Shown piece by piece: positions 1 through 39,868 of a stretch of DNA of 39,868 bases. The DNA is from a bacterium (GTDB lineage Bacteria; Hydrogenedentota; Hydrogenedentia; Hydrogenedentiales; SLHB01). Each line of letters opens with the position of its first letter. Positions within the stretch are counted from its first letter, which is position 1. Made by a program: the position numbers and the translations under genes. The stretch is taken from positions 1-39,868 of the forward strand of contig JAAEQP010000482.1 of NCBI GenBank assembly GCA_024231375.1. Direction: 5' to 3'. The notes under the pieces were generated by a model, which saw nothing but the letters and a program-made list of their open reading frames with translations, was not told the origin of the DNA and ran no database searches.

Positions 1-1
1 C

Positions 2-817
2 ATCGGCGGCGACTCCATCGATTGGAAACTCGCATACGCCGGGAACTCTGGATTCCTGTACAACGAAGACGACTCGCTCCCCGCAGCGGGCAACGTGACA
101 TATGCTGACATGACCGTCTCGCACTTCCACGCGGGCAACGTCGTGCGTGTCACGGGGCATCTAAGGGACGCGATCAACAACGGGTATTTCGATGCTATCC
201 GCGCCGAGATGGAAGCGGGTATTAGCGGACTGATCCACAAGGTCGAGGAGAAGCTGGTCACGCTGTTTGAAGCGGCCATCAACGATGACGCATCATATGG
301 TGGCAAGACCCGCAGCACAGTCCACGCCGATTCTGACGTGACCGCTGGCGGTTCTGCCGCGATGACCTTGGCGATGCTCTCTGAGATGTATGAGACACAG
401 CAACTCGACCCAAGGGCTACCGTGTACGACCCCCGCGACCACATCATCATCAGCTCGCCCGAGCAGCAGACCGCGTACACAGAGGTTGCTACCGGCACCA
501 TCGTCACTGGCGATGCAGAGGCGGCGGGGGCGAACCTGCCGTATGGCACGCAGCAGACCGACGCGAGCCTAGACGCTGGACTGATGAAGCACGCCATGTT
601 CTACAACGGCATCCCGTGGGTTGCCGTGCCGACCATCACGAACACTCTCGTGTTCTTGACCCGGCGCAGCGACATCATCATCGAGGAGGCCCGCCCCGTC
701 ACCATCGAGCCGCTTGGCAAGATTGACGACAGCGACCGCTTCCTGATTTCGTGGGCAGGCGGCTTGGCGCATCTCGACCCGTATCGCGCCTCCCGCATCG
801 AAGCCCTCACCACCTAG
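2..817 (+). CDS. Major capsid protein, C-terminal part (split by window edge)
   Basis: This frame is open from base 2, so the protein begins before the window. The missing N-terminus is the 42-residue fragment at 39742-39868; the window ends share 8 bases, and merging them gives a continuous KSNIGGDSIDWK reading and a 311-residue protein. It should form the icosahedral shell. The call rests on size, position directly after a scaffold-like acidic coiled-coil gene, and a capsid-like sequence pattern (an amphipathic region near GLIHKVEEKLVTLFEAAIN and a conserved-looking end of HLDPYRASRIEALTT). No maturation-cleaved delta domain is visible. A fold comparison with HK97-type capsids was not possible. 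A UUCG hairpin follows the stop codon. Confidence 0.82.
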   Translation: MGGDSIDWKLAYAGNSGFLYNEDDSLPAAGNVTYADMTVSHFHAGNVVRVTGHLRDAINNGYFDAIRAEMEAGISGLIHKVEEKLVTLFEAAINDDASYGGKTRSTVHADSDVTAGGSAAMTLAMLSEMYETQQLDPRATVYDPRDHIIISSPEQQTAYTEVATGTIVTGDAEAAGANLPYGTQQTDASLDAGLMKHAMFYNGIPWVAVPTITNTLVFLTRRSDIIIEEARPVTIEPLGKIDDSDRFLISWAGGLAHLDPYRASRIEALTT

Positions 818-827
818 AAAAATTGAT

Positions 828-841
828 CGGCCTTCGGGCCG
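828..841 (+). promoter_or_regulatory. UUCG tetraloop hairpin after the capsid gene
   Basis: CGGCC at 828-832 and GGCCG at 837-841 pair around a TTCG loop, an unusually stable RNA hairpin. It lies 10 bases after the capsid stop and directly before the ribosome binding site AAGGAG (843-848) of the next gene. There is no U-tract, so a classical terminator is unlikely. It more likely stabilises the capsid mRNA 3' end or tunes downstream translation (inference). Confidence 0.6.
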
Positions 842-856
842 CAAGGAGATTGCAAA

Positions 857-1228
857 ATGGCTGATGATCCAATGACCCTTTCCAGCGTCACGGAATACGT
901 GATGACGGATGGACTCAAATTCGTCGCAGGCGTGGCCACGGGGCCGAGCGACTACGACGCCACCAACGGCGCAGCGATGGACGTGTCCTCGTATGTGCAA
1001 ACCATCGTCGGGGGTATTTCATTTAATGGCGTTACCGCGAAGGCAGACGCGTTGATTTATCCGACGTACGTAAACGACGACTACACCGACGCCGACGGCG
1101 GCGCGGTCTACTTCACATGGGGCACCGCAGAGGATGACGAGGCTTTCCGCAACGTCTCCGATCAGTCGGACCTCGACGCGTATCAGTGGCACTTCTCGTT
1201 CGTCGGGACCGAGGTCACACGCACCTAG
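857..1228 (+). CDS. Probable head decoration or capsid-associated protein
   Basis: The product has 123 residues, is acidic, and has predicted beta character, with no recognised family. It follows the capsid gene at once, where head stabilisation or decoration proteins usually lie, and has an ideal AAGGAG site 8 bases before its ATG. The N-terminal half (LSSVTEYVMTDGLKFVAGVATG) and the many Asp and Gly residues fit a small shell-binding protein. No cysteine or catalytic motif stands out. The role is inferred from position only. Confidence 0.5.
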   Translation: MADDPMTLSSVTEYVMTDGLKFVAGVATGPSDYDATNGAAMDVSSYVQTIVGGISFNGVTAKADALIYPTYVNDDYTDADGGAVYFTWGTAEDDEAFRNVSDQSDLDAYQWHFSFVGTEVTRT

Positions 1229-1256
1229 CAACAACCGAGCGCGAAGGGGCGCACCA

Positions 1257-1325
1257 ATGGACCCGCCCTGCCCCCATACCTGCGTGGTGTCATTAGCCAC
1301 GCGGCCGGGGTGGGTCCGCCTTTAA
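1257..1325 (+). CDS. Possible 22-residue leader peptide
   Basis: ATG at 1257 is preceded by GAAGGGG at good spacing, and the frame encodes 22 residues beginning MDPPCPHTCVV before TAA at 1323. Nearly all of it sits inside the nested inverted repeats at 1259-1317, so translation would disrupt the hairpin. It may be a leader or attenuator peptide, or only a chance short frame. There is no independent support. Confidence 0.25.
   Translation: MDPPCPHTCVVSLATRPGWVRL
1259..1317 (+). promoter_or_regulatory. Large nested hairpin in the capsid-operon spacer
   Basis: Three nested inverted repeats are visible: GGACCC (1259-1264) with GGGTCC (1312-1317), CCCC (1271-1274) with GGGG (1307-1310), and GCGTGG (1282-1287) with CCACGC (1297-1302) around a 9-base loop. 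It fills the 110-base spacer between two virion genes and is followed by GGAGG before ATG 1339. Without a clear U-run, partial termination, RNA processing or attenuation are the options. Confidence 0.55.
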
Positions 1326-1338
1326 TGGAGGCTACACA

Positions 1339-2001
1339 ATGAGTATTGATTGGGGCGGATATTCCGCACGAGGCAAGACGATCGCGCACATTAAACCGCA
1401 ACTGCTGCCCGCCGATTACGGCAAGTGGTCGTTGACTGACATCATGCTCGACGCAAACGAGCGGCGTCACATGGCCTACTTCATCTTCGACGGGCTCGAC
1501 GCAAGCGGAACCAAGCAACCGGGGCGCGAGTTCAACAACCCTGACGGCACGACGTTCACGTTCAGGTTCGAAGTGCTCACGCGCCAAGCGTGTTGCCGCG
1601 ACAAAAACGGCGTCAGGTTTTGGGATCGCGCGCAAGGGCGCGAGGTGTGGGGTGACGAGAAGAAGGACTTACTGCCCGAGGTGGGCGACATGCCGAAGCC
1701 GGGTGATGTCGTGGAGTGGAAGGCGCAGCGCAAGGCGGTCGACGAACAAGGCAACGAGGTTGACGCACGCACGCTGAAGCGATGGGCAATCAACGGTGAA
1801 CGCCCCGAGGATTACGTCGAGTTTATTGTCGACAAAGATGGCTGCATCAATGTCCCATACCCGTTCGCGCTTGCGATGCTCACGCGCAAGGGGCAAAAGA
1901 TTTCGCAACCGAGGTTTCGCAAGATCGACAAGGCGGACAAGACCCGCCGCAAGCTTACAAATTGGTGGTTCCGAGAGGCCCCGCCCACACCAGAAAACTA
2001 G
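1339..2001 (+). CDS. Hypothetical virion-region protein
   Basis: The product has 220 residues and is not recognised. The ATG follows GGAGG with good spacing. It is rich in charged residues, has a Cys pair (QACCRDKNG) near residue 95, many Trp residues, and a basic C-terminal third (RKIDKADKTRRKLTNWWFR), which could suggest contact with DNA or the acidic capsid interior. It lies between the decoration candidate and a beta-rich virion protein, so a structural or assembly role is inferred. No signal peptide or membrane segment is seen. Confidence 0.55.
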   Translation: MSIDWGGYSARGKTIAHIKPQLLPADYGKWSLTDIMLDANERRHMAYFIFDGLDASGTKQPGREFNNPDGTTFTFRFEVLTRQACCRDKNGVRFWDRAQGREVWGDEKKDLLPEVGDMPKPGDVVEWKAQRKAVDEQGNEVDARTLKRWAINGERPEDYVEFIVDKDGCINVPYPFALAMLTRKGQKISQPRFRKIDKADKTRRKLTNWWFREAPPTPEN

Positions 2002-2009
2002 GAGTTAGA

Positions 2010-2699
2010 ATGAGTCGCTCCCTCCAAACATACGCGGAGACGTTCACGGCAGCGGCGGTGGATGTTGACCTAACTTTCAACGATGCTGTACGCGTCCATT
2101 CCGTCGCGTTGAAGATTAACACAGCGCCCACCACGTCCGAGAGTTTGGTAATTGCGCACGACGCCATCGACGGCGCTGCGTATGACACCACGCTGCGATC
2201 TGTGGACCTGTCGACGTATTCAGCCACCTCGATTGTGTGGCAATCTGGGCGGCGGCTCGCGCGCGGGGACATTCTCAAGCTGGACTATACGAACACCGAC
2301 GGGAGGACGATCGGCGTCGTTGTTTATTACGACAACGTATCAACGGCCGATACCGCAGACGGCCCCGATCAGATGTTCGTTAATGGTGCGCTGCTCGGCT
2401 CCATCGACGCAGACATCGGCAAGTTAGAGGTTGCCAACGTGCCGCTCATGGGCACCACGGTCGACGTGGACTTCGACGGTTCGGTTGCTTCGGCGGCTGT
2501 GGTCGCGGCAGGTCCGGTCATGCTGTGCGCTACCGAGGATTGCTATTGCGTGTGGGGCGCTACCCCGACGGCGGCGGCGGCGGCTCCCTCGTGGTATCTC
2601 CCTGCGGGCGTGATGTTCGTTGTCGAGAGTGACGGCACCAAGATTGCGGCGATTAAGAAAGCGGTCGCGGGCAAACTGTCCATCACCCCCCTGACTTAG
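2010..2699 (+). CDS. Beta-rich virion protein
   Basis: The product has 229 residues. ATG 2010 was chosen because GGAG lies just before it and the preceding gene ends at 2001. The N-terminal half (about 1-110) is Thr/Val rich, with alternating polar and hydrophobic residues typical of beta-sandwich virion domains. The C-terminal half has repeated short strands, an Ala-rich stretch and an ending (VVESDGTKIAAIKKAVAGKLSITPLT region) like small phage structural domains. It precedes the large adhesin gene by 3 bases. The exact role is unknown. Confidence 0.6.
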   Translation: MSRSLQTYAETFTAAAVDVDLTFNDAVRVHSVALKINTAPTTSESLVIAHDAIDGAAYDTTLRSVDLSTYSATSIVWQSGRRLARGDILKLDYTNTDGRTIGVVVYYDNVSTADTADGPDQMFVNGALLGSIDADIGKLEVANVPLMGTTVDVDFDGSVASAAVVAAGPVMLCATEDCYCVWGATPTAAAAAPSWYLPAGVMFVVESDGTKIAAIKKAVAGKLSITPLT

Positions 2700-2702
2700 A
2701 CC

Positions 2703-4694
2703 ATGGCTATTCTCATTCCAGACGCGGGGCAGCAGGGGCGGTACGCGCACCTGACGCTACAGACGCACAGCGAGCCAAGCAGTTGCTTGCGCGCGGGCAC
2801 GTCCATCACGCCGAGTGGTGGGGGGTCCGCGCAGACACTTACCGCACGGTACAAGGGCGCGGGCGCAGACGGGACCGACTTCGATTATTGGACGTACGGT
2901 TGGACGCTCCCGATTACGGGCGGCACGGTGCCTACCTACAACGTCGGCTCACCGCTCTTGGGCAGTGACGACGATGCGGTGAAGTTCAACGCCGATGGTT
3001 ACTACGCCGACGCGGGAACCACCAACGGCAACATCGCGACAGACGATCTGGTAGCACGGATGGTCGTAAAAACACCGGCCAACACAAGTGTTTTGTTCGG
3101 CAAGCGCGAGGGTGGCGTGGGGTGGGAAGTGTCTTGGACAGCGGGCACACACAAGTTTGTTTTTTATCTAGTTGACGCCAGCGGCGGGACGACGGTGGCC
3201 AGTGCTGCGTTGGCTGATAATACATGGTACACGGCTAGCCTTTGGGCTAACCGCGACGGCAGTGCCCAATGGTATGTCAACGGGGCTGCGAGCGGGGCAG
3301 CGGTGGATATTAGCGGACGGGCGCTCACTCTTGACAGCGCGTCAAAATTTGCCATCGGCGCAAATGGAAACGACGCCAACCACACGAACGGATCGATATC
3401 ATATTTTGATGTAACACATTCTGCGGCGTGGCTGACGTCGCATTCAAATGCGGTGAGCGCGGCACTATTTCACGATAGCGTGACAGGGCACACGCCCCAG
3501 AACGCGCTCGGGGACTCGGTGCCATCAGTGAAGACGAGAGCCTTTTCGGCTATGCTCGATAAGCGAGAGAGCGGCGCACGAAAATATTACTACGTCGGGA
3601 GCGAGTGGCTACCCATGTGCTCGCGCGTGGACTCCAACGGCGACAGCCTCCAAGGGTATCTGAGCGAGGCGGCAGCGGAGAACCTTTGCACGAGGTCGAG
3701 CGATCTTAATCATGCCGACTGGACAAAGACGCGATCATCTATTGCCAACGATGACGAAACAGCGCCTGACAAATCAGCGACGATGGACAAACTATTAGAG
3801 GACGGCACGGCGGCAAATACACATTGGGCCAGCATCGACTTCACCGCTGCAAACACCACAGCGTACACGCTTTCTATCTTCGCCAAAGCAGACGAGCGCA
3901 CGCAATTTTCATTGACTGCCAACTTTGCGGGCACCGGATTTAACGGGGCCAAGTTTGACCTAGGCGTGCCATCGGCGGCGACGATGAACGGCACACCAAC
4001 GAGCACATGGATCGAGGATTGGGGTGACGGCATCTATCGCTGCGGGTGGACGTTCACCACGGGTGGTGCTGATGCAGGGGCGACAACGCTTTATGCCCAT
4101 CTGATGAGTGGCGGCAATCAAACATACAACGGCGATGGGTCAAGCGGCTTGCACCTATGGGGCTGCCAGGTCGAGGTGGGCACTGGGCACGGGACGTCGC
4201 TTGTCGTGACGGCGGGCGCGACGGCAACCCGGCTCAAGTGCCAAGAACGCTACGTCGCTGATGACGGAAACATCGGTGGGGTTGGAAGCGAGAAGCGCGG
4301 GCGGTTGTCGTTCTATTTCTTGTTTCCCGATTACGACCTACCGGCGGCAGTATCGCTTGCCACGCTATCAGACGGCGGGGCGGCAGCAGACCAAATCGCG
4401 GTGACGGTAGCGGCGGCGGGTGATGCGGTGACCGTGACGACCGCCGCGAGTGGTGGCGATGCGGGGTCCGTAACCGTGGCGGCTGACGTGGTGGACAACG
4501 TGCGCCATCGGTGCGTGGTGTCGTGGATTGAAGACGATCTACGCCTGACGGTAGACGGCACGACCGGCACGCCTGACACAGCGGTTGACATCCCCGACGA
4601 CATCGACCGGCTAGACATCGGCATGGACCGCAGCGCGGCGAGTCAACCCGGCTGCTTGATTGGTAACATTGAATGTTACTCGTGCAATAGGTGA
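2703..4694 (+). CDS. Large LamG/concanavalin-like virion adhesin
   Basis: The product has 663 residues. Residues about 100-230 look like a LamG-type jelly roll (FGKREGG, WYTASLWANRDGSAQWYVNG). A middle region from about 310 to 490 matches the carbohydrate-binding-like domain common in phage surface proteins (ENLCTRSSDLNHADWTK, then YRCGWTFTTGG and HLWGCQVEVG). A second LamG-like domain ends the protein (RLSFYFLFP, LRLTVDGT, CLIGNIECY). It probably binds glycans on the host or in its surroundings. Its site among head and connector genes, rather than tail tip genes, suggests a capsid or neck decoration. Domains are by eye. Confidence 0.65.
   Translation: MAILIPDAGQQGRYAHLTLQTHSEPSSCLRAGTSITPSGGGSAQTLTARYKGAGADGTDFDYWTYGWTLPITGGTVPTYNVGSPLLGSDDDAVKFNADGYYADAGTTNGNIATDDLVARMVVKTPANTSVLFGKREGGVGWEVSWTAGTHKFVFYLVDASGGTTVASAALADNTWYTASLWANRDGSAQWYVNGAASGAAVDISGRALTLDSASKFAIGANGNDANHTNGSISYFDVTHSAAWLTSHSNAVSAALFHDSVTGHTPQNALGDSVPSVKTRAFSAMLDKRESGARKYYYVGSEWLPMCSRVDSNGDSLQGYLSEAAAENLCTRSSDLNHADWTKTRSSIANDDETAPDKSATMDKLLEDGTAANTHWASIDFTAANTTAYTLSIFAKADERTQFSLTANFAGTGFNGAKFDLGVPSAATMNGTPTSTWIEDWGDGIYRCGWTFTTGGADAGATTLYAHLMSGGNQTYNGDGSSGLHLWGCQVEVGTGHGTSLVVTAGATATRLKCQERYVADDGNIGGVGSEKRGRLSFYFLFPDYDLPAAVSLATLSDGGAAADQIAVTVAAAGDAVTVTTAASGGDAGSVTVAADVVDNVRHRCVVSWIEDDLRLTVDGTTGTPDTAVDIPDDIDRLDIGMDRSAASQPGCLIGNIECYSCNR
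4663..4679. promoter_or_regulatory. 17-bp perfect palindrome, operator-like
   Basis: GTAACATT at 4663-4670 and AATGTTAC at 4672-4679 are perfect reverse complements around a single central G. The 1-base centre is too tight for an RNA hairpin, so a dimeric DNA-binding site is the more natural reading. It overlaps the last codons of the adhesin gene, 18 bases before the next ATG. It could be coincidental. Confidence 0.35.
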
Positions 4695-4697
4695 ACC

Positions 4698-5099
4698 ATG
4701 GAATACTTTGACCACTTCACCGCAACCGAACCCAAACTAATCGACAGCCAAGACGTCACCGCAGTCTACGAATACAAACTGCTCGACGATGGCACCTATC
4801 ACTGTCTGTTGACCGAACCACAGAAGGACAAACTAGGCGCCAAGTATAACCCGTTCTCCAAAGCCTCTGCCAAATGTAAGGGCACCGGGATCACTATTAC
4901 CAAGGTGGATACGCTCGACGACAAGGGTGTGAAGGTGGGCGAGGTGGACGTCAAGCGGGGGTATCCCGTAGGCGCCCCGACCCACGTGTTCGGCGACCGC
5001 GTGCGCGAACCCGGCAAGCACTACCGACCCGGCAAGGCGGAGGCGGTTATCCCTGTCAAGGATGACGAGGTGCCGGCGAAGGAGGTGCGCCGTGGCTAG
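4698..5099 (+). CDS. Hypothetical virion-region protein
   Basis: The product has 133 residues, is highly charged, and has no recognised family. The start follows the adhesin stop by 3 bases and the end overlaps the next gene by 8, so the three genes are co-translated. It contains Lys-rich segments (TEPQKDKLGAKYNPFSKASAKCKG) and a C-terminal acidic and basic tail. A connector or assembly factor is possible from position, but nothing in the sequence shows it. Confidence 0.5.
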   Translation: MEYFDHFTATEPKLIDSQDVTAVYEYKLLDDGTYHCLLTEPQKDKLGAKYNPFSKASAKCKGTGITITKVDTLDDKGVKVGEVDVKRGYPVGAPTHVFGDRVREPGKHYRPGKAEAVIPVKDDEVPAKEVRRG

Positions 5100-5676
5100 T
5101 CGCACAACAGTCCCCGTCGATAACAGCACCCTCGCAGTCAACACGATTTCATACGAGCACCACGAAATCCATTCGGGGTCGAGCTTCGTAGCGCACTACT
5201 CGCAGGCGGTCAGCGATACCGGTGACAAGACTATCATCGCGTTCAAGACGCCCGCCGGTACCAAGTGGTGTCACGTCACGTTCTCGGCAAGTTGCACGGC
5301 AGCAGCGGCAGCGTACATCCTAGAAGGTCCAACGGTCACAGACAACGAGGGCGCGACGCTCGCCATCTACAACCGCAACCGCAACAGCGGCAACGCAAGC
5401 ACCGTGCTCGACACATCACAGAACCCCGACACCGCAGGGTCGGCGACGTACTTCACAGAGAACACCGACCACCAAGTAACTGGCGGCACCAAACTAGACG
5501 AGGTGTTTCTTGGCGGCAACGAAGGACCACGGTCGGTAGGCGGCACGTCGCGGGGCGACCAAGAGTGGGTGCTTGATGCGGGGGTTCAATACGCGTTCGT
5601 TGTGGAGTCGCTCGACAACAACGACAACTCGCACAACGCCGAGGTCAATTGGTATGAACACACGGATAAACTATAA
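5092..5676 (+). CDS. Virion protein with HHEIHSGSSF motif
   Basis: The product has 194 residues. GTG 5092 was chosen because a near-perfect AAGGAGG lies just upstream; it overlaps the previous gene by 8 bases. The N-terminal HHEIHSGSSFVAHY pattern and the following beta-strand pattern resemble a small phage structural family I have seen near head and connector genes, though I cannot name a domain. The C-terminus (WVLDAGVQYAFVVESLDNNDN, then VNWYEH) is beta-rich. It probably belongs to the virion. Confidence 0.55.
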   Translation: MASRTTVPVDNSTLAVNTISYEHHEIHSGSSFVAHYSQAVSDTGDKTIIAFKTPAGTKWCHVTFSASCTAAAAAYILEGPTVTDNEGATLAIYNRNRNSGNASTVLDTSQNPDTAGSATYFTENTDHQVTGGTKLDEVFLGGNEGPRSVGGTSRGDQEWVLDAGVQYAFVVESLDNNDNSHNAEVNWYEHTDKL

Positions 5677-6575
5677 TGGCAGAGTACAGCATCCTATACG
5701 GGGACAACGACTTTGAACTCCGTCGTGAAGTCCCGTCTAACTACGTACTAATCACAGCCGCGAAGTGTACCGTCATCGACGACGGGGGCACGACCCTACA
5801 GGCTGCGGATTCCGTCACCGTGCCTACGGCTACCACGCTCGCGGCGGCTATCACTGCGGGCGCTATCGGCGGCACGATGCAAGCGAGCCAACCGTTCGTA
5901 GCGGGCGACCTGATGCAGTTCGGTTCCGCGAAAGAGGGATTCGAGCGACGCCGCATCGCCACCTACAACAGCACGTCAGGCGCGTTCACTGTCACCGAGC
6001 GGTTCAACTCCGCCTTCGCAAACGGCGGGGCAGTGTCCGCGTGTTGGTGGACGTACTCCCTCGACGCAAGCGGCACGGGTTACGACAACCTCGAACGCGG
6101 TACGGTCTTGTGGAATACGTTCACGCCCGAGGACGCGATACCGTTCACCGACGAGTTCGTCATCATCAATCGACAGGCGGCACCCGCTGCTATTCGCTCA
6201 GCGTTCAAGACGCGGTTCCCCCACATCTATCAAGCGGCAGCAGACTACGACACGCAGCAGTGGCAGCAGATAGAAGACGACGCTGCCGACCGTGTGCGCG
6301 TGGACTTCGCCGCGAAGGGGCGCGACAGCACAAAGATGGTGGACAGCGCCAACCTCGAAGAGCCGCACATGCTCATGGCTGCTTACCTTATCGTGCTTGG
6401 CGCGGGGGGCGAGCAGTGGGCCGACGAGTTGGTGCGTATCCGCGATGACTACAACGCCCGCGTGGAGATGCTAATCGCGTCACCCTTCTGGACCGACGAC
6501 GATCAAGATAGCGTGATTGATGAGTATGAAGACATGGACGCACAAGCGCCGTACTTCGTCGGGCGGGGGTTTTAG
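5676..6575 (+). CDS. Probable head-tail connector/adaptor protein
   Basis: The product has 299 residues and starts at TAATG, overlapping the preceding stop. Residues about 1-165 look beta-rich. Residues about 170-280 are helical (RSAFKTRFPHIYQAAADYDT, then DDAADRVRVDFAAKGR and ADELVRIRDDYNARVEMLIAS), resembling the helical adaptor proteins that dock under the portal. The acidic tail has DDDQDSVIDEYED, which is Ca-binding-like in spacing (inference). Position before a tail-terminator candidate and the major tail protein supports a neck role. Confidence 0.6.
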   Translation: MAEYSILYGDNDFELRREVPSNYVLITAAKCTVIDDGGTTLQAADSVTVPTATTLAAAITAGAIGGTMQASQPFVAGDLMQFGSAKEGFERRRIATYNSTSGAFTVTERFNSAFANGGAVSACWWTYSLDASGTGYDNLERGTVLWNTFTPEDAIPFTDEFVIINRQAAPAAIRSAFKTRFPHIYQAAADYDTQQWQQIEDDAADRVRVDFAAKGRDSTKMVDSANLEEPHMLMAAYLIVLGAGGEQWADELVRIRDDYNARVEMLIASPFWTDDDQDSVIDEYEDMDAQAPYFVGRGF

Positions 6576-7028
6576 ATGGCGACCATGGCGGCGATACTCG
6601 CGGACCTACGCGAAGAGATAGTCGGCAAGGTGTACGGCATCACGCCCGAGGTCAAGGCGGGCGAGAAGTGGAACTGCCACGAGCCGACGAGCGCCACCGA
6701 CTTCGCTAGCGAATCGGGGAACGTGCGCACCTTCAAGGTGGGTTGGTGGAAACCTATCCGCTACACGTTCGGCACGTCGTACCGGAAGTACGATGTGACC
6801 GGCAGCATACGCATTCACTACGGCAAGACCGACGAAGATTTAACGGCAGCGGCTAGCGACTTCGATGCGATTAGCCGCGCGCTGATTGACACGACACCAA
6901 CGACGACCGGCGTGGACCACTATCTAGTACCCGCCGACGTGGACTTCCCCGACCCCGAGGACATCGGTGACGGGGACTCTGTTCTGATTACCATACCGCT
7001 AGCGGCGGTGATTGAAACGACAGCATAG
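6576..7028 (+). CDS. Probable tail terminator/tail completion protein
   Basis: The product has 150 residues and starts directly after the adaptor stop. An N-terminal helix (AAILADLREEIVGKVYG) is followed by a beta-rich core (GSIRIHYGKTDEDL) and a C-terminal strand (DSVLITIPLAAVIETT), the layout of small ring proteins that cap siphovirus tails. The place immediately before the major tail protein is the canonical one. Sequence similarity to a named family was not confirmed. Confidence 0.55.
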   Translation: MATMAAILADLREEIVGKVYGITPEVKAGEKWNCHEPTSATDFASESGNVRTFKVGWWKPIRYTFGTSYRKYDVTGSIRIHYGKTDEDLTAAASDFDAISRALIDTTPTTTGVDHYLVPADVDFPDPEDIGDGDSVLITIPLAAVIETTA

Positions 7029-7039
7029 GAGGCTGACAC

Positions 7040-8383
7040 ATGGCGACCGGCGCAACGGCATACCCGACACAAGGCAACACCATCGGCGTGGCAAACGAAA
7101 CCGCGCTAGGTACTACGGGTTCGTACAAGGATTGGCGGCTATCCGCTGACCCGACTATCCCCACCGAGACGCGGCAGGTAATCGAGCAAGCGAACCGACA
7201 CGACTTGGCGACCGACTTCACAGACAACCCCGTCGAGTATGAGGCGGGCATGGAGTCGGCGCTTACTACGCCGATGAATATCCGGCGAGGACTCACGACG
7301 CAGACAGCCCCGTTTATGGACGTGTGCGCAGCGGCAGGGATGCAGATTGAAGACTCCGCAGCGGACACCGTGACCACGGGCGCTCCTGCCGTGGGCGACT
7401 TCGACGCGGACGACGCGCTATTCGGCACGGCGGATTGCTACAACTCGGCGGTGCTGCTTGAAACCGTAGCGGGCACCACGTGGGAACCGACGCTCCTGAT
7501 GGAGTACGATACCGCACCGGACAAGCAATGCACGCCCGCGATGGACGCCCCGTCTATTGCCGCAGTGGGTGGCGACATCTTGCGCATGAAGACCGCGCAC
7601 CCGTTCGCGCGACAGGTTCCGACCACCGCCACCAAGTCAATTGAGTTCACGTCGAGAGCAGCGGAGAACGTGTCCAATAATCAAACGTTCGTAGCCAAGG
7701 GCTGTGCTGTCGCTGACCTTGGGACGTTTGAGGTAAACAGGGACGGCGTGCTTTCGATCGCCCCGGTGTGGCATTGCGCAGACGTCTCGACCGGCGACAC
7801 CGCCATCGCGTCGAACGACTATCAAGACACGGGCGTCCCGACGTGCCACGCGAATAGCAGCCTCTTCACTTTCCAGTTCTCGCCCGGTGGGTTCTCAGCA
7901 GCGGGCGGCATCGCCAACGCAGAGCTGGAGTTGATTAGTGCGAGCATCAACCCCGGCATCACGACCGTACCGGTCGAGGGCGTGGGTAGTGCGGCTTGTC
8001 TCAACGGGTGGCAGGGCTACATGGCAACCATCGCGCAGCCGACTGCCGAACTGACTGTGCTCTGCGATGCTGATTATTGGGACTCCGCTACCGTCGGCAT
8101 CCAAGACGGCATGGATAACACTGACTCCTATCTCGGTTTCACGTGGGGCATCTCCAACGGATACGGCACCACCGACATCGGGACGGGCACCGCGCTAGGC
8201 ATCTGGATGCCTCGCTGCAAATTGCTGAAGTCCCCAACCGCTGAGTTGTTCAACGGCAAGGTGCTCGCAACTTTGACCTATGGTGGAACCGCCCCCAAGT
8301 GGACGCAAGACAGCGGCAGCATTAGCAACGGCGACCCCAACGCGGCGGGCATCTGCTTCGCCATGTATCAACAGACCCCGTAA
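7040..8383 (+). CDS. Probable major tail tube protein
   Basis: The product has 447 residues with an AGGAGG site. It is Thr/Gly/Ala rich and beta-rich, with a typical tail-tube opening (MATGATAYPTQGNTIGVANE) and a central SIEFTSRAAENVSNN region. It precedes the frameshifted chaperone genes and tape measure, the invariant siphovirus order. The length is well above a minimal tube protein, so extra surface domains are likely, perhaps Ig-like. Several cysteines are scattered along it. Confidence 0.65.
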   Translation: MATGATAYPTQGNTIGVANETALGTTGSYKDWRLSADPTIPTETRQVIEQANRHDLATDFTDNPVEYEAGMESALTTPMNIRRGLTTQTAPFMDVCAAAGMQIEDSAADTVTTGAPAVGDFDADDALFGTADCYNSAVLLETVAGTTWEPTLLMEYDTAPDKQCTPAMDAPSIAAVGGDILRMKTAHPFARQVPTTATKSIEFTSRAAENVSNNQTFVAKGCAVADLGTFEVNRDGVLSIAPVWHCADVSTGDTAIASNDYQDTGVPTCHANSSLFTFQFSPGGFSAAGGIANAELELISASINPGITTVPVEGVGSAACLNGWQGYMATIAQPTAELTVLCDADYWDSATVGIQDGMDNTDSYLGFTWGISNGYGTTDIGTGTALGIWMPRCKLLKSPTAELFNGKVLATLTYGGTAPKWTQDSGSISNGDPNAAGICFAMYQQTP

Positions 8384-8405
8384 TCAAAACAACAGGGAGG
8401 GATGA

Positions 8406-8915
8406 ATGTTAATCGTAAGACCAAGCGCAGACTTCCGCGTGGTGTCCATGAACGACCCCGCGCTTGACCCGGTACCCCGCGAGACGATGTACGAATACGG
8501 CAACACACGCAACATCGACCTACTGAAACTCGACGAGCTCCCCGACAAGCCGACCGTGTTCGTATGTCGTCCGCTTCAATCTCAATTTGAGCATCTTGCG
8601 GAGAACCCGACCCCGCTCCAACGGTGGTTGGTATTCGCCACGCACGTCCGCAACATCGAGGAGTTCCCCGTCGACATCAAGCGCGTGGAGCGCAACGGCG
8701 AGGACGTCATCGACAACGACATGCAAGACGTCATCCCTCCCGAGTTCGTGCGGGAGATTGCCGACGTGATCATCGAGTGGGCTAGCGCCGATGGGGACAC
8801 CCTCCCTTTTTCGCCGCCGGATTCTGCGTGGGGGACACAGAGAACTCAGCGAGTTGCCCTCGCTGCGATGACTGCCCGCATGGACGAAGCTGCGAGCACG
8901 AAGCCTTCCGAGTAG
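8406..8915 (+). CDS. Tail assembly chaperone, short form (gpG-like)
   Basis: The product has 169 residues, with GGGAGGG before the ATG. It lies between the tube and tape measure genes, as lambda gpG does. The protein is acidic and mostly helical (PLQRWLVFATHVRNIEEFPVD, then VREIADVIIEWASADGD). A slippery heptamer CCCTTTT lies in its reading frame at 8804-8810, and the -1 frame stays open to 9193, so this is the product of ribosomes that do not shift. Chaperones of this type coat the tape measure during tail assembly. Confidence 0.75.
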   Translation: MLIVRPSADFRVVSMNDPALDPVPRETMYEYGNTRNIDLLKLDELPDKPTVFVCRPLQSQFEHLAENPTPLQRWLVFATHVRNIEEFPVDIKRVERNGEDVIDNDMQDVIPPEFVREIADVIIEWASADGDTLPFSPPDSAWGTQRTQRVALAAMTARMDEAASTKPSE

Positions 8916-9193
8916 TCGAGGGGTTGCCCGACGCGCAGTGGATGACGAGCCTTGGGCAGCGACTAGGCAAGCACATGCGCGGGTGGTTCCTCGCCTCGTG
9001 TCCGCAACGGCTAATCATAGACGTCGGCGTACGCGAGGTGTCGGAGTTGTACGCGTGGCGTAACGACGGATGTCTACAACGCAGCGACCTGACGCGCCCC
9101 GAGCAGCGGGCGGTCGAGGCGTTCGCGCGGGGGGTGGTCGCCGCACAGAACGACCGCATCAAAAGGGGGAGCGATGGCAAGGGCAAAGATTGA
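8406..9193 (+). CDS. Tail assembly chaperone, -1 frameshift fusion (gpGT-like)
   Basis: Read as join(8406..8810, 8810..9193): 135 residues of the short form followed by 127 residues in the -1 frame, 262 in all. The slip site C CCT TTT fits the X XXY YYZ rule. The added part starts FAAGFCVGDTENSASC and carries a Cys cluster (SCPRCDDCPHGRSCEHE), a likely zinc-binding element, then a helical C-terminus. The -1 frame has no good start with a ribosome site near 8810. In lambda the T domain recruits tube subunits; the same is inferred here. Confidence 0.75.
8804..8810 (+). promoter_or_regulatory. -1 programmed frameshift slippery heptamer
   Basis: C CCT TTT is phased with the zero frame so that tRNAs on CCT and TTT can re-pair with CCC and TTT. 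A perfect 7-bp stem, CAGCGAG (8847-8853) with CTCGCTG (8859-8865) around TTGCC, lies 36 bases downstream. That is further than the usual 5-9 bases, so the stem may act only as part of a larger fold. Position matches the known G/GT site of siphophages. Confidence 0.75.
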
Positions 9194-9464
9194 AATAGGA
9201 CTCACGGTTTCCTACCTCGTAGACATCGACCACGAGTGCGACGATAGCGACGACCTCGACGGGGTGGTTGACCTGACCGAGCGCGACGACGGTCCCGAAA
9301 TCATGGCGACCATGGTCGGGGTGCTCACCGACGACCCGCGCTATGTGGGGTTGTGCAACGAGATACATGTGGCGCTTGCCAAGGTGCGGACGCGCTACCC
9401 CGACACGATATTCGAAGCCTCCCTGTATCCAATCCACGGGCTCGCCGAGCCAGAAGCAATCTAA
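9174..9464 (+). CDS. Small tail-region protein
   Basis: The product has 96 residues and overlaps the end of the frameshift product by 20 bases, with AAAAGGGGG upstream. It is acidic (HECDDSDDLDGVVDLTERDD) with a helical second half, and ends 3 bases before the tape measure. No family was recognised. It might be another tail assembly factor, or bind metal through the Asp-rich stretch. Those are guesses from context. Confidence 0.5.
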   Translation: MARAKIEIGLTVSYLVDIDHECDDSDDLDGVVDLTERDDGPEIMATMVGVLTDDPRYVGLCNEIHVALAKVRTRYPDTIFEASLYPIHGLAEPEAI

Positions 9465-9467
9465 CAC

Positions 9468-11252
9468 ATGGGTTCAGTTTCAAGTAACGTCATCTTCGCC
9501 ATTGGGGCGACGGGGGCGAGCAAGGCTGTGGGGCAGTTCGCCATGGTCGGCGCTGCTATCTACAAGGTCGGGCAGGCGGTTGTGTCCGCGTACAAGGACG
9601 CGGAGAAGTTCCGCATGGCGTTTGAGCGTCTGAGCGACCAGCAAATCGACGGCGTCATGGCGATGGACAAAGCTACCGCAGGGTTCATGGATACGATGGG
9701 CTTGCTACAAGTCCAAGTCAAAGCCACCGAGATGGGACTTGACCAGAACAATAAAGCCATGGAGGCGATGGCTAAAGTGTCGCTCGACATCTCTCGCAAG
9801 TTAGGCGAGGGACCGGATGCGATGATTGCCCGCTTGAACAAACTAGTCGAGGGCGTGGGCAAGGGTACCACACGCAGTTTGAAAGAGTTTGGTTTGGACC
9901 TGTCCACCGCGCTGCGTGATGCGGGCAAGTCCACCGAGGACATGGCGGCGGCTCAAGACATGGCGCTGAAGATGGTCATTGACCGGGCGCAAGAGTTGTC
10001 CGATGTGGTCGGCGCGGAGAACATGCGCGAGGGGTTCGACCGTCTGAACAACGACATCGACACCACCATCGGTTTGATGTGGGGTAGCATCACGAATACA
10101 GGCGGGGGATTGGCGGGCGCGTTCGATGCGGTTCACGCCGCGATGGGCACCGTCAACGATTTGATGATGTCGCCCACCACCAAAGACGCGATGCAGGAGT
10201 ACATCTGGTCGGTGCAGGGTATCGCCGACGCGTGGACCACCACCGCACAGATGATACTTGCGGGCGCGGGCGCGATTGATTCCTCGTCAAATGCGTTCCT
10301 TCAAAACATCGCAATGATAAAAGGCGAGGGACAAGCCAAGGCTGCGGGGCGTGCTCAGGGGGCGATGGAGCTTGAGCAGATGAAGGCGTTGGGGATGATA
10401 CCTAGCGCCACCCCTGCTGCGGGAAAGAAGGCACCAAAGAAAAAGCGCGGTGGCGGTGGCGGCAAGCGCAAGACAGAAACCGCCGAGCAATTCGACATGG
10501 AGTTCTCCCTTGCCGAGTCGATGGAATCCGAACAAGCCGACTTGCTAGGCGGCGAGATAGACGCGAAGCAACAAGAGTGGGCGATGCGCTCGATGACATG
10601 GGAACAGACCATGGCCGAGCAGCGCCTTGACGCCGAGTGGATGGTCTACGAAAAGAAGGTCGAACTGATCGAAGCCGTCGAAACCAGACGCGTCACCGCT
10701 GGCGAAACCGCGCTGGGCATAGAGCAACAACACATCGACGCATCGTTGCACATCTGGGAGCAGGGACTAGCGGGCAAGAGCGAACTACTCGGCGGGTTCT
10801 TCGGCACGATGGCCAAAGGTATGGAGGTGTTCGGCAAGAAAGGACACCGCGCTGCCAAGGCCATGATGATCGGAGAAGCCACGATGGCTTCCGCAAACGC
10901 AGCGATCAAGGCCTACTCGGCAATGGCGGGCATTCCATACGTTGGACCCGCACTTGGAATCGCGGCAGCGGCGGCGGCGGCGGCCTTCGGCGCAGCCCAA
11001 ATCAAGGCGATTTCTAAACAGAAGTACGGGCAGACAAGTTCGCTATCGGGCGGCGGTGGGTACGGTGGCGGCGTCGGTGGGCCGAGCGGTCCAGGCTCCA
11101 CCGTGACGGGCATCGGCAATCAAGGCGGCGCACCGGTCGTCGTGGTGAACGTCGAGGGCAGTCTATCCCACGCCATCACCGACATCAAAACAGAGTACGG
11201 CAACAAGGTGGACAGCGGCGAGTGGAATGGGTGGGGAGGCGAGGATAACTAA
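9468..11252 (+). CDS. Tape measure protein
   Basis: The product has 594 residues, largely helical and Ala/Met rich. N-terminal segment GASKAVGQFAMVGAAIYKVGQAV resembles tape-measure openings. A Lys/Gly linker lies near residue 325 (KKAPKKKRGGGGGKRK), a hydrophobic segment near 495-515 (GPALGIAAAAAAAAFGAAQ), and a Gly-rich tail follows. It sits downstream of the frameshift chaperones. At the usual 0.15 nm per residue it predicts a tail of about 90 nm, rather short. No lytic domain was seen in it, unlike some tape measures. Confidence 0.8.
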   Translation: MGSVSSNVIFAIGATGASKAVGQFAMVGAAIYKVGQAVVSAYKDAEKFRMAFERLSDQQIDGVMAMDKATAGFMDTMGLLQVQVKATEMGLDQNNKAMEAMAKVSLDISRKLGEGPDAMIARLNKLVEGVGKGTTRSLKEFGLDLSTALRDAGKSTEDMAAAQDMALKMVIDRAQELSDVVGAENMREGFDRLNNDIDTTIGLMWGSITNTGGGLAGAFDAVHAAMGTVNDLMMSPTTKDAMQEYIWSVQGIADAWTTTAQMILAGAGAIDSSSNAFLQNIAMIKGEGQAKAAGRAQGAMELEQMKALGMIPSATPAAGKKAPKKKRGGGGGKRKTETAEQFDMEFSLAESMESEQADLLGGEIDAKQQEWAMRSMTWEQTMAEQRLDAEWMVYEKKVELIEAVETRRVTAGETALGIEQQHIDASLHIWEQGLAGKSELLGGFFGTMAKGMEVFGKKGHRAAKAMMIGEATMASANAAIKAYSAMAGIPYVGPALGIAAAAAAAAFGAAQIKAISKQKYGQTSSLSGGGGYGGGVGGPSGPGSTVTGIGNQGGAPVVVVNVEGSLSHAITDIKTEYGNKVDSGEWNGWGGEDN

Positions 11253-12139
11253 TGGAAGCGTTCCTTCGACCGATAGAAATCACAACCGCCAACGACGGCA
11301 TCACCGTGGACGGCAACGCGAAGACCATGACGAACGGTGTCTACGCGTCAATCCTTACGTTCATCTCAGAGCTTGAGGACGTCATACAAACTGAGTTCGC
11401 CACTGTTACGATACGCCTCACGACAGACGGCAAGATTAAGTTTATCAAGAGCGATGCGGGCAACGCCGCGCTGACTGCTATCGAGTATCCGCTGATGAGA
11501 CTACTAGGAGAGGACGACGACACGAACGCAATCACTGTCCCTGCATCCTCGTCAATCACGATGGACCTGACGCCCGAGTATTGTTGGTTCCCCACGTACC
11601 AAGAAGCCAAGGGGCACCCGTGGGATGTGCGATACGCCGAGCGGTTCGCGGGCAGCGTGGCGCAGTCGGGCGCGTTGTCGGGGTTGCGCACGGGCGCGGA
11701 ACTAGAATATCGAGAGTTCGAATACAACTTCGAGCCCATCGCCAACGTGCTGCACAGCGGCGAGGACGAATGCTACACGATGGACGGCACGACGTACTAT
11801 CCGAACCAACGACGCAGCTTTACCACGTTCATCGACGAGGCGCGCAGCGCGTATCCGACAGTGAGCACGAACACCATCAGCGTCGGGGGTTGTTGGTACG
11901 TCCCTAACTTCGAAAACTACTGCGGCGACTCGCCGACGTGGGCGCATCCCGATGCGATGTCATCGTACAACGGCACGGTGTACCTGCACTCTTGCACCCC
12001 ACATAGATATACATTTTGCAACCTCGACCCGAAGGGCGCGGACAAACCGAAGCACAGTATCAACGAGAACCACACCGACTTCTGGTCGGTTAACTTCGGA
12101 CTGCATACAACCACACCCCCTACATGGACGGCACCATAG
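11252..12139 (+). CDS. Probable distal tail protein
   Basis: The product has 295 residues, and its start overlaps the tape measure stop (TAATG). The N-terminal 100 residues read as a beta domain (ITVDGNAKTMTNGVYASILTF). The remainder is rich in aromatic residues and has several Cys residues (GDSPTW, HSCTPHRYTFCN). The slot directly after the tape measure is that of distal tail or tip proteins. No family was recognised, so the function is inferred from order. Confidence 0.55.
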   Translation: MEAFLRPIEITTANDGITVDGNAKTMTNGVYASILTFISELEDVIQTEFATVTIRLTTDGKIKFIKSDAGNAALTAIEYPLMRLLGEDDDTNAITVPASSSITMDLTPEYCWFPTYQEAKGHPWDVRYAERFAGSVAQSGALSGLRTGAELEYREFEYNFEPIANVLHSGEDECYTMDGTTYYPNQRRSFTTFIDEARSAYPTVSTNTISVGGCWYVPNFENYCGDSPTWAHPDAMSSYNGTVYLHSCTPHRYTFCNLDPKGADKPKHSINENHTDFWSVNFGLHTTTPPTWTAP

Positions 12140-15100
12140 ATGGCTGCTCATACACTAACGTCAGCACTTGAGACGGGCACGGCCAAAGTTGAGTACGTGT
12201 TCCACGTGGGCGGTATGCCGTGGGCGGTGCATACGTCGGGCCTGACGTCTATCTCCTCCGCGTATCGGCGGCAGATGTTCGGCGACGAGTGGTACGGTGT
12301 CGCGAAGTATTACGCTAATGATGTATCCCTATACCCACACCTTCAGACGCCGGGCGCGCAGACTGTCACCATGAAGGACGGGGTGGGCACGCTTGACGGT
12401 GGCGCGTGGACTGCTGAAATTCTCGACCTCCCTGCGGGTGACTCCACATTTCCCCACAACCAACGCACGAACATCGTTGGGCTTGAAGGAGTGTCGGCGA
12501 TGGCCAACCCGCGACAAGACCCAACCATCGGGCACGCGGATTTGTGGACGGCGTTCGGCAAGGCGGCAACCACGCTGTCGATAGATAACGACTTCGCGGA
12601 CATTATCCACGACGGTATCACCGCGAAGGGCGGCGACCCATATCTATTGTGGATTGGTGGCGAGTGCGTGGCGGCGACAGCCGAGGCTGCGGGCAGCGGG
12701 TACGCGCTCGACTTGACCGTGGCGGGCGGGGAGCGTGGGCTGTTCCGCTCGAAGAAGCAAAGCCACCACCCGCGCAGCGTGAATACATCCGCGCCTATCA
12801 AGGTCTGTTCGGCACCGCTCAACGGCATCGCCGCCCGCCCCTACTATCTCTGGGCGATACTCGTAGACGACGACGGCACACCCATCGACGACCCGCACCT
12901 GTTGAGACACGGCAAGGTGGGGCAACAGGTATCGTATCAACCCGGTCGCAGCATGTGGAACGTGCAGTGTTTGCCGTGGTGGAAGTGGCTCGACACCGAC
13001 ATCCATATCGACGCATTCGAAGGGCACCTTGCGAAGTTCACGTTCAGCCGCCCGAAGGACGGCGGCGACACGCCACCCCATATGCAACTCCGCGAGTGGG
13101 ACTCGGGGGCATGGGGTGACACGCTCGACATCTGGCTATGTGGCGACGGCTCTGCTGATGCGGTCGTGACGTACGATACCATTGAAGAACTGTTCAACGC
13201 TATTGGTGATGCTTGCACGGCGGCGAGTACAGCAGACGGCACTAACGATTATGTCTATGACTGCTCGCCCGTTGGGCCGTGGTCCGAAGATGGACCATCC
13301 AGCCCCGTTGACCAACGCCCACAAATCAGGGGGCCGCTAGTTGGCATCTGTTCGTTTGGATACTCTGGCCCGGTGTTGGACGGCATCGAAGAGTGGGTAG
13401 CAGAACATCGTCACGCGGGCAACCCCAAGAACCACAGATGGTGGGGCTTCGATTTCGAGGAGGCAGACGACAGCGCGAACGGCGGCTGGATACCTACCCG
13501 CGATGCGTCGTCGATGACCACGTTCGGCAACTCGCCGCGCTATGTTTATCAATGGTTCGAGGCCGAAGCGGAGACGGACTACGACGACGACGAGAGCGAA
13601 CTTGGCAAACTGTGGCCAGTCCCGCAGGTGGGCGGGGCTGCTCGCATGTGGCTCGACAACGAAGCCGACTGTACATCATTCGCGGCGGGCGACGAGTTGA
13701 CCATTGGCACCGAGGATTTTTGGTTACAACTGGGGTGGGGATTGTTCCGCACGTCGCTGTCGAAGGGATACGTGAAGGACAAGGGCACTGGCCCACCGGC
13801 AAACAACTACGTCGAACTAGGCGACGACGTGCCCGACTTCCCCAACTGGGGCACGGGTGATCACCCCGTATTGATGGGGCAGAAAGCCGACGCGGGCGAC
13901 GATAACGACGACAAGATATTCGGGCGCTCGTGCTATTTGTACTACCGCCCCAACCTACACGCTACCGACCCGTGGCCGGTCAAGCAAAACTTCGACGTTA
14001 TCACCGACAAGCCGAGCACCATCTTCAAGGCGTTGCTAGGTGACACGTCAGAGATAACGATACCCGAAGCCACGCAGGTTGACCATATACCAGACTCGCT
14101 TTCGCTTGGACTGTCGCACCCGACCATCGACTGGGATTCGCTCGACGAGTACATCGAGTCAAGTTCAAGCGGGTTCGATGGCATGTCGTTCAGGATGCGG
14201 TACAACGGGCGCATAAACATCTGGCAACTGTTCTTGAACCTGCTTCGCTTCTGGGGGTTGACCCCAACGTACGAGTGGGTGCAAGCGCAGAAGATGTACC
14301 GCGTGCGGTTCCGCGAAGTCGGCACGATCAACAGCACGCTTGCGGTGTTGGGCGGGCGCAAGTTGGACAGCACGCGCATCAGCAGGGGCACGAAGATAAC
14401 AACCAAGCACTCGTCTGATTGGCTAGTCAACAGCGCCGACGTGTCGATGTGGTGGGACTATCAAGCCGGGGAGTTTGCACACAAGTATCAGTTTGGCGAT
14501 AGCAGTGGGTTCGCACCGACCGGCGGCAAGAGGAACACTATCAAAGTCGAAGACCGCATCACGCGTATTGACCCATCGGTCGGTGACAACGAAGCAGCGT
14601 TGATAACTCACTTCGCCGTGATACTCGACAGCACAATGACTCCCCACCCGACGCAGACGGTCAGGGCTACCGTCGACAAGGTGCTTTCCTTTGGTGTGGG
14701 TGTGGAGTCGCTTGTCACGGTGGACGGCGCGAAGAACCCATACGGCGGTGTGGTCGGCATGACCGACTGGGCGGCGTTAATAACATCGATGACGTGCGAC
14801 CCGAGCGCGGGCACCACGGGCTACACGTACCGCCTCGCCGCCACAAACGCGAAGGGGTGGGCACCGACATGCCGCATCACGGCGAGCACGGTTGACGACG
14901 CCGACAAGGTGAGCGTAACGGGTATCAGCCTCGACGGTGACGGGCAGGAATGGTGTGGCACGGGCGAGACGGATGGATGGTATGATCATTGGTTCTTTAC
15001 CAACGCCGAATTCAATAGTTCGATGGATGCGCCCACCTACTCGACCGGCTCTGCTATCACTTGCCCCGTCGTGCTGTGGACTATCGAAGACGCAACCCCC

Positions 15101-15364
15101 GTCTATATCACGGGCGTCACTTGCACCGCTGTCAGCCTGAGCACGTGGGCAACTATCAACGGCGCGGGCGGCGACTTCTTTGAATTGACCGGCAGCGGGT
15201 GGACGGGCTCTTGGGACGTCGCCAAAGATTGGTACATGACGTTCGCCGACTTCGACCACGCATCGCTACCGGACTTCGCGAAGGAGTACATTTTCATCGC
15301 CGACACGGACGGCACGATAACCGACTCGGCTGCGGCGGTCTTCGCCGGGGAGGAGTGGAAATAA
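12140..15364 (+). CDS. Large tail tip/baseplate hub protein
   Basis: The product has 1074 residues, the largest gene in the window. It is beta-rich with many Trp, Asp and Gly residues and no coiled coil. The N-terminal third has a domain with YVFHVGGMPWAVHTSG; the middle has WRYNGRINIWQLFLNLLRFWG-like hydrophobic content near residue 700; the C-terminal third has repeated Thr/Ser-rich strands. Position after the distal tail protein suggests the hub that carries host-contact domains. No peptidase or lysozyme motif was found by eye. Confidence 0.6.
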   Translation: MAAHTLTSALETGTAKVEYVFHVGGMPWAVHTSGLTSISSAYRRQMFGDEWYGVAKYYANDVSLYPHLQTPGAQTVTMKDGVGTLDGGAWTAEILDLPAGDSTFPHNQRTNIVGLEGVSAMANPRQDPTIGHADLWTAFGKAATTLSIDNDFADIIHDGITAKGGDPYLLWIGGECVAATAEAAGSGYALDLTVAGGERGLFRSKKQSHHPRSVNTSAPIKVCSAPLNGIAARPYYLWAILVDDDGTPIDDPHLLRHGKVGQQVSYQPGRSMWNVQCLPWWKWLDTDIHIDAFEGHLAKFTFSRPKDGGDTPPHMQLREWDSGAWGDTLDIWLCGDGSADAVVTYDTIEELFNAIGDACTAASTADGTNDYVYDCSPVGPWSEDGPSSPVDQRPQIRGPLVGICSFGYSGPVLDGIEEWVAEHRHAGNPKNHRWWGFDFEEADDSANGGWIPTRDASSMTTFGNSPRYVYQWFEAEAETDYDDDESELGKLWPVPQVGGAARMWLDNEADCTSFAAGDELTIGTEDFWLQLGWGLFRTSLSKGYVKDKGTGPPANNYVELGDDVPDFPNWGTGDHPVLMGQKADAGDDNDDKIFGRSCYLYYRPNLHATDPWPVKQNFDVITDKPSTIFKALLGDTSEITIPEATQVDHIPDSLSLGLSHPTIDWDSLDEYIESSSSGFDGMSFRMRYNGRINIWQLFLNLLRFWGLTPTYEWVQAQKMYRVRFREVGTINSTLAVLGGRKLDSTRISRGTKITTKHSSDWLVNSADVSMWWDYQAGEFAHKYQFGDSSGFAPTGGKRNTIKVEDRITRIDPSVGDNEAALITHFAVILDSTMTPHPTQTVRATVDKVLSFGVGVESLVTVDGAKNPYGGVVGMTDWAALITSMTCDPSAGTTGYTYRLAATNAKGWAPTCRITASTVDDADKVSVTGISLDGDGQEWCGTGETDGWYDHWFFTNAEFNSSMDAPTYSTGSAITCPVVLWTIEDATPVYITGVTCTAVSLSTWATINGAGGDFFELTGSGWTGSWDVAKDWYMTFADFDHASLPDFAKEYIFIADTDGTITDSAAAVFAGEEWK

Positions 15365-15993
15365 TGACCAACGAAATCGCGCCATCCAATTGGGGCATGA
15401 AGGTCAACGACCTTGTGAGCAGCGCAAACAATAACATCATGTACCTCGCCATCCCCTATCAGGAACAGTGTTACAAGTGGAGCGACAGCAATACAGCGAA
15501 GTTCTATCGGCTTCGCTTCCGGTGGCATGGCGACGTGGCAAACGTTTCGAACCGCGTCAAGGTGCGGGCAAAGGTGGGCGCAGACCCGAACGACACCATC
15601 GAATATTACGACCACACCGGGGGCGCTGATGAATGGGATGCGACGTGGGCAGCCGCGAACGAGACGAACATGCACCCCGAGGCGAAACCGCTTCCCACTG
15701 TTAGCGATGAGTCCAAGTGCCCCGCGTACTTCTCGCCCAAGTTGCGCTTCCAAAAAGAAGACAGCACCGACGGGTCAATCAACGGCGTCGAGATTGGCGC
15801 GGTAAACGATACCGCCCACGCCGCCCCAGACCTTGACTGCATCTTGGCAGACCGCGCTGGAGCCGAGCGAATGTATACCGCCCTTCGCCCTGCGTGTTCG
15901 TGGCTTATCTCTGATGCGCTGTGCCACACGTTCAACCGGCTAACCGAGTTTGCCCGGTGGCGCATGTCGTGCCCAATGGCGGGGTATCGCTGA
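15364..15993 (+). CDS. Probable minor tail/baseplate protein
   Basis: The product has 209 residues. ATG 15364 overlaps the hub stop (ATAATG). It is beta-rich with Asp, Asn and Thr, and includes YKWSDSNTAKFYRLRFRWHG. Cysteines cluster in the C-terminal part, and a helical tail (FNRLTEFARWRMSCPMAG) follows. It overlaps the next gene by one base. A tail tip or fibre component is inferred from context only. Confidence 0.5.
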   Translation: MTNEIAPSNWGMKVNDLVSSANNNIMYLAIPYQEQCYKWSDSNTAKFYRLRFRWHGDVANVSNRVKVRAKVGADPNDTIEYYDHTGGADEWDATWAAANETNMHPEAKPLPTVSDESKCPAYFSPKLRFQKEDSTDGSINGVEIGAVNDTAHAAPDLDCILADRAGAERMYTALRPACSWLISDALCHTFNRLTEFARWRMSCPMAGYR

Positions 15994-17126
15994 TGCCTAT
16001 TATCATTGGGCCGCTTGGTTCGCAGACGTGGCAGAGGATGCCCATCTATTGCAAGTATCAACGCGGGTGGACGGGGCGCACGCCGAGCGCGGCAAAGACC
16101 GGGCAGGCGCTGCAGAAGTCATACAACCATTTGGTCAACTGGCGGTATCAGGGGCCGATGCACATGACGTCATTGCCCGCCGACAGCAACTACAACGAGA
16201 ACTGGCACACCGGCGTATTCTATATTCCCGTTCACTACCCCCCGAAGACTGACGCAGTTACCACGACGAGGCGGATTGCTATCGTCGTGCGCAAGTGGGC
16301 GCAAGCAGCGGGCGCAGCGGCGTCAATCAAAATCAACACCGAGGGTGGTGGCGATACAACGCTATGGTCGAAGACGTTCGACGCAGCGGGCAACCTCGCC
16401 GAAGGTATGAACGCCTACGCCGAGCAGACGTTCTTCTATGACTACGAGCCACCATCGGGCACCAACGACAGTTCGTTTACCTGGCTGGAACTGACGACCG
16501 ACAACATCTATCTCGCTTGTGTTGGCGTATGGCACGTACACGACGCGTACTTGAGCGCCGACCAGTTGCCGATGAAGTTGAACGACTTCGGACCCGGGCG
16601 CATGATCACCGCCGACACCAATTCGCTAGGCGGCATGATGGAAGAGCAGGGGTTAGGCATCGGCGTGCATAACGAAGAGAACGCAGAACGCTGCACGCGT
16701 CGTGTCCTCTTCAACACCAGCCATCCCACGGGCACGAAAATCACAGGCGCTCAAGCATACATCAATGTCTATGGTGAGTGGGTGTTCCCTGCTCGCGCGC
16801 GCGACCTCGACGGGAGCGAAGACGCGGTGCCTAGTTATCCTTGTTTCGTTGTGACCACCACGGGCACGGGTGTCGGCACGAACCCAAAGGTGAAGTATAC
16901 AAGTGGCGGCGACTCGTGGACATGGGAGAACCCCAACTCGACGAACTATAGTGGCAAGTTGATCAACCCGTGGAGCACGGGCGTCACGGGTGGTGCGGGC
17001 ACTGCGCTTGACATCAAGTCGGCGAGCGACGACGAGGTAACGATCGAGTTTAGCGCGGAGAACGGGCAGACCATCACGCTGCATAACACGAGTCTCTTCG
17101 AGGGACCGCCACCGAATTGGACTTAG
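15993..17126 (+). CDS. Probable tail fibre or receptor-binding protein
   Basis: The product has 377 residues and its ATG overlaps the preceding stop (TGATG). Beta-rich, Thr/Gly/Asn-rich, with aromatic clusters (YNENWHTGVFYIPVHYPP). The C-terminal 100 residues (VTIEFSAENGQTITLHNTSLFEGP) read like a beta-sandwich tip domain. As the last large protein before the holin-like gene, it is a good candidate for host recognition. No collagen-like or pectate-lyase pattern was seen. Confidence 0.5.
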   Translation: MPIIIGPLGSQTWQRMPIYCKYQRGWTGRTPSAAKTGQALQKSYNHLVNWRYQGPMHMTSLPADSNYNENWHTGVFYIPVHYPPKTDAVTTTRRIAIVVRKWAQAAGAAASIKINTEGGGDTTLWSKTFDAAGNLAEGMNAYAEQTFFYDYEPPSGTNDSSFTWLELTTDNIYLACVGVWHVHDAYLSADQLPMKLNDFGPGRMITADTNSLGGMMEEQGLGIGVHNEENAERCTRRVLFNTSHPTGTKITGAQAYINVYGEWVFPARARDLDGSEDAVPSYPCFVVTTTGTGVGTNPKVKYTSGGDSWTWENPNSTNYSGKLINPWSTGVTGGAGTALDIKSASDDEVTIEFSAENGQTITLHNTSLFEGPPPNWT

Positions 17127-17130
17127 ACCA

Positions 17131-17385
17131 ATGACTAACGACGAACGAATCCTGGGCAAGCTCGACGCGATTGATACCAAGGTAGACGACACGCGCGAGA
17201 CGATGGTAGCCATCTCGACGCGCATGGAGTTCGTCGCCACGAGGGACGACCTATCGACCGCGATTCAAACGCACGTCAACAACCGCCACGCCACCAAGCC
17301 CATCAATTGGAAACCCATCGTAGTAGGAATCGGCGCAGTCCTTGCCGCCGTTGCCGCCTCCATTGGCGGCGTCGCCCTTCAGTAG
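17131..17385 (+). CDS. Holin-like/XhlA-like membrane protein
   Basis: The product has 84 residues. Residues 1-50 form a heptad-like helix (ILGKLDAIDTKVDDTRETMV). Residues about 60-84 (WKPIVVGIGAVLAAVAASIGGVALQ region) are one hydrophobic membrane segment at the C-terminus. That coiled-coil plus tail-anchor layout is typical of haemolysin XhlA-like phage proteins, which help membrane disruption at lysis. It closes the tail operon. No adjacent endolysin is recognisable. A GCCGCC/GGCGGC stem (17353-17370) falls within its final codons. Confidence 0.6.
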   Translation: MTNDERILGKLDAIDTKVDDTRETMVAISTRMEFVATRDDLSTAIQTHVNNRHATKPINWKPIVVGIGAVLAAVAASIGGVALQ

Positions 17386-17395
17386 ACAACCCTTC

Positions 17396-17424
17396 TTGAC
17401 ATCCCATACAATGTAGTATAGTAT
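17396..17424 (+). promoter_or_regulatory. Strong sigma70-type early promoter
   Basis: TTGACA (17396-17401) and TAGTAT (17419-17424) are separated by exactly 17 bases in the only AT-rich spacer of this area. The start site would be near 17431, giving a leader that is little more than the AGGGAGG ribosome site. It should drive the early operon beginning at 17448. Confidence 0.8.
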
Positions 17425-17447
17425 CCTTTAACAAGGGAGGTGGACTG

Positions 17448-17756
17448 TTGCACGATGAACTCGTCAATCCGTCGCACTATAATTGTTTTGAGCACCAACC
17501 GCGCGAGGTGTCGGGCGAGTGGTTTGGCTACGGCAGACCCGCTGCGTTCATCGGGTTCGACCTGTCGCATGTGTTGAGTTACTTGGCGAGGCTTGGCGAC
17601 AAAGACCCGATGGCGTATCCACCGGGGTCGAGCGAGTTGGACCGAATAGCAATCGACTTGGGCAAGGCGCAAGACTTTATTGAGCACGCCCGCAAGTACA
17701 CCGAACGGATAGCGAGAGAGGGAGGGGATGATGTGGACAAGCGAAGCACCGAGTGA
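17448..17756 (+). CDS. DUF3310-like small early protein
   Basis: The product has 102 residues, first in the operon after the promoter at 17396. TTG 17448 was chosen because AGGGAGG (17434-17440) is 7 bases away and no in-frame ATG fits. The opening VNPSHYN and the later FDLSHVLSYLARLGDKDP and IDLGKAQDFIEHARKY match the phage DUF3310 pattern (NPxHY, then a YL-R-K helix and a DLxKAxxYL helix). Its biochemical role is unknown; related proteins are common in early regions. Confidence 0.65.
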   Translation: MHDELVNPSHYNCFEHQPREVSGEWFGYGRPAAFIGFDLSHVLSYLARLGDKDPMAYPPGSSELDRIAIDLGKAQDFIEHARKYTERIAREGGDDVDKRSTE

Positions 17757-17910
17757 ACCGGGGTGGTATTGGTGGCGTCTACGGACCAACGACCCAGAGG
17801 TTGTCTTTGTTGATCACTGGTTCGGCACAACGGTAATGTGGCAGGGCGACGAGAAGTGGGAACTTCCGTTTGGCGAGACGTGGTCCATCCCCATCGAGCC
17901 CCCCGCATGA
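17731..17910 (+). CDS. Small Trp-rich protein, DUF551-like
   Basis: The product has 59 residues and overlaps the previous gene by 26 bases. Of two adjacent ATGs, 17731 has the better spacing from GGAGGGG. The sequence EPGWYWWRLRTND and the many Trp residues resemble small phage proteins of the DUF551 kind. No catalytic motif is present. It ends at the ATGA that starts the next gene, so translational coupling is likely. Confidence 0.55.
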   Translation: MWTSEAPSEPGWYWWRLRTNDPEVVFVDHWFGTTVMWQGDEKWELPFGETWSIPIEPPA

Positions 17911-18767
17911 GCGCGCGATGGACAGCCGACGAGGAGGCGACCCTGCTGCGCATGAGCGAGCAGGGCTACACGCAGACCGCGATTGGCAAGGCGCTAGGAC
18001 GCGACCACTCCACCATCTCTAGCAAGGTGCGGCGCATGATGAACGCGGGACCGGACCCCCGCCCACCCGTCGAGCTTGAAATCTCGGACACTAGCACCGA
18101 GATTGTCGGCATCATCGGCGACACCCATCTGCCGTTCGAGCTCCACGGCTACCTCGATTTCGTGGGCGATACGTTCGTGCGCCACGGGGTGACGCGAGTA
18201 GTCCACATCGGGGACTTCGTAGACAACCACGCCATCTCCTACCACGAGCACGACCCCGATGGAATGTCACCCGGCAACGAATACGAGTTGGCACTTGAGA
18301 AGGCGAAGGAATGGTATCAGGCTTTCCCGTGTGTCACTTGGCTACAAGGCAACCACGACCGCTTACCCTACCGCAAGCTGATGAGCGCGGGGCTACCTCG
18401 CAGGATGATGCGCGACCGCCTACTAGAGACGCCCCGTTCTTGGGAGGCTGTCGATAGCGTGGTGATTGATGACGTCATGTACACGCACGGGGTTGGCGCG
18501 GGCGGGGGCAAGCACGGTGCTCGACGGATGGCGGCGGAGCGCGGGCAGTCCTGCGTGATCGGACACTTCCATCAGTCGGCGGGCATCGGCATCGTCGCCA
18601 CGCGAGACAACGCCCAACGCTTCGGGCTGACCGTGGGCTGCGGCATCGACCGCCACACGTACGCCTTCGAGTATTGTAAGGAGCAAGGCTCGATGGCTCT
18701 TGGCTGCGGCATCGTGCGACACGGGCGGGTCGCTCACTACGAGCCGATGCCACCAAGGAGGGGATGA
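17907..18767 (+). CDS. HTH domain fused to calcineurin-like metallophosphoesterase
   Basis: The product has 286 residues. Residues 1-45 form a Myb/GcrA-like HTH (WTADEEATLLRMSEQGYTQT, then AIGKALGRDHSTISSKVRRM). Residues 65-260 carry the full metal-binding set of calcineurin-like phosphoesterases: GDTH (71-74), GDFVD (102-106), GNHD (148-151), H194 in THG, and GHFH (219-222). Start ATG 17907 overlaps the previous stop. It should hydrolyse phosphoester bonds, probably in a nucleic acid or nucleotide, with the HTH giving DNA targeting. It overlaps the RNA ligase gene by 4 bases. Confidence 0.8.
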   Translation: MSARWTADEEATLLRMSEQGYTQTAIGKALGRDHSTISSKVRRMMNAGPDPRPPVELEISDTSTEIVGIIGDTHLPFELHGYLDFVGDTFVRHGVTRVVHIGDFVDNHAISYHEHDPDGMSPGNEYELALEKAKEWYQAFPCVTWLQGNHDRLPYRKLMSAGLPRRMMRDRLLETPRSWEAVDSVVIDDVMYTHGVGAGGGKHGARRMAAERGQSCVIGHFHQSAGIGIVATRDNAQRFGLTVGCGIDRHTYAFEYCKEQGSMALGCGIVRHGRVAHYEPMPPRRG

Positions 18768-19384
18768 TGAGAAAGTATCACAAGATTCACGCACCGTACT
18801 ACCGTGACGACAAGGGGCGTCTGATGCCGGGGAAGTGGGCGCGCCCTGAGTTCGAGATGCTAGCCGACTGCATGTGGACTGCCACCGAGAAGATAGACGG
18901 CACCAACATCCGCATCGGGTGGGACGGTGCGGCGGTGGAGTTCGGGGGCAGGACAGACCGCGCGCAGATTCCCGCGCACCTCGTCAACCGCTTGCGCGAG
19001 TTGTTCCCCGTCGAGCGGTTCGAAGACTTGCCGCCGATGGTGGTGTTCGGCGAGGGGTACGGGCACAAGATTCAGGCGGCGGGCGACTCGTACAACGACG
19101 AGGAGTGCGACTTCATTTGCTTCGACGTGTGGTGCGGTGATGTGTGGCTTGAGCCGGACAACGTAAGCAGCGTCGCCGCGCGGCTTGGCTTGCGCGTGGT
19201 GCCCACCGTCGCCGCCTTGTCGCTATGGGGGGCGTTCGACTTCGTTGGCAAGTTCCCCGCCTCGCAGATTGGCGACATCGAATCCGAGGGGCTAGTGCTG
19301 CGCGCCCCGATGGGTATGCTCGACCGCCAAGGACACCGCATCATCACCAAGATAAAGGCACGCGACATCCGACGCATGTCTTGA
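18764..19384 (+). CDS. RNA ligase family protein
   Basis: The product has 206 residues and overlaps the phosphoesterase by ATGA. It carries the nucleotidyltransferase motif EKIDGTN, with Lys43 as the expected adenylated lysine. FGEGYGHK, DFICFDVW, SEGLVLR and ITKIKARD fit the later motifs, ending in the Lys of motif V. The family joins RNA (sometimes DNA) nicks using ATP. There is no C-terminal extra domain, so it is a minimal core enzyme. Pairing with a phosphoesterase suggests end-processing and sealing of nucleic acid. Confidence 0.8.
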   Translation: MMRKYHKIHAPYYRDDKGRLMPGKWARPEFEMLADCMWTATEKIDGTNIRIGWDGAAVEFGGRTDRAQIPAHLVNRLRELFPVERFEDLPPMVVFGEGYGHKIQAAGDSYNDEECDFICFDVWCGDVWLEPDNVSSVAARLGLRVVPTVAALSLWGAFDFVGKFPASQIGDIESEGLVLRAPMGMLDRQGHRIITKIKARDIRRMS

Positions 19385-19648
19385 TGGCACGAAAATTGAC
19401 ACCCCCCCTAGCGCGAAGCGCGCGCCCTTCTCAGCGCGCATTCCCCTTCGCACCCCCATCACAGAATCATTGAACTTTCTGCGCCGGATTCCGTCCGCAC
19501 TGTTGGCACCCCCCTTGCAACCCCATGGCAAACATAGGGGTTACACGGAACGTTGTCCACAGAGCGCGTTCAGTGTTTCAGAAGCCCCGGCCCTGCTCCC
19601 GTCGCAATCAGGCGGCGGGGGTGGAGCGAATAACAAGGGAGGGTTACG
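19385..19648. other. 264-base non-coding segment, possible origin or control site
   Basis: No convincing gene is present. It contains C-rich runs, GC repeats, an imperfect palindrome at 19519-19542 (AACCCC-ATG ... CAT-A-GGGGTT) and TTGTCCACA at 19553-19561, one base from the E. coli DnaA box and matching the high-GC actinobacterial form. AACAAGGGAGGG near its end is the ribosome site of gene 19649. No good -35/-10 pair was found. An origin is possible but unproven. Confidence 0.4.
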
Positions 19649-20077
19649 ATGAAGGAATGCAAGAACGATAAAGAGGCGCTTGCCGTGCTGCTTGCGGGGC
19701 GGGGCTACGAGGTGTCTTACTCGCGTGCTACGGAGACCACGCCCATCCGGCTGGACTGCCGCAACATGTGCGACAACATCGCCGACGCGCTCGACGATGC
19801 ACGCAGGGTGGACGCGATGGACATCAACACGCCGAGCATCAACTTCAACAAGGGCGGCGGCATGTGGATCGTCAGGGTGTCTGTGTGGCTCTTTGACGAC
19901 GAGATGCCCCATGGCGCTCGCGTCTACATTGGCGACACCGACGAGACGTACACGCACGAGGATGAGCACACTTGCAAGTGCGGGCACAACCTCAACAGCA
20001 AGGGCGAGTGGGAGCGCAACCAATGTGCATCCTGCGACATGGACGAAGCCGAAGCGAAACTAGGAGGGGACCGATGA
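19649..20077 (+). CDS. Hypothetical protein with C-terminal zinc ribbon
   Basis: The product has 142 residues, with AAGGGAGGG upstream. Residues about 1-100 are an unrecognised alpha/beta domain. The C-terminal part has CKCGHN and CASCDMDE, two Cys pairs 17 residues apart, as in a zinc ribbon. It overlaps the ERF gene by ATGA, so a role in recombination or as an accessory to it is possible but only inferred. Confidence 0.6.
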   Translation: MKECKNDKEALAVLLAGRGYEVSYSRATETTPIRLDCRNMCDNIADALDDARRVDAMDINTPSINFNKGGGMWIVRVSVWLFDDEMPHGARVYIGDTDETYTHEDEHTCKCGHNLNSKGEWERNQCASCDMDEAEAKLGGDR

Positions 20078-20670
20078 GCGAGCACAAGACATTAGGCGCG
20101 GCACTCGTTGCCGCAAGCGCGGAGTTGAAGAACCCCAAGATGGACGCGAGCAACCCGCACTTCCGCAGCAAGTTCGCTTCGCTGCTGTCCTGCGAAGCGG
20201 CGGTTCGTCCGGTGCTAGCAGAGCACGGGCTTGCGTTGGTGCAACGTCTCGGCGGTGAGGCGGGGCTCGTGACTGTCGAGACGGTCATCATGCACACGAA
20301 CGGCGAGGTGTACTCGTGCGGTGTGGCAGCGACGTCACCCGACAAGCAGGGTCCGCAAGCGTACGGAAGCGCGGTCACGTACCTGCGCCGCTACGGGCTG
20401 CTAGCTGCCCTTGGTTTGGTAGGCGACCCCGACGACGATGCCGAGGCTGCGACCGACCACGGTGGCTCACAGAAGCCCGTACGCTCGAACGCGGACATCG
20501 ACCAGCAGATCATCAAGGCGGCGGAGGCGCGATGGCAGTCCGACGAGATGAAGACGTGGGGACCGCTGCTCATGCGGTTCAACTCCGAGAACGACTTGCC
20601 CGAGAAGGTGTCCAAGATGGATGCCGCTCAGAAGGCGATGTGTCTAGCGATGCTCAAGGCGGACGCATGA
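20074..20670 (+). CDS. erf: ERF-family single-strand annealing protein
   Basis: The product has 198 residues. The family hallmarks are clear: NPHFRSKFASL near residue 25-35 and GPQAYGSAVTYLRRYGLLAALGL near 92-114, then an acidic GDPDDDAEAA. ERF proteins form rings on single-stranded DNA and anneal complementary strands in phage recombination and circularisation. ATG 20074 overlaps the preceding stop and has AGGAGGGG upstream. The C-terminal third is helical and not conserved in the family. Confidence 0.88.
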   Translation: MSEHKTLGAALVAASAELKNPKMDASNPHFRSKFASLLSCEAAVRPVLAEHGLALVQRLGGEAGLVTVETVIMHTNGEVYSCGVAATSPDKQGPQAYGSAVTYLRRYGLLAALGLVGDPDDDAEAATDHGGSQKPVRSNADIDQQIIKAAEARWQSDEMKTWGPLLMRFNSENDLPEKVSKMDAAQKAMCLAMLKADA

Positions 20671-20870
20671 CGTGCCGCAACACACCAGACGCTTGCTTCT
20701 CTCGCGTGCCGTGCTCCGCTTGCAGTCGCAACATGTACAACAAGTGGCCGCGCATCCCGTGGACGTACCCGACCGAGGACGAGATGAACCACGAGCACGA
20801 CATCGAGCAGTGGCGGTGGGCGACGGGCGGCGGGCTTGAGCGGCGATACTGGAGGGAGGGTTGGAAATGA
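20667..20870 (+). CDS. Small Cys-rich early protein
   Basis: The product has 67 residues. It starts at ATGA inside the ERF stop and ends at ATGA of the next gene. Four Cys residues lie in the first 20 (C3, C10, C16, C19), a probable zinc site, followed by a Trp and acidic segment (WPRIPWTYPTEDEMNHEHD). No family was recognised. Confidence 0.5.
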   Translation: MTCRNTPDACFSRVPCSACSRNMYNKWPRIPWTYPTEDEMNHEHDIEQWRWATGGGLERRYWREGWK

Positions 20871-21091
20871 AGGCGACACAGAAGCAAAGATTAGCGGATT
20901 ACCTCAAGCATCACAACGGGATAACCTCGCTTGAGGCGGCGAGATTATCACCCCCCATCATGCGGTTGTCTGAACGTATCCGCGAGATGGAGCGCGACGG
21001 GGTGCGCATCACGAAAGCCGACGTCAAGCACGACGGGGTTGGCTACGTGCGCTACTCGCTGCCCACGATGCCGAAGGGAAGGGGGGCGTGA
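20867..21091 (+). CDS. Small helix-turn-helix protein
   Basis: The product has 74 residues. QKQRLADYLKHHNGITSLEA, then PIMRLSERIREMERDGVRI, then a final YVRYSL strand, matches the compact phage winged-HTH family (HTH_39 type). It should bind DNA, perhaps controlling early genes or replication. GGAGGGAGG precedes the ATG. The TTG at 20861 is a less likely start. Confidence 0.7.
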   Translation: MKATQKQRLADYLKHHNGITSLEAARLSPPIMRLSERIREMERDGVRITKADVKHDGVGYVRYSLPTMPKGRGA

Positions 21092-21312
21092 TGGATTGGG
21101 AACGCGCAGAACAGTGTACACATGAAAACATAACCGACTACAACGCGTGGGGCGTGTGCGGCACCCCCTTCTGTTCATGGACAGAGGTCCATTGTCGTGA
21201 TTGCGGGGCGTACGTGATGGAATGCGGTTGCGGCTCTTGCAACGGAATGGACGGCTGGCCGAACGCGAGGCGGGAGCGTCGGCGTCGGCACATCGAGGCA
21301 CCCCATGACTAG
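21091..21312 (+). CDS. Small zinc-ribbon-like protein
   Basis: The product has 73 residues; GTG 21088 is an alternative start three bases earlier. CRDCGAYVMECGCGSC packs five Cys residues in 16 positions, and two more lie before it (CTHEN, VCGTPFC), so zinc binding is very likely. The C-terminus is strongly basic (NARRERRRRHIE), suggesting nucleic acid contact. It overlaps the gene before it at TGATG. The family is unknown. Confidence 0.55.
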   Translation: MDWERAEQCTHENITDYNAWGVCGTPFCSWTEVHCRDCGAYVMECGCGSCNGMDGWPNARRERRRRHIEAPHD

Positions 21313-21526
21313 AACCACAGACGAGTACGGGCGTCAGTGGGCGGTAGACGGCAGCGAGCACGACCCGCGAGCACGACGCGCGATGGACCGACGCAACGCC
21401 AACAGGCTCAACACGCATCACCGCGTCATCGCACGGGACTACGAGGGCGCCATGTCCGACGCACTGCGCGAGATACTCGTGAGGCTGCTAGGCGAGGTGC
21501 ATCGATTGATGGGGGTGGAGCGATGA
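21305..21526 (+). CDS. Small basic helical protein
   Basis: The product has 73 residues, rich in Arg (DPRARRAMDRRNANRLNTHHR), with a C-terminal helix (SDALREILVRLLGEVHRLMG). It overlaps both neighbours. No family is recognised. Its basic surface and place just before a ParB-like gene make a DNA-associated role possible, but this is a guess. Confidence 0.5.
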   Translation: MTRTTDEYGRQWAVDGSEHDPRARRAMDRRNANRLNTHHRVIARDYEGAMSDALREILVRLLGEVHRLMGVER

Positions 21527-22221
21527 CCGACAAAGATGGAATCCTTCGGCGCGCGTACCAACTTGCCGACGAGCTTGCGCAAGTCGAAGACATTGACACA
21601 AGGGTCTTTCTGCTGAACGGCATCCGTGAACAACTGCACGAGGTGTCACCGTTCAAAGACGAGCCGGTCGACTTCGTTCGGTGGTCGCCCATTGACGAGG
21701 TGGTCGCCAACGACTACAACCCCAACGCCGTCGCCCCGCCTGAGATGCAACTACTGGAGCTGTCCATCGATGCAGACGGGTACACGCAGCCAATCGTCAC
21801 GTGCTTCGACGACGAGCGCGATGTGCTGGAAGTCGTCGACGGGTTCCACCGCAACCGCGTTGCCAGAGAATCAGAGGTGGTTGGCGCGCGTATCCAGGGG
21901 CACCTGCCCACGGTGCAAATCCGCGACGAACAGCAGGGGAGGCCCGACAGGATTGCGTCGACCATTCGCCACAATCGAGCGCGCGGCAAGCACCAGGTTG
22001 AGCAGATGTCGAGCATCGTGCTAGAATTGAAACGGCGCAATTGGTCGGACAAGAAGATAGGCAAGGAACTAGGCATGGACCCCGACGAGGTGTTGCGACT
22101 TGCGCAGATTACCGGGCTTGCGGAGGCGTTCGCGGATCACGAGTTTTCAGCAGCGTGGGAGGTGGACCAGACGGCAGACGACGATACCGTACTGGAGATT
22201 GTGGAGGAGATAGATGCGTGA
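21523..22221 (+). CDS. ParB-like/IbrB-like protein
   Basis: The product has 232 residues, starting at ATGA. Residues about 50-150 form a ParB N-terminal-like domain: VVANDYNPN, LELSIDADGYTQPIV, then DGFHR (106-110) in place of the GERRxR box, and STIRHNRARG. Residues about 160-215 hold an HTH (KKIGKELGMDPDEVLRLAQ). In known IbrAB pairs such a protein accompanies a DUF3440 PAPS-reductase-like enzyme, exactly as here with gene 23042. It may bind DNA, cut it, or hydrolyse CTP; the altered box leaves this open. Confidence 0.78.
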   Translation: MTDKDGILRRAYQLADELAQVEDIDTRVFLLNGIREQLHEVSPFKDEPVDFVRWSPIDEVVANDYNPNAVAPPEMQLLELSIDADGYTQPIVTCFDDERDVLEVVDGFHRNRVARESEVVGARIQGHLPTVQIRDEQQGRPDRIASTIRHNRARGKHQVEQMSSIVLELKRRNWSDKKIGKELGMDPDEVLRLAQITGLAEAFADHEFSAAWEVDQTADDDTVLEIVEEIDA

Positions 22222-22642
22222 CAGGGACCTGATATGCGAGGGGGCACGTGTTGACCATCGGCGATACTGGTGCGCGTACACCGACCTCGAAGAGTTTGCG
22301 GCGGGCATGTGGCGACCGATTCACGGGGACAGGGCGCAGACTAAACTGGTGGCGCTGTCGGTTTCCTTGCTGCGATCGCCCGCGCGGTTCGACGACGCCG
22401 TTCGATTGGTGTTGTCGTCGTGGCCCACGTCTTGCCGTGCTGAGTTCACCTCGCCAGGGAACCACCTTGCGTGGCTTGGGTGCGCGGCGTGTTGTCTTGT
22501 TGATGGCGTGCCAGAAGACCTAACGCGGCGGGCGTGGTGGAAGTTGACCGAACACGAGCGAGCCACGGCCAACCTTGTCGCCAGCACAGCGGTGGCAAGG
22601 TGGGCGCGAGATAACGGGGCCGTCCAGTTGGGGCTGTGGTAA
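22214..22642 (+). CDS. WPTSC-motif protein, first copy
   Basis: The product has 142 residues and overlaps the ParB-like gene by 8 bases. It shares with its neighbour the signatures YWCAYTDLEEFAAGMW (18-33) and WPTSC (70-74), and a similar C-terminal helix (LTEHERATANLVAS). It has no known catalytic motif; the conserved Trp and Cys suggest a metal or sulfur site, or a structural core. Its place between ParB-like and PP-loop genes points to a common pathway. I believe similar proteins accompany IbrAB elsewhere, from memory only. Confidence 0.65.
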   Translation: MRDRDLICEGARVDHRRYWCAYTDLEEFAAGMWRPIHGDRAQTKLVALSVSLLRSPARFDDAVRLVLSSWPTSCRAEFTSPGNHLAWLGCAACCLVDGVPEDLTRRAWWKLTEHERATANLVASTAVARWARDNGAVQLGLW

Positions 22643-22644
22643 CC

Positions 22645-23079
22645 ATGGCAGAACAAATCGAAATGTTCGGGCCGACCGCTCAACGATTCTGGTGTCGCTA
22701 CGACCAACTCGAAGAGTACCACTCTGGTATGTGGGTTCACGTTTCCGACAAGGCCGAGCGCGCCAACTGGCTTGCGCGGGCGGTTGGTTTTCTGAGTGAC
22801 AGCTCGGTCTTTCGTGATGGAATGCGCAAGGTGTTTGCTGCGTGGCCGACGTCTTGTCGGTACAACTTTTCCAACCCGTCGCTAAACAAGCCGGTGTGGT
22901 TGGCACACGCCGGGGCCAGCCTGACAAGGGGAATACCAGAGGAGTTCATGCGGCTTGGATATTGGGAACTATCTATCGACAGCAGGGCCAGGGCTGACAA
23001 GGACGCCATCGAAATATTTGGAGAATGGGAGAGGGACCACCATGCTAAAGCGATACATCGACACCGACGTACTGACTGA
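22645..23079 (+). CDS. WPTSC-motif protein, second copy
   Basis: The product has 144 residues and is a diverged tandem paralog of gene 22214: FWCRYDQLEEYHSGMW (15-30), WPTSC (67-71), and a C-terminal part with RLGYWELSIDSRARADKD. Conservation is patchy, so the duplication is old. GTG 22636 is an alternative start. Its 3' end overlaps the PP-loop gene by 38 bases, so the two are tightly linked. The function is unknown. Confidence 0.65.
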   Translation: MAEQIEMFGPTAQRFWCRYDQLEEYHSGMWVHVSDKAERANWLARAVGFLSDSSVFRDGMRKVFAAWPTSCRYNFSNPSLNKPVWLAHAGASLTRGIPEEFMRLGYWELSIDSRARADKDAIEIFGEWERDHHAKAIHRHRRTD

Positions 23080-24289
23080 GGCGCGCAAGAGGATTGCGCA
23101 GACGTTCGACGACTTCGAACGAATCTACCTGTCGTTCTCGGCGGGCAAGGATTCGACGGTAATGATGCACCTTGTCTGCGACGAGGCGCGCAAGCGCGGG
23201 CAGACTATCGGCGTCATGCTGATTGACCTCGAAGCACAATTCGACATCACGATGCGACACGCCGAGCATATGTTCGAAATGTATGCCGACGTCATCGAGC
23301 CGCACTGGGTTTCGCTGCCGATACACCTGCGGAACGCGGTTAGTGTGTACGAGCCGTTCTGGCTGTGTTGGGATCCCGACGCTCAGGAGGCGTGGGTGCG
23401 CCAGCCACCAGACATCGCAATCACAGACGGCGAGGCTTACCCGTTCTTCCATAGCGGCATGGAGTTCGAAGAGTTCGTGCCGCTTTTTGGCGAATGGTTT
23501 GGGCAAGGCAAGTCGACGGCGTGCTTCGTGGGTATCAGGACGGACGAGAGCCTGAACAGATTCCGCACAATCGCCATGAGCAAGAAAGAGACGTACCGCG
23601 ACTTCCGCCACACCACGCGTGTCTCGGAGAATGTCTACAATATTTACCCGCTGTACGATTGGCGCGTCGAGGATGTCTGGGGGTACCACGGACACAATCC
23701 CGACAAGCCCCATAACCGCCTATACGACCTGATGCACCAGGCGGGGTTGACACTATCCCAGATGCGCATCTGCCAGCCGTACGGCGACGACCAGCGGCGG
23801 AACCTGTGGTTGTTTCATATCATCGAGGCGGCGACGTGGGCCAGGGTGGTCGCGCGTGTCAACGGTGCCAACGGTGGTGCGCTCTATGTTCAGGAGTGGG
23901 GCAATATCAACGGCTATCGAAAGATTACCAAGCCCAAGGGGCACACGTGGAAATCGTTTGCCAAGTTGCTCGTGGCATCGATGCCGCCCAAGTCGCGCGA
24001 ACACTACCGGAACAAAATCACGCTGTTCGAAAAGTGGTGGACCGAGCGCGGATACGACGACGGAATTCCCGATGCGGCCGACCACCACATGGAGGCGGCA
24101 CGCAAGGCCCCGTCGTGGCGAAGGGTGTGCAAGTCGCTCTTGCGCAACGACTATTGGTGCAAGGGGCTTGGGTTCTCGCAGCAAAAAAGCTCGGGCTATG
24201 AGGCGTACATGAACCTGATGCGACGGCGAAAAACAGAGTGGAACGTAAACCAGACAACACTCGGATTCATCGAAGGAGGGGAGCAATGA
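23042..24289 (+). CDS. PAPS reductase-like PP-loop protein (IbrA/DUF3440-like)
   Basis: The product has 415 residues. ATG 23042 lies inside the previous gene. The PP-loop is LSFSAGKDSTVMMHL (SAGKDST at 33-39), the ATP-pyrophosphatase signature of PAPS reductases and DndC-type enzymes. GIRTDESLNRFRT follows further on, typical of this fold, and a long C-terminal DUF3440-like domain ends with GFSQQKSSGYEAY. It should adenylate a substrate for sulfur transfer or other modification. Cysteines C286-type clusters were not clearly resolved. With the ParB-like gene it forms an IbrAB-like pair. Confidence 0.8.
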   Translation: MLKRYIDTDVLTEARKRIAQTFDDFERIYLSFSAGKDSTVMMHLVCDEARKRGQTIGVMLIDLEAQFDITMRHAEHMFEMYADVIEPHWVSLPIHLRNAVSVYEPFWLCWDPDAQEAWVRQPPDIAITDGEAYPFFHSGMEFEEFVPLFGEWFGQGKSTACFVGIRTDESLNRFRTIAMSKKETYRDFRHTTRVSENVYNIYPLYDWRVEDVWGYHGHNPDKPHNRLYDLMHQAGLTLSQMRICQPYGDDQRRNLWLFHIIEAATWARVVARVNGANGGALYVQEWGNINGYRKITKPKGHTWKSFAKLLVASMPPKSREHYRNKITLFEKWWTERGYDDGIPDAADHHMEAARKAPSWRRVCKSLLRNDYWCKGLGFSQQKSSGYEAYMNLMRRRKTEWNVNQTTLGFIEGGEQ

Positions 24290-24648
24290 TTACCTATCTG
24301 GCGTGTCCGTACACGGACGAAAACCCGGCTGTTTCAAAGCGCAGATTCCGCGAGGTGAACAAGGCGGCGGCGACTATGATGGCGCGGGGCGAGCACGTGT
24401 TGAGCCCAATCTCGCACACGCACCCGATTGCCATGGCGGGCGAACTACCGAAGGACTGGCAGTTCTGGCAAGGTTACGACACTGCCCTGCTCAAGTGCTG
24501 CGGGCTGCTGAAGGTGCTCTGCTTGGACGGGTGGCAGGAGTCGGTTGGCGTCCAGGCCGAAATCGAGATTGCCAAGGGGCTAGGGTTGCCGATATATTAC
24601 ATCGACTCGAACGCAAGACCGCTTGACATCGGGCGCAAGTTCCTGTAA
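24286..24648 (+). CDS. DUF1937/nucleoside deoxyribosyltransferase-like protein
   Basis: The product has 120 residues, starting at ATGA. The opening YLACPYTDEN, then HVLSPISHTHPIA and ESVGVQAEIEIA (S86, G88, E92 as the likely catalytic end) match DUF1937, related to nucleoside 2-deoxyribosyltransferases. It probably acts on a deoxynucleoside or deoxynucleotide, exchanging or removing the base. Coupled to a PP-loop enzyme it may help make or recycle a modified nucleotide (inference). Confidence 0.75.
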   Translation: MITYLACPYTDENPAVSKRRFREVNKAAATMMARGEHVLSPISHTHPIAMAGELPKDWQFWQGYDTALLKCCGLLKVLCLDGWQESVGVQAEIEIAKGLGLPIYYIDSNARPLDIGRKFL

Positions 24649-24651
24649 AAG
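24623..24651 (+). promoter_or_regulatory. Candidate promoter before the replication gene
   Basis: TTGACA (24623-24628), a 17-base spacer and TAAAAG (24646-24651, 4 of 6 matches) lie across the end of the DUF1937 gene. The start site would be near 24658, only about 11 bases before ATG 24669. A perfect -35 and spacing support it, but a coding match by chance is possible. Confidence 0.4.
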
Positions 24652-24668
24652 ACAACTGGAGGGTTCCG

Positions 24669-25412
24669 ATGCGGATTCGAAACTGGCGTAGGCATCAGCA
24701 CTACAGCAACCGCTGTCCACCGTGGATCAAGTTGCACCGCGACCTGCTCAACGACCCCGAGGTGATGGCACTGAAGGGCGACGAGTTCAAGTTGTTGGTG
24801 TGCCTGTGGCTCATTGCTAGCGAGCAGCCCGAGGGAGACGGCACGCTACCCCCGCTCAAGACCATCGCCTACCGCTTGCACATGACCGAATCGGCGTTAA
24901 CCAAGGGGTTGCGGGGGCTTGCGGGATTCATCGAGATGGATGCTAGCACGCCGCTAGCAGAGTGCTTGCAACATGCTACCTCAGAGGGAGAGGGAGAGAC
25001 AGAGAGAGAGACAGAGGGAGAGTCGTTCAACGAGTTTTGGGAGCACTACCCGCACAGGGTCGGCAAGAAGGCGGCGCGCAAGGCATGGGCAGCGGCGAAG
25101 GACAAGCCCGACTTGCCAGCTCTCCTCAATGCTCTTGATCGGGCGAAGCGTAGCAAGCAGTGGGCAGATGGTTTCATCCCACACCCGGCAACGTGGCTCA
25201 ACGGCGAGCGATGGAACGACGAGCCGCAGAAGGCACCCGCCGCTCAATGCCGCCCCGACCCACGCGATGGGCTGGCGGCTGCGCTGTACGACAAGCCTGA
25301 CGCGCCCGCCCCTGAGCCGATGACGCGTGAGGAGTTGGCTGAGATTGACAGACAAGTAGCGGAGGCGCGGGCTAACACCCCGTCGCTCCGCAGGATAGGA
25401 GGGGACGAATGA
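24669..25412 (+). CDS. Replication-initiator-like protein (phage O/DnaD-like)
   Basis: The product has 247 residues. Residues about 20-90 are a winged-helix region (WIKLHRDLLNDPEVMALKGD, LKTIAYRLHMTESALTKGLR). A low-complexity acidic linker (GEGETERETEGE) follows, then the conserved FNEFWEHYPHRVGKKAARKAW domain found in phage replication proteins, ending with FIPHPATWLNGERW. It likely loads the host helicase or marks the origin. GGAGGG precedes the ATG. No DNA polymerase or helicase gene was recognised, so host machinery is presumably used. Confidence 0.72.
   Translation: MRIRNWRRHQHYSNRCPPWIKLHRDLLNDPEVMALKGDEFKLLVCLWLIASEQPEGDGTLPPLKTIAYRLHMTESALTKGLRGLAGFIEMDASTPLAECLQHATSEGEGETERETEGESFNEFWEHYPHRVGKKAARKAWAAAKDKPDLPALLNALDRAKRSKQWADGFIPHPATWLNGERWNDEPQKAPAAQCRPDPRDGLAAALYDKPDAPAPEPMTREELAEIDRQVAEARANTPSLRRIGGDE
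24983..25022 (+). repeat. Purine-rich GAGA repeat tract in the replication gene
   Basis: Thirty-eight of 40 bases are purines, made of short GAGAGACAGAG-like repeats. It encodes the Glu/Thr/Gly linker of the initiator-like protein. In lambda, iterons and a purine-strand asymmetry mark the origin inside gene O, so this could be the origin. It may equally be just a linker. Confidence 0.55.
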
Positions 25413-25702
25413 AGCGCTTTGATTTGGTAGATACTGCCATGTGTGGACAGCCGTGGCGCGAGATGGTTGAAAGCCGCGATGGTGAATGGGTACGATACGA
25501 TGATCGGGCGAAGTGCAAAGGGTGTGAAGCGGTACGGGATGCGGTGGAAGACGCATTGGGACACGTTGGCGCGGCTCGAATGCAGACGATAGAGACGGAC
25601 GATCAAATTATCGCAGGTCATATCAGGGATGCCGAAGTGTTATTGGGTAATGCCTTCCGTGCCATTAACCGCATTGGTTCACAAACAGGGGGGGGCGAAT
25701 GA
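25409..25702 (+). CDS. Small hypothetical early protein
   Basis: The product has 97 residues and starts at ATGA. MVESRDGEWVRYDD is the short GxWVxYxD segment seen in many small phage proteins of unknown role, followed by a CKGC pair and a C-terminal helix (IRDAEVLLGNAFRAINRIG). It overlaps the next gene by 4 bases. Function unknown. Confidence 0.5.
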   Translation: MKRFDLVDTAMCGQPWREMVESRDGEWVRYDDRAKCKGCEAVRDAVEDALGHVGAARMQTIETDDQIIAGHIRDAEVLLGNAFRAINRIGSQTGGGE

Positions 25703-25938
25703 TTAGGAGTAGCGTATTCGCCCCGGTGACCGTGGACTGCGAACACGGACATCCCAACTATGCAATTGACACCGTGCGGCTCGACGTCGACGACCCACGC
25801 ATTTTGTGGGTGCATTGCCCCGCGCCCGATTGTGGGTGGTTCACTGTGCCGATGCCGACCGAGTACATCGACAGGCTGGTGGACGATGAATTTGGCACAA
25901 GGGACCGCCACTTCAACCAAGGAGGGGACGATGTATAA
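25699..25938 (+). CDS. Small Cys/His protein
   Basis: The product has 79 residues and begins at the ATG overlapping the previous stop. CEHGH near residue 14 and CPAPDCGW near residue 40 form a plausible Cys/His metal site, with an acidic C-terminus. No family was recognised. AAGGAGGGG in its tail is the ribosome site of the next gene. Confidence 0.5.
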   Translation: MIRSSVFAPVTVDCEHGHPNYAIDTVRLDVDDPRILWVHCPAPDCGWFTVPMPTEYIDRLVDDEFGTRDRHFNQGGDDV

Positions 25939-27040
25939 AGTAGGCGACAGGGTACGATGGACGTCGATTTGCGCGCCCAACACGGCGACCGTTATCGACA
26001 CATACGGACGCATCCGTGTCGAGTGTGACGAGGGCGTGATGCCCGCCGACAACCGCGTGTGGCAGGTTGGCGTTGAAGAACTAGAACCTCTCGCCCCCAC
26101 GCCCGATCAACTATGGGCAGAGGAGTGCACGCGGCAGCTCGACGAGCGCCCCCCCTTCGTGGTGGGCGACAGGGTGCGGGGCTTGCGAACGGGACGCGAG
26201 GGCACGATAAAACGCCGCCTTGCTGCCGACCTGTGGATGGTAAGAAGGGCAGATGGGCTATCTGTGTTCGAAGCGGAGACGGCAAAACTAGAACGCATCG
26301 AGGAACCCACGGTTGACGAGAAGGCGACCGGCATCGATTGGGACGAACTCGACCGTCATGTGGAAGGCGTTGACATGGTGCGCAAGGTGTCGAAGATGAA
26401 GTTCAGCGAGATGCCCGACCTCAAAATCAAGTTCAACGGTGGCGATTACTACCCTGAACCCACGGGGACCGATGACTTCGTTTTGGAGTTGGTGTTCAAA
26501 GACAGAACAGCGCGGGCCGTCAGGGATGGGAACGCGGCACCGTTCCCCGGCATAGAAACGCACTACCGCGACCCCGATGGCAAGTGGCACCCCATCCCAC
26601 CGGGCTATCACATCGAAGAGTCTGCGGTGTCGGACGATTGGTACACCGACGAGCAACCCACCGTAACCCACACCTTCAACGCCACGCTCCCCGATGGGCG
26701 CACGGTGACATGCCCCGAGCCGGGGGATGGGTGGGCGTGCGTCGGTACCTCGCCGATAACGCGGATTGACCGCCCCGAACAATTGAGGGACCACGTGACC
26801 CACGAGGCGGGACGCGCCACCGTGGCTGAGTTGATGCCCGATGGGATGTGGCCACTTGCGATTACCGACTTCCGTGCTTGGGAGCGCGTACCCGTCGAGC
26901 ACTACAACGTGCCGTACCCGCTGCTGCAAGACGACAGCGTGGGCGAGCCACGCGCCGAGTGGCCGATAGGCAACCACCCCCGCCCGCAAGCGTGGTGGTA
27001 CGATAGGCTCGACGATGGCAAGGCAAGGGGGGAGCGATGA
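25931..27040 (+). CDS. Hypothetical protein with two KOW/SH3-like segments
   Basis: The product has 369 residues. ATG 25931 is preceded by GGAGGGG. Two similar N-terminal segments open with VGDRVRW (residues 4-10) and VGDRVRGLRTGREGTIKR (about 78-95), like KOW or SH3-like beta barrels. The rest is acidic and Pro-rich without known motifs (DGKWHPIPPGYH, HNPRPQAWWYDRL-like end). It may scaffold or bind nucleic acid or protein; I cannot assign a function. Confidence 0.5.
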   Translation: MYKVGDRVRWTSICAPNTATVIDTYGRIRVECDEGVMPADNRVWQVGVEELEPLAPTPDQLWAEECTRQLDERPPFVVGDRVRGLRTGREGTIKRRLAADLWMVRRADGLSVFEAETAKLERIEEPTVDEKATGIDWDELDRHVEGVDMVRKVSKMKFSEMPDLKIKFNGGDYYPEPTGTDDFVLELVFKDRTARAVRDGNAAPFPGIETHYRDPDGKWHPIPPGYHIEESAVSDDWYTDEQPTVTHTFNATLPDGRTVTCPEPGDGWACVGTSPITRIDRPEQLRDHVTHEAGRATVAELMPDGMWPLAITDFRAWERVPVEHYNVPYPLLQDDSVGEPRAEWPIGNHPRPQAWWYDRLDDGKARGER

Positions 27041-27264
27041 CGCCGTACATGATGAACGAACACGTCGCAGCGGTAGAGCGCAGACTTGAGGCGAAAGCCG
27101 AAGTGGGTCCGATGGCGTGCTACGAGGGGATACCTGTGGACCGACTATCCAAGCGGGCGCTAATGGGGTTTTGCATTGAGGCGGTAGGCAGGATGCAAGA
27201 GCAGCACGAACAGTATCAGCGGGACATGTCGTTCTTCGGCTCGCTACGAAGGGGGCAGCGATGA
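27037..27264 (+). CDS. Small hypothetical early protein
   Basis: The product has 75 residues, starting at ATGA. It is helical, with VAAVERRLEAKAEVGPMACY and a Met-rich C-terminal helix (GRMQEQHEQYQRDMSFFGS). It overlaps both neighbours. No family was recognised. Confidence 0.45.
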   Translation: MTPYMMNEHVAAVERRLEAKAEVGPMACYEGIPVDRLSKRALMGFCIEAVGRMQEQHEQYQRDMSFFGSLRRGQR

Positions 27265-27467
27265 GGCAGCACCCGACAGTACGAGCGGGGGGAGGCGTGC
27301 TCTGCTCTGAGTGCCGGTGGAAGTGCGGTACCGAGTGCCGACGCCACTCGCCGACCACGGACAAGCAAGGGTTTTCGCAGTTCCCGATTGTCCGCGCAGA
27401 CGGCACGCAATGGTGCGGGGATGGTGGGTACAAGGTCGAGCAGGAGTACGAGAGGGGGCAGCGATGA
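27261..27467 (+). CDS. Small Cys-rich protein
   Basis: The product has 68 residues, starting at ATGA. LCSECRWKCGTECRRH has four Cys residues in 12 positions, and a further QWCGDGG lies later. It is probably zinc-binding, with a basic N-terminal half. It overlaps the next gene by 4 bases. Family unknown. Confidence 0.48.
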   Translation: MRQHPTVRAGGGVLCSECRWKCGTECRRHSPTTDKQGFSQFPIVRADGTQWCGDGGYKVEQEYERGQR

Positions 27468-27823
27468 AACCGGTAATCAGGGGGGGGTGGGTAGAGTGCA
27501 GCGGGGTGTGTGAGCACAATTCGGGGTTGTCGTTTGGGTGGTGCAATTATCGCGGATTCGGTCACGAGGTGGTTGACGGCCAACTGTGCGCCCCTTTCTA
27601 TGCTCACGCGGTACGGTTACAAGCGGAGGCGCTGGCGAGGCGGCTTGTGTGCCTAGATGTCGACGACGATGGCAAGCAACACGTACGGCAGATTGAGTGT
27701 GAGGGGTGTCGCGAGAAGGATGAGGCTATTGCGCGGGTGCGGGATGCAGTCGGCGAGAAGTGCGACAACCTGTGCGCGATGAAGGGTGAACTGCTTCACG
27801 GGTGGCTCAATGGCAAAGCGTAA
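27464..27823 (+). CDS. Small Cys-rich hypothetical protein
   Basis: The product has 119 residues, starting at ATGA. Cys residues are scattered: CSGVC, WCNYRG, LCAPF, a CEGC pair (IECEGCREKDEAIARVRDAV), and KCDNLC. The second half is helical. It overlaps the HNH gene by 14 bases. No named family. Confidence 0.48.
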   Translation: MKPVIRGGWVECSGVCEHNSGLSFGWCNYRGFGHEVVDGQLCAPFYAHAVRLQAEALARRLVCLDVDDDGKQHVRQIECEGCREKDEAIARVRDAVGEKCDNLCAMKGELLHGWLNGKA

Positions 27824-28121
27824 ACGAGACAAGGCGTTCCTTGCGTGGTGTCACGAGCAGGGGGGCGCGTGCTGCTTGTGTGGTCGCCCGTTCACCGAAC
27901 TGCATCATTGGGGTGACGCGGGCATGGGGCAGCGCGGCTCTGACTACGTGGTGACGCGCCTTTGCCACCCCTGCCACGAGCGCAGCGGGCGACGAAATCA
28001 TTCATTGACACGCAACAAAGAAGCCGATACAATCGCCGCGTACCATGAAGACAACCTTGGGCTACTCGTTGATTGGCTAGAACACGGGTTGGGCAAGACG
28101 GTGAGAAAGGCGCTCCGATGA
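27810..28121 (+). CDS. HNH/DUF968-like nuclease
   Basis: The product has 103 residues. CLCGRPFTELHHWGD and TRLCHPCHERSGR give paired Cys sites and the HH of an HNH-type nuclease fold, as in the phage NinB/Ref/DUF968 recombination proteins. The N-terminus is basic. A strong promoter-like element sits in its own coding sequence at 28005-28033. It overlaps the VRR-NUC gene by 4 bases; both probably process DNA ends or branches. Confidence 0.68.
   Translation: MAKRKRDKAFLAWCHEQGGACCLCGRPFTELHHWGDAGMGQRGSDYVVTRLCHPCHERSGRRNHSLTRNKEADTIAAYHEDNLGLLVDWLEHGLGKTVRKALR
28005..28033 (+). promoter_or_regulatory. Strong sigma70-type promoter inside the HNH gene
   Basis: TTGACA (28005-28010), a 17-base spacer and TACAAT (28028-28033) lie in the last third of the HNH gene, with a start site near 28040. 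It could drive the VRR-NUC nuclease and the small genes to 29.9 kb. Five of six -10 bases match consensus. Confidence 0.65.
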
Positions 28122-28504
28122 CAGAGGCACAAATACAATCGGCGCTAATCAAGTGGGCGCGGGCACTCGCCCCGAAGCACCCCTGCTTGGCGTGGCTGTT
28201 TGCGATACCGAACGGGGGCGCAAGGGGGCGGGCGAGCAGGATGGGCGCGGGCATGGTGCCGGGGATGCCCGACTTGTTCTTGCCAGCGCAGGAAATTGAT
28301 TGGCTGCGGTGGCGCGGAAATGTCATACATTCGACCATAGCGAACGGGTTGTTCATCGAACTGAAAACGAAGAAGGGCCGACTGTCTCAGGCACAACTGG
28401 ACTGTCACGTGTACCTTGAAAGCGCGGGGTATCGGGTCGAGGTCTGCCGCAGCGTCGAGGAGGCGCAGGCGGCGATACTGGATTACTTGGGGGGGTCATG
28501 CTAA
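28118..28504 (+). CDS. VRR-NUC domain nuclease
   Basis: The product has 128 residues. Family hallmarks are visible: TEAQIQSALIKWA at the N-terminus (Glu), NGGARG, VPGMPDLFL with the catalytic Asp, and FIELKTKKGRLSQAQ with the ELK catalytic pair. These are usually structure-specific nucleases acting on branched or flapped DNA. It starts at ATGA, just after the promoter at 28005. The full catalytic core is intact. Confidence 0.85.
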   Translation: MTEAQIQSALIKWARALAPKHPCLAWLFAIPNGGARGRASRMGAGMVPGMPDLFLPAQEIDWLRWRGNVIHSTIANGLFIELKTKKGRLSQAQLDCHVYLESAGYRVEVCRSVEEAQAAILDYLGGSC

Positions 28505-28683
28505 CATCCGACGTCCCCGCTGGCCTGGTGCTGCTGTTCGTGGCGCTTGCGTTCGGTGCGGGTTGGTTGCTGCGGTCGTTGCACGTGTGGGCGGTGCGGC
28601 GGTGGCAGCGTGAGTGGTTCGAAGCAAACACGGCGGAAGCCATGGAGGCGCTACAACAGCACGTGGCGCGAAGGAGGGGATAA
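28498..28683 (+). CDS. Small single-span membrane protein
   Basis: The product has 61 residues. Residues about 7-27 (PAGLVLLFVALAFGAGWLLR region) are a strong membrane helix, followed by a basic amphipathic helix. GGGGGG precedes the ATG, which overlaps the previous gene by 7 bases. It might be a second lysis-related or membrane accessory protein, but no evidence beyond topology exists. Confidence 0.5.
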   Translation: MLTSDVPAGLVLLFVALAFGAGWLLRSLHVWAVRRWQREWFEANTAEAMEALQQHVARRRG

Positions 28684-28871
28684 TGAGAACGTTCAAAGAC
28701 AGCGACCCGTTGCCACCGATGGTGGTGCAGTGTCTTGACGAGCACGGGCGGGCGTTGCCCGACTACTACCACGACGCCTATACGGAGTGGCAAGAAGGGA
28801 CCGACGCAGACGAAGATTGGCCTACTATTTTGGCGCGTCATCTCGGCGCAGCGAGGGGCGATGATGGTTGA
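28683..28871 (+). CDS. Small acidic hypothetical protein
   Basis: The product has 62 residues and starts at the ATG overlapping the prior TAA. It is acidic (DADEDWPT) with a predicted helix at the end (ILARHLGAARG). GAAGGAGGGG lies upstream. No family was recognised. Confidence 0.45.
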   Translation: MRTFKDSDPLPPMVVQCLDEHGRALPDYYHDAYTEWQEGTDADEDWPTILARHLGAARGDDG

Positions 28872-28998
28872 ACAACCGATGTGTGAGTGGTGCGGTATCT
28901 ATGAGTGGTGCGAGATCATCACGGGAGATTACGCGGTGTGCGAGGAGTGCGCCAAGAAGTGGCGCGAAGCTAACCGGAAAGCAGGGAGGGCAGTATGA
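28861..28998 (+). CDS. Small CxxC protein
   Basis: The product has 45 residues; the two adjacent ATGs at 28861 and 28864 are both possible starts. CEWCGIYEWCE and CEECAKK contain two Cys pairs, as in a treble-clef or ribbon zinc site. It overlaps the previous and next genes. It falls below common length cut-offs but keeps strong codon bias. Confidence 0.45.
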   Translation: MMVEQPMCEWCGIYEWCEIITGDYAVCEECAKKWREANRKAGRAV

Positions 28999-29189
28999 CG
29001 GTTGACGAAATTGACAAGCGGATAGACACAATCTTGGACGACATGAGCACAGAGGGAGGGCATATCGAGGAGGACAAGTTGCTATGGGACTTCGTGCGCG
29101 AGTGCGCCCCCCGTAATTCACCCGTGGGGCAGAAGGCAACCGCGCTGCTTCGACTCGGCGACCAAAAAAGGACAAGGTGGTACGCATGA
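28995..29189 (+). CDS. Small helical hypothetical protein
   Basis: The product has 64 residues and starts at ATGA. Acidic, with N-terminal helix VDEIDKRIDTILDDM and a basic end (GDQKRTRWYA). No family or motif was recognised. It overlaps the next gene at ATGA. Confidence 0.42.
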   Translation: MTVDEIDKRIDTILDDMSTEGGHIEEDKLLWDFVRECAPRNSPVGQKATALLRLGDQKRTRWYA

Positions 29190-29455
29190 AACTCAGCGGA
29201 ACAATCAAAATTGGCGAGAACATCGAGCGTCGGTTGGTGATCTTCGTCGAGAGAACGCCCGAGGGGAGGAAGCCCAACGTCAAACTGTACGACCTGACCG
29301 ACGTGCAGAAGGGCGAGGACGTCAATTGGCGGGAGTGCGACGCGGGCGCGTTTTGGGTTGACAATTGGGACGAGGTAGGACCGCCACCGGAATCAAGCGG
29401 ATACATCGCGCCCGACGACCGACCGGGGGCAGACGACGATGACATCGGGTTCTAG
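29186..29455 (+). CDS. Small protein with SSB-like acidic tip
   Basis: The product has 89 residues and starts at ATGA. The first 60 residues are beta-rich (GTIKIGENIERRLVIFVERT), small for a full OB fold but compatible with one. The C-terminus ends PGADDDDIGF, closely resembling the DDDIPF tip of bacterial single-strand-binding proteins, which recruits many host repair proteins. It could be a compact SSB, or a mimic that binds SSB partners. The match is short and acidic, so it is not proof. Confidence 0.55.
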   Translation: MKLSGTIKIGENIERRLVIFVERTPEGRKPNVKLYDLTDVQKGEDVNWRECDAGAFWVDNWDEVGPPPESSGYIAPDDRPGADDDDIGF

Positions 29456-29653
29456 GTGCCACTATACGAATACAAGTGCGAGTGCGGGCACACGTTCGAG
29501 GTGCTGCGCCCAACGTTCGAGGGCACCGCAAGGCGGGGGCTAGATAGACACGCAGAATGCCCCAAGTGTGGTATCTTTGCCAAGCGCGTCATCAGTCAGG
29601 GCACGTTTATCCTGAAAGGGGGTGGATGGTATGGGTCGGAGGAGAAGAAATGA
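29456..29653 (+). CDS. FmdB-type zinc ribbon protein
   Basis: The product has 65 residues. GTG 29456 directly follows the previous stop. PLYEYKCECGHTFE and HAECPKCG give the two Cys pairs, and the ending ISQGTFILKGGGWYG is the family hallmark. FmdB-type proteins are small regulators of unclear mechanism, common in bacteria and in some phages. Confidence 0.82.
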   Translation: MPLYEYKCECGHTFEVLRPTFEGTARRGLDRHAECPKCGIFAKRVISQGTFILKGGGWYGSEEKK

Positions 29654-29865
29654 GTACACCAACACCTAGAAGGGTCATCCGTTGCGACGAGTGTGGGCAT
29701 GGGTTCTATCCGGCTCAGATTGTGATGTTCAGGGGGCGACGGCTGTGCAGTGAGACGGCACTTGGAAGGCGAGACGGGTGCTTCTGTAAAGATCACCTAC
29801 GAAAACTCGCGCCGATCAACCTGATGGCGATGGTGCAACTAATGGCTGGCGGTAAAAGAACTTGA
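29650..29865 (+). CDS. Small Cys-rich protein
   Basis: The product has 71 residues, starting at ATGA in the FmdB stop. CDECGHGF and DGCFCKDH give a zinc-ribbon-like pattern with a short spacer of about 28 residues. A basic centre (RGRRLCSETALGRRD) may bind nucleic acid. Its TGA lies within the -35 of the next promoter. No family is recognised. Confidence 0.5.
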   Translation: MSTPTPRRVIRCDECGHGFYPAQIVMFRGRRLCSETALGRRDGCFCKDHLRKLAPINLMAMVQLMAGGKRT

Positions 29866-29890
29866 CAAGGGGCTGCTAACGTGGTACGCT
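29862..29890 (+). promoter_or_regulatory. Second major promoter, extended -10
   Basis: TTGACA (29862-29867), a 17-base spacer, and TACGCT (29885-29890) preceded by TGG, an extended -10. The start site would be about 29897. The -10 hexamer is weak alone (3 of 6), but the TGn and perfect -35 compensate. It lies in a short spacer with an inverted repeat before the winged-helix gene. Confidence 0.6.
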
Positions 29891-29908
29891 ATTGGGGTAG
29901 GTTTAAAA

Positions 29909-29941
29909 ACCGCACTAAATCAGGTCACGAACTAGTGCGGT
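29909..29941 (+). promoter_or_regulatory. 9-bp inverted repeat, operator or leader hairpin
   Basis: ACCGCACTA (29909-29917) and TAGTGCGGT (29933-29941) are perfect reverse complements with a 15-base spacing. It lies from about +13 to +45 of the promoter, immediately before AAGGGGG and the TTG start at 29956. It may be a repressor operator, perhaps for the neighbouring HTH gene, or a leader hairpin limiting ribosome access. Confidence 0.55.
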
Positions 29942-29955
29942 AACAAGGGGGATAG

Positions 29956-30423
29956 TTGCGCCCAAACTCAACAGACTACCAAGTGCTCACGGTGATTGAC
30001 AACTGTGGTGGGAGTGCCACGACCGCCGACGTTTGTCACGCGACGGGCAAGTCTAAGCGATACATTTCTGAGCGCGTGGCGCGGATGGTTCACCCGAATT
30101 TCGACGCGGGCGAGCCATGGATTGAGCGAACATCCGATGGGCTAGAGTTGAGTGAACGCGGGGCGCAGGCGCTTTACGGCGCAAGACAGAACCCGCTCAT
30201 AGTGTCAGCGTCCCGAATGAGGGCATGGATAGACAACGCCCTTTGGCCGACTGACGAGGCGTTTAGCAACCTAGAAAACGTTGCCATCCCCGGACCCGAG
30301 CGGGCACCGGTCCAAGACCCCGAAGTTTGCGCGTGGCGACAAAACGGGCGGGTACTACCCCAACAGCATGAAATCGACGAAGACGAGATGCGAAAAGCTT
30401 GGCGCAGATTGATAGACATGTGA
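29956..30423 (+). CDS. Winged-helix transcription regulator candidate
   Basis: The product has 155 residues. TTG 29956 fits AAGGGGGAT upstream. Residues 1-75 are a MarR-like winged helix: DYQVLTVIDNCGGSATTADV, then TGKSKRYISERVARM and the wing WIERTSDGLELSERGAQAL. The rest is helical and acidic without known motifs. A promoter and a palindrome lie just upstream, so it is well placed to control its own operon and the later genes. The unusual start would keep its level low. Confidence 0.68.
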   Translation: MRPNSTDYQVLTVIDNCGGSATTADVCHATGKSKRYISERVARMVHPNFDAGEPWIERTSDGLELSERGAQALYGARQNPLIVSASRMRAWIDNALWPTDEAFSNLENVAIPGPERAPVQDPEVCAWRQNGRVLPQQHEIDEDEMRKAWRRLIDM

Positions 30424-30635
30424 TGTACAGGGCACAGACACACGAAGCGGTGGCAGCACTGGAAATCGACCGACACGACGCACTGAGGGAAACCGCAAGA
30501 CTTCGGCGCGAACTGTCAGACGAGCGCGCAAGGCGGGCGGAACTGAAAAGGCGAATTGCAATGGGCATCGCGGCACCCGACAAGAAGTCGAGCGACTTGG
30601 CACTGCGGGGGCTGCTGCTGATTGATATTGACTAG
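30423..30635 (+). CDS. Small coiled-coil protein
   Basis: The product has 70 residues. It starts at TGATG, overlapping the regulator stop. Heptad-like, Arg/Glu-rich (RETARLRRELSDERARRAELKRR region), so probably a coiled coil. A preceding GTG at 30420 is also possible. Function unknown. Confidence 0.45.
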   Translation: MYRAQTHEAVAALEIDRHDALRETARLRRELSDERARRAELKRRIAMGIAAPDKKSSDLALRGLLLIDID

Positions 30636-30666
30636 ACGTACACACGATTAACGCGACGAGGCATTT

Positions 30667-30906
30667 TTGGGCAGAGGCAGGGCAGACGGGAAAACCCCCG
30701 ACGAACGACGCGCCGAATTGGTGGAGCGCCGCGACCGCCTCGACGAGCGCATCATGGGGGCTATCGATGGCGACAGTTCGCTAGACTGCCAACGGTGGTG
30801 CGCCTGCCGCAAAGACCTCGACGCGCAGATAGACCGGCACGACGCCAAGTGGAGCGGGGACAGCAGCGGGGGCACGGTTGCGATCGTGTGGGCAGACAGT
30901 GACTAA
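30667..30906 (+). CDS. Small hypothetical protein
   Basis: The product has 79 residues, with TTG 30667 and a modest GAGG site upstream; GTG 30721 is an alternative. The N-terminal half is helical and charged (DERRAELVERRDRLDERIMG), and a CQRWCACR cluster follows. It overlaps the next gene by 8 bases. The start is uncertain and the family unknown. Confidence 0.38.
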   Translation: MGRGRADGKTPDERRAELVERRDRLDERIMGAIDGDSSLDCQRWCACRKDLDAQIDRHDAKWSGDSSGGTVAIVWADSD

Positions 30907-31141
30907 GTACCCATCGCTAGCAGACAAGCGGGCGGCGTACGCTGACGCAGTGGCGTGTCACGGCATCGCCTGCGCAGACCTCGCCAAGAAGATAGACGAG
31001 GGCGCACCGCTCACAGACTTGCTGATGGCGTGGGGCGTGGCGTCGGGGTGGGAGATGCGCGCGTGGAACATTTGCAAGAGCAAGACGCGCGAGCACGTCG
31101 CCAAGTGGCGAGACAAGACACCGGCAGATGTTGACAAGTGA
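30899..31141 (+). CDS. Small hypothetical protein
   Basis: The product has 80 residues, with GTG 30899 overlapping the previous stop. Helical, with LADKRAAYADAVACHGIACA and AWNICKSKTREHVAKW. Its weak ribosome site makes the start uncertain. Downstream a TTGACA at 31131 has no good -10. No family was recognised. Confidence 0.42.
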   Translation: MTKYPSLADKRAAYADAVACHGIACADLAKKIDEGAPLTDLLMAWGVASGWEMRAWNICKSKTREHVAKWRDKTPADVDK

Positions 31142-31180
31142 CGGGGGTTCGTGGTAGGTCAGGGGGCAAAGGAGGGAGCC

Positions 31181-31834
31181 ATGGACAGGGACAAACTAAG
31201 GGCGCTGTGCGAGGCGGCAACGCCGGGACCGTGGTCGGCTACGCCCGACGAGGATGGAACGCTGTTAAAGGGGGCTGATCACGAAGGGTGTTGGGATGCA
31301 CTGTTGTGGCAGAGTGGATGGGATTCAAGTATCACCCTAACCCCCGAAGACCTTCGTTTCATCGCCGCCGCCCGGTCAGCCATCCCCGCCCTACTCGACG
31401 AGCTAGACGAGGAGGAAGGTGCGCTGATAGCAGAGCACGAGTTGCGCGTGTCTATCTCGCGGCGGTTGGAGGAAGCAGAAGCCGTGGTAGGTGCGGTGAG
31501 GGAGTGGGCGAAGGCGAATGATTATCCGCCAGCGGGTGAGCACAATATGATCCACCGGATTCATTGGCTCGAACTGTTGACCATCCTCGATCGCACCGAC
31601 AGCGCCGAGCATCCACGCGTTGAAATCAAGAACCCGCTCAAGCCGTGGACACCGCCACCGCCACCGAGCGAGGCCGACATGCTGCTCGAATACGGGCCGT
31701 CGCATCACGGGAAACTAGCCGACAGCGCCGAGCCTACCCGCAAGAGTGATTGGTGGTGTTGTTCTGCCGACTACCCAGACCACGACGAGACTTGCCCGAA
31801 CTACAGCGCCGAGCCTACCAGCGAGGGGGGCTAG
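31181..31834 (+). CDS. Ead/Ea22-like phage protein
   Basis: The product has 217 residues. ATG 31181 follows GGAGGG. LRALCEAATPGPWSA, then LRFIAAARSAIPALLDELDEEE, matches the phage Ead/Ea22-like pattern, a common early protein of unknown role. The C-terminal third holds a Pro run (TPPPPPSE) and three SAE repeats (DSAEH, DSAEPTR, YSAEPTS), with Cys/His residues between them (WWCCSADYPDHDETC). The repeats may bind a partner. Confidence 0.62.
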   Translation: MDRDKLRALCEAATPGPWSATPDEDGTLLKGADHEGCWDALLWQSGWDSSITLTPEDLRFIAAARSAIPALLDELDEEEGALIAEHELRVSISRRLEEAEAVVGAVREWAKANDYPPAGEHNMIHRIHWLELLTILDRTDSAEHPRVEIKNPLKPWTPPPPPSEADMLLEYGPSHHGKLADSAEPTRKSDWWCCSADYPDHDETCPNYSAEPTSEGG

Positions 31835-31835
31835 C

Positions 31836-32162
31836 ATGGGGCTGACAATCGAGATGGCACTAGCGCAGACCGAGAGCGTGCTTGATACCAACGAATCGCT
31901 GATAGCCACTAACGCCAAACTGATCGGCGTGAACGAGCAACTGATAGCCGACCTAGCAGCAGCACGGGAGCGGATAGCGGAGTCACAGGCAGACCGCGAC
32001 CGATGGGTGGACAAGTGGGAAGAGATGCTCGCCGAGCGCGACGAAGCACGGGCAGAGCGGGACGCGTTGCGCAAGCGGCTCGACATCTACGTGGAGACAA
32101 CCAAGCGGTCAGAGAAAGAGATAGCGCGACTCCACATTGCATACGGTGTTAACGGCTGTTGA
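31836..32162 (+). CDS. Coiled-coil protein preceding the terminase
   Basis: The product has 108 residues, all helical with heptads (TESVLDTNESLIATNAKLIG, then ERDEARAERDALRKRL). It overlaps the terminase by 4 bases. Its slot is that of a small terminase, but no DNA-binding HTH was visible, so it could be a structural or assembly factor instead. It lacks Cys except at the very end. Confidence 0.5.
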   Translation: MGLTIEMALAQTESVLDTNESLIATNAKLIGVNEQLIADLAAARERIAESQADRDRWVDKWEEMLAERDEARAERDALRKRLDIYVETTKRSEKEIARLHIAYGVNGC

Positions 32163-33511
32163 CTGAACTACGTCTCGGTGTCTCCAAGCGTGGCCCTGAT
32201 GGGCGCGAGCACCTGAAGCAAAGCGAGTACCTAGCGGTTGACCGCAGCGGACCCGGCGTGTCGTTCTGCGATTTCATCATGGGGCGTGGGGGAGGCAAGA
32301 CAACCGCGCTCGTACTGCAAGCGGTCAAGACTGCGCTCGTCGACATGCCCGGTATTCCCGGCATGATAACCGAACCGGTGGACGCCCGCATCTGGGATTC
32401 GTTCTTGCCCGCGTGGGAGAACGTGGTGCCCCGCGAATGGTGGTCGGTCAACTACGGCACCAAGACGATCACGATGTCGAACGGCACGGTCATCTACTTG
32501 CGCTCTCGCAACGTGGACAACCCCCGTCGCACGGTACAGGCTCGCGGTCCCGACCTCGGGTGGATTATCCACGACGAGGCGGCAATCAAATTCAACCAGC
32601 GCACCTTCAACGCGTTCCTGCCAGCGGTGCGGAACGTGAACGCACCGTTCCTGTTTGTGGACACGACGACCACCCCCCGGCTTGGACCTTACGAGTCGTA
32701 CGTCAAGGGGGCGGGGCACACGGTCATCCAGGGCAGCGCGTACGATAGCCCGTTCTTGAGCAAGGAGGGCATCGACACGATGATCGCCGAGATGTCGCCC
32801 GACGAGGCGCGGCAGGAGATGCTAGGCGAGTTCGTGGCGCAAGAGGGGCGCATCTGGAAGGCGTGGAGCGACGAGGATTGGCCGAAGGGCAACGTGTACC
32901 CGTGGGAGCCTACAGAGGGCGCGTACACGCTATGGTGCGACATCGGGCTCAACAGTTCGTGGCTCATCGTCAAGCACCCGACGGCGCGGCAAGACGGCAG
33001 CGCGCTGGGTGGGTTCCTCGACGTCATAGTCGGCGAGTGGCACCCCGACGGCACGGGCGAGGTTGACGAGATGACCAAGTTGATTGACTCGACGTACGGT
33101 CGCCCATCAGCGGTGTACATCGGGGCAGACTACACGACGCGTTCGATACAGTCAGCCGAGACGGCACAGAAACTTATCAGCAATCGGTGGGGCGATCAAC
33201 TGCTCATCGACACGCCGACCGGCGACATGGCGAGCAAGGCGATACAGTTGGCGGCAATCAAGCGCACGATGCAGAACGGCAAGGGGCGTCGATTGTGTTT
33301 GTGGAGCGGGTGCGTGAACCACACTGAAGGCGACCCGAACCGCGTGAGGTCGTTCAAGACGATGATCGACTCTGACACGTTCCCCGAGTCGCACGCTGCC
33401 ACACCGACGATATGGCCGAAAGACCATGTGAACGAGCACTGCCGAGACGCGGTGGCTTACGGGGTGGCGTGTCGGCACGCGCCCGAGTACGGCAAGAACA
33501 CACACCTTTAG
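32159..33511 (+). CDS. terL: Terminase large subunit
   Basis: The product has 450 residues. TTG 32159 overlaps the preceding stop. The ATPase has Walker A GRGGGKTT (42-49) and Walker B LGWIIHDEAA with D139/E140. The C-terminal nuclease has candidate acidic residues D261 (LWCDIG), D324 (YIGADY) and D430 (HCRDAVAYG), the RNase H-like triad pattern. It packages DNA into the procapsid and cuts it. The length is normal for the family. The unusual start codon is uncertain. Confidence 0.9.
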   Translation: MTELRLGVSKRGPDGREHLKQSEYLAVDRSGPGVSFCDFIMGRGGGKTTALVLQAVKTALVDMPGIPGMITEPVDARIWDSFLPAWENVVPREWWSVNYGTKTITMSNGTVIYLRSRNVDNPRRTVQARGPDLGWIIHDEAAIKFNQRTFNAFLPAVRNVNAPFLFVDTTTTPRLGPYESYVKGAGHTVIQGSAYDSPFLSKEGIDTMIAEMSPDEARQEMLGEFVAQEGRIWKAWSDEDWPKGNVYPWEPTEGAYTLWCDIGLNSSWLIVKHPTARQDGSALGGFLDVIVGEWHPDGTGEVDEMTKLIDSTYGRPSAVYIGADYTTRSIQSAETAQKLISNRWGDQLLIDTPTGDMASKAIQLAAIKRTMQNGKGRRLCLWSGCVNHTEGDPNRVRSFKTMIDSDTFPESHAATPTIWPKDHVNEHCRDAVAYGVACRHAPEYGKNTHL

Positions 33512-33524
33512 ATAGGACTTATCG

Positions 33525-35132
33525 ATGATACTGATTCGCCAGCCTGTTGATAACACCGATGTATCCAACGATATGGACGCGACGCTTGTCGCTAATATCG
33601 TGGACATGATTGACGGGGTTGGGGGGCACGACCGCGCAGTGGACAAGATGGCGGAAAGGTACGCCTACCGCATCGAGCGCAAGGTAACCGAGGACGGGTT
33701 GGAGTACGCGACGTACGTCCGCGCCGACCGACAGCACGCTATCAAGAACGGCTTCTTTGAGGTGGTGCTTGTGGACTTCGGGCGCGCGGTGAACGACCAA
33801 CGCTCCACGCTCTACAGCGAAGAATCGCAGGAGTGGGTGTACGACAACGACACTGCCGAGCAGGTGTTCAACGAACTGCGCGAGGAGGGCGGGGCAGACC
33901 TTGCGCTGATACGCGTGGACCACTTGGCGGACAGCATCGGGTGCGGTTGCCAACGCGTGGTGCATCGAGATAGTGCGCTATCGTGGCAGTCGTTCGCGCC
34001 GACCTCGCTAGCGGTAGGGTTCGCGGCGAGCATCGAGTCAGACGGCAACATGCGCGAGGTGAACGCGTGCGACATCGAAGAGGCGTCGGTGGTCGTGCTG
34101 ACCTTGGGCGTGGTGGACGCAGCCACGAACAAGAACCGCTATGCGGCGTACTTCGGGCGCAGCGAGTTGTATCCGAACGGGCGTCACGTCGTGTTCGTGG
34201 GCGACAGCCCATCGGGCTACCCCGAGGTAGGCGGCGGCGGTGACGAGTGGACCACGGCGGGCGAGTTCGTGACGGATGCCCCGCTTGACGACATCGCTAA
34301 CCCGCTCACGTATTGGAGCAACACCACGGGCACGGATGGACCTGAGTACCCCGTGGTCATCTTCTACGGTGACAGCAGACGGCACAACGTGGAGTTGCTC
34401 CCATTGACCGGCGAGGACTTGTACCTCGACAGCCTCGAAGCGGACGTGGCGTCATCGCTGATACTGAAGAACAGCCTGATCAATTCACGCGGCATCGTGG
34501 CGCTGAAGGCACCGAGCGGCGGGGCACTACCGAACCCGTGGGACCAGGGCATGGTGCATCTGCGCAAAGACCAGGACATCGAGGTCAAGAGCGTGCCGGG
34601 TGTCAACAGCAAGATAGCGTTTGAGAACTTCAAAGAGTGGCTCAAGGCGCGCGCCGAGTCGATGGGCGTGCCCGGTCACATGGTGGTCGCCGACAGCGAG
34701 AGCGGCAACCCCGAGTCAGGCAAGGCGATTGCGTTGAGGAACGCGCCACTCAAGAAGACGCGTGAGGAGCGGTGGCGGGCGAACCGTCATTCGTTCCGGC
34801 GATGGTGGGACGTGAGCAAAAACGTGTACAACTGCGGCGAAGGTTCGGCGGTCATCCCCGAGGATTCAACGCTCAAGTACAGCCCCGGTACGCAGTTCTT
34901 CGAGGGCGAGGACGATCGGCTTGCGGACATCACGCGGTTGGAGGCTGAGAAGACAGCGGGACTGAACGACCCAATCGGCGTGGCTGCTGACTATTGGGGC
35001 GTGACGCGCGAAGAGGCGGCGGTGATGCTCGAAGAGATGGCGAAGGAGATGGGCGAGCACCCCGACCTAGCGCCCGCAGCCCCCGAGCAACCGCAGGGCG
35101 TGCTAGCGCGGCGGCAGCTGGGGCGGCAGTAG
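33525..35132 (+). CDS. Probable portal protein
   Basis: The product has 535 residues and directly follows the terminase. Portal-like features are size, a mostly helical centre, and a C-terminal helical and acidic region (TRLEAEKTAGLNDPIGVAADYWG, then VTREEAAVMLEEMAKEMG). KAIALRNAPLKKTREERWRANRH resembles a portal crown stretch. It should form the dodecameric DNA channel. Sequence similarity to a named portal family was not confirmed; position is the main support. Confidence 0.78.
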   Translation: MILIRQPVDNTDVSNDMDATLVANIVDMIDGVGGHDRAVDKMAERYAYRIERKVTEDGLEYATYVRADRQHAIKNGFFEVVLVDFGRAVNDQRSTLYSEESQEWVYDNDTAEQVFNELREEGGADLALIRVDHLADSIGCGCQRVVHRDSALSWQSFAPTSLAVGFAASIESDGNMREVNACDIEEASVVVLTLGVVDAATNKNRYAAYFGRSELYPNGRHVVFVGDSPSGYPEVGGGGDEWTTAGEFVTDAPLDDIANPLTYWSNTTGTDGPEYPVVIFYGDSRRHNVELLPLTGEDLYLDSLEADVASSLILKNSLINSRGIVALKAPSGGALPNPWDQGMVHLRKDQDIEVKSVPGVNSKIAFENFKEWLKARAESMGVPGHMVVADSESGNPESGKAIALRNAPLKKTREERWRANRHSFRRWWDVSKNVYNCGEGSAVIPEDSTLKYSPGTQFFEGEDDRLADITRLEAEKTAGLNDPIGVAADYWGVTREEAAVMLEEMAKEMGEHPDLAPAAPEQPQGVLARRQLGRQ

Positions 35133-35237
35133 GTGGAGCTATTCGACTTGCTCACGGTAGCCGGTGCGCTCGTGTTCGGCACGATTGCGCTTGCGCTGCT
35201 CAGGCTAGCGAGGGACGACGATGACACTTCCATTTAA
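35133..35237 (+). CDS. Small 34-residue membrane peptide
   Basis: GTG 35133 directly follows the portal stop. The 34-residue product has a membrane helix (LLTVAGALVFGTIALALLRLA) and an acidic end. GGGGCGG in the portal tail offers only a weak ribosome site. It overlaps the next small gene. It might be a membrane-targeted accessory peptide. Confidence 0.35.
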   Translation: MELFDLLTVAGALVFGTIALALLRLARDDDDTSI

Positions 35238-35355
35238 GCAGGGCGGTATCGTGTGGATGATGGTGTACGACGCGATGCAACAGTTCATCACGTTGTCCGA
35301 CCAAGTGGACGACGACGACTTCAGCGCGATGATGCTTTACAAGTTGGTGGGATAG
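35221..35355 (+). CDS. Small 44-residue protein
   Basis: ATG 35221, near GAGGGACGACG, starts a 44-residue frame (MTLPFKQGGIVWMMVYDAMQ, then DQVDDDDFSAMMLYKLVG). It is Met-rich, with an acidic patch, and overlaps the membrane peptide by 17 bases. It is followed by GGAGGGG before gene 35367. Unknown. Confidence 0.35.
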   Translation: MTLPFKQGGIVWMMVYDAMQQFITLSDQVDDDDFSAMMLYKLVG

Positions 35356-35366
35356 GAGGGGACACA

Positions 35367-35558
35367 ATGAGGATTCGAATCACGCAGTGCAAGAATTGCA
35401 TTTGGTTTTGTGACGATGACGGGACGTGCCGAGAAGACAGCCCCGGCTACGAAGGGCTGAACGATTGGCCGGAGGTGACGAACGACGGGTGGTGCCGACA
35501 GTTTGCCCCCGTCGCAGAACTGTCCATCGACATCGACGTGGGCGGCATCGGTTGCTAG
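35367..35558 (+). CDS. Small Cys-rich protein
   Basis: The product has 63 residues, with GGAGGGG upstream. ITQCKNCIWFCDDDGTCRED gives four Cys residues in 12 positions, with C-x2-C and C-x5-C spacing; DGWCRQF and a final C add more. A metal site is probable. Acidic C-terminal strand (LSIDIDVGG). It overlaps the next gene by 7 bases. Confidence 0.5.
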   Translation: MRIRITQCKNCIWFCDDDGTCREDSPGYEGLNDWPEVTNDGWCRQFAPVAELSIDIDVGGIGC

Positions 35559-36199
35559 TATTCTACACACCGGACAACCGCGCCAACAAGCGCGACGGTG
35601 ACGAGTTCAAGCGCGAAGCTTCGCTGTTCTGCGCGTTGCAAGACGACGCCGAACCCGTGCCGTTGCGGGGCACACGCACCGAGCGGTTCGCTACCTTCTC
35701 TGCTGCTTGCGCCGATAGGGCGGGGCAGGACTTGGACGCGGTGGTGTTCTTCATGCACGGTGTGAAGCGAGGGCTGCCGCATCTCTGCACGGCGAAGATG
35801 GTGCCCGACTTCGCGGCATCGTTGGCGTTGTGTATCGACGACTGTGCGCACCTCGTGTTCAATTCGTGTCTATGCGCTCAGGACTTCACGCAGGCTTTGG
35901 TCGACGAACTCGACCGGGTAGGCGTGAGCGGGGCTAGCGCGTGGGGGCACCTGACGGCAGGGCACACGACACGCAACCCGCACGCGGCGAGCAGCACGGC
36001 ACTGGGCGGCACGTCTCGCATCGTGGCACCGAAGACGCCGCTATGGCGCAAGTGGATACAATGGTTGAAGGTGGGCGACAACCGCTTCCGTGCGCCGTTC
36101 ATGGACACGTACGACATCCACCGCGCGCTAGGTTCGAAGGAACCGGGACCGCTGCCGATGGATTGGCGGGAACCCGAGGAGATTAAAAACCAATGGTAG
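35552..36199 (+). CDS. Possible clan CD (caspase/CHAT-like) peptidase
   Basis: The product has 215 residues. TTG 35552 overlaps the preceding stop. A strand ending in HG, DAVVFFMHG (His69), and a later strand ending in Cys, HLVFNSC (Cys106), are arranged like the His-Gly/Cys dyad of caspase and CHAT peptidases; GVSGASAWGHLTAGHTT follows, like the glycine-rich strand after the Cys. It lies between portal and scaffold, where prohead proteases normally sit, and no other protease was recognised. The match is by eye and short. C-terminal DIHRAL region is unassigned. Confidence 0.42.
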   Translation: MLVFYTPDNRANKRDGDEFKREASLFCALQDDAEPVPLRGTRTERFATFSAACADRAGQDLDAVVFFMHGVKRGLPHLCTAKMVPDFAASLALCIDDCAHLVFNSCLCAQDFTQALVDELDRVGVSGASAWGHLTAGHTTRNPHAASSTALGGTSRIVAPKTPLWRKWIQWLKVGDNRFRAPFMDTYDIHRALGSKEPGPLPMDWREPEEIKNQW

Positions 36200-36414
36200 C
36201 CATGGGAATAGGTCCGCTGCTCGCCCCGCTGTTCGGGTGGTTCTTCGCTCGCGTGGGCAAGGAAGCCGACAAGGCTATCGACCGCCGCAAGCCAAAGAAG
36301 AAACCGCGCATCACGTGGGCGGAGTTGCTTGAGAAGGCGAAGGCGCGTGCCAAGGGGCAGCACCGCGTCATCGTGAGCGACCCCGTGGAGTTAGACGACA
36401 ACCCGTATGAGTAG
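36193..36414 (+). CDS. Small membrane-anchored basic protein
   Basis: The product has 73 residues; ATG 36193 or 36202 are both possible. Residues about 5-20 (GIGPLLAPLFGWFFARVG) form a hydrophobic helix, followed by a Lys/Arg-rich stretch (DRRKPKKKPRITW) and a tail VELDDNPYE. This tail resembles that of the next gene. A single-span lysis or anchor role is possible. Confidence 0.5.
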   Translation: MVAMGIGPLLAPLFGWFFARVGKEADKAIDRRKPKKKPRITWAELLEKAKARAKGQHRVIVSDPVELDDNPYE

Positions 36415-36632
36415 GGGGTAAGATGGTGGGACTTACTGTTCAGTGCGACCGACCGGGGTGCGAGTGCGGGGGCGATACCGGCGTGGTTGTGGGCAAGACG
36501 TGGAATGCGTGGATGGATTTGGGGATGGCGGATTGTTGTTGGGATGTCCTGTGGGATGACAGCAGCGAATGCACGTTCATTCTTGAGCGTGACTTGTTGG
36601 TGCTAGACGACAAACCACATGAGTAGGAGGGG
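36392..36632 (+). repeat. Imperfect direct repeat at two gene ends
   Basis: TAGACGACAACCCGTATGAG at 36392-36411 and TAGACGACAAACCACATGAG at 36604-36623 match at 17 of 20 positions; both encode the LDDxPxE tail and stop, and are followed by G-rich ribosome sites. This suggests duplication of a gene end, or recombination between adjacent small genes. Confidence 0.55.
36423..36626 (+). CDS. Small Cys-rich protein
   Basis: The product has 67 residues. CDRPGCECGG and DCCWDVLWDDSSEC give several Cys residues, with a Trp-rich centre. Tail LVLDDKPHE matches the previous gene's. GGGGG precedes the ATG. A zinc or metal role is likely, but no family was recognised. Confidence 0.48.
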   Translation: MVGLTVQCDRPGCECGGDTGVVVGKTWNAWMDLGMADCCWDVLWDDSSECTFILERDLLVLDDKPHE

Positions 36633-36636
36633 AACA

Positions 36637-36831
36637 ATGAAGAAGCAAAACAAGTGCATCCTGTGCGGCAAGCCGCTGCCGTATCGGTGGAAAAAATGCA
36701 ACATGGGCAGCGCGTGTGACGTGGCGTTCAATGACTATCTCGGGTGGGACACATGGGTATTCACCGAGTTTGAACCCGAGGCGCACCCGCATTGGCACGA
36801 GACAAACATAGATGCCTCCCACCGTAGTTGA
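36637..36831 (+). CDS. Small zinc-finger-like protein
   Basis: The product has 64 residues. ATG 36637 follows GGAGGGG. CILCGK (C7, C10) and later C21 and C27 give a plausible four-Cys site; a HPHWHE segment ends the protein. Basic N-terminus (MKKQNK). It overlaps the next gene by 20 bases. Confidence 0.5.
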   Translation: MKKQNKCILCGKPLPYRWKKCNMGSACDVAFNDYLGWDTWVFTEFEPEAHPHWHETNIDASHRS

Positions 36832-37321
36832 ACAGCACGCCGACGCCAAGCTCGACCTCGACGAGTATCGCGCAAGGATGTCGCCCGAGGTAGCCGCGCG
36901 GTTCGTGGAGCTCCTAGAGAACCCCGACGCCCGCGACGAAGGAATCCTTGACAGTATCCTCGGCAGGATGATCGAACTGAGCGCCGACGAGATGGGCAGC
37001 GAGCAAGCAGCCGACGCGTACTACGATGCGGTCGAGCAGTACGTTGTCCTACCGTGGGGCGAGTTGCACTCCATCCCCTTCGCCGAGCGTGGGGGCGTGT
37101 TCAACGAGGCGCAAGCGATGTTGACAGCATGGGCAAGCGCTCAGGCGTACGTCGAACTGATGGCGGTGGACGTCGCCGAGATGGCGGAGAAGAACGGCAA
37201 GCGGTTAGCCAAGGTGCGCAACCCCGACGACCTGCGGGGCATCCGCAACACGATGGCAGAGCGCAAGCAGATACGCGAAGAGGTGGGCGCTGAGTTGGCA
37301 GCAGCGCCCGAACCGGGTTAG
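36812..37321 (+). CDS. Hypothetical helical head-region protein
   Basis: The product has 169 residues. The start (36812) overlaps the previous gene with a poor ribosome site, so a later ATG at 36881 is possible. It is acidic and mostly helical (VEEQHADAKLDLDEYRA-type N-terminus; ASAQAYVELMAVDVAEMAEK). Its stop overlaps that of the reverse-strand gene by two bases. No motif. Perhaps a head assembly protein. Confidence 0.5.
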   Translation: MPPTVVEQHADAKLDLDEYRARMSPEVAARFVELLENPDARDEGILDSILGRMIELSADEMGSEQAADAYYDAVEQYVVLPWGELHSIPFAERGGVFNEAQAMLTAWASAQAYVELMAVDVAEMAEKNGKRLAKVRNPDDLRGIRNTMAERKQIREEVGAELAAAPEPG

Positions 37322-37704
37322 TGCCATGCGTGTCCCGCGTCGGTGCGGATAACTTCGGCGGTGTTCCACTCTTCAGCTGCGACCGCGGCGTCGGCGAGGT
37401 CGGCGCGGTCGACCCTGCCATGTCGGCGACTGATGGCGGCGACTCTGCGGAGATTCTCTTCGCACATTTTGCGGGCGGCGGCGATTGCGTTGTCCAGTTG
37501 GTCGGCGGGGAAAATCGAAACACCCTCGTTGGCTTGCGGGCGAGTCACTTCGTGCTTAGCCATGTCGTCAGAGATGCGGACAGTGCCCCTAACCTTGCCC
37601 CACGAACAGATGGTGGCGGGGACGGTGACATAGATTTTCGAGGGTCTGGATGCGTCGCAGTGATTCCAGAGTCCGGCCATGATTGCGGTGTCGCCCTTTT
37701 TCAT
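37318..37704 (-). CDS. Lone reverse-strand gene, moron-like
   Basis: The product has 128 residues from ATG 37704, preceded by GGGGG; ATG 37732-37734 is an alternative that would make a near-leaderless mRNA. It is the only gene against the genome direction, and codon use has strong GC-rich third positions, confirming coding. The N-terminal half is beta-rich (SKIYVTVPATICSWGKVRG) and the C-terminal half helical and charged. The family is unknown. Its own promoter and convergent end with the upstream gene suggest an independently expressed cargo gene. Confidence 0.72.
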   Translation of the reverse strand: MKKGDTAIMAGLWNHCDASRPSKIYVTVPATICSWGKVRGTVRISDDMAKHEVTRPQANEGVSIFPADQLDNAIAAARKMCEENLRRVAAISRRHGRVDRADLADAAVAAEEWNTAEVIRTDAGHAWH

Positions 37705-37741
37705 TTTGTCCCCCGTGGTGTTCGTCGTTTCCATGCTTATG

Positions 37742-37769
37742 ATTATGGCAGGTTCTCCAAAGCAGTCAA
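37742..37769 (-). promoter_or_regulatory. Reverse-strand sigma70-type promoter
   Basis: On the minus strand TTGACT (37769-37764) and CATAAT (37747-37742) are separated by 16 bases, each matching 5 of 6 consensus positions. The start site falls at about 37735. The surrounding bases 37770-37806 are AT-rich, unlike the rest of the genome. It drives the reverse gene only. Confidence 0.68.
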
Positions 37770-37826
37770 GAAAAAAACGACACGATATGCAAAATAAATT
37801 TGAGCCAGTAACGGCGCGGGTTTCCC

Positions 37827-38357
37827 GTGGCTAGTTACCAAGACCTAACGCCCACCGGGCAACCCGGCAAGTTCTACTCGCCCTACATCGAGCGTGGTAG
37901 CGACCACGTGCCGACGTCGGTGCCCGTGCCCACGGCGGCTGACTTGCGTGCGATGCCCACGGCGGAGCGGTACGACTTGATGTCGCGGTATGGGTGGATC
38001 AAGCCCGCCGACCAAGAGATCGAGATACGACGTTCCTACTTGCAGCGGTGGGACATCGTGAAGGGCGACGACCGGTATGATGACGAGATGGCTCGCCTTG
38101 CTAGCGCCGAGAGCAAGCAACACCTGCTCGCTGCTAGTCGGCGGCAGATGGAACGCCACGAAACGCTAGTGGCTGTCGATGGCAAGTTGGATTCTGATAC
38201 CGTTTACCTGAATGAAGGTTCCGAGCCGTGTGAGGAATGTCAACCGCTCGATGGCGAAATCATGTCGTATGCCGAGCGCGTGTCCGAGGGCAAGTTGCCC
38301 GGCGATAGATGCTTGGGTGCTGACAACTGTCTGTGCGTATTGATGGTGGTCGATTGA
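37827..38357 (+). CDS. Minor head protein with Mu F-like C-terminus
   Basis: The product has 176 residues. GTG 37827 is the likely start. The C-terminal third has GSEPCEECQPLDGEIM, then LPGDRCLGADNCLCVLM, the Cys pattern at the end of phage Mu protein F and related head morphogenesis proteins. N-terminal residues 1-100 are mixed and not recognised. It overlaps the next gene by 4 bases. It probably binds the portal inside the head. Confidence 0.6.
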   Translation: MASYQDLTPTGQPGKFYSPYIERGSDHVPTSVPVPTAADLRAMPTAERYDLMSRYGWIKPADQEIEIRRSYLQRWDIVKGDDRYDDEMARLASAESKQHLLAASRRQMERHETLVAVDGKLDSDTVYLNEGSEPCEECQPLDGEIMSYAERVSEGKLPGDRCLGADNCLCVLMVVD

Positions 38358-38911
38358 AACTAGACATCAAATCAAAAGGGATGGACAAGGTAGCCGCGCA
38401 GATGGCGCTACTTGCTAACCTTGGCGCGACCGTCAAAGGCATTGCGCTCCACGGGGCAACCCGCAAGGGCGGCATGGATAGCGGCGACGTCATCGGCTTC
38501 TTAGCAGAAGGTGGGCGCGACATCTCGCCGACAGAGGACGATAGCGACGAAGCTGCGCAAGCGTACTTGTTGAAGGTTGAAGAGCGCCTACGGATGATGA
38601 AGTCAAAGGGGTGGGTGACTTCTCGCAAGGGGCAAGTGGCAATCGTCAAGGGCGCGGAGTTGGAAGGCAAGCGAGCAGCGGGCGGGGCGCAGTCGATTGC
38701 GTTGCGCGAAGCGGGCAAGGTGATGACCAAGATACTCCGCGACCGTGTGACGCAACAGACGACGAACGACGGCAACAAAGCCGACGCCGTGTCACCCGCG
38801 TACGCCACGTGGCGCGAGTACAAGTATCAGGTTCCCAAGTCGACGGTGTTCCGTGCGACGGGGCAACTGCTAGCCGAACTCAACGTCTCGGGCTTAAGAC
38901 AGTTTAGATAA
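38354..38911 (+). CDS. Probable virion morphogenesis protein (Mu G-like)
   Basis: The product has 185 residues. TTG 38354 overlaps the preceding TGA; ATG 38333 is also in frame. The C-terminus PAYATWREYKYQVPKSTVFR, then ATGQLLAELNVSG, matches the end of Mu G-like tail-completion proteins (Y..K...TG.Ll). The N-terminus is basic and mixed. It ends in a double stop, TAA TAG. Support is a short motif plus position. Confidence 0.52.
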   Translation: MKLDIKSKGMDKVAAQMALLANLGATVKGIALHGATRKGGMDSGDVIGFLAEGGRDISPTEDDSDEAAQAYLLKVEERLRMMKSKGWVTSRKGQVAIVKGAELEGKRAAGGAQSIALREAGKVMTKILRDRVTQQTTNDGNKADAVSPAYATWREYKYQVPKSTVFRATGQLLAELNVSGLRQFR

Positions 38912-39138
38912 TAGTTATGCTGCGCGGCGGGTGGTCCCCTCCCCCCTCCCCCGCTCGTCGCGCGGCACTTTTCAACAAACGCGGCTTTACTGAAAAGCGG
39001 CGGTGACAGTTTTCAATAACCCGACGTCGCACTTGCAGTTTGCGGTCTGCTCAAAACCGGGCGACGTCCACAACCCCGATCCACCACATGCGTTGGTTGC
39101 GGCCAACTAAAAAAACCGGGTGGGCGAGAGGGCGAAAC
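38912..39138. other. 227-base non-coding segment before the scaffold
   Basis: No convincing gene. It carries a C-rich run near 38935-38952, a 7-bp inverted repeat CTTTTCA (38968-38974) with TGAAAAG (38991-38997), and GTTGG/CCAAC at 39092-39107. The last is followed by A-rich sequence, not a U-tract, so not a clear terminator. No consensus promoter was found. Start of the scaffold has GAGGG nearby. Confidence 0.5.
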
Positions 39139-39723
39139 ATGAGCGACGAAACAACCGAACCAAACGCAGCAGAAGCACCGACCCCCGAACCGACCGGTGG
39201 CGACAAGAAGGACAAGAAGATTGCGGCGTTGATCGCGGAGATTAACAAACGCGACGACGCGATCAAGGCGACGGCGGCAATGGACCGCGAAGCGAAAGCC
39301 GAGCGGGAAAAGAAAGCAGCGGTAAAGAAGGCAGACTACGAGGCGGCGGCGTTGATTGACAAAGACGCCCTCACCGCCAAGGATGCCGAGATTGCCGCGC
39401 TACAGGCAACCATCAAGAACAACGTAACCACGCAGGAATTGTCGACGCTGCTCGCGGGCACCGACCCCTACTTCCAACAGGCGAAGGTTGCCGAGTATCT
39501 ACGCACTGACCCCGACGAGCGCAAGTCCGTCGAGGAACACGTCGCAGCCCTTCGAGAAGCCGAGCCGGATAGGTTCAACACTAAACCCCCCGCCCCTAAG
39601 TCGGCGGGACATAGCGGGGCGGTAGCCCCTGCTGCAAACAACGCAGGCTCCCTTGAAGAAAGGGTAGCCAACGGGGACGTAGACGCTCAACGCGAGATGC
39701 TGAATAAGCTGTTGAGCCAGTAG
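39139..39723 (+). CDS. Scaffolding protein
   Basis: The product has 194 residues. Acidic Pro-rich N-terminus (EAPTPEPTGGDKKDKK), then a long coiled coil (IAALIAEINKRDDAIKATAA, later EREKKAAVKKADYEAAAL and KDAEIAALQATIKNN), and a helical C-terminus ending MLNKLLSQ. That layout and the location directly before the capsid gene are typical of scaffolds that guide procapsid assembly. Upstream in-frame codons exist to 39040, but ATG 39139 has GAGGG. Confidence 0.8.
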   Translation: MSDETTEPNAAEAPTPEPTGGDKKDKKIAALIAEINKRDDAIKATAAMDREAKAEREKKAAVKKADYEAAALIDKDALTAKDAEIAALQATIKNNVTTQELSTLLAGTDPYFQQAKVAEYLRTDPDERKSVEEHVAALREAEPDRFNTKPPAPKSAGHSGAVAPAANNAGSLEERVANGDVDAQREMLNKLLSQ

Positions 39724-39741
39724 CCCCGAGAAAGATTTACT

Positions 39742-39868
39742 ATGGCTGGTGGAACCACAACGACCGCCGCAGCGGCGATTAAAACCACGTTTGAACCTGG
39801 GATGCGCAAGACGTTCTACGAGGGCACCCCCCTGATGAACATCTTCCCCCGCAAGTCCAACATCGGCG
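39742..39868 (+). CDS. Major capsid protein, N-terminal part (split by window edge)
   Basis: ATG 39742 follows the scaffold stop by 18 bases. The frame runs off the window end after 42 residues (MAGGTTTTAAAAIKTT, then MRKTFYEGTPLMNIFPRKS). With the shared 8 terminal bases merged, it continues in frame into the gene at 2-817. The ribosome site GAGAAAG is modest. The N-terminus lacks a cleavable delta domain, as in phages with a separate scaffold. Confidence 0.82.
   Translation, partial: MAGGTTTTAAAAIKTTFEPGMRKTFYEGTPLMNIFPRKSNIG

Follow-up and report, generated by a model that had tools for sequence, protein, structure and literature searches.

A phage IbrA-IbrB cassette with a small, predicted helical third family and a possible role in nucleic acid or nucleotide modification

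Genes for a ParB-like protein, two small proteins that share a WPTSC motif (W1 and W2), a PP-loop enzyme and a nucleoside-enzyme-like protein are packed into one block of a 39,868-nucleotide stretch of DNA, referred to here as the window, and the question is which of them form a unit and what that unit does. The window is that of a bacterial virus, with a compact gene set that occurs in other phages too. None of the 29 window ORFs scanned, a subset of those in the window, matched an integrase or repressor family, and no counterpart of the ORF at 33525-35132 was found in phage records. The five-gene block (21523..24648) proved to be real: every gene could be placed exactly and all are on the + strand (Table 1), with W1 and W2 between the ParB and IbrA genes. 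Neighboring genes overlap (ParB/W1 by 8 bases, W2/IbrA by 38 bases, IbrA/DUF1937 by 4 bases), save W1 and W2, which are 2 bases apart.

Table 1. Genes of the cassette block, with positions in the window.
Feature	Position	Strand	Evidence
ParB-like protein (ParB/sulfiredoxin-superfamily-like, IbrB-like)	21523-22221	+	phrog_2159 (PHROGs) 2.8e-70; DGFHR and TIRHNRARGKH motifs
W1, WPTSC family, less diverged copy	22214-22642	+	ORF; paralogy to W2
W2, WPTSC paralog, more diverged	22645-23079 (or GTG start 22636)	+	ORF; paralogy to W1
IbrA-like PP-loop enzyme with C-terminal DUF3440	23042-24289	+	PF11922, PF01507, phrog_2302, AlphaFold fold matches
DUF1937 nucleoside-2-deoxyribosyltransferase-like protein	24286-24648	+	PF09152 5.5e-18; PDB 1t1j 2.6e-12

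The core of the block resembles IbrA-IbrB of E. coli phage and ybdN-ybdM of E. coli K-12, in which a DUF3440 PP-loop protein adjoins a ParB-like protein. The window IbrA was 45-46% identical to the copy in E. coli phage PhiR5_2. This pairing, recognized in the original prediction, was borne out among viral loci: ParB was present in 79 of the 80 loci anchored on IbrA, and W in 65. The WPTSC gene was likewise found to belong with the IbrAB pair, as 80 loci anchored on W contained IbrA in 78 cases and ParB in 76, and the five incomplete loci were all cut by contig ends. Co-occurrence in other viral loci, the lack of which was part of what would have counted against the original prediction, was thus found in both directions, while only one of 80 control loci fetched by the ERF recombinase gene contained the cassette, that one with all three parts.

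All cassette parts found were co-stranded in each of the 148 non-redundant loci (one locus held a single part only). Gene order varied, with several orders among these loci, and ParB and W were fused in 11 of the 148. Over 126 loci the distance correlation was 0.84 for IbrA and ParB, but just 0.29 for IbrA and W and just 0.28 for ParB and W. In the 105 loci without a small extra gene the corresponding values were 0.66, 0.46 and 0.38, and for each of the two pairs with W 0 of 999 permutations gave a value as high. For the neighbors DnaB-like, SF2 helicase and ERF, which were compared with IbrA or ParB only, over subsets of 21, 16 and 13 loci, r was 0.10-0.32. These data show that IbrA, ParB and W behave as one unit, passed on and rearranged together. 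The cassette is also carried by isolated phages: Pseudomonas phage Amjad_SA, Pseudoalteromonas phage XCL1123, Mycobacterium phage Gaia, and Microcystis phage Mwe-JY13.

The third member of the phage IbrA-IbrB cassette is usually W. It is not universal among IbrA-bearing phages, since 15 of the 80 IbrA-anchored loci had no W and single-sequence tblastn found W in six of the 216 INPHARED records with IbrA. Seventeen loci (16 non-redundant) were without W, and 13 of these held another small family, family X, beside IbrA; family X was never found together with W. Gene 6 of CV-1-33 was initially aligned with W and then removed, as it belongs to family X. One family X member matched Pfam DsrD at 0.0089, below the cut-off, which was taken as chance. 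PhiR5_2 (L006) had neither W nor family X in the 7 kb read, whereas W is a separate third part in the window and is sometimes fused to ParB elsewhere.

Two features that the original prediction had counted as parts of the system turned out to be local. Two W genes were found in the window alone (1 of 148 non-redundant loci), and DUF1937, though a clear match in the window (66.1 bits against a cut-off of 23), was detected by phmmer in 2 of the 148 loci, downstream of IbrA in two phages. Pfam detected DUF1937 in none of 48 longer contigs but also in none of 14 control genomes, so this count carries little weight alone. The doubled W and DUF1937 were therefore rejected as core parts, and DUF1937 is a rare add-on. 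Some cassettes hold a cupin gene (ectoine-synthase-like) or adjoin an SNF2-type helicase, and further optional genes encode a GNAT-like protein and a stand-alone IbrA C-terminal domain.

W1 and W2 are indeed paralogs: the WPTSC motif is present in both, and they were 36% identical over 122 residues (E 1e-28). W1 retained 15 of the 17 columns conserved in the family and W2 11 of 17, and the closest relative of W1 was the lone W of another locus (L007). The family included 3431 clustered proteins. Searches of Pfam, PHROGs, NCBIfam and PADLOC matched neither W1 nor W2 within the limits applied; four other W proteins had no match in Pfam, and weak PHROGs matches were found in two only (best 0.019). 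Single-sequence scans of viral contigs with W1 and with W2 gave no result, and profile-profile comparison detected no similarity of W to the small IbrA C-terminal gene or to family X. The AlphaFold model of W2 was all-helical (pLDDT 90). A PDB fold search with W gave no clear result, and a BFVD search gave one 116-residue protein at 2.6e-5, all other listed matches having E > 1. In the one literature library searched, neither W nor a three-part IbrA-ParB-W unit was found described.

The ParB-like protein scored well in PHROGs but fell under the Pfam cut-off for ParB_N (PF02195, 0.0096, 16.4 bits against 26.3). Its DGFHR motif, which had been read as an altered GERRxR box, is present but is not peculiar to this protein: in an alignment of 143 phage relatives D, G, H and R were conserved at 0.99 and F at 0.95, so DGFHR is the norm of the phage ParB family. 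TIRHNRARGKH was also conserved in this alignment, and the motif set as a whole was nearly invariant among phage relatives.

The assignment of the 415-residue IbrA to the PP-loop, PAPS-reductase-like enzymes was upheld. It contains SAGKDST and matched PF11922 (DUF3440; 119.5 bits against a cut-off of 25, 1.8e-34), PF01507 (PAPS_reduct; 51.1 bits against 22.5, 2.1e-13) and phrog_2302 (1.3e-84), and its AlphaFold model (pLDDT 83) matched the PP-loop folds of FAD synthase and APS/PAPS reductase (CysH). The PP-loop residues (SxGKDS) were conserved at 0.95-0.99 among 147 IbrA proteins. No column of this alignment, which was of IbrA proteins only, held cysteine in at least 90% of sequences. The best were C244 (119 of 147) and C373 (107 of 147, 25 further being gaps); C373 was thus present in 107 of the 122 sequences reaching that column, and in 7 of 7 of alignment A3. 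Retention of the PP-loop in the absence of such a cysteine column argues against both PAPS reduction and Dnd-like sulfur transfer, and the sulfur-related role raised in the original prediction is disfavored.

The catalytic cysteine of PAPS reductase (CysH) sits in a C-terminal ECGxH motif. The window IbrA has no ECG motif, and the context of C373 (NDYWCKGLGF) is different. A true PAPS reductase, acting as an auxiliary gene of sulfate assimilation as sometimes annotated in phages, would fit the PF01507 match and the modeled resemblance to CysH and APS reductase. However, IbrA differs from CysH, CysD and FAD synthase in its C-terminal DUF3440 region and its lack of an invariant cysteine, the NCBIfam CysH/PAPS models scored far below cut-off (TIGR02057, 25.9 bits against 254.2), and neither ParB nor W, to which IbrA is linked, is known to take part in sulfate reduction. 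This reading, the least probable, was rejected.

Dnd phosphorothioation likewise has a ParB-superfamily protein (DndB) and a PP-loop enzyme (DndC) in one operon, and we know of no counterpart of W in it. In PADLOC only IbrA among the cassette proteins matched, and weakly: to DndC (best, 1.4e-8), to BrxP and to a model for type II methyltransferases. The DndC match speaks for a reduced phosphorothioation system, with IbrA as DndC and ParB as DndB. The accessible text of PMC10853773 describes DndB as a ParB-superfamily protein beside DndC, a precedent for such a protein with a DNA-modifying enzyme, and states that DndC needs Fe-S and sulfur-transfer cysteines, which the IbrA alignment does not show. 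In addition, the NCBIfam DndC model (TIGR03183) reached 23.1 bits, its cut-off being 290.4, and no class V aminotransferase (PF00266), such as cysteine desulfurase, was found in the 48 contigs scanned, which included fragments (controls positive, 14 of 14), though host IscS could serve. Phosphorothioation is therefore very unlikely.

The cassette might instead regulate phage transcription, with ParB binding DNA and IbrA and W modulating it. The IbrAB name refers to co-activation of prophage gene expression, the E. coli phage pair bears a co-activator annotation for gene expression, and IbrA/IbrB are annotated in both E. coli and Streptococcus phages; a ParB-like protein is present, and loss of citR in a mutant derepresses K-12 ybdNM (PAPS-reductase/DUF3440 and ParB-like; PMC9068703, accessible part). 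A regulator leaves unexplained the nearly invariant PP-loop ATP site and the cassettes with a cupin gene or adjoining SNF2-type helicase, and we give this reading a minor though appreciable chance. A toxin-antitoxin or superinfection-exclusion pair is very improbable: a Listeria ParB/DUF3440 pair is listed as a putative toxin-antitoxin locus, DUF3440 by association, in the available part of PMC7020466, but IbrA is a conserved enzyme with an intact ATP site, and searches of Pfam, PHROGs, NCBIfam and PADLOC turned up no toxin-like domain.

By analogy with other systems, modification of DNA or nucleotides by the cassette is plausible. In the Dpd 7-deazaguanine system the ParB-like ATPase DpdB likewise assists a DNA-modifying enzyme, DpdA (PMC12839542, in the text available), although that enzyme is a TGT rather than a PP-loop enzyme. 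A ParBc gene is often in the context of phage cytosine modification by CmoX/CmoA/CmoY, and there too it lies beside DNA-modifying enzymes, one an ATP-dependent ligase (PMC12783734, in the text available), which differs in being asparagine-synthetase-like. The recurrent neighbors of the cassette are replication and recombination genes, and by our reading of the sequences a putative cytosine-methylase-like gene lies near it in 11 loci. A general shield against restriction was unsupported, since palindromes were no less avoided in cassette loci (n = 141) than in control loci (n = 77): 0.889 against 0.865 for 4-mers (p 0.12) and 0.705 against 0.706 for 6-mers (p 0.37).

An enzyme acting on free nucleotides rather than DNA, which hydrolyzes or adenylates a host immune messenger in counter-defense or signaling, would also combine a PP-loop enzyme with a ParB-like partner. 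It would suit the nucleoside-transferase-like DUF1937 after IbrA in two phages, and the available text of PMC10853773 considers members of the ParB superfamily as NTPases that act in conflicts. Against this, DUF1937 is rare and PADLOC recognized only IbrA, at the weak matches given above; counter-defense is unlikely.

The reading we tentatively prefer, at somewhat less than even odds, is that the three core parts of the cassette make up a phage complex that modifies nucleic acids or nucleotides. The gene set has the look of one that works on DNA or nucleotides in the infected cell, and for IbrA the best guess is that it uses ATP to adenylate DNA, a nucleotide or some other target. In such a complex ParB would bind nucleotide and DNA and deliver the enzyme to its substrate, and W would be a small helical adaptor on ParB, linking it to IbrA. 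IbrA would use ATP to adenylate a base, nucleotide or other acceptor, as FAD synthase, CysD or TilS do. Adenylation would tag phage DNA or nucleotides, and the tag would most likely serve to escape host defense or to guide replication and recombination at an early stage. The duplicated W of the window phage possibly gives a two-W assembly.

In phage records, genes named IbrAB or 'PAPS reductase' are assigned to sulfur metabolism or prophage activation. In the loci examined, the IbrAB genes are inherited as one unit together with a small family absent from the searched profile libraries, and the cassette enzyme is without the invariant cysteine expected for sulfur chemistry. It is possible, though less likely than not, that IbrAB-type cassettes in general serve phages as a widespread, modular machine that modifies DNA or nucleotides through an undescribed kind of adenylation. 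Such a machine would have a constant core of IbrA and the ParB-like protein, a third subunit that can be exchanged (W, family X or the SNF2-type helicase) and optional enzymes (the ectoine-synthase-like cupin, the GNAT-like protein, the stand-alone IbrA C-terminal domain and DUF1937), and W would represent a new all-helical adaptor fold. With a defined three-gene unit, natural fusions and isolated phages, the chemistry is directly testable.

The window encodes a tailed phage, as judged from its terminase large subunit (phrog_2), tape measure and tail genes, and the only INPHARED match to the terminase was from a Rhodobacteraceae phage (27% identity across 48% of the protein). The original prediction of an IbrAB-like block of five genes was correct: the genes were present on the + strand, head to tail and overlapping or 2 bases apart, and their families matched. 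They encode a ParB-like (IbrB-like) protein, two small WPTSC-motif proteins (W1 and W2), an IbrA-like PP-loop protein and a DUF1937 nucleoside-2-deoxyribosyltransferase-like protein. None of Pfam, PHROGs, NCBIfam or PADLOC gave a match to W1 or W2, which are 36% identical, at the thresholds applied. Elsewhere in the window, an RNA ligase region precedes the cassette, its end lying about 2.1 kb away, and two large ORFs had no PHROGs match at 0.001; the one at 33525-35132 also had no tblastn match across 50,697 phage records.

Coordinates of features in the window and in the compared viral loci (L-numbers)
Feature	Locus	Position	Strand	Match
Five-gene block	Window	21523-24648	+	
ParB-like protein	Window	first gene of block	+	phrog_2159, 2.8e-70
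W1	Window	22214-22642	+	
W2	Window	22645-23079	+	
IbrA-like PP-loop protein	Window	within block	+	DUF3440, 1.8e-34; PAPS_reduct, 2.1e-13
DUF1937 protein	Window	24286-24648, last gene of block	+	DUF1937, 5.5e-18
Helix-turn-helix + metallophosphatase protein, then RNA ligase	Window	17838-19384		RNA ligase PF09414, 6.4e-18
Large ORF	Window	33525-35132		
Large ORF	Window	12140-15364		
Cupin inside cassette	L002	2757-3656		PF06339, 1.3e-32 to 6.4e-41 (range for the three cupins)
Cupin inside cassette	L003	3072-3464		PF06339
Cupin inside cassette	L076	7891-8271		PF06339
GNAT-like gene	L045	6311-6748		
Stand-alone IbrA C-terminal domain, adjoining W	L016	6320-6592		
Family X protein	L005, L110, L121, L124, L131, L133, L142, L143, L146, L148, L155, L161, L162			

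Linkage of the cassette parts was strong. Among the best 80 of 543 confirmed viral loci anchored on W, IbrA was found in 78 and ParB in 76, and in all five incomplete loci the cassette ran off at a contig end. The best 80 of 491 confirmed IbrA-anchored loci contained ParB in 79 and W in 65; the only one lacking ParB was L147, whose contig starts inside its W. Both sets consist of best-scoring matches, and hence lie near the queries, certain contigs are common to both, and the anchor itself is counted by construction. In a control of the best 80 of 592 ERF-recombinase loci the cassette, with all three parts, was found once, and two further loci had weak PP-loop matches (57 and 30 bits). The ERF query came from cassette phages, one of them L017, and the single positive (L237) lies on that same contig; 1/80 is therefore, if anything, an overestimate. 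ParB, W and IbrA thus co-occur outside the window, as the original prediction implied.

After removal of loci with the same IbrA segment, L001-L164 and the window formed a non-redundant set of 148, in each of which all parts found were on the same strand (a single part only in one locus). The layouts were ParB-W-IbrA (63), W-IbrA-ParB (30), IbrA-ParB (15), IbrA-ParB-W-small gene (13), fused ParB+W then IbrA (11), W-small gene-IbrA-ParB (7) and others (9). The three parts spanned a median of 2349 bases and at most 3393 (141 complete loci, not de-duplicated). No description of a three-part cassette was found in the literature searched, where two papers mention DUF3440; early work on the E. coli Ibr genes (Sandt and Hill 2000) is cited in PMC4541368.

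A profile built from six W proteins assigned 3431 of 4192 candidates to the W family at E 0.01 or better (proteins clustered at 90%), and none of the 120 listed had a Pfam domain. IbrA relatives were present in 216 of the 50,697 INPHARED records; W1 matched five records and W2 the same five plus Mwe-JY13. In the four W phages whose gene maps were inspected, W adjoins ParB in Amjad_SA, XCL1123 and Mwe-JY13, and a single small gene separates them in Gaia. A tight W pattern matched one locus in 84,980 species genomes, in a Planctomycetota MAG (IbrA, small gene, ParB, W, small IbrA C-terminal gene). This strict scan indicates, but does not prove, that W is rare in bacterial chromosomes. The commonest neighbor clusters within 4 kb (147 loci) were DnaB-like (22), SF2 helicase (16), ERF (13), NinG-like (13) and cytosine-methylase-like (11); the SF2, ERF and NinG labels come from a Pfam match of one member apiece, and the other two were read from sequence by the analyst.

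Pairwise distances across 126 loci correlated at 0.84 for IbrA-ParB, 0.29 for IbrA-W and 0.28 for ParB-W. In the 105 loci without a small extra gene these values were 0.66, 0.46 and 0.38, and 0 of 999 permutations reached the observed correlation for any pair. The DnaB-like, SF2 helicase and ERF neighbors (subsets of 21, 16 and 13 loci) correlated with IbrA or ParB at 0.10-0.32, versus 0.88-0.94 for IbrA-ParB in the same subsets, a comparison that covers IbrA and ParB. W's own co-evolution signal was moderate.

IbrA occurred without W in 17 loci, or 16 once L146 was dropped for having the same family X protein as L005. In 13 of the 17 (12 of the 16 non-redundant) the gene immediately upstream of IbrA encoded family X (~130 residues), which was not found in any W locus and had no Pfam match above the cut-off in the three members scanned. 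In six inspected phages of Streptococcus, Lactobacillus, Fusobacterium and Flavobacterium, IbrA-IbrB stood without W or X. Beside the pair in five of these phages, and separated from it by one small gene in the Fusobacterium phage, is a gene of ~390-410 codons; of the six copies, the five tested (L166-L170) were SNF2-type helicases by Pfam. A copy of the IbrA C-terminal domain formed a separate small gene beside W in 27 loci (not de-duplicated). An ectoine-synthase-like cupin cluster occurred in 6 loci (Pfam run on two), with a cupin-ParB fusion in Mycobacterium phage Gaia and, as the ParB alignment suggests, in L040. A GNAT-like gene, just below the Pfam cut-off in the single member scanned, was present in 9 loci and lay between W and IbrA in 7. 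We read the cassette as an unchanging core whose partners can be swapped.

Two elements that the original prediction had included in the system, the nucleoside enzyme and the doubled W gene, were local trimming: DUF1937 followed IbrA in the window and L147 only, and ParB-W-W-IbrA was found in the window only, among 148 loci. In the W protein tree, W1 and W2 grouped with the only W of L007 (clade support 0.94). W2 looks like the diverged copy, because W1 is nearer the L007 protein (distance 1.63, versus 3.01 to W2) and W2 keeps fewer conserved columns (11/17, versus 15/17 for W1; 2 are lost from both). The duplication may have preceded or followed the split from L007.

IbrA columns conserved at 0.9-1.0 among 147 proteins were PP-loop S33, G35, K36, D37 and S38, together with D62, E64, G164-R166, E169-R173, Y202-P203, D206 and D211. 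No cysteine column reached 0.9 in these proteins, and no cysteine desulfurase-type gene was found in 48 cassette contigs. Together with the conserved PP-loop and the ParB motifs, these two results agree more closely with ATP-dependent adenylation than with either sulfur transfer or reduction of PAPS; the sulfur-related role that was one of the original suggestions fits less well. C244 was present in 119/147 IbrA proteins and C373 in 107/147, or 107/122 of those reaching the column, since 25 gaps come from cut sequence ends. C373 was invariant in a 7-sequence alignment, so it could be functional in many members, including that of the window. ParB kept the motifs YNPNxVAPPEM, DGFHR and TIRHNRARGxH, which are putative nucleotide-binding boxes, and its C-terminal part is putatively DNA-binding.

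Palindrome avoidance in cassette loci was no different from that in controls, a comparison confounded by host identity, and this counts against a role as a DNA shield. In the Dnd, Dpd and Cmo systems, ParB-superfamily proteins adjoin DNA-modifying enzymes (PMC10853773, PMC12839542, PMC12783734). By analogy with these systems, it is plausible that the cassette modifies DNA.
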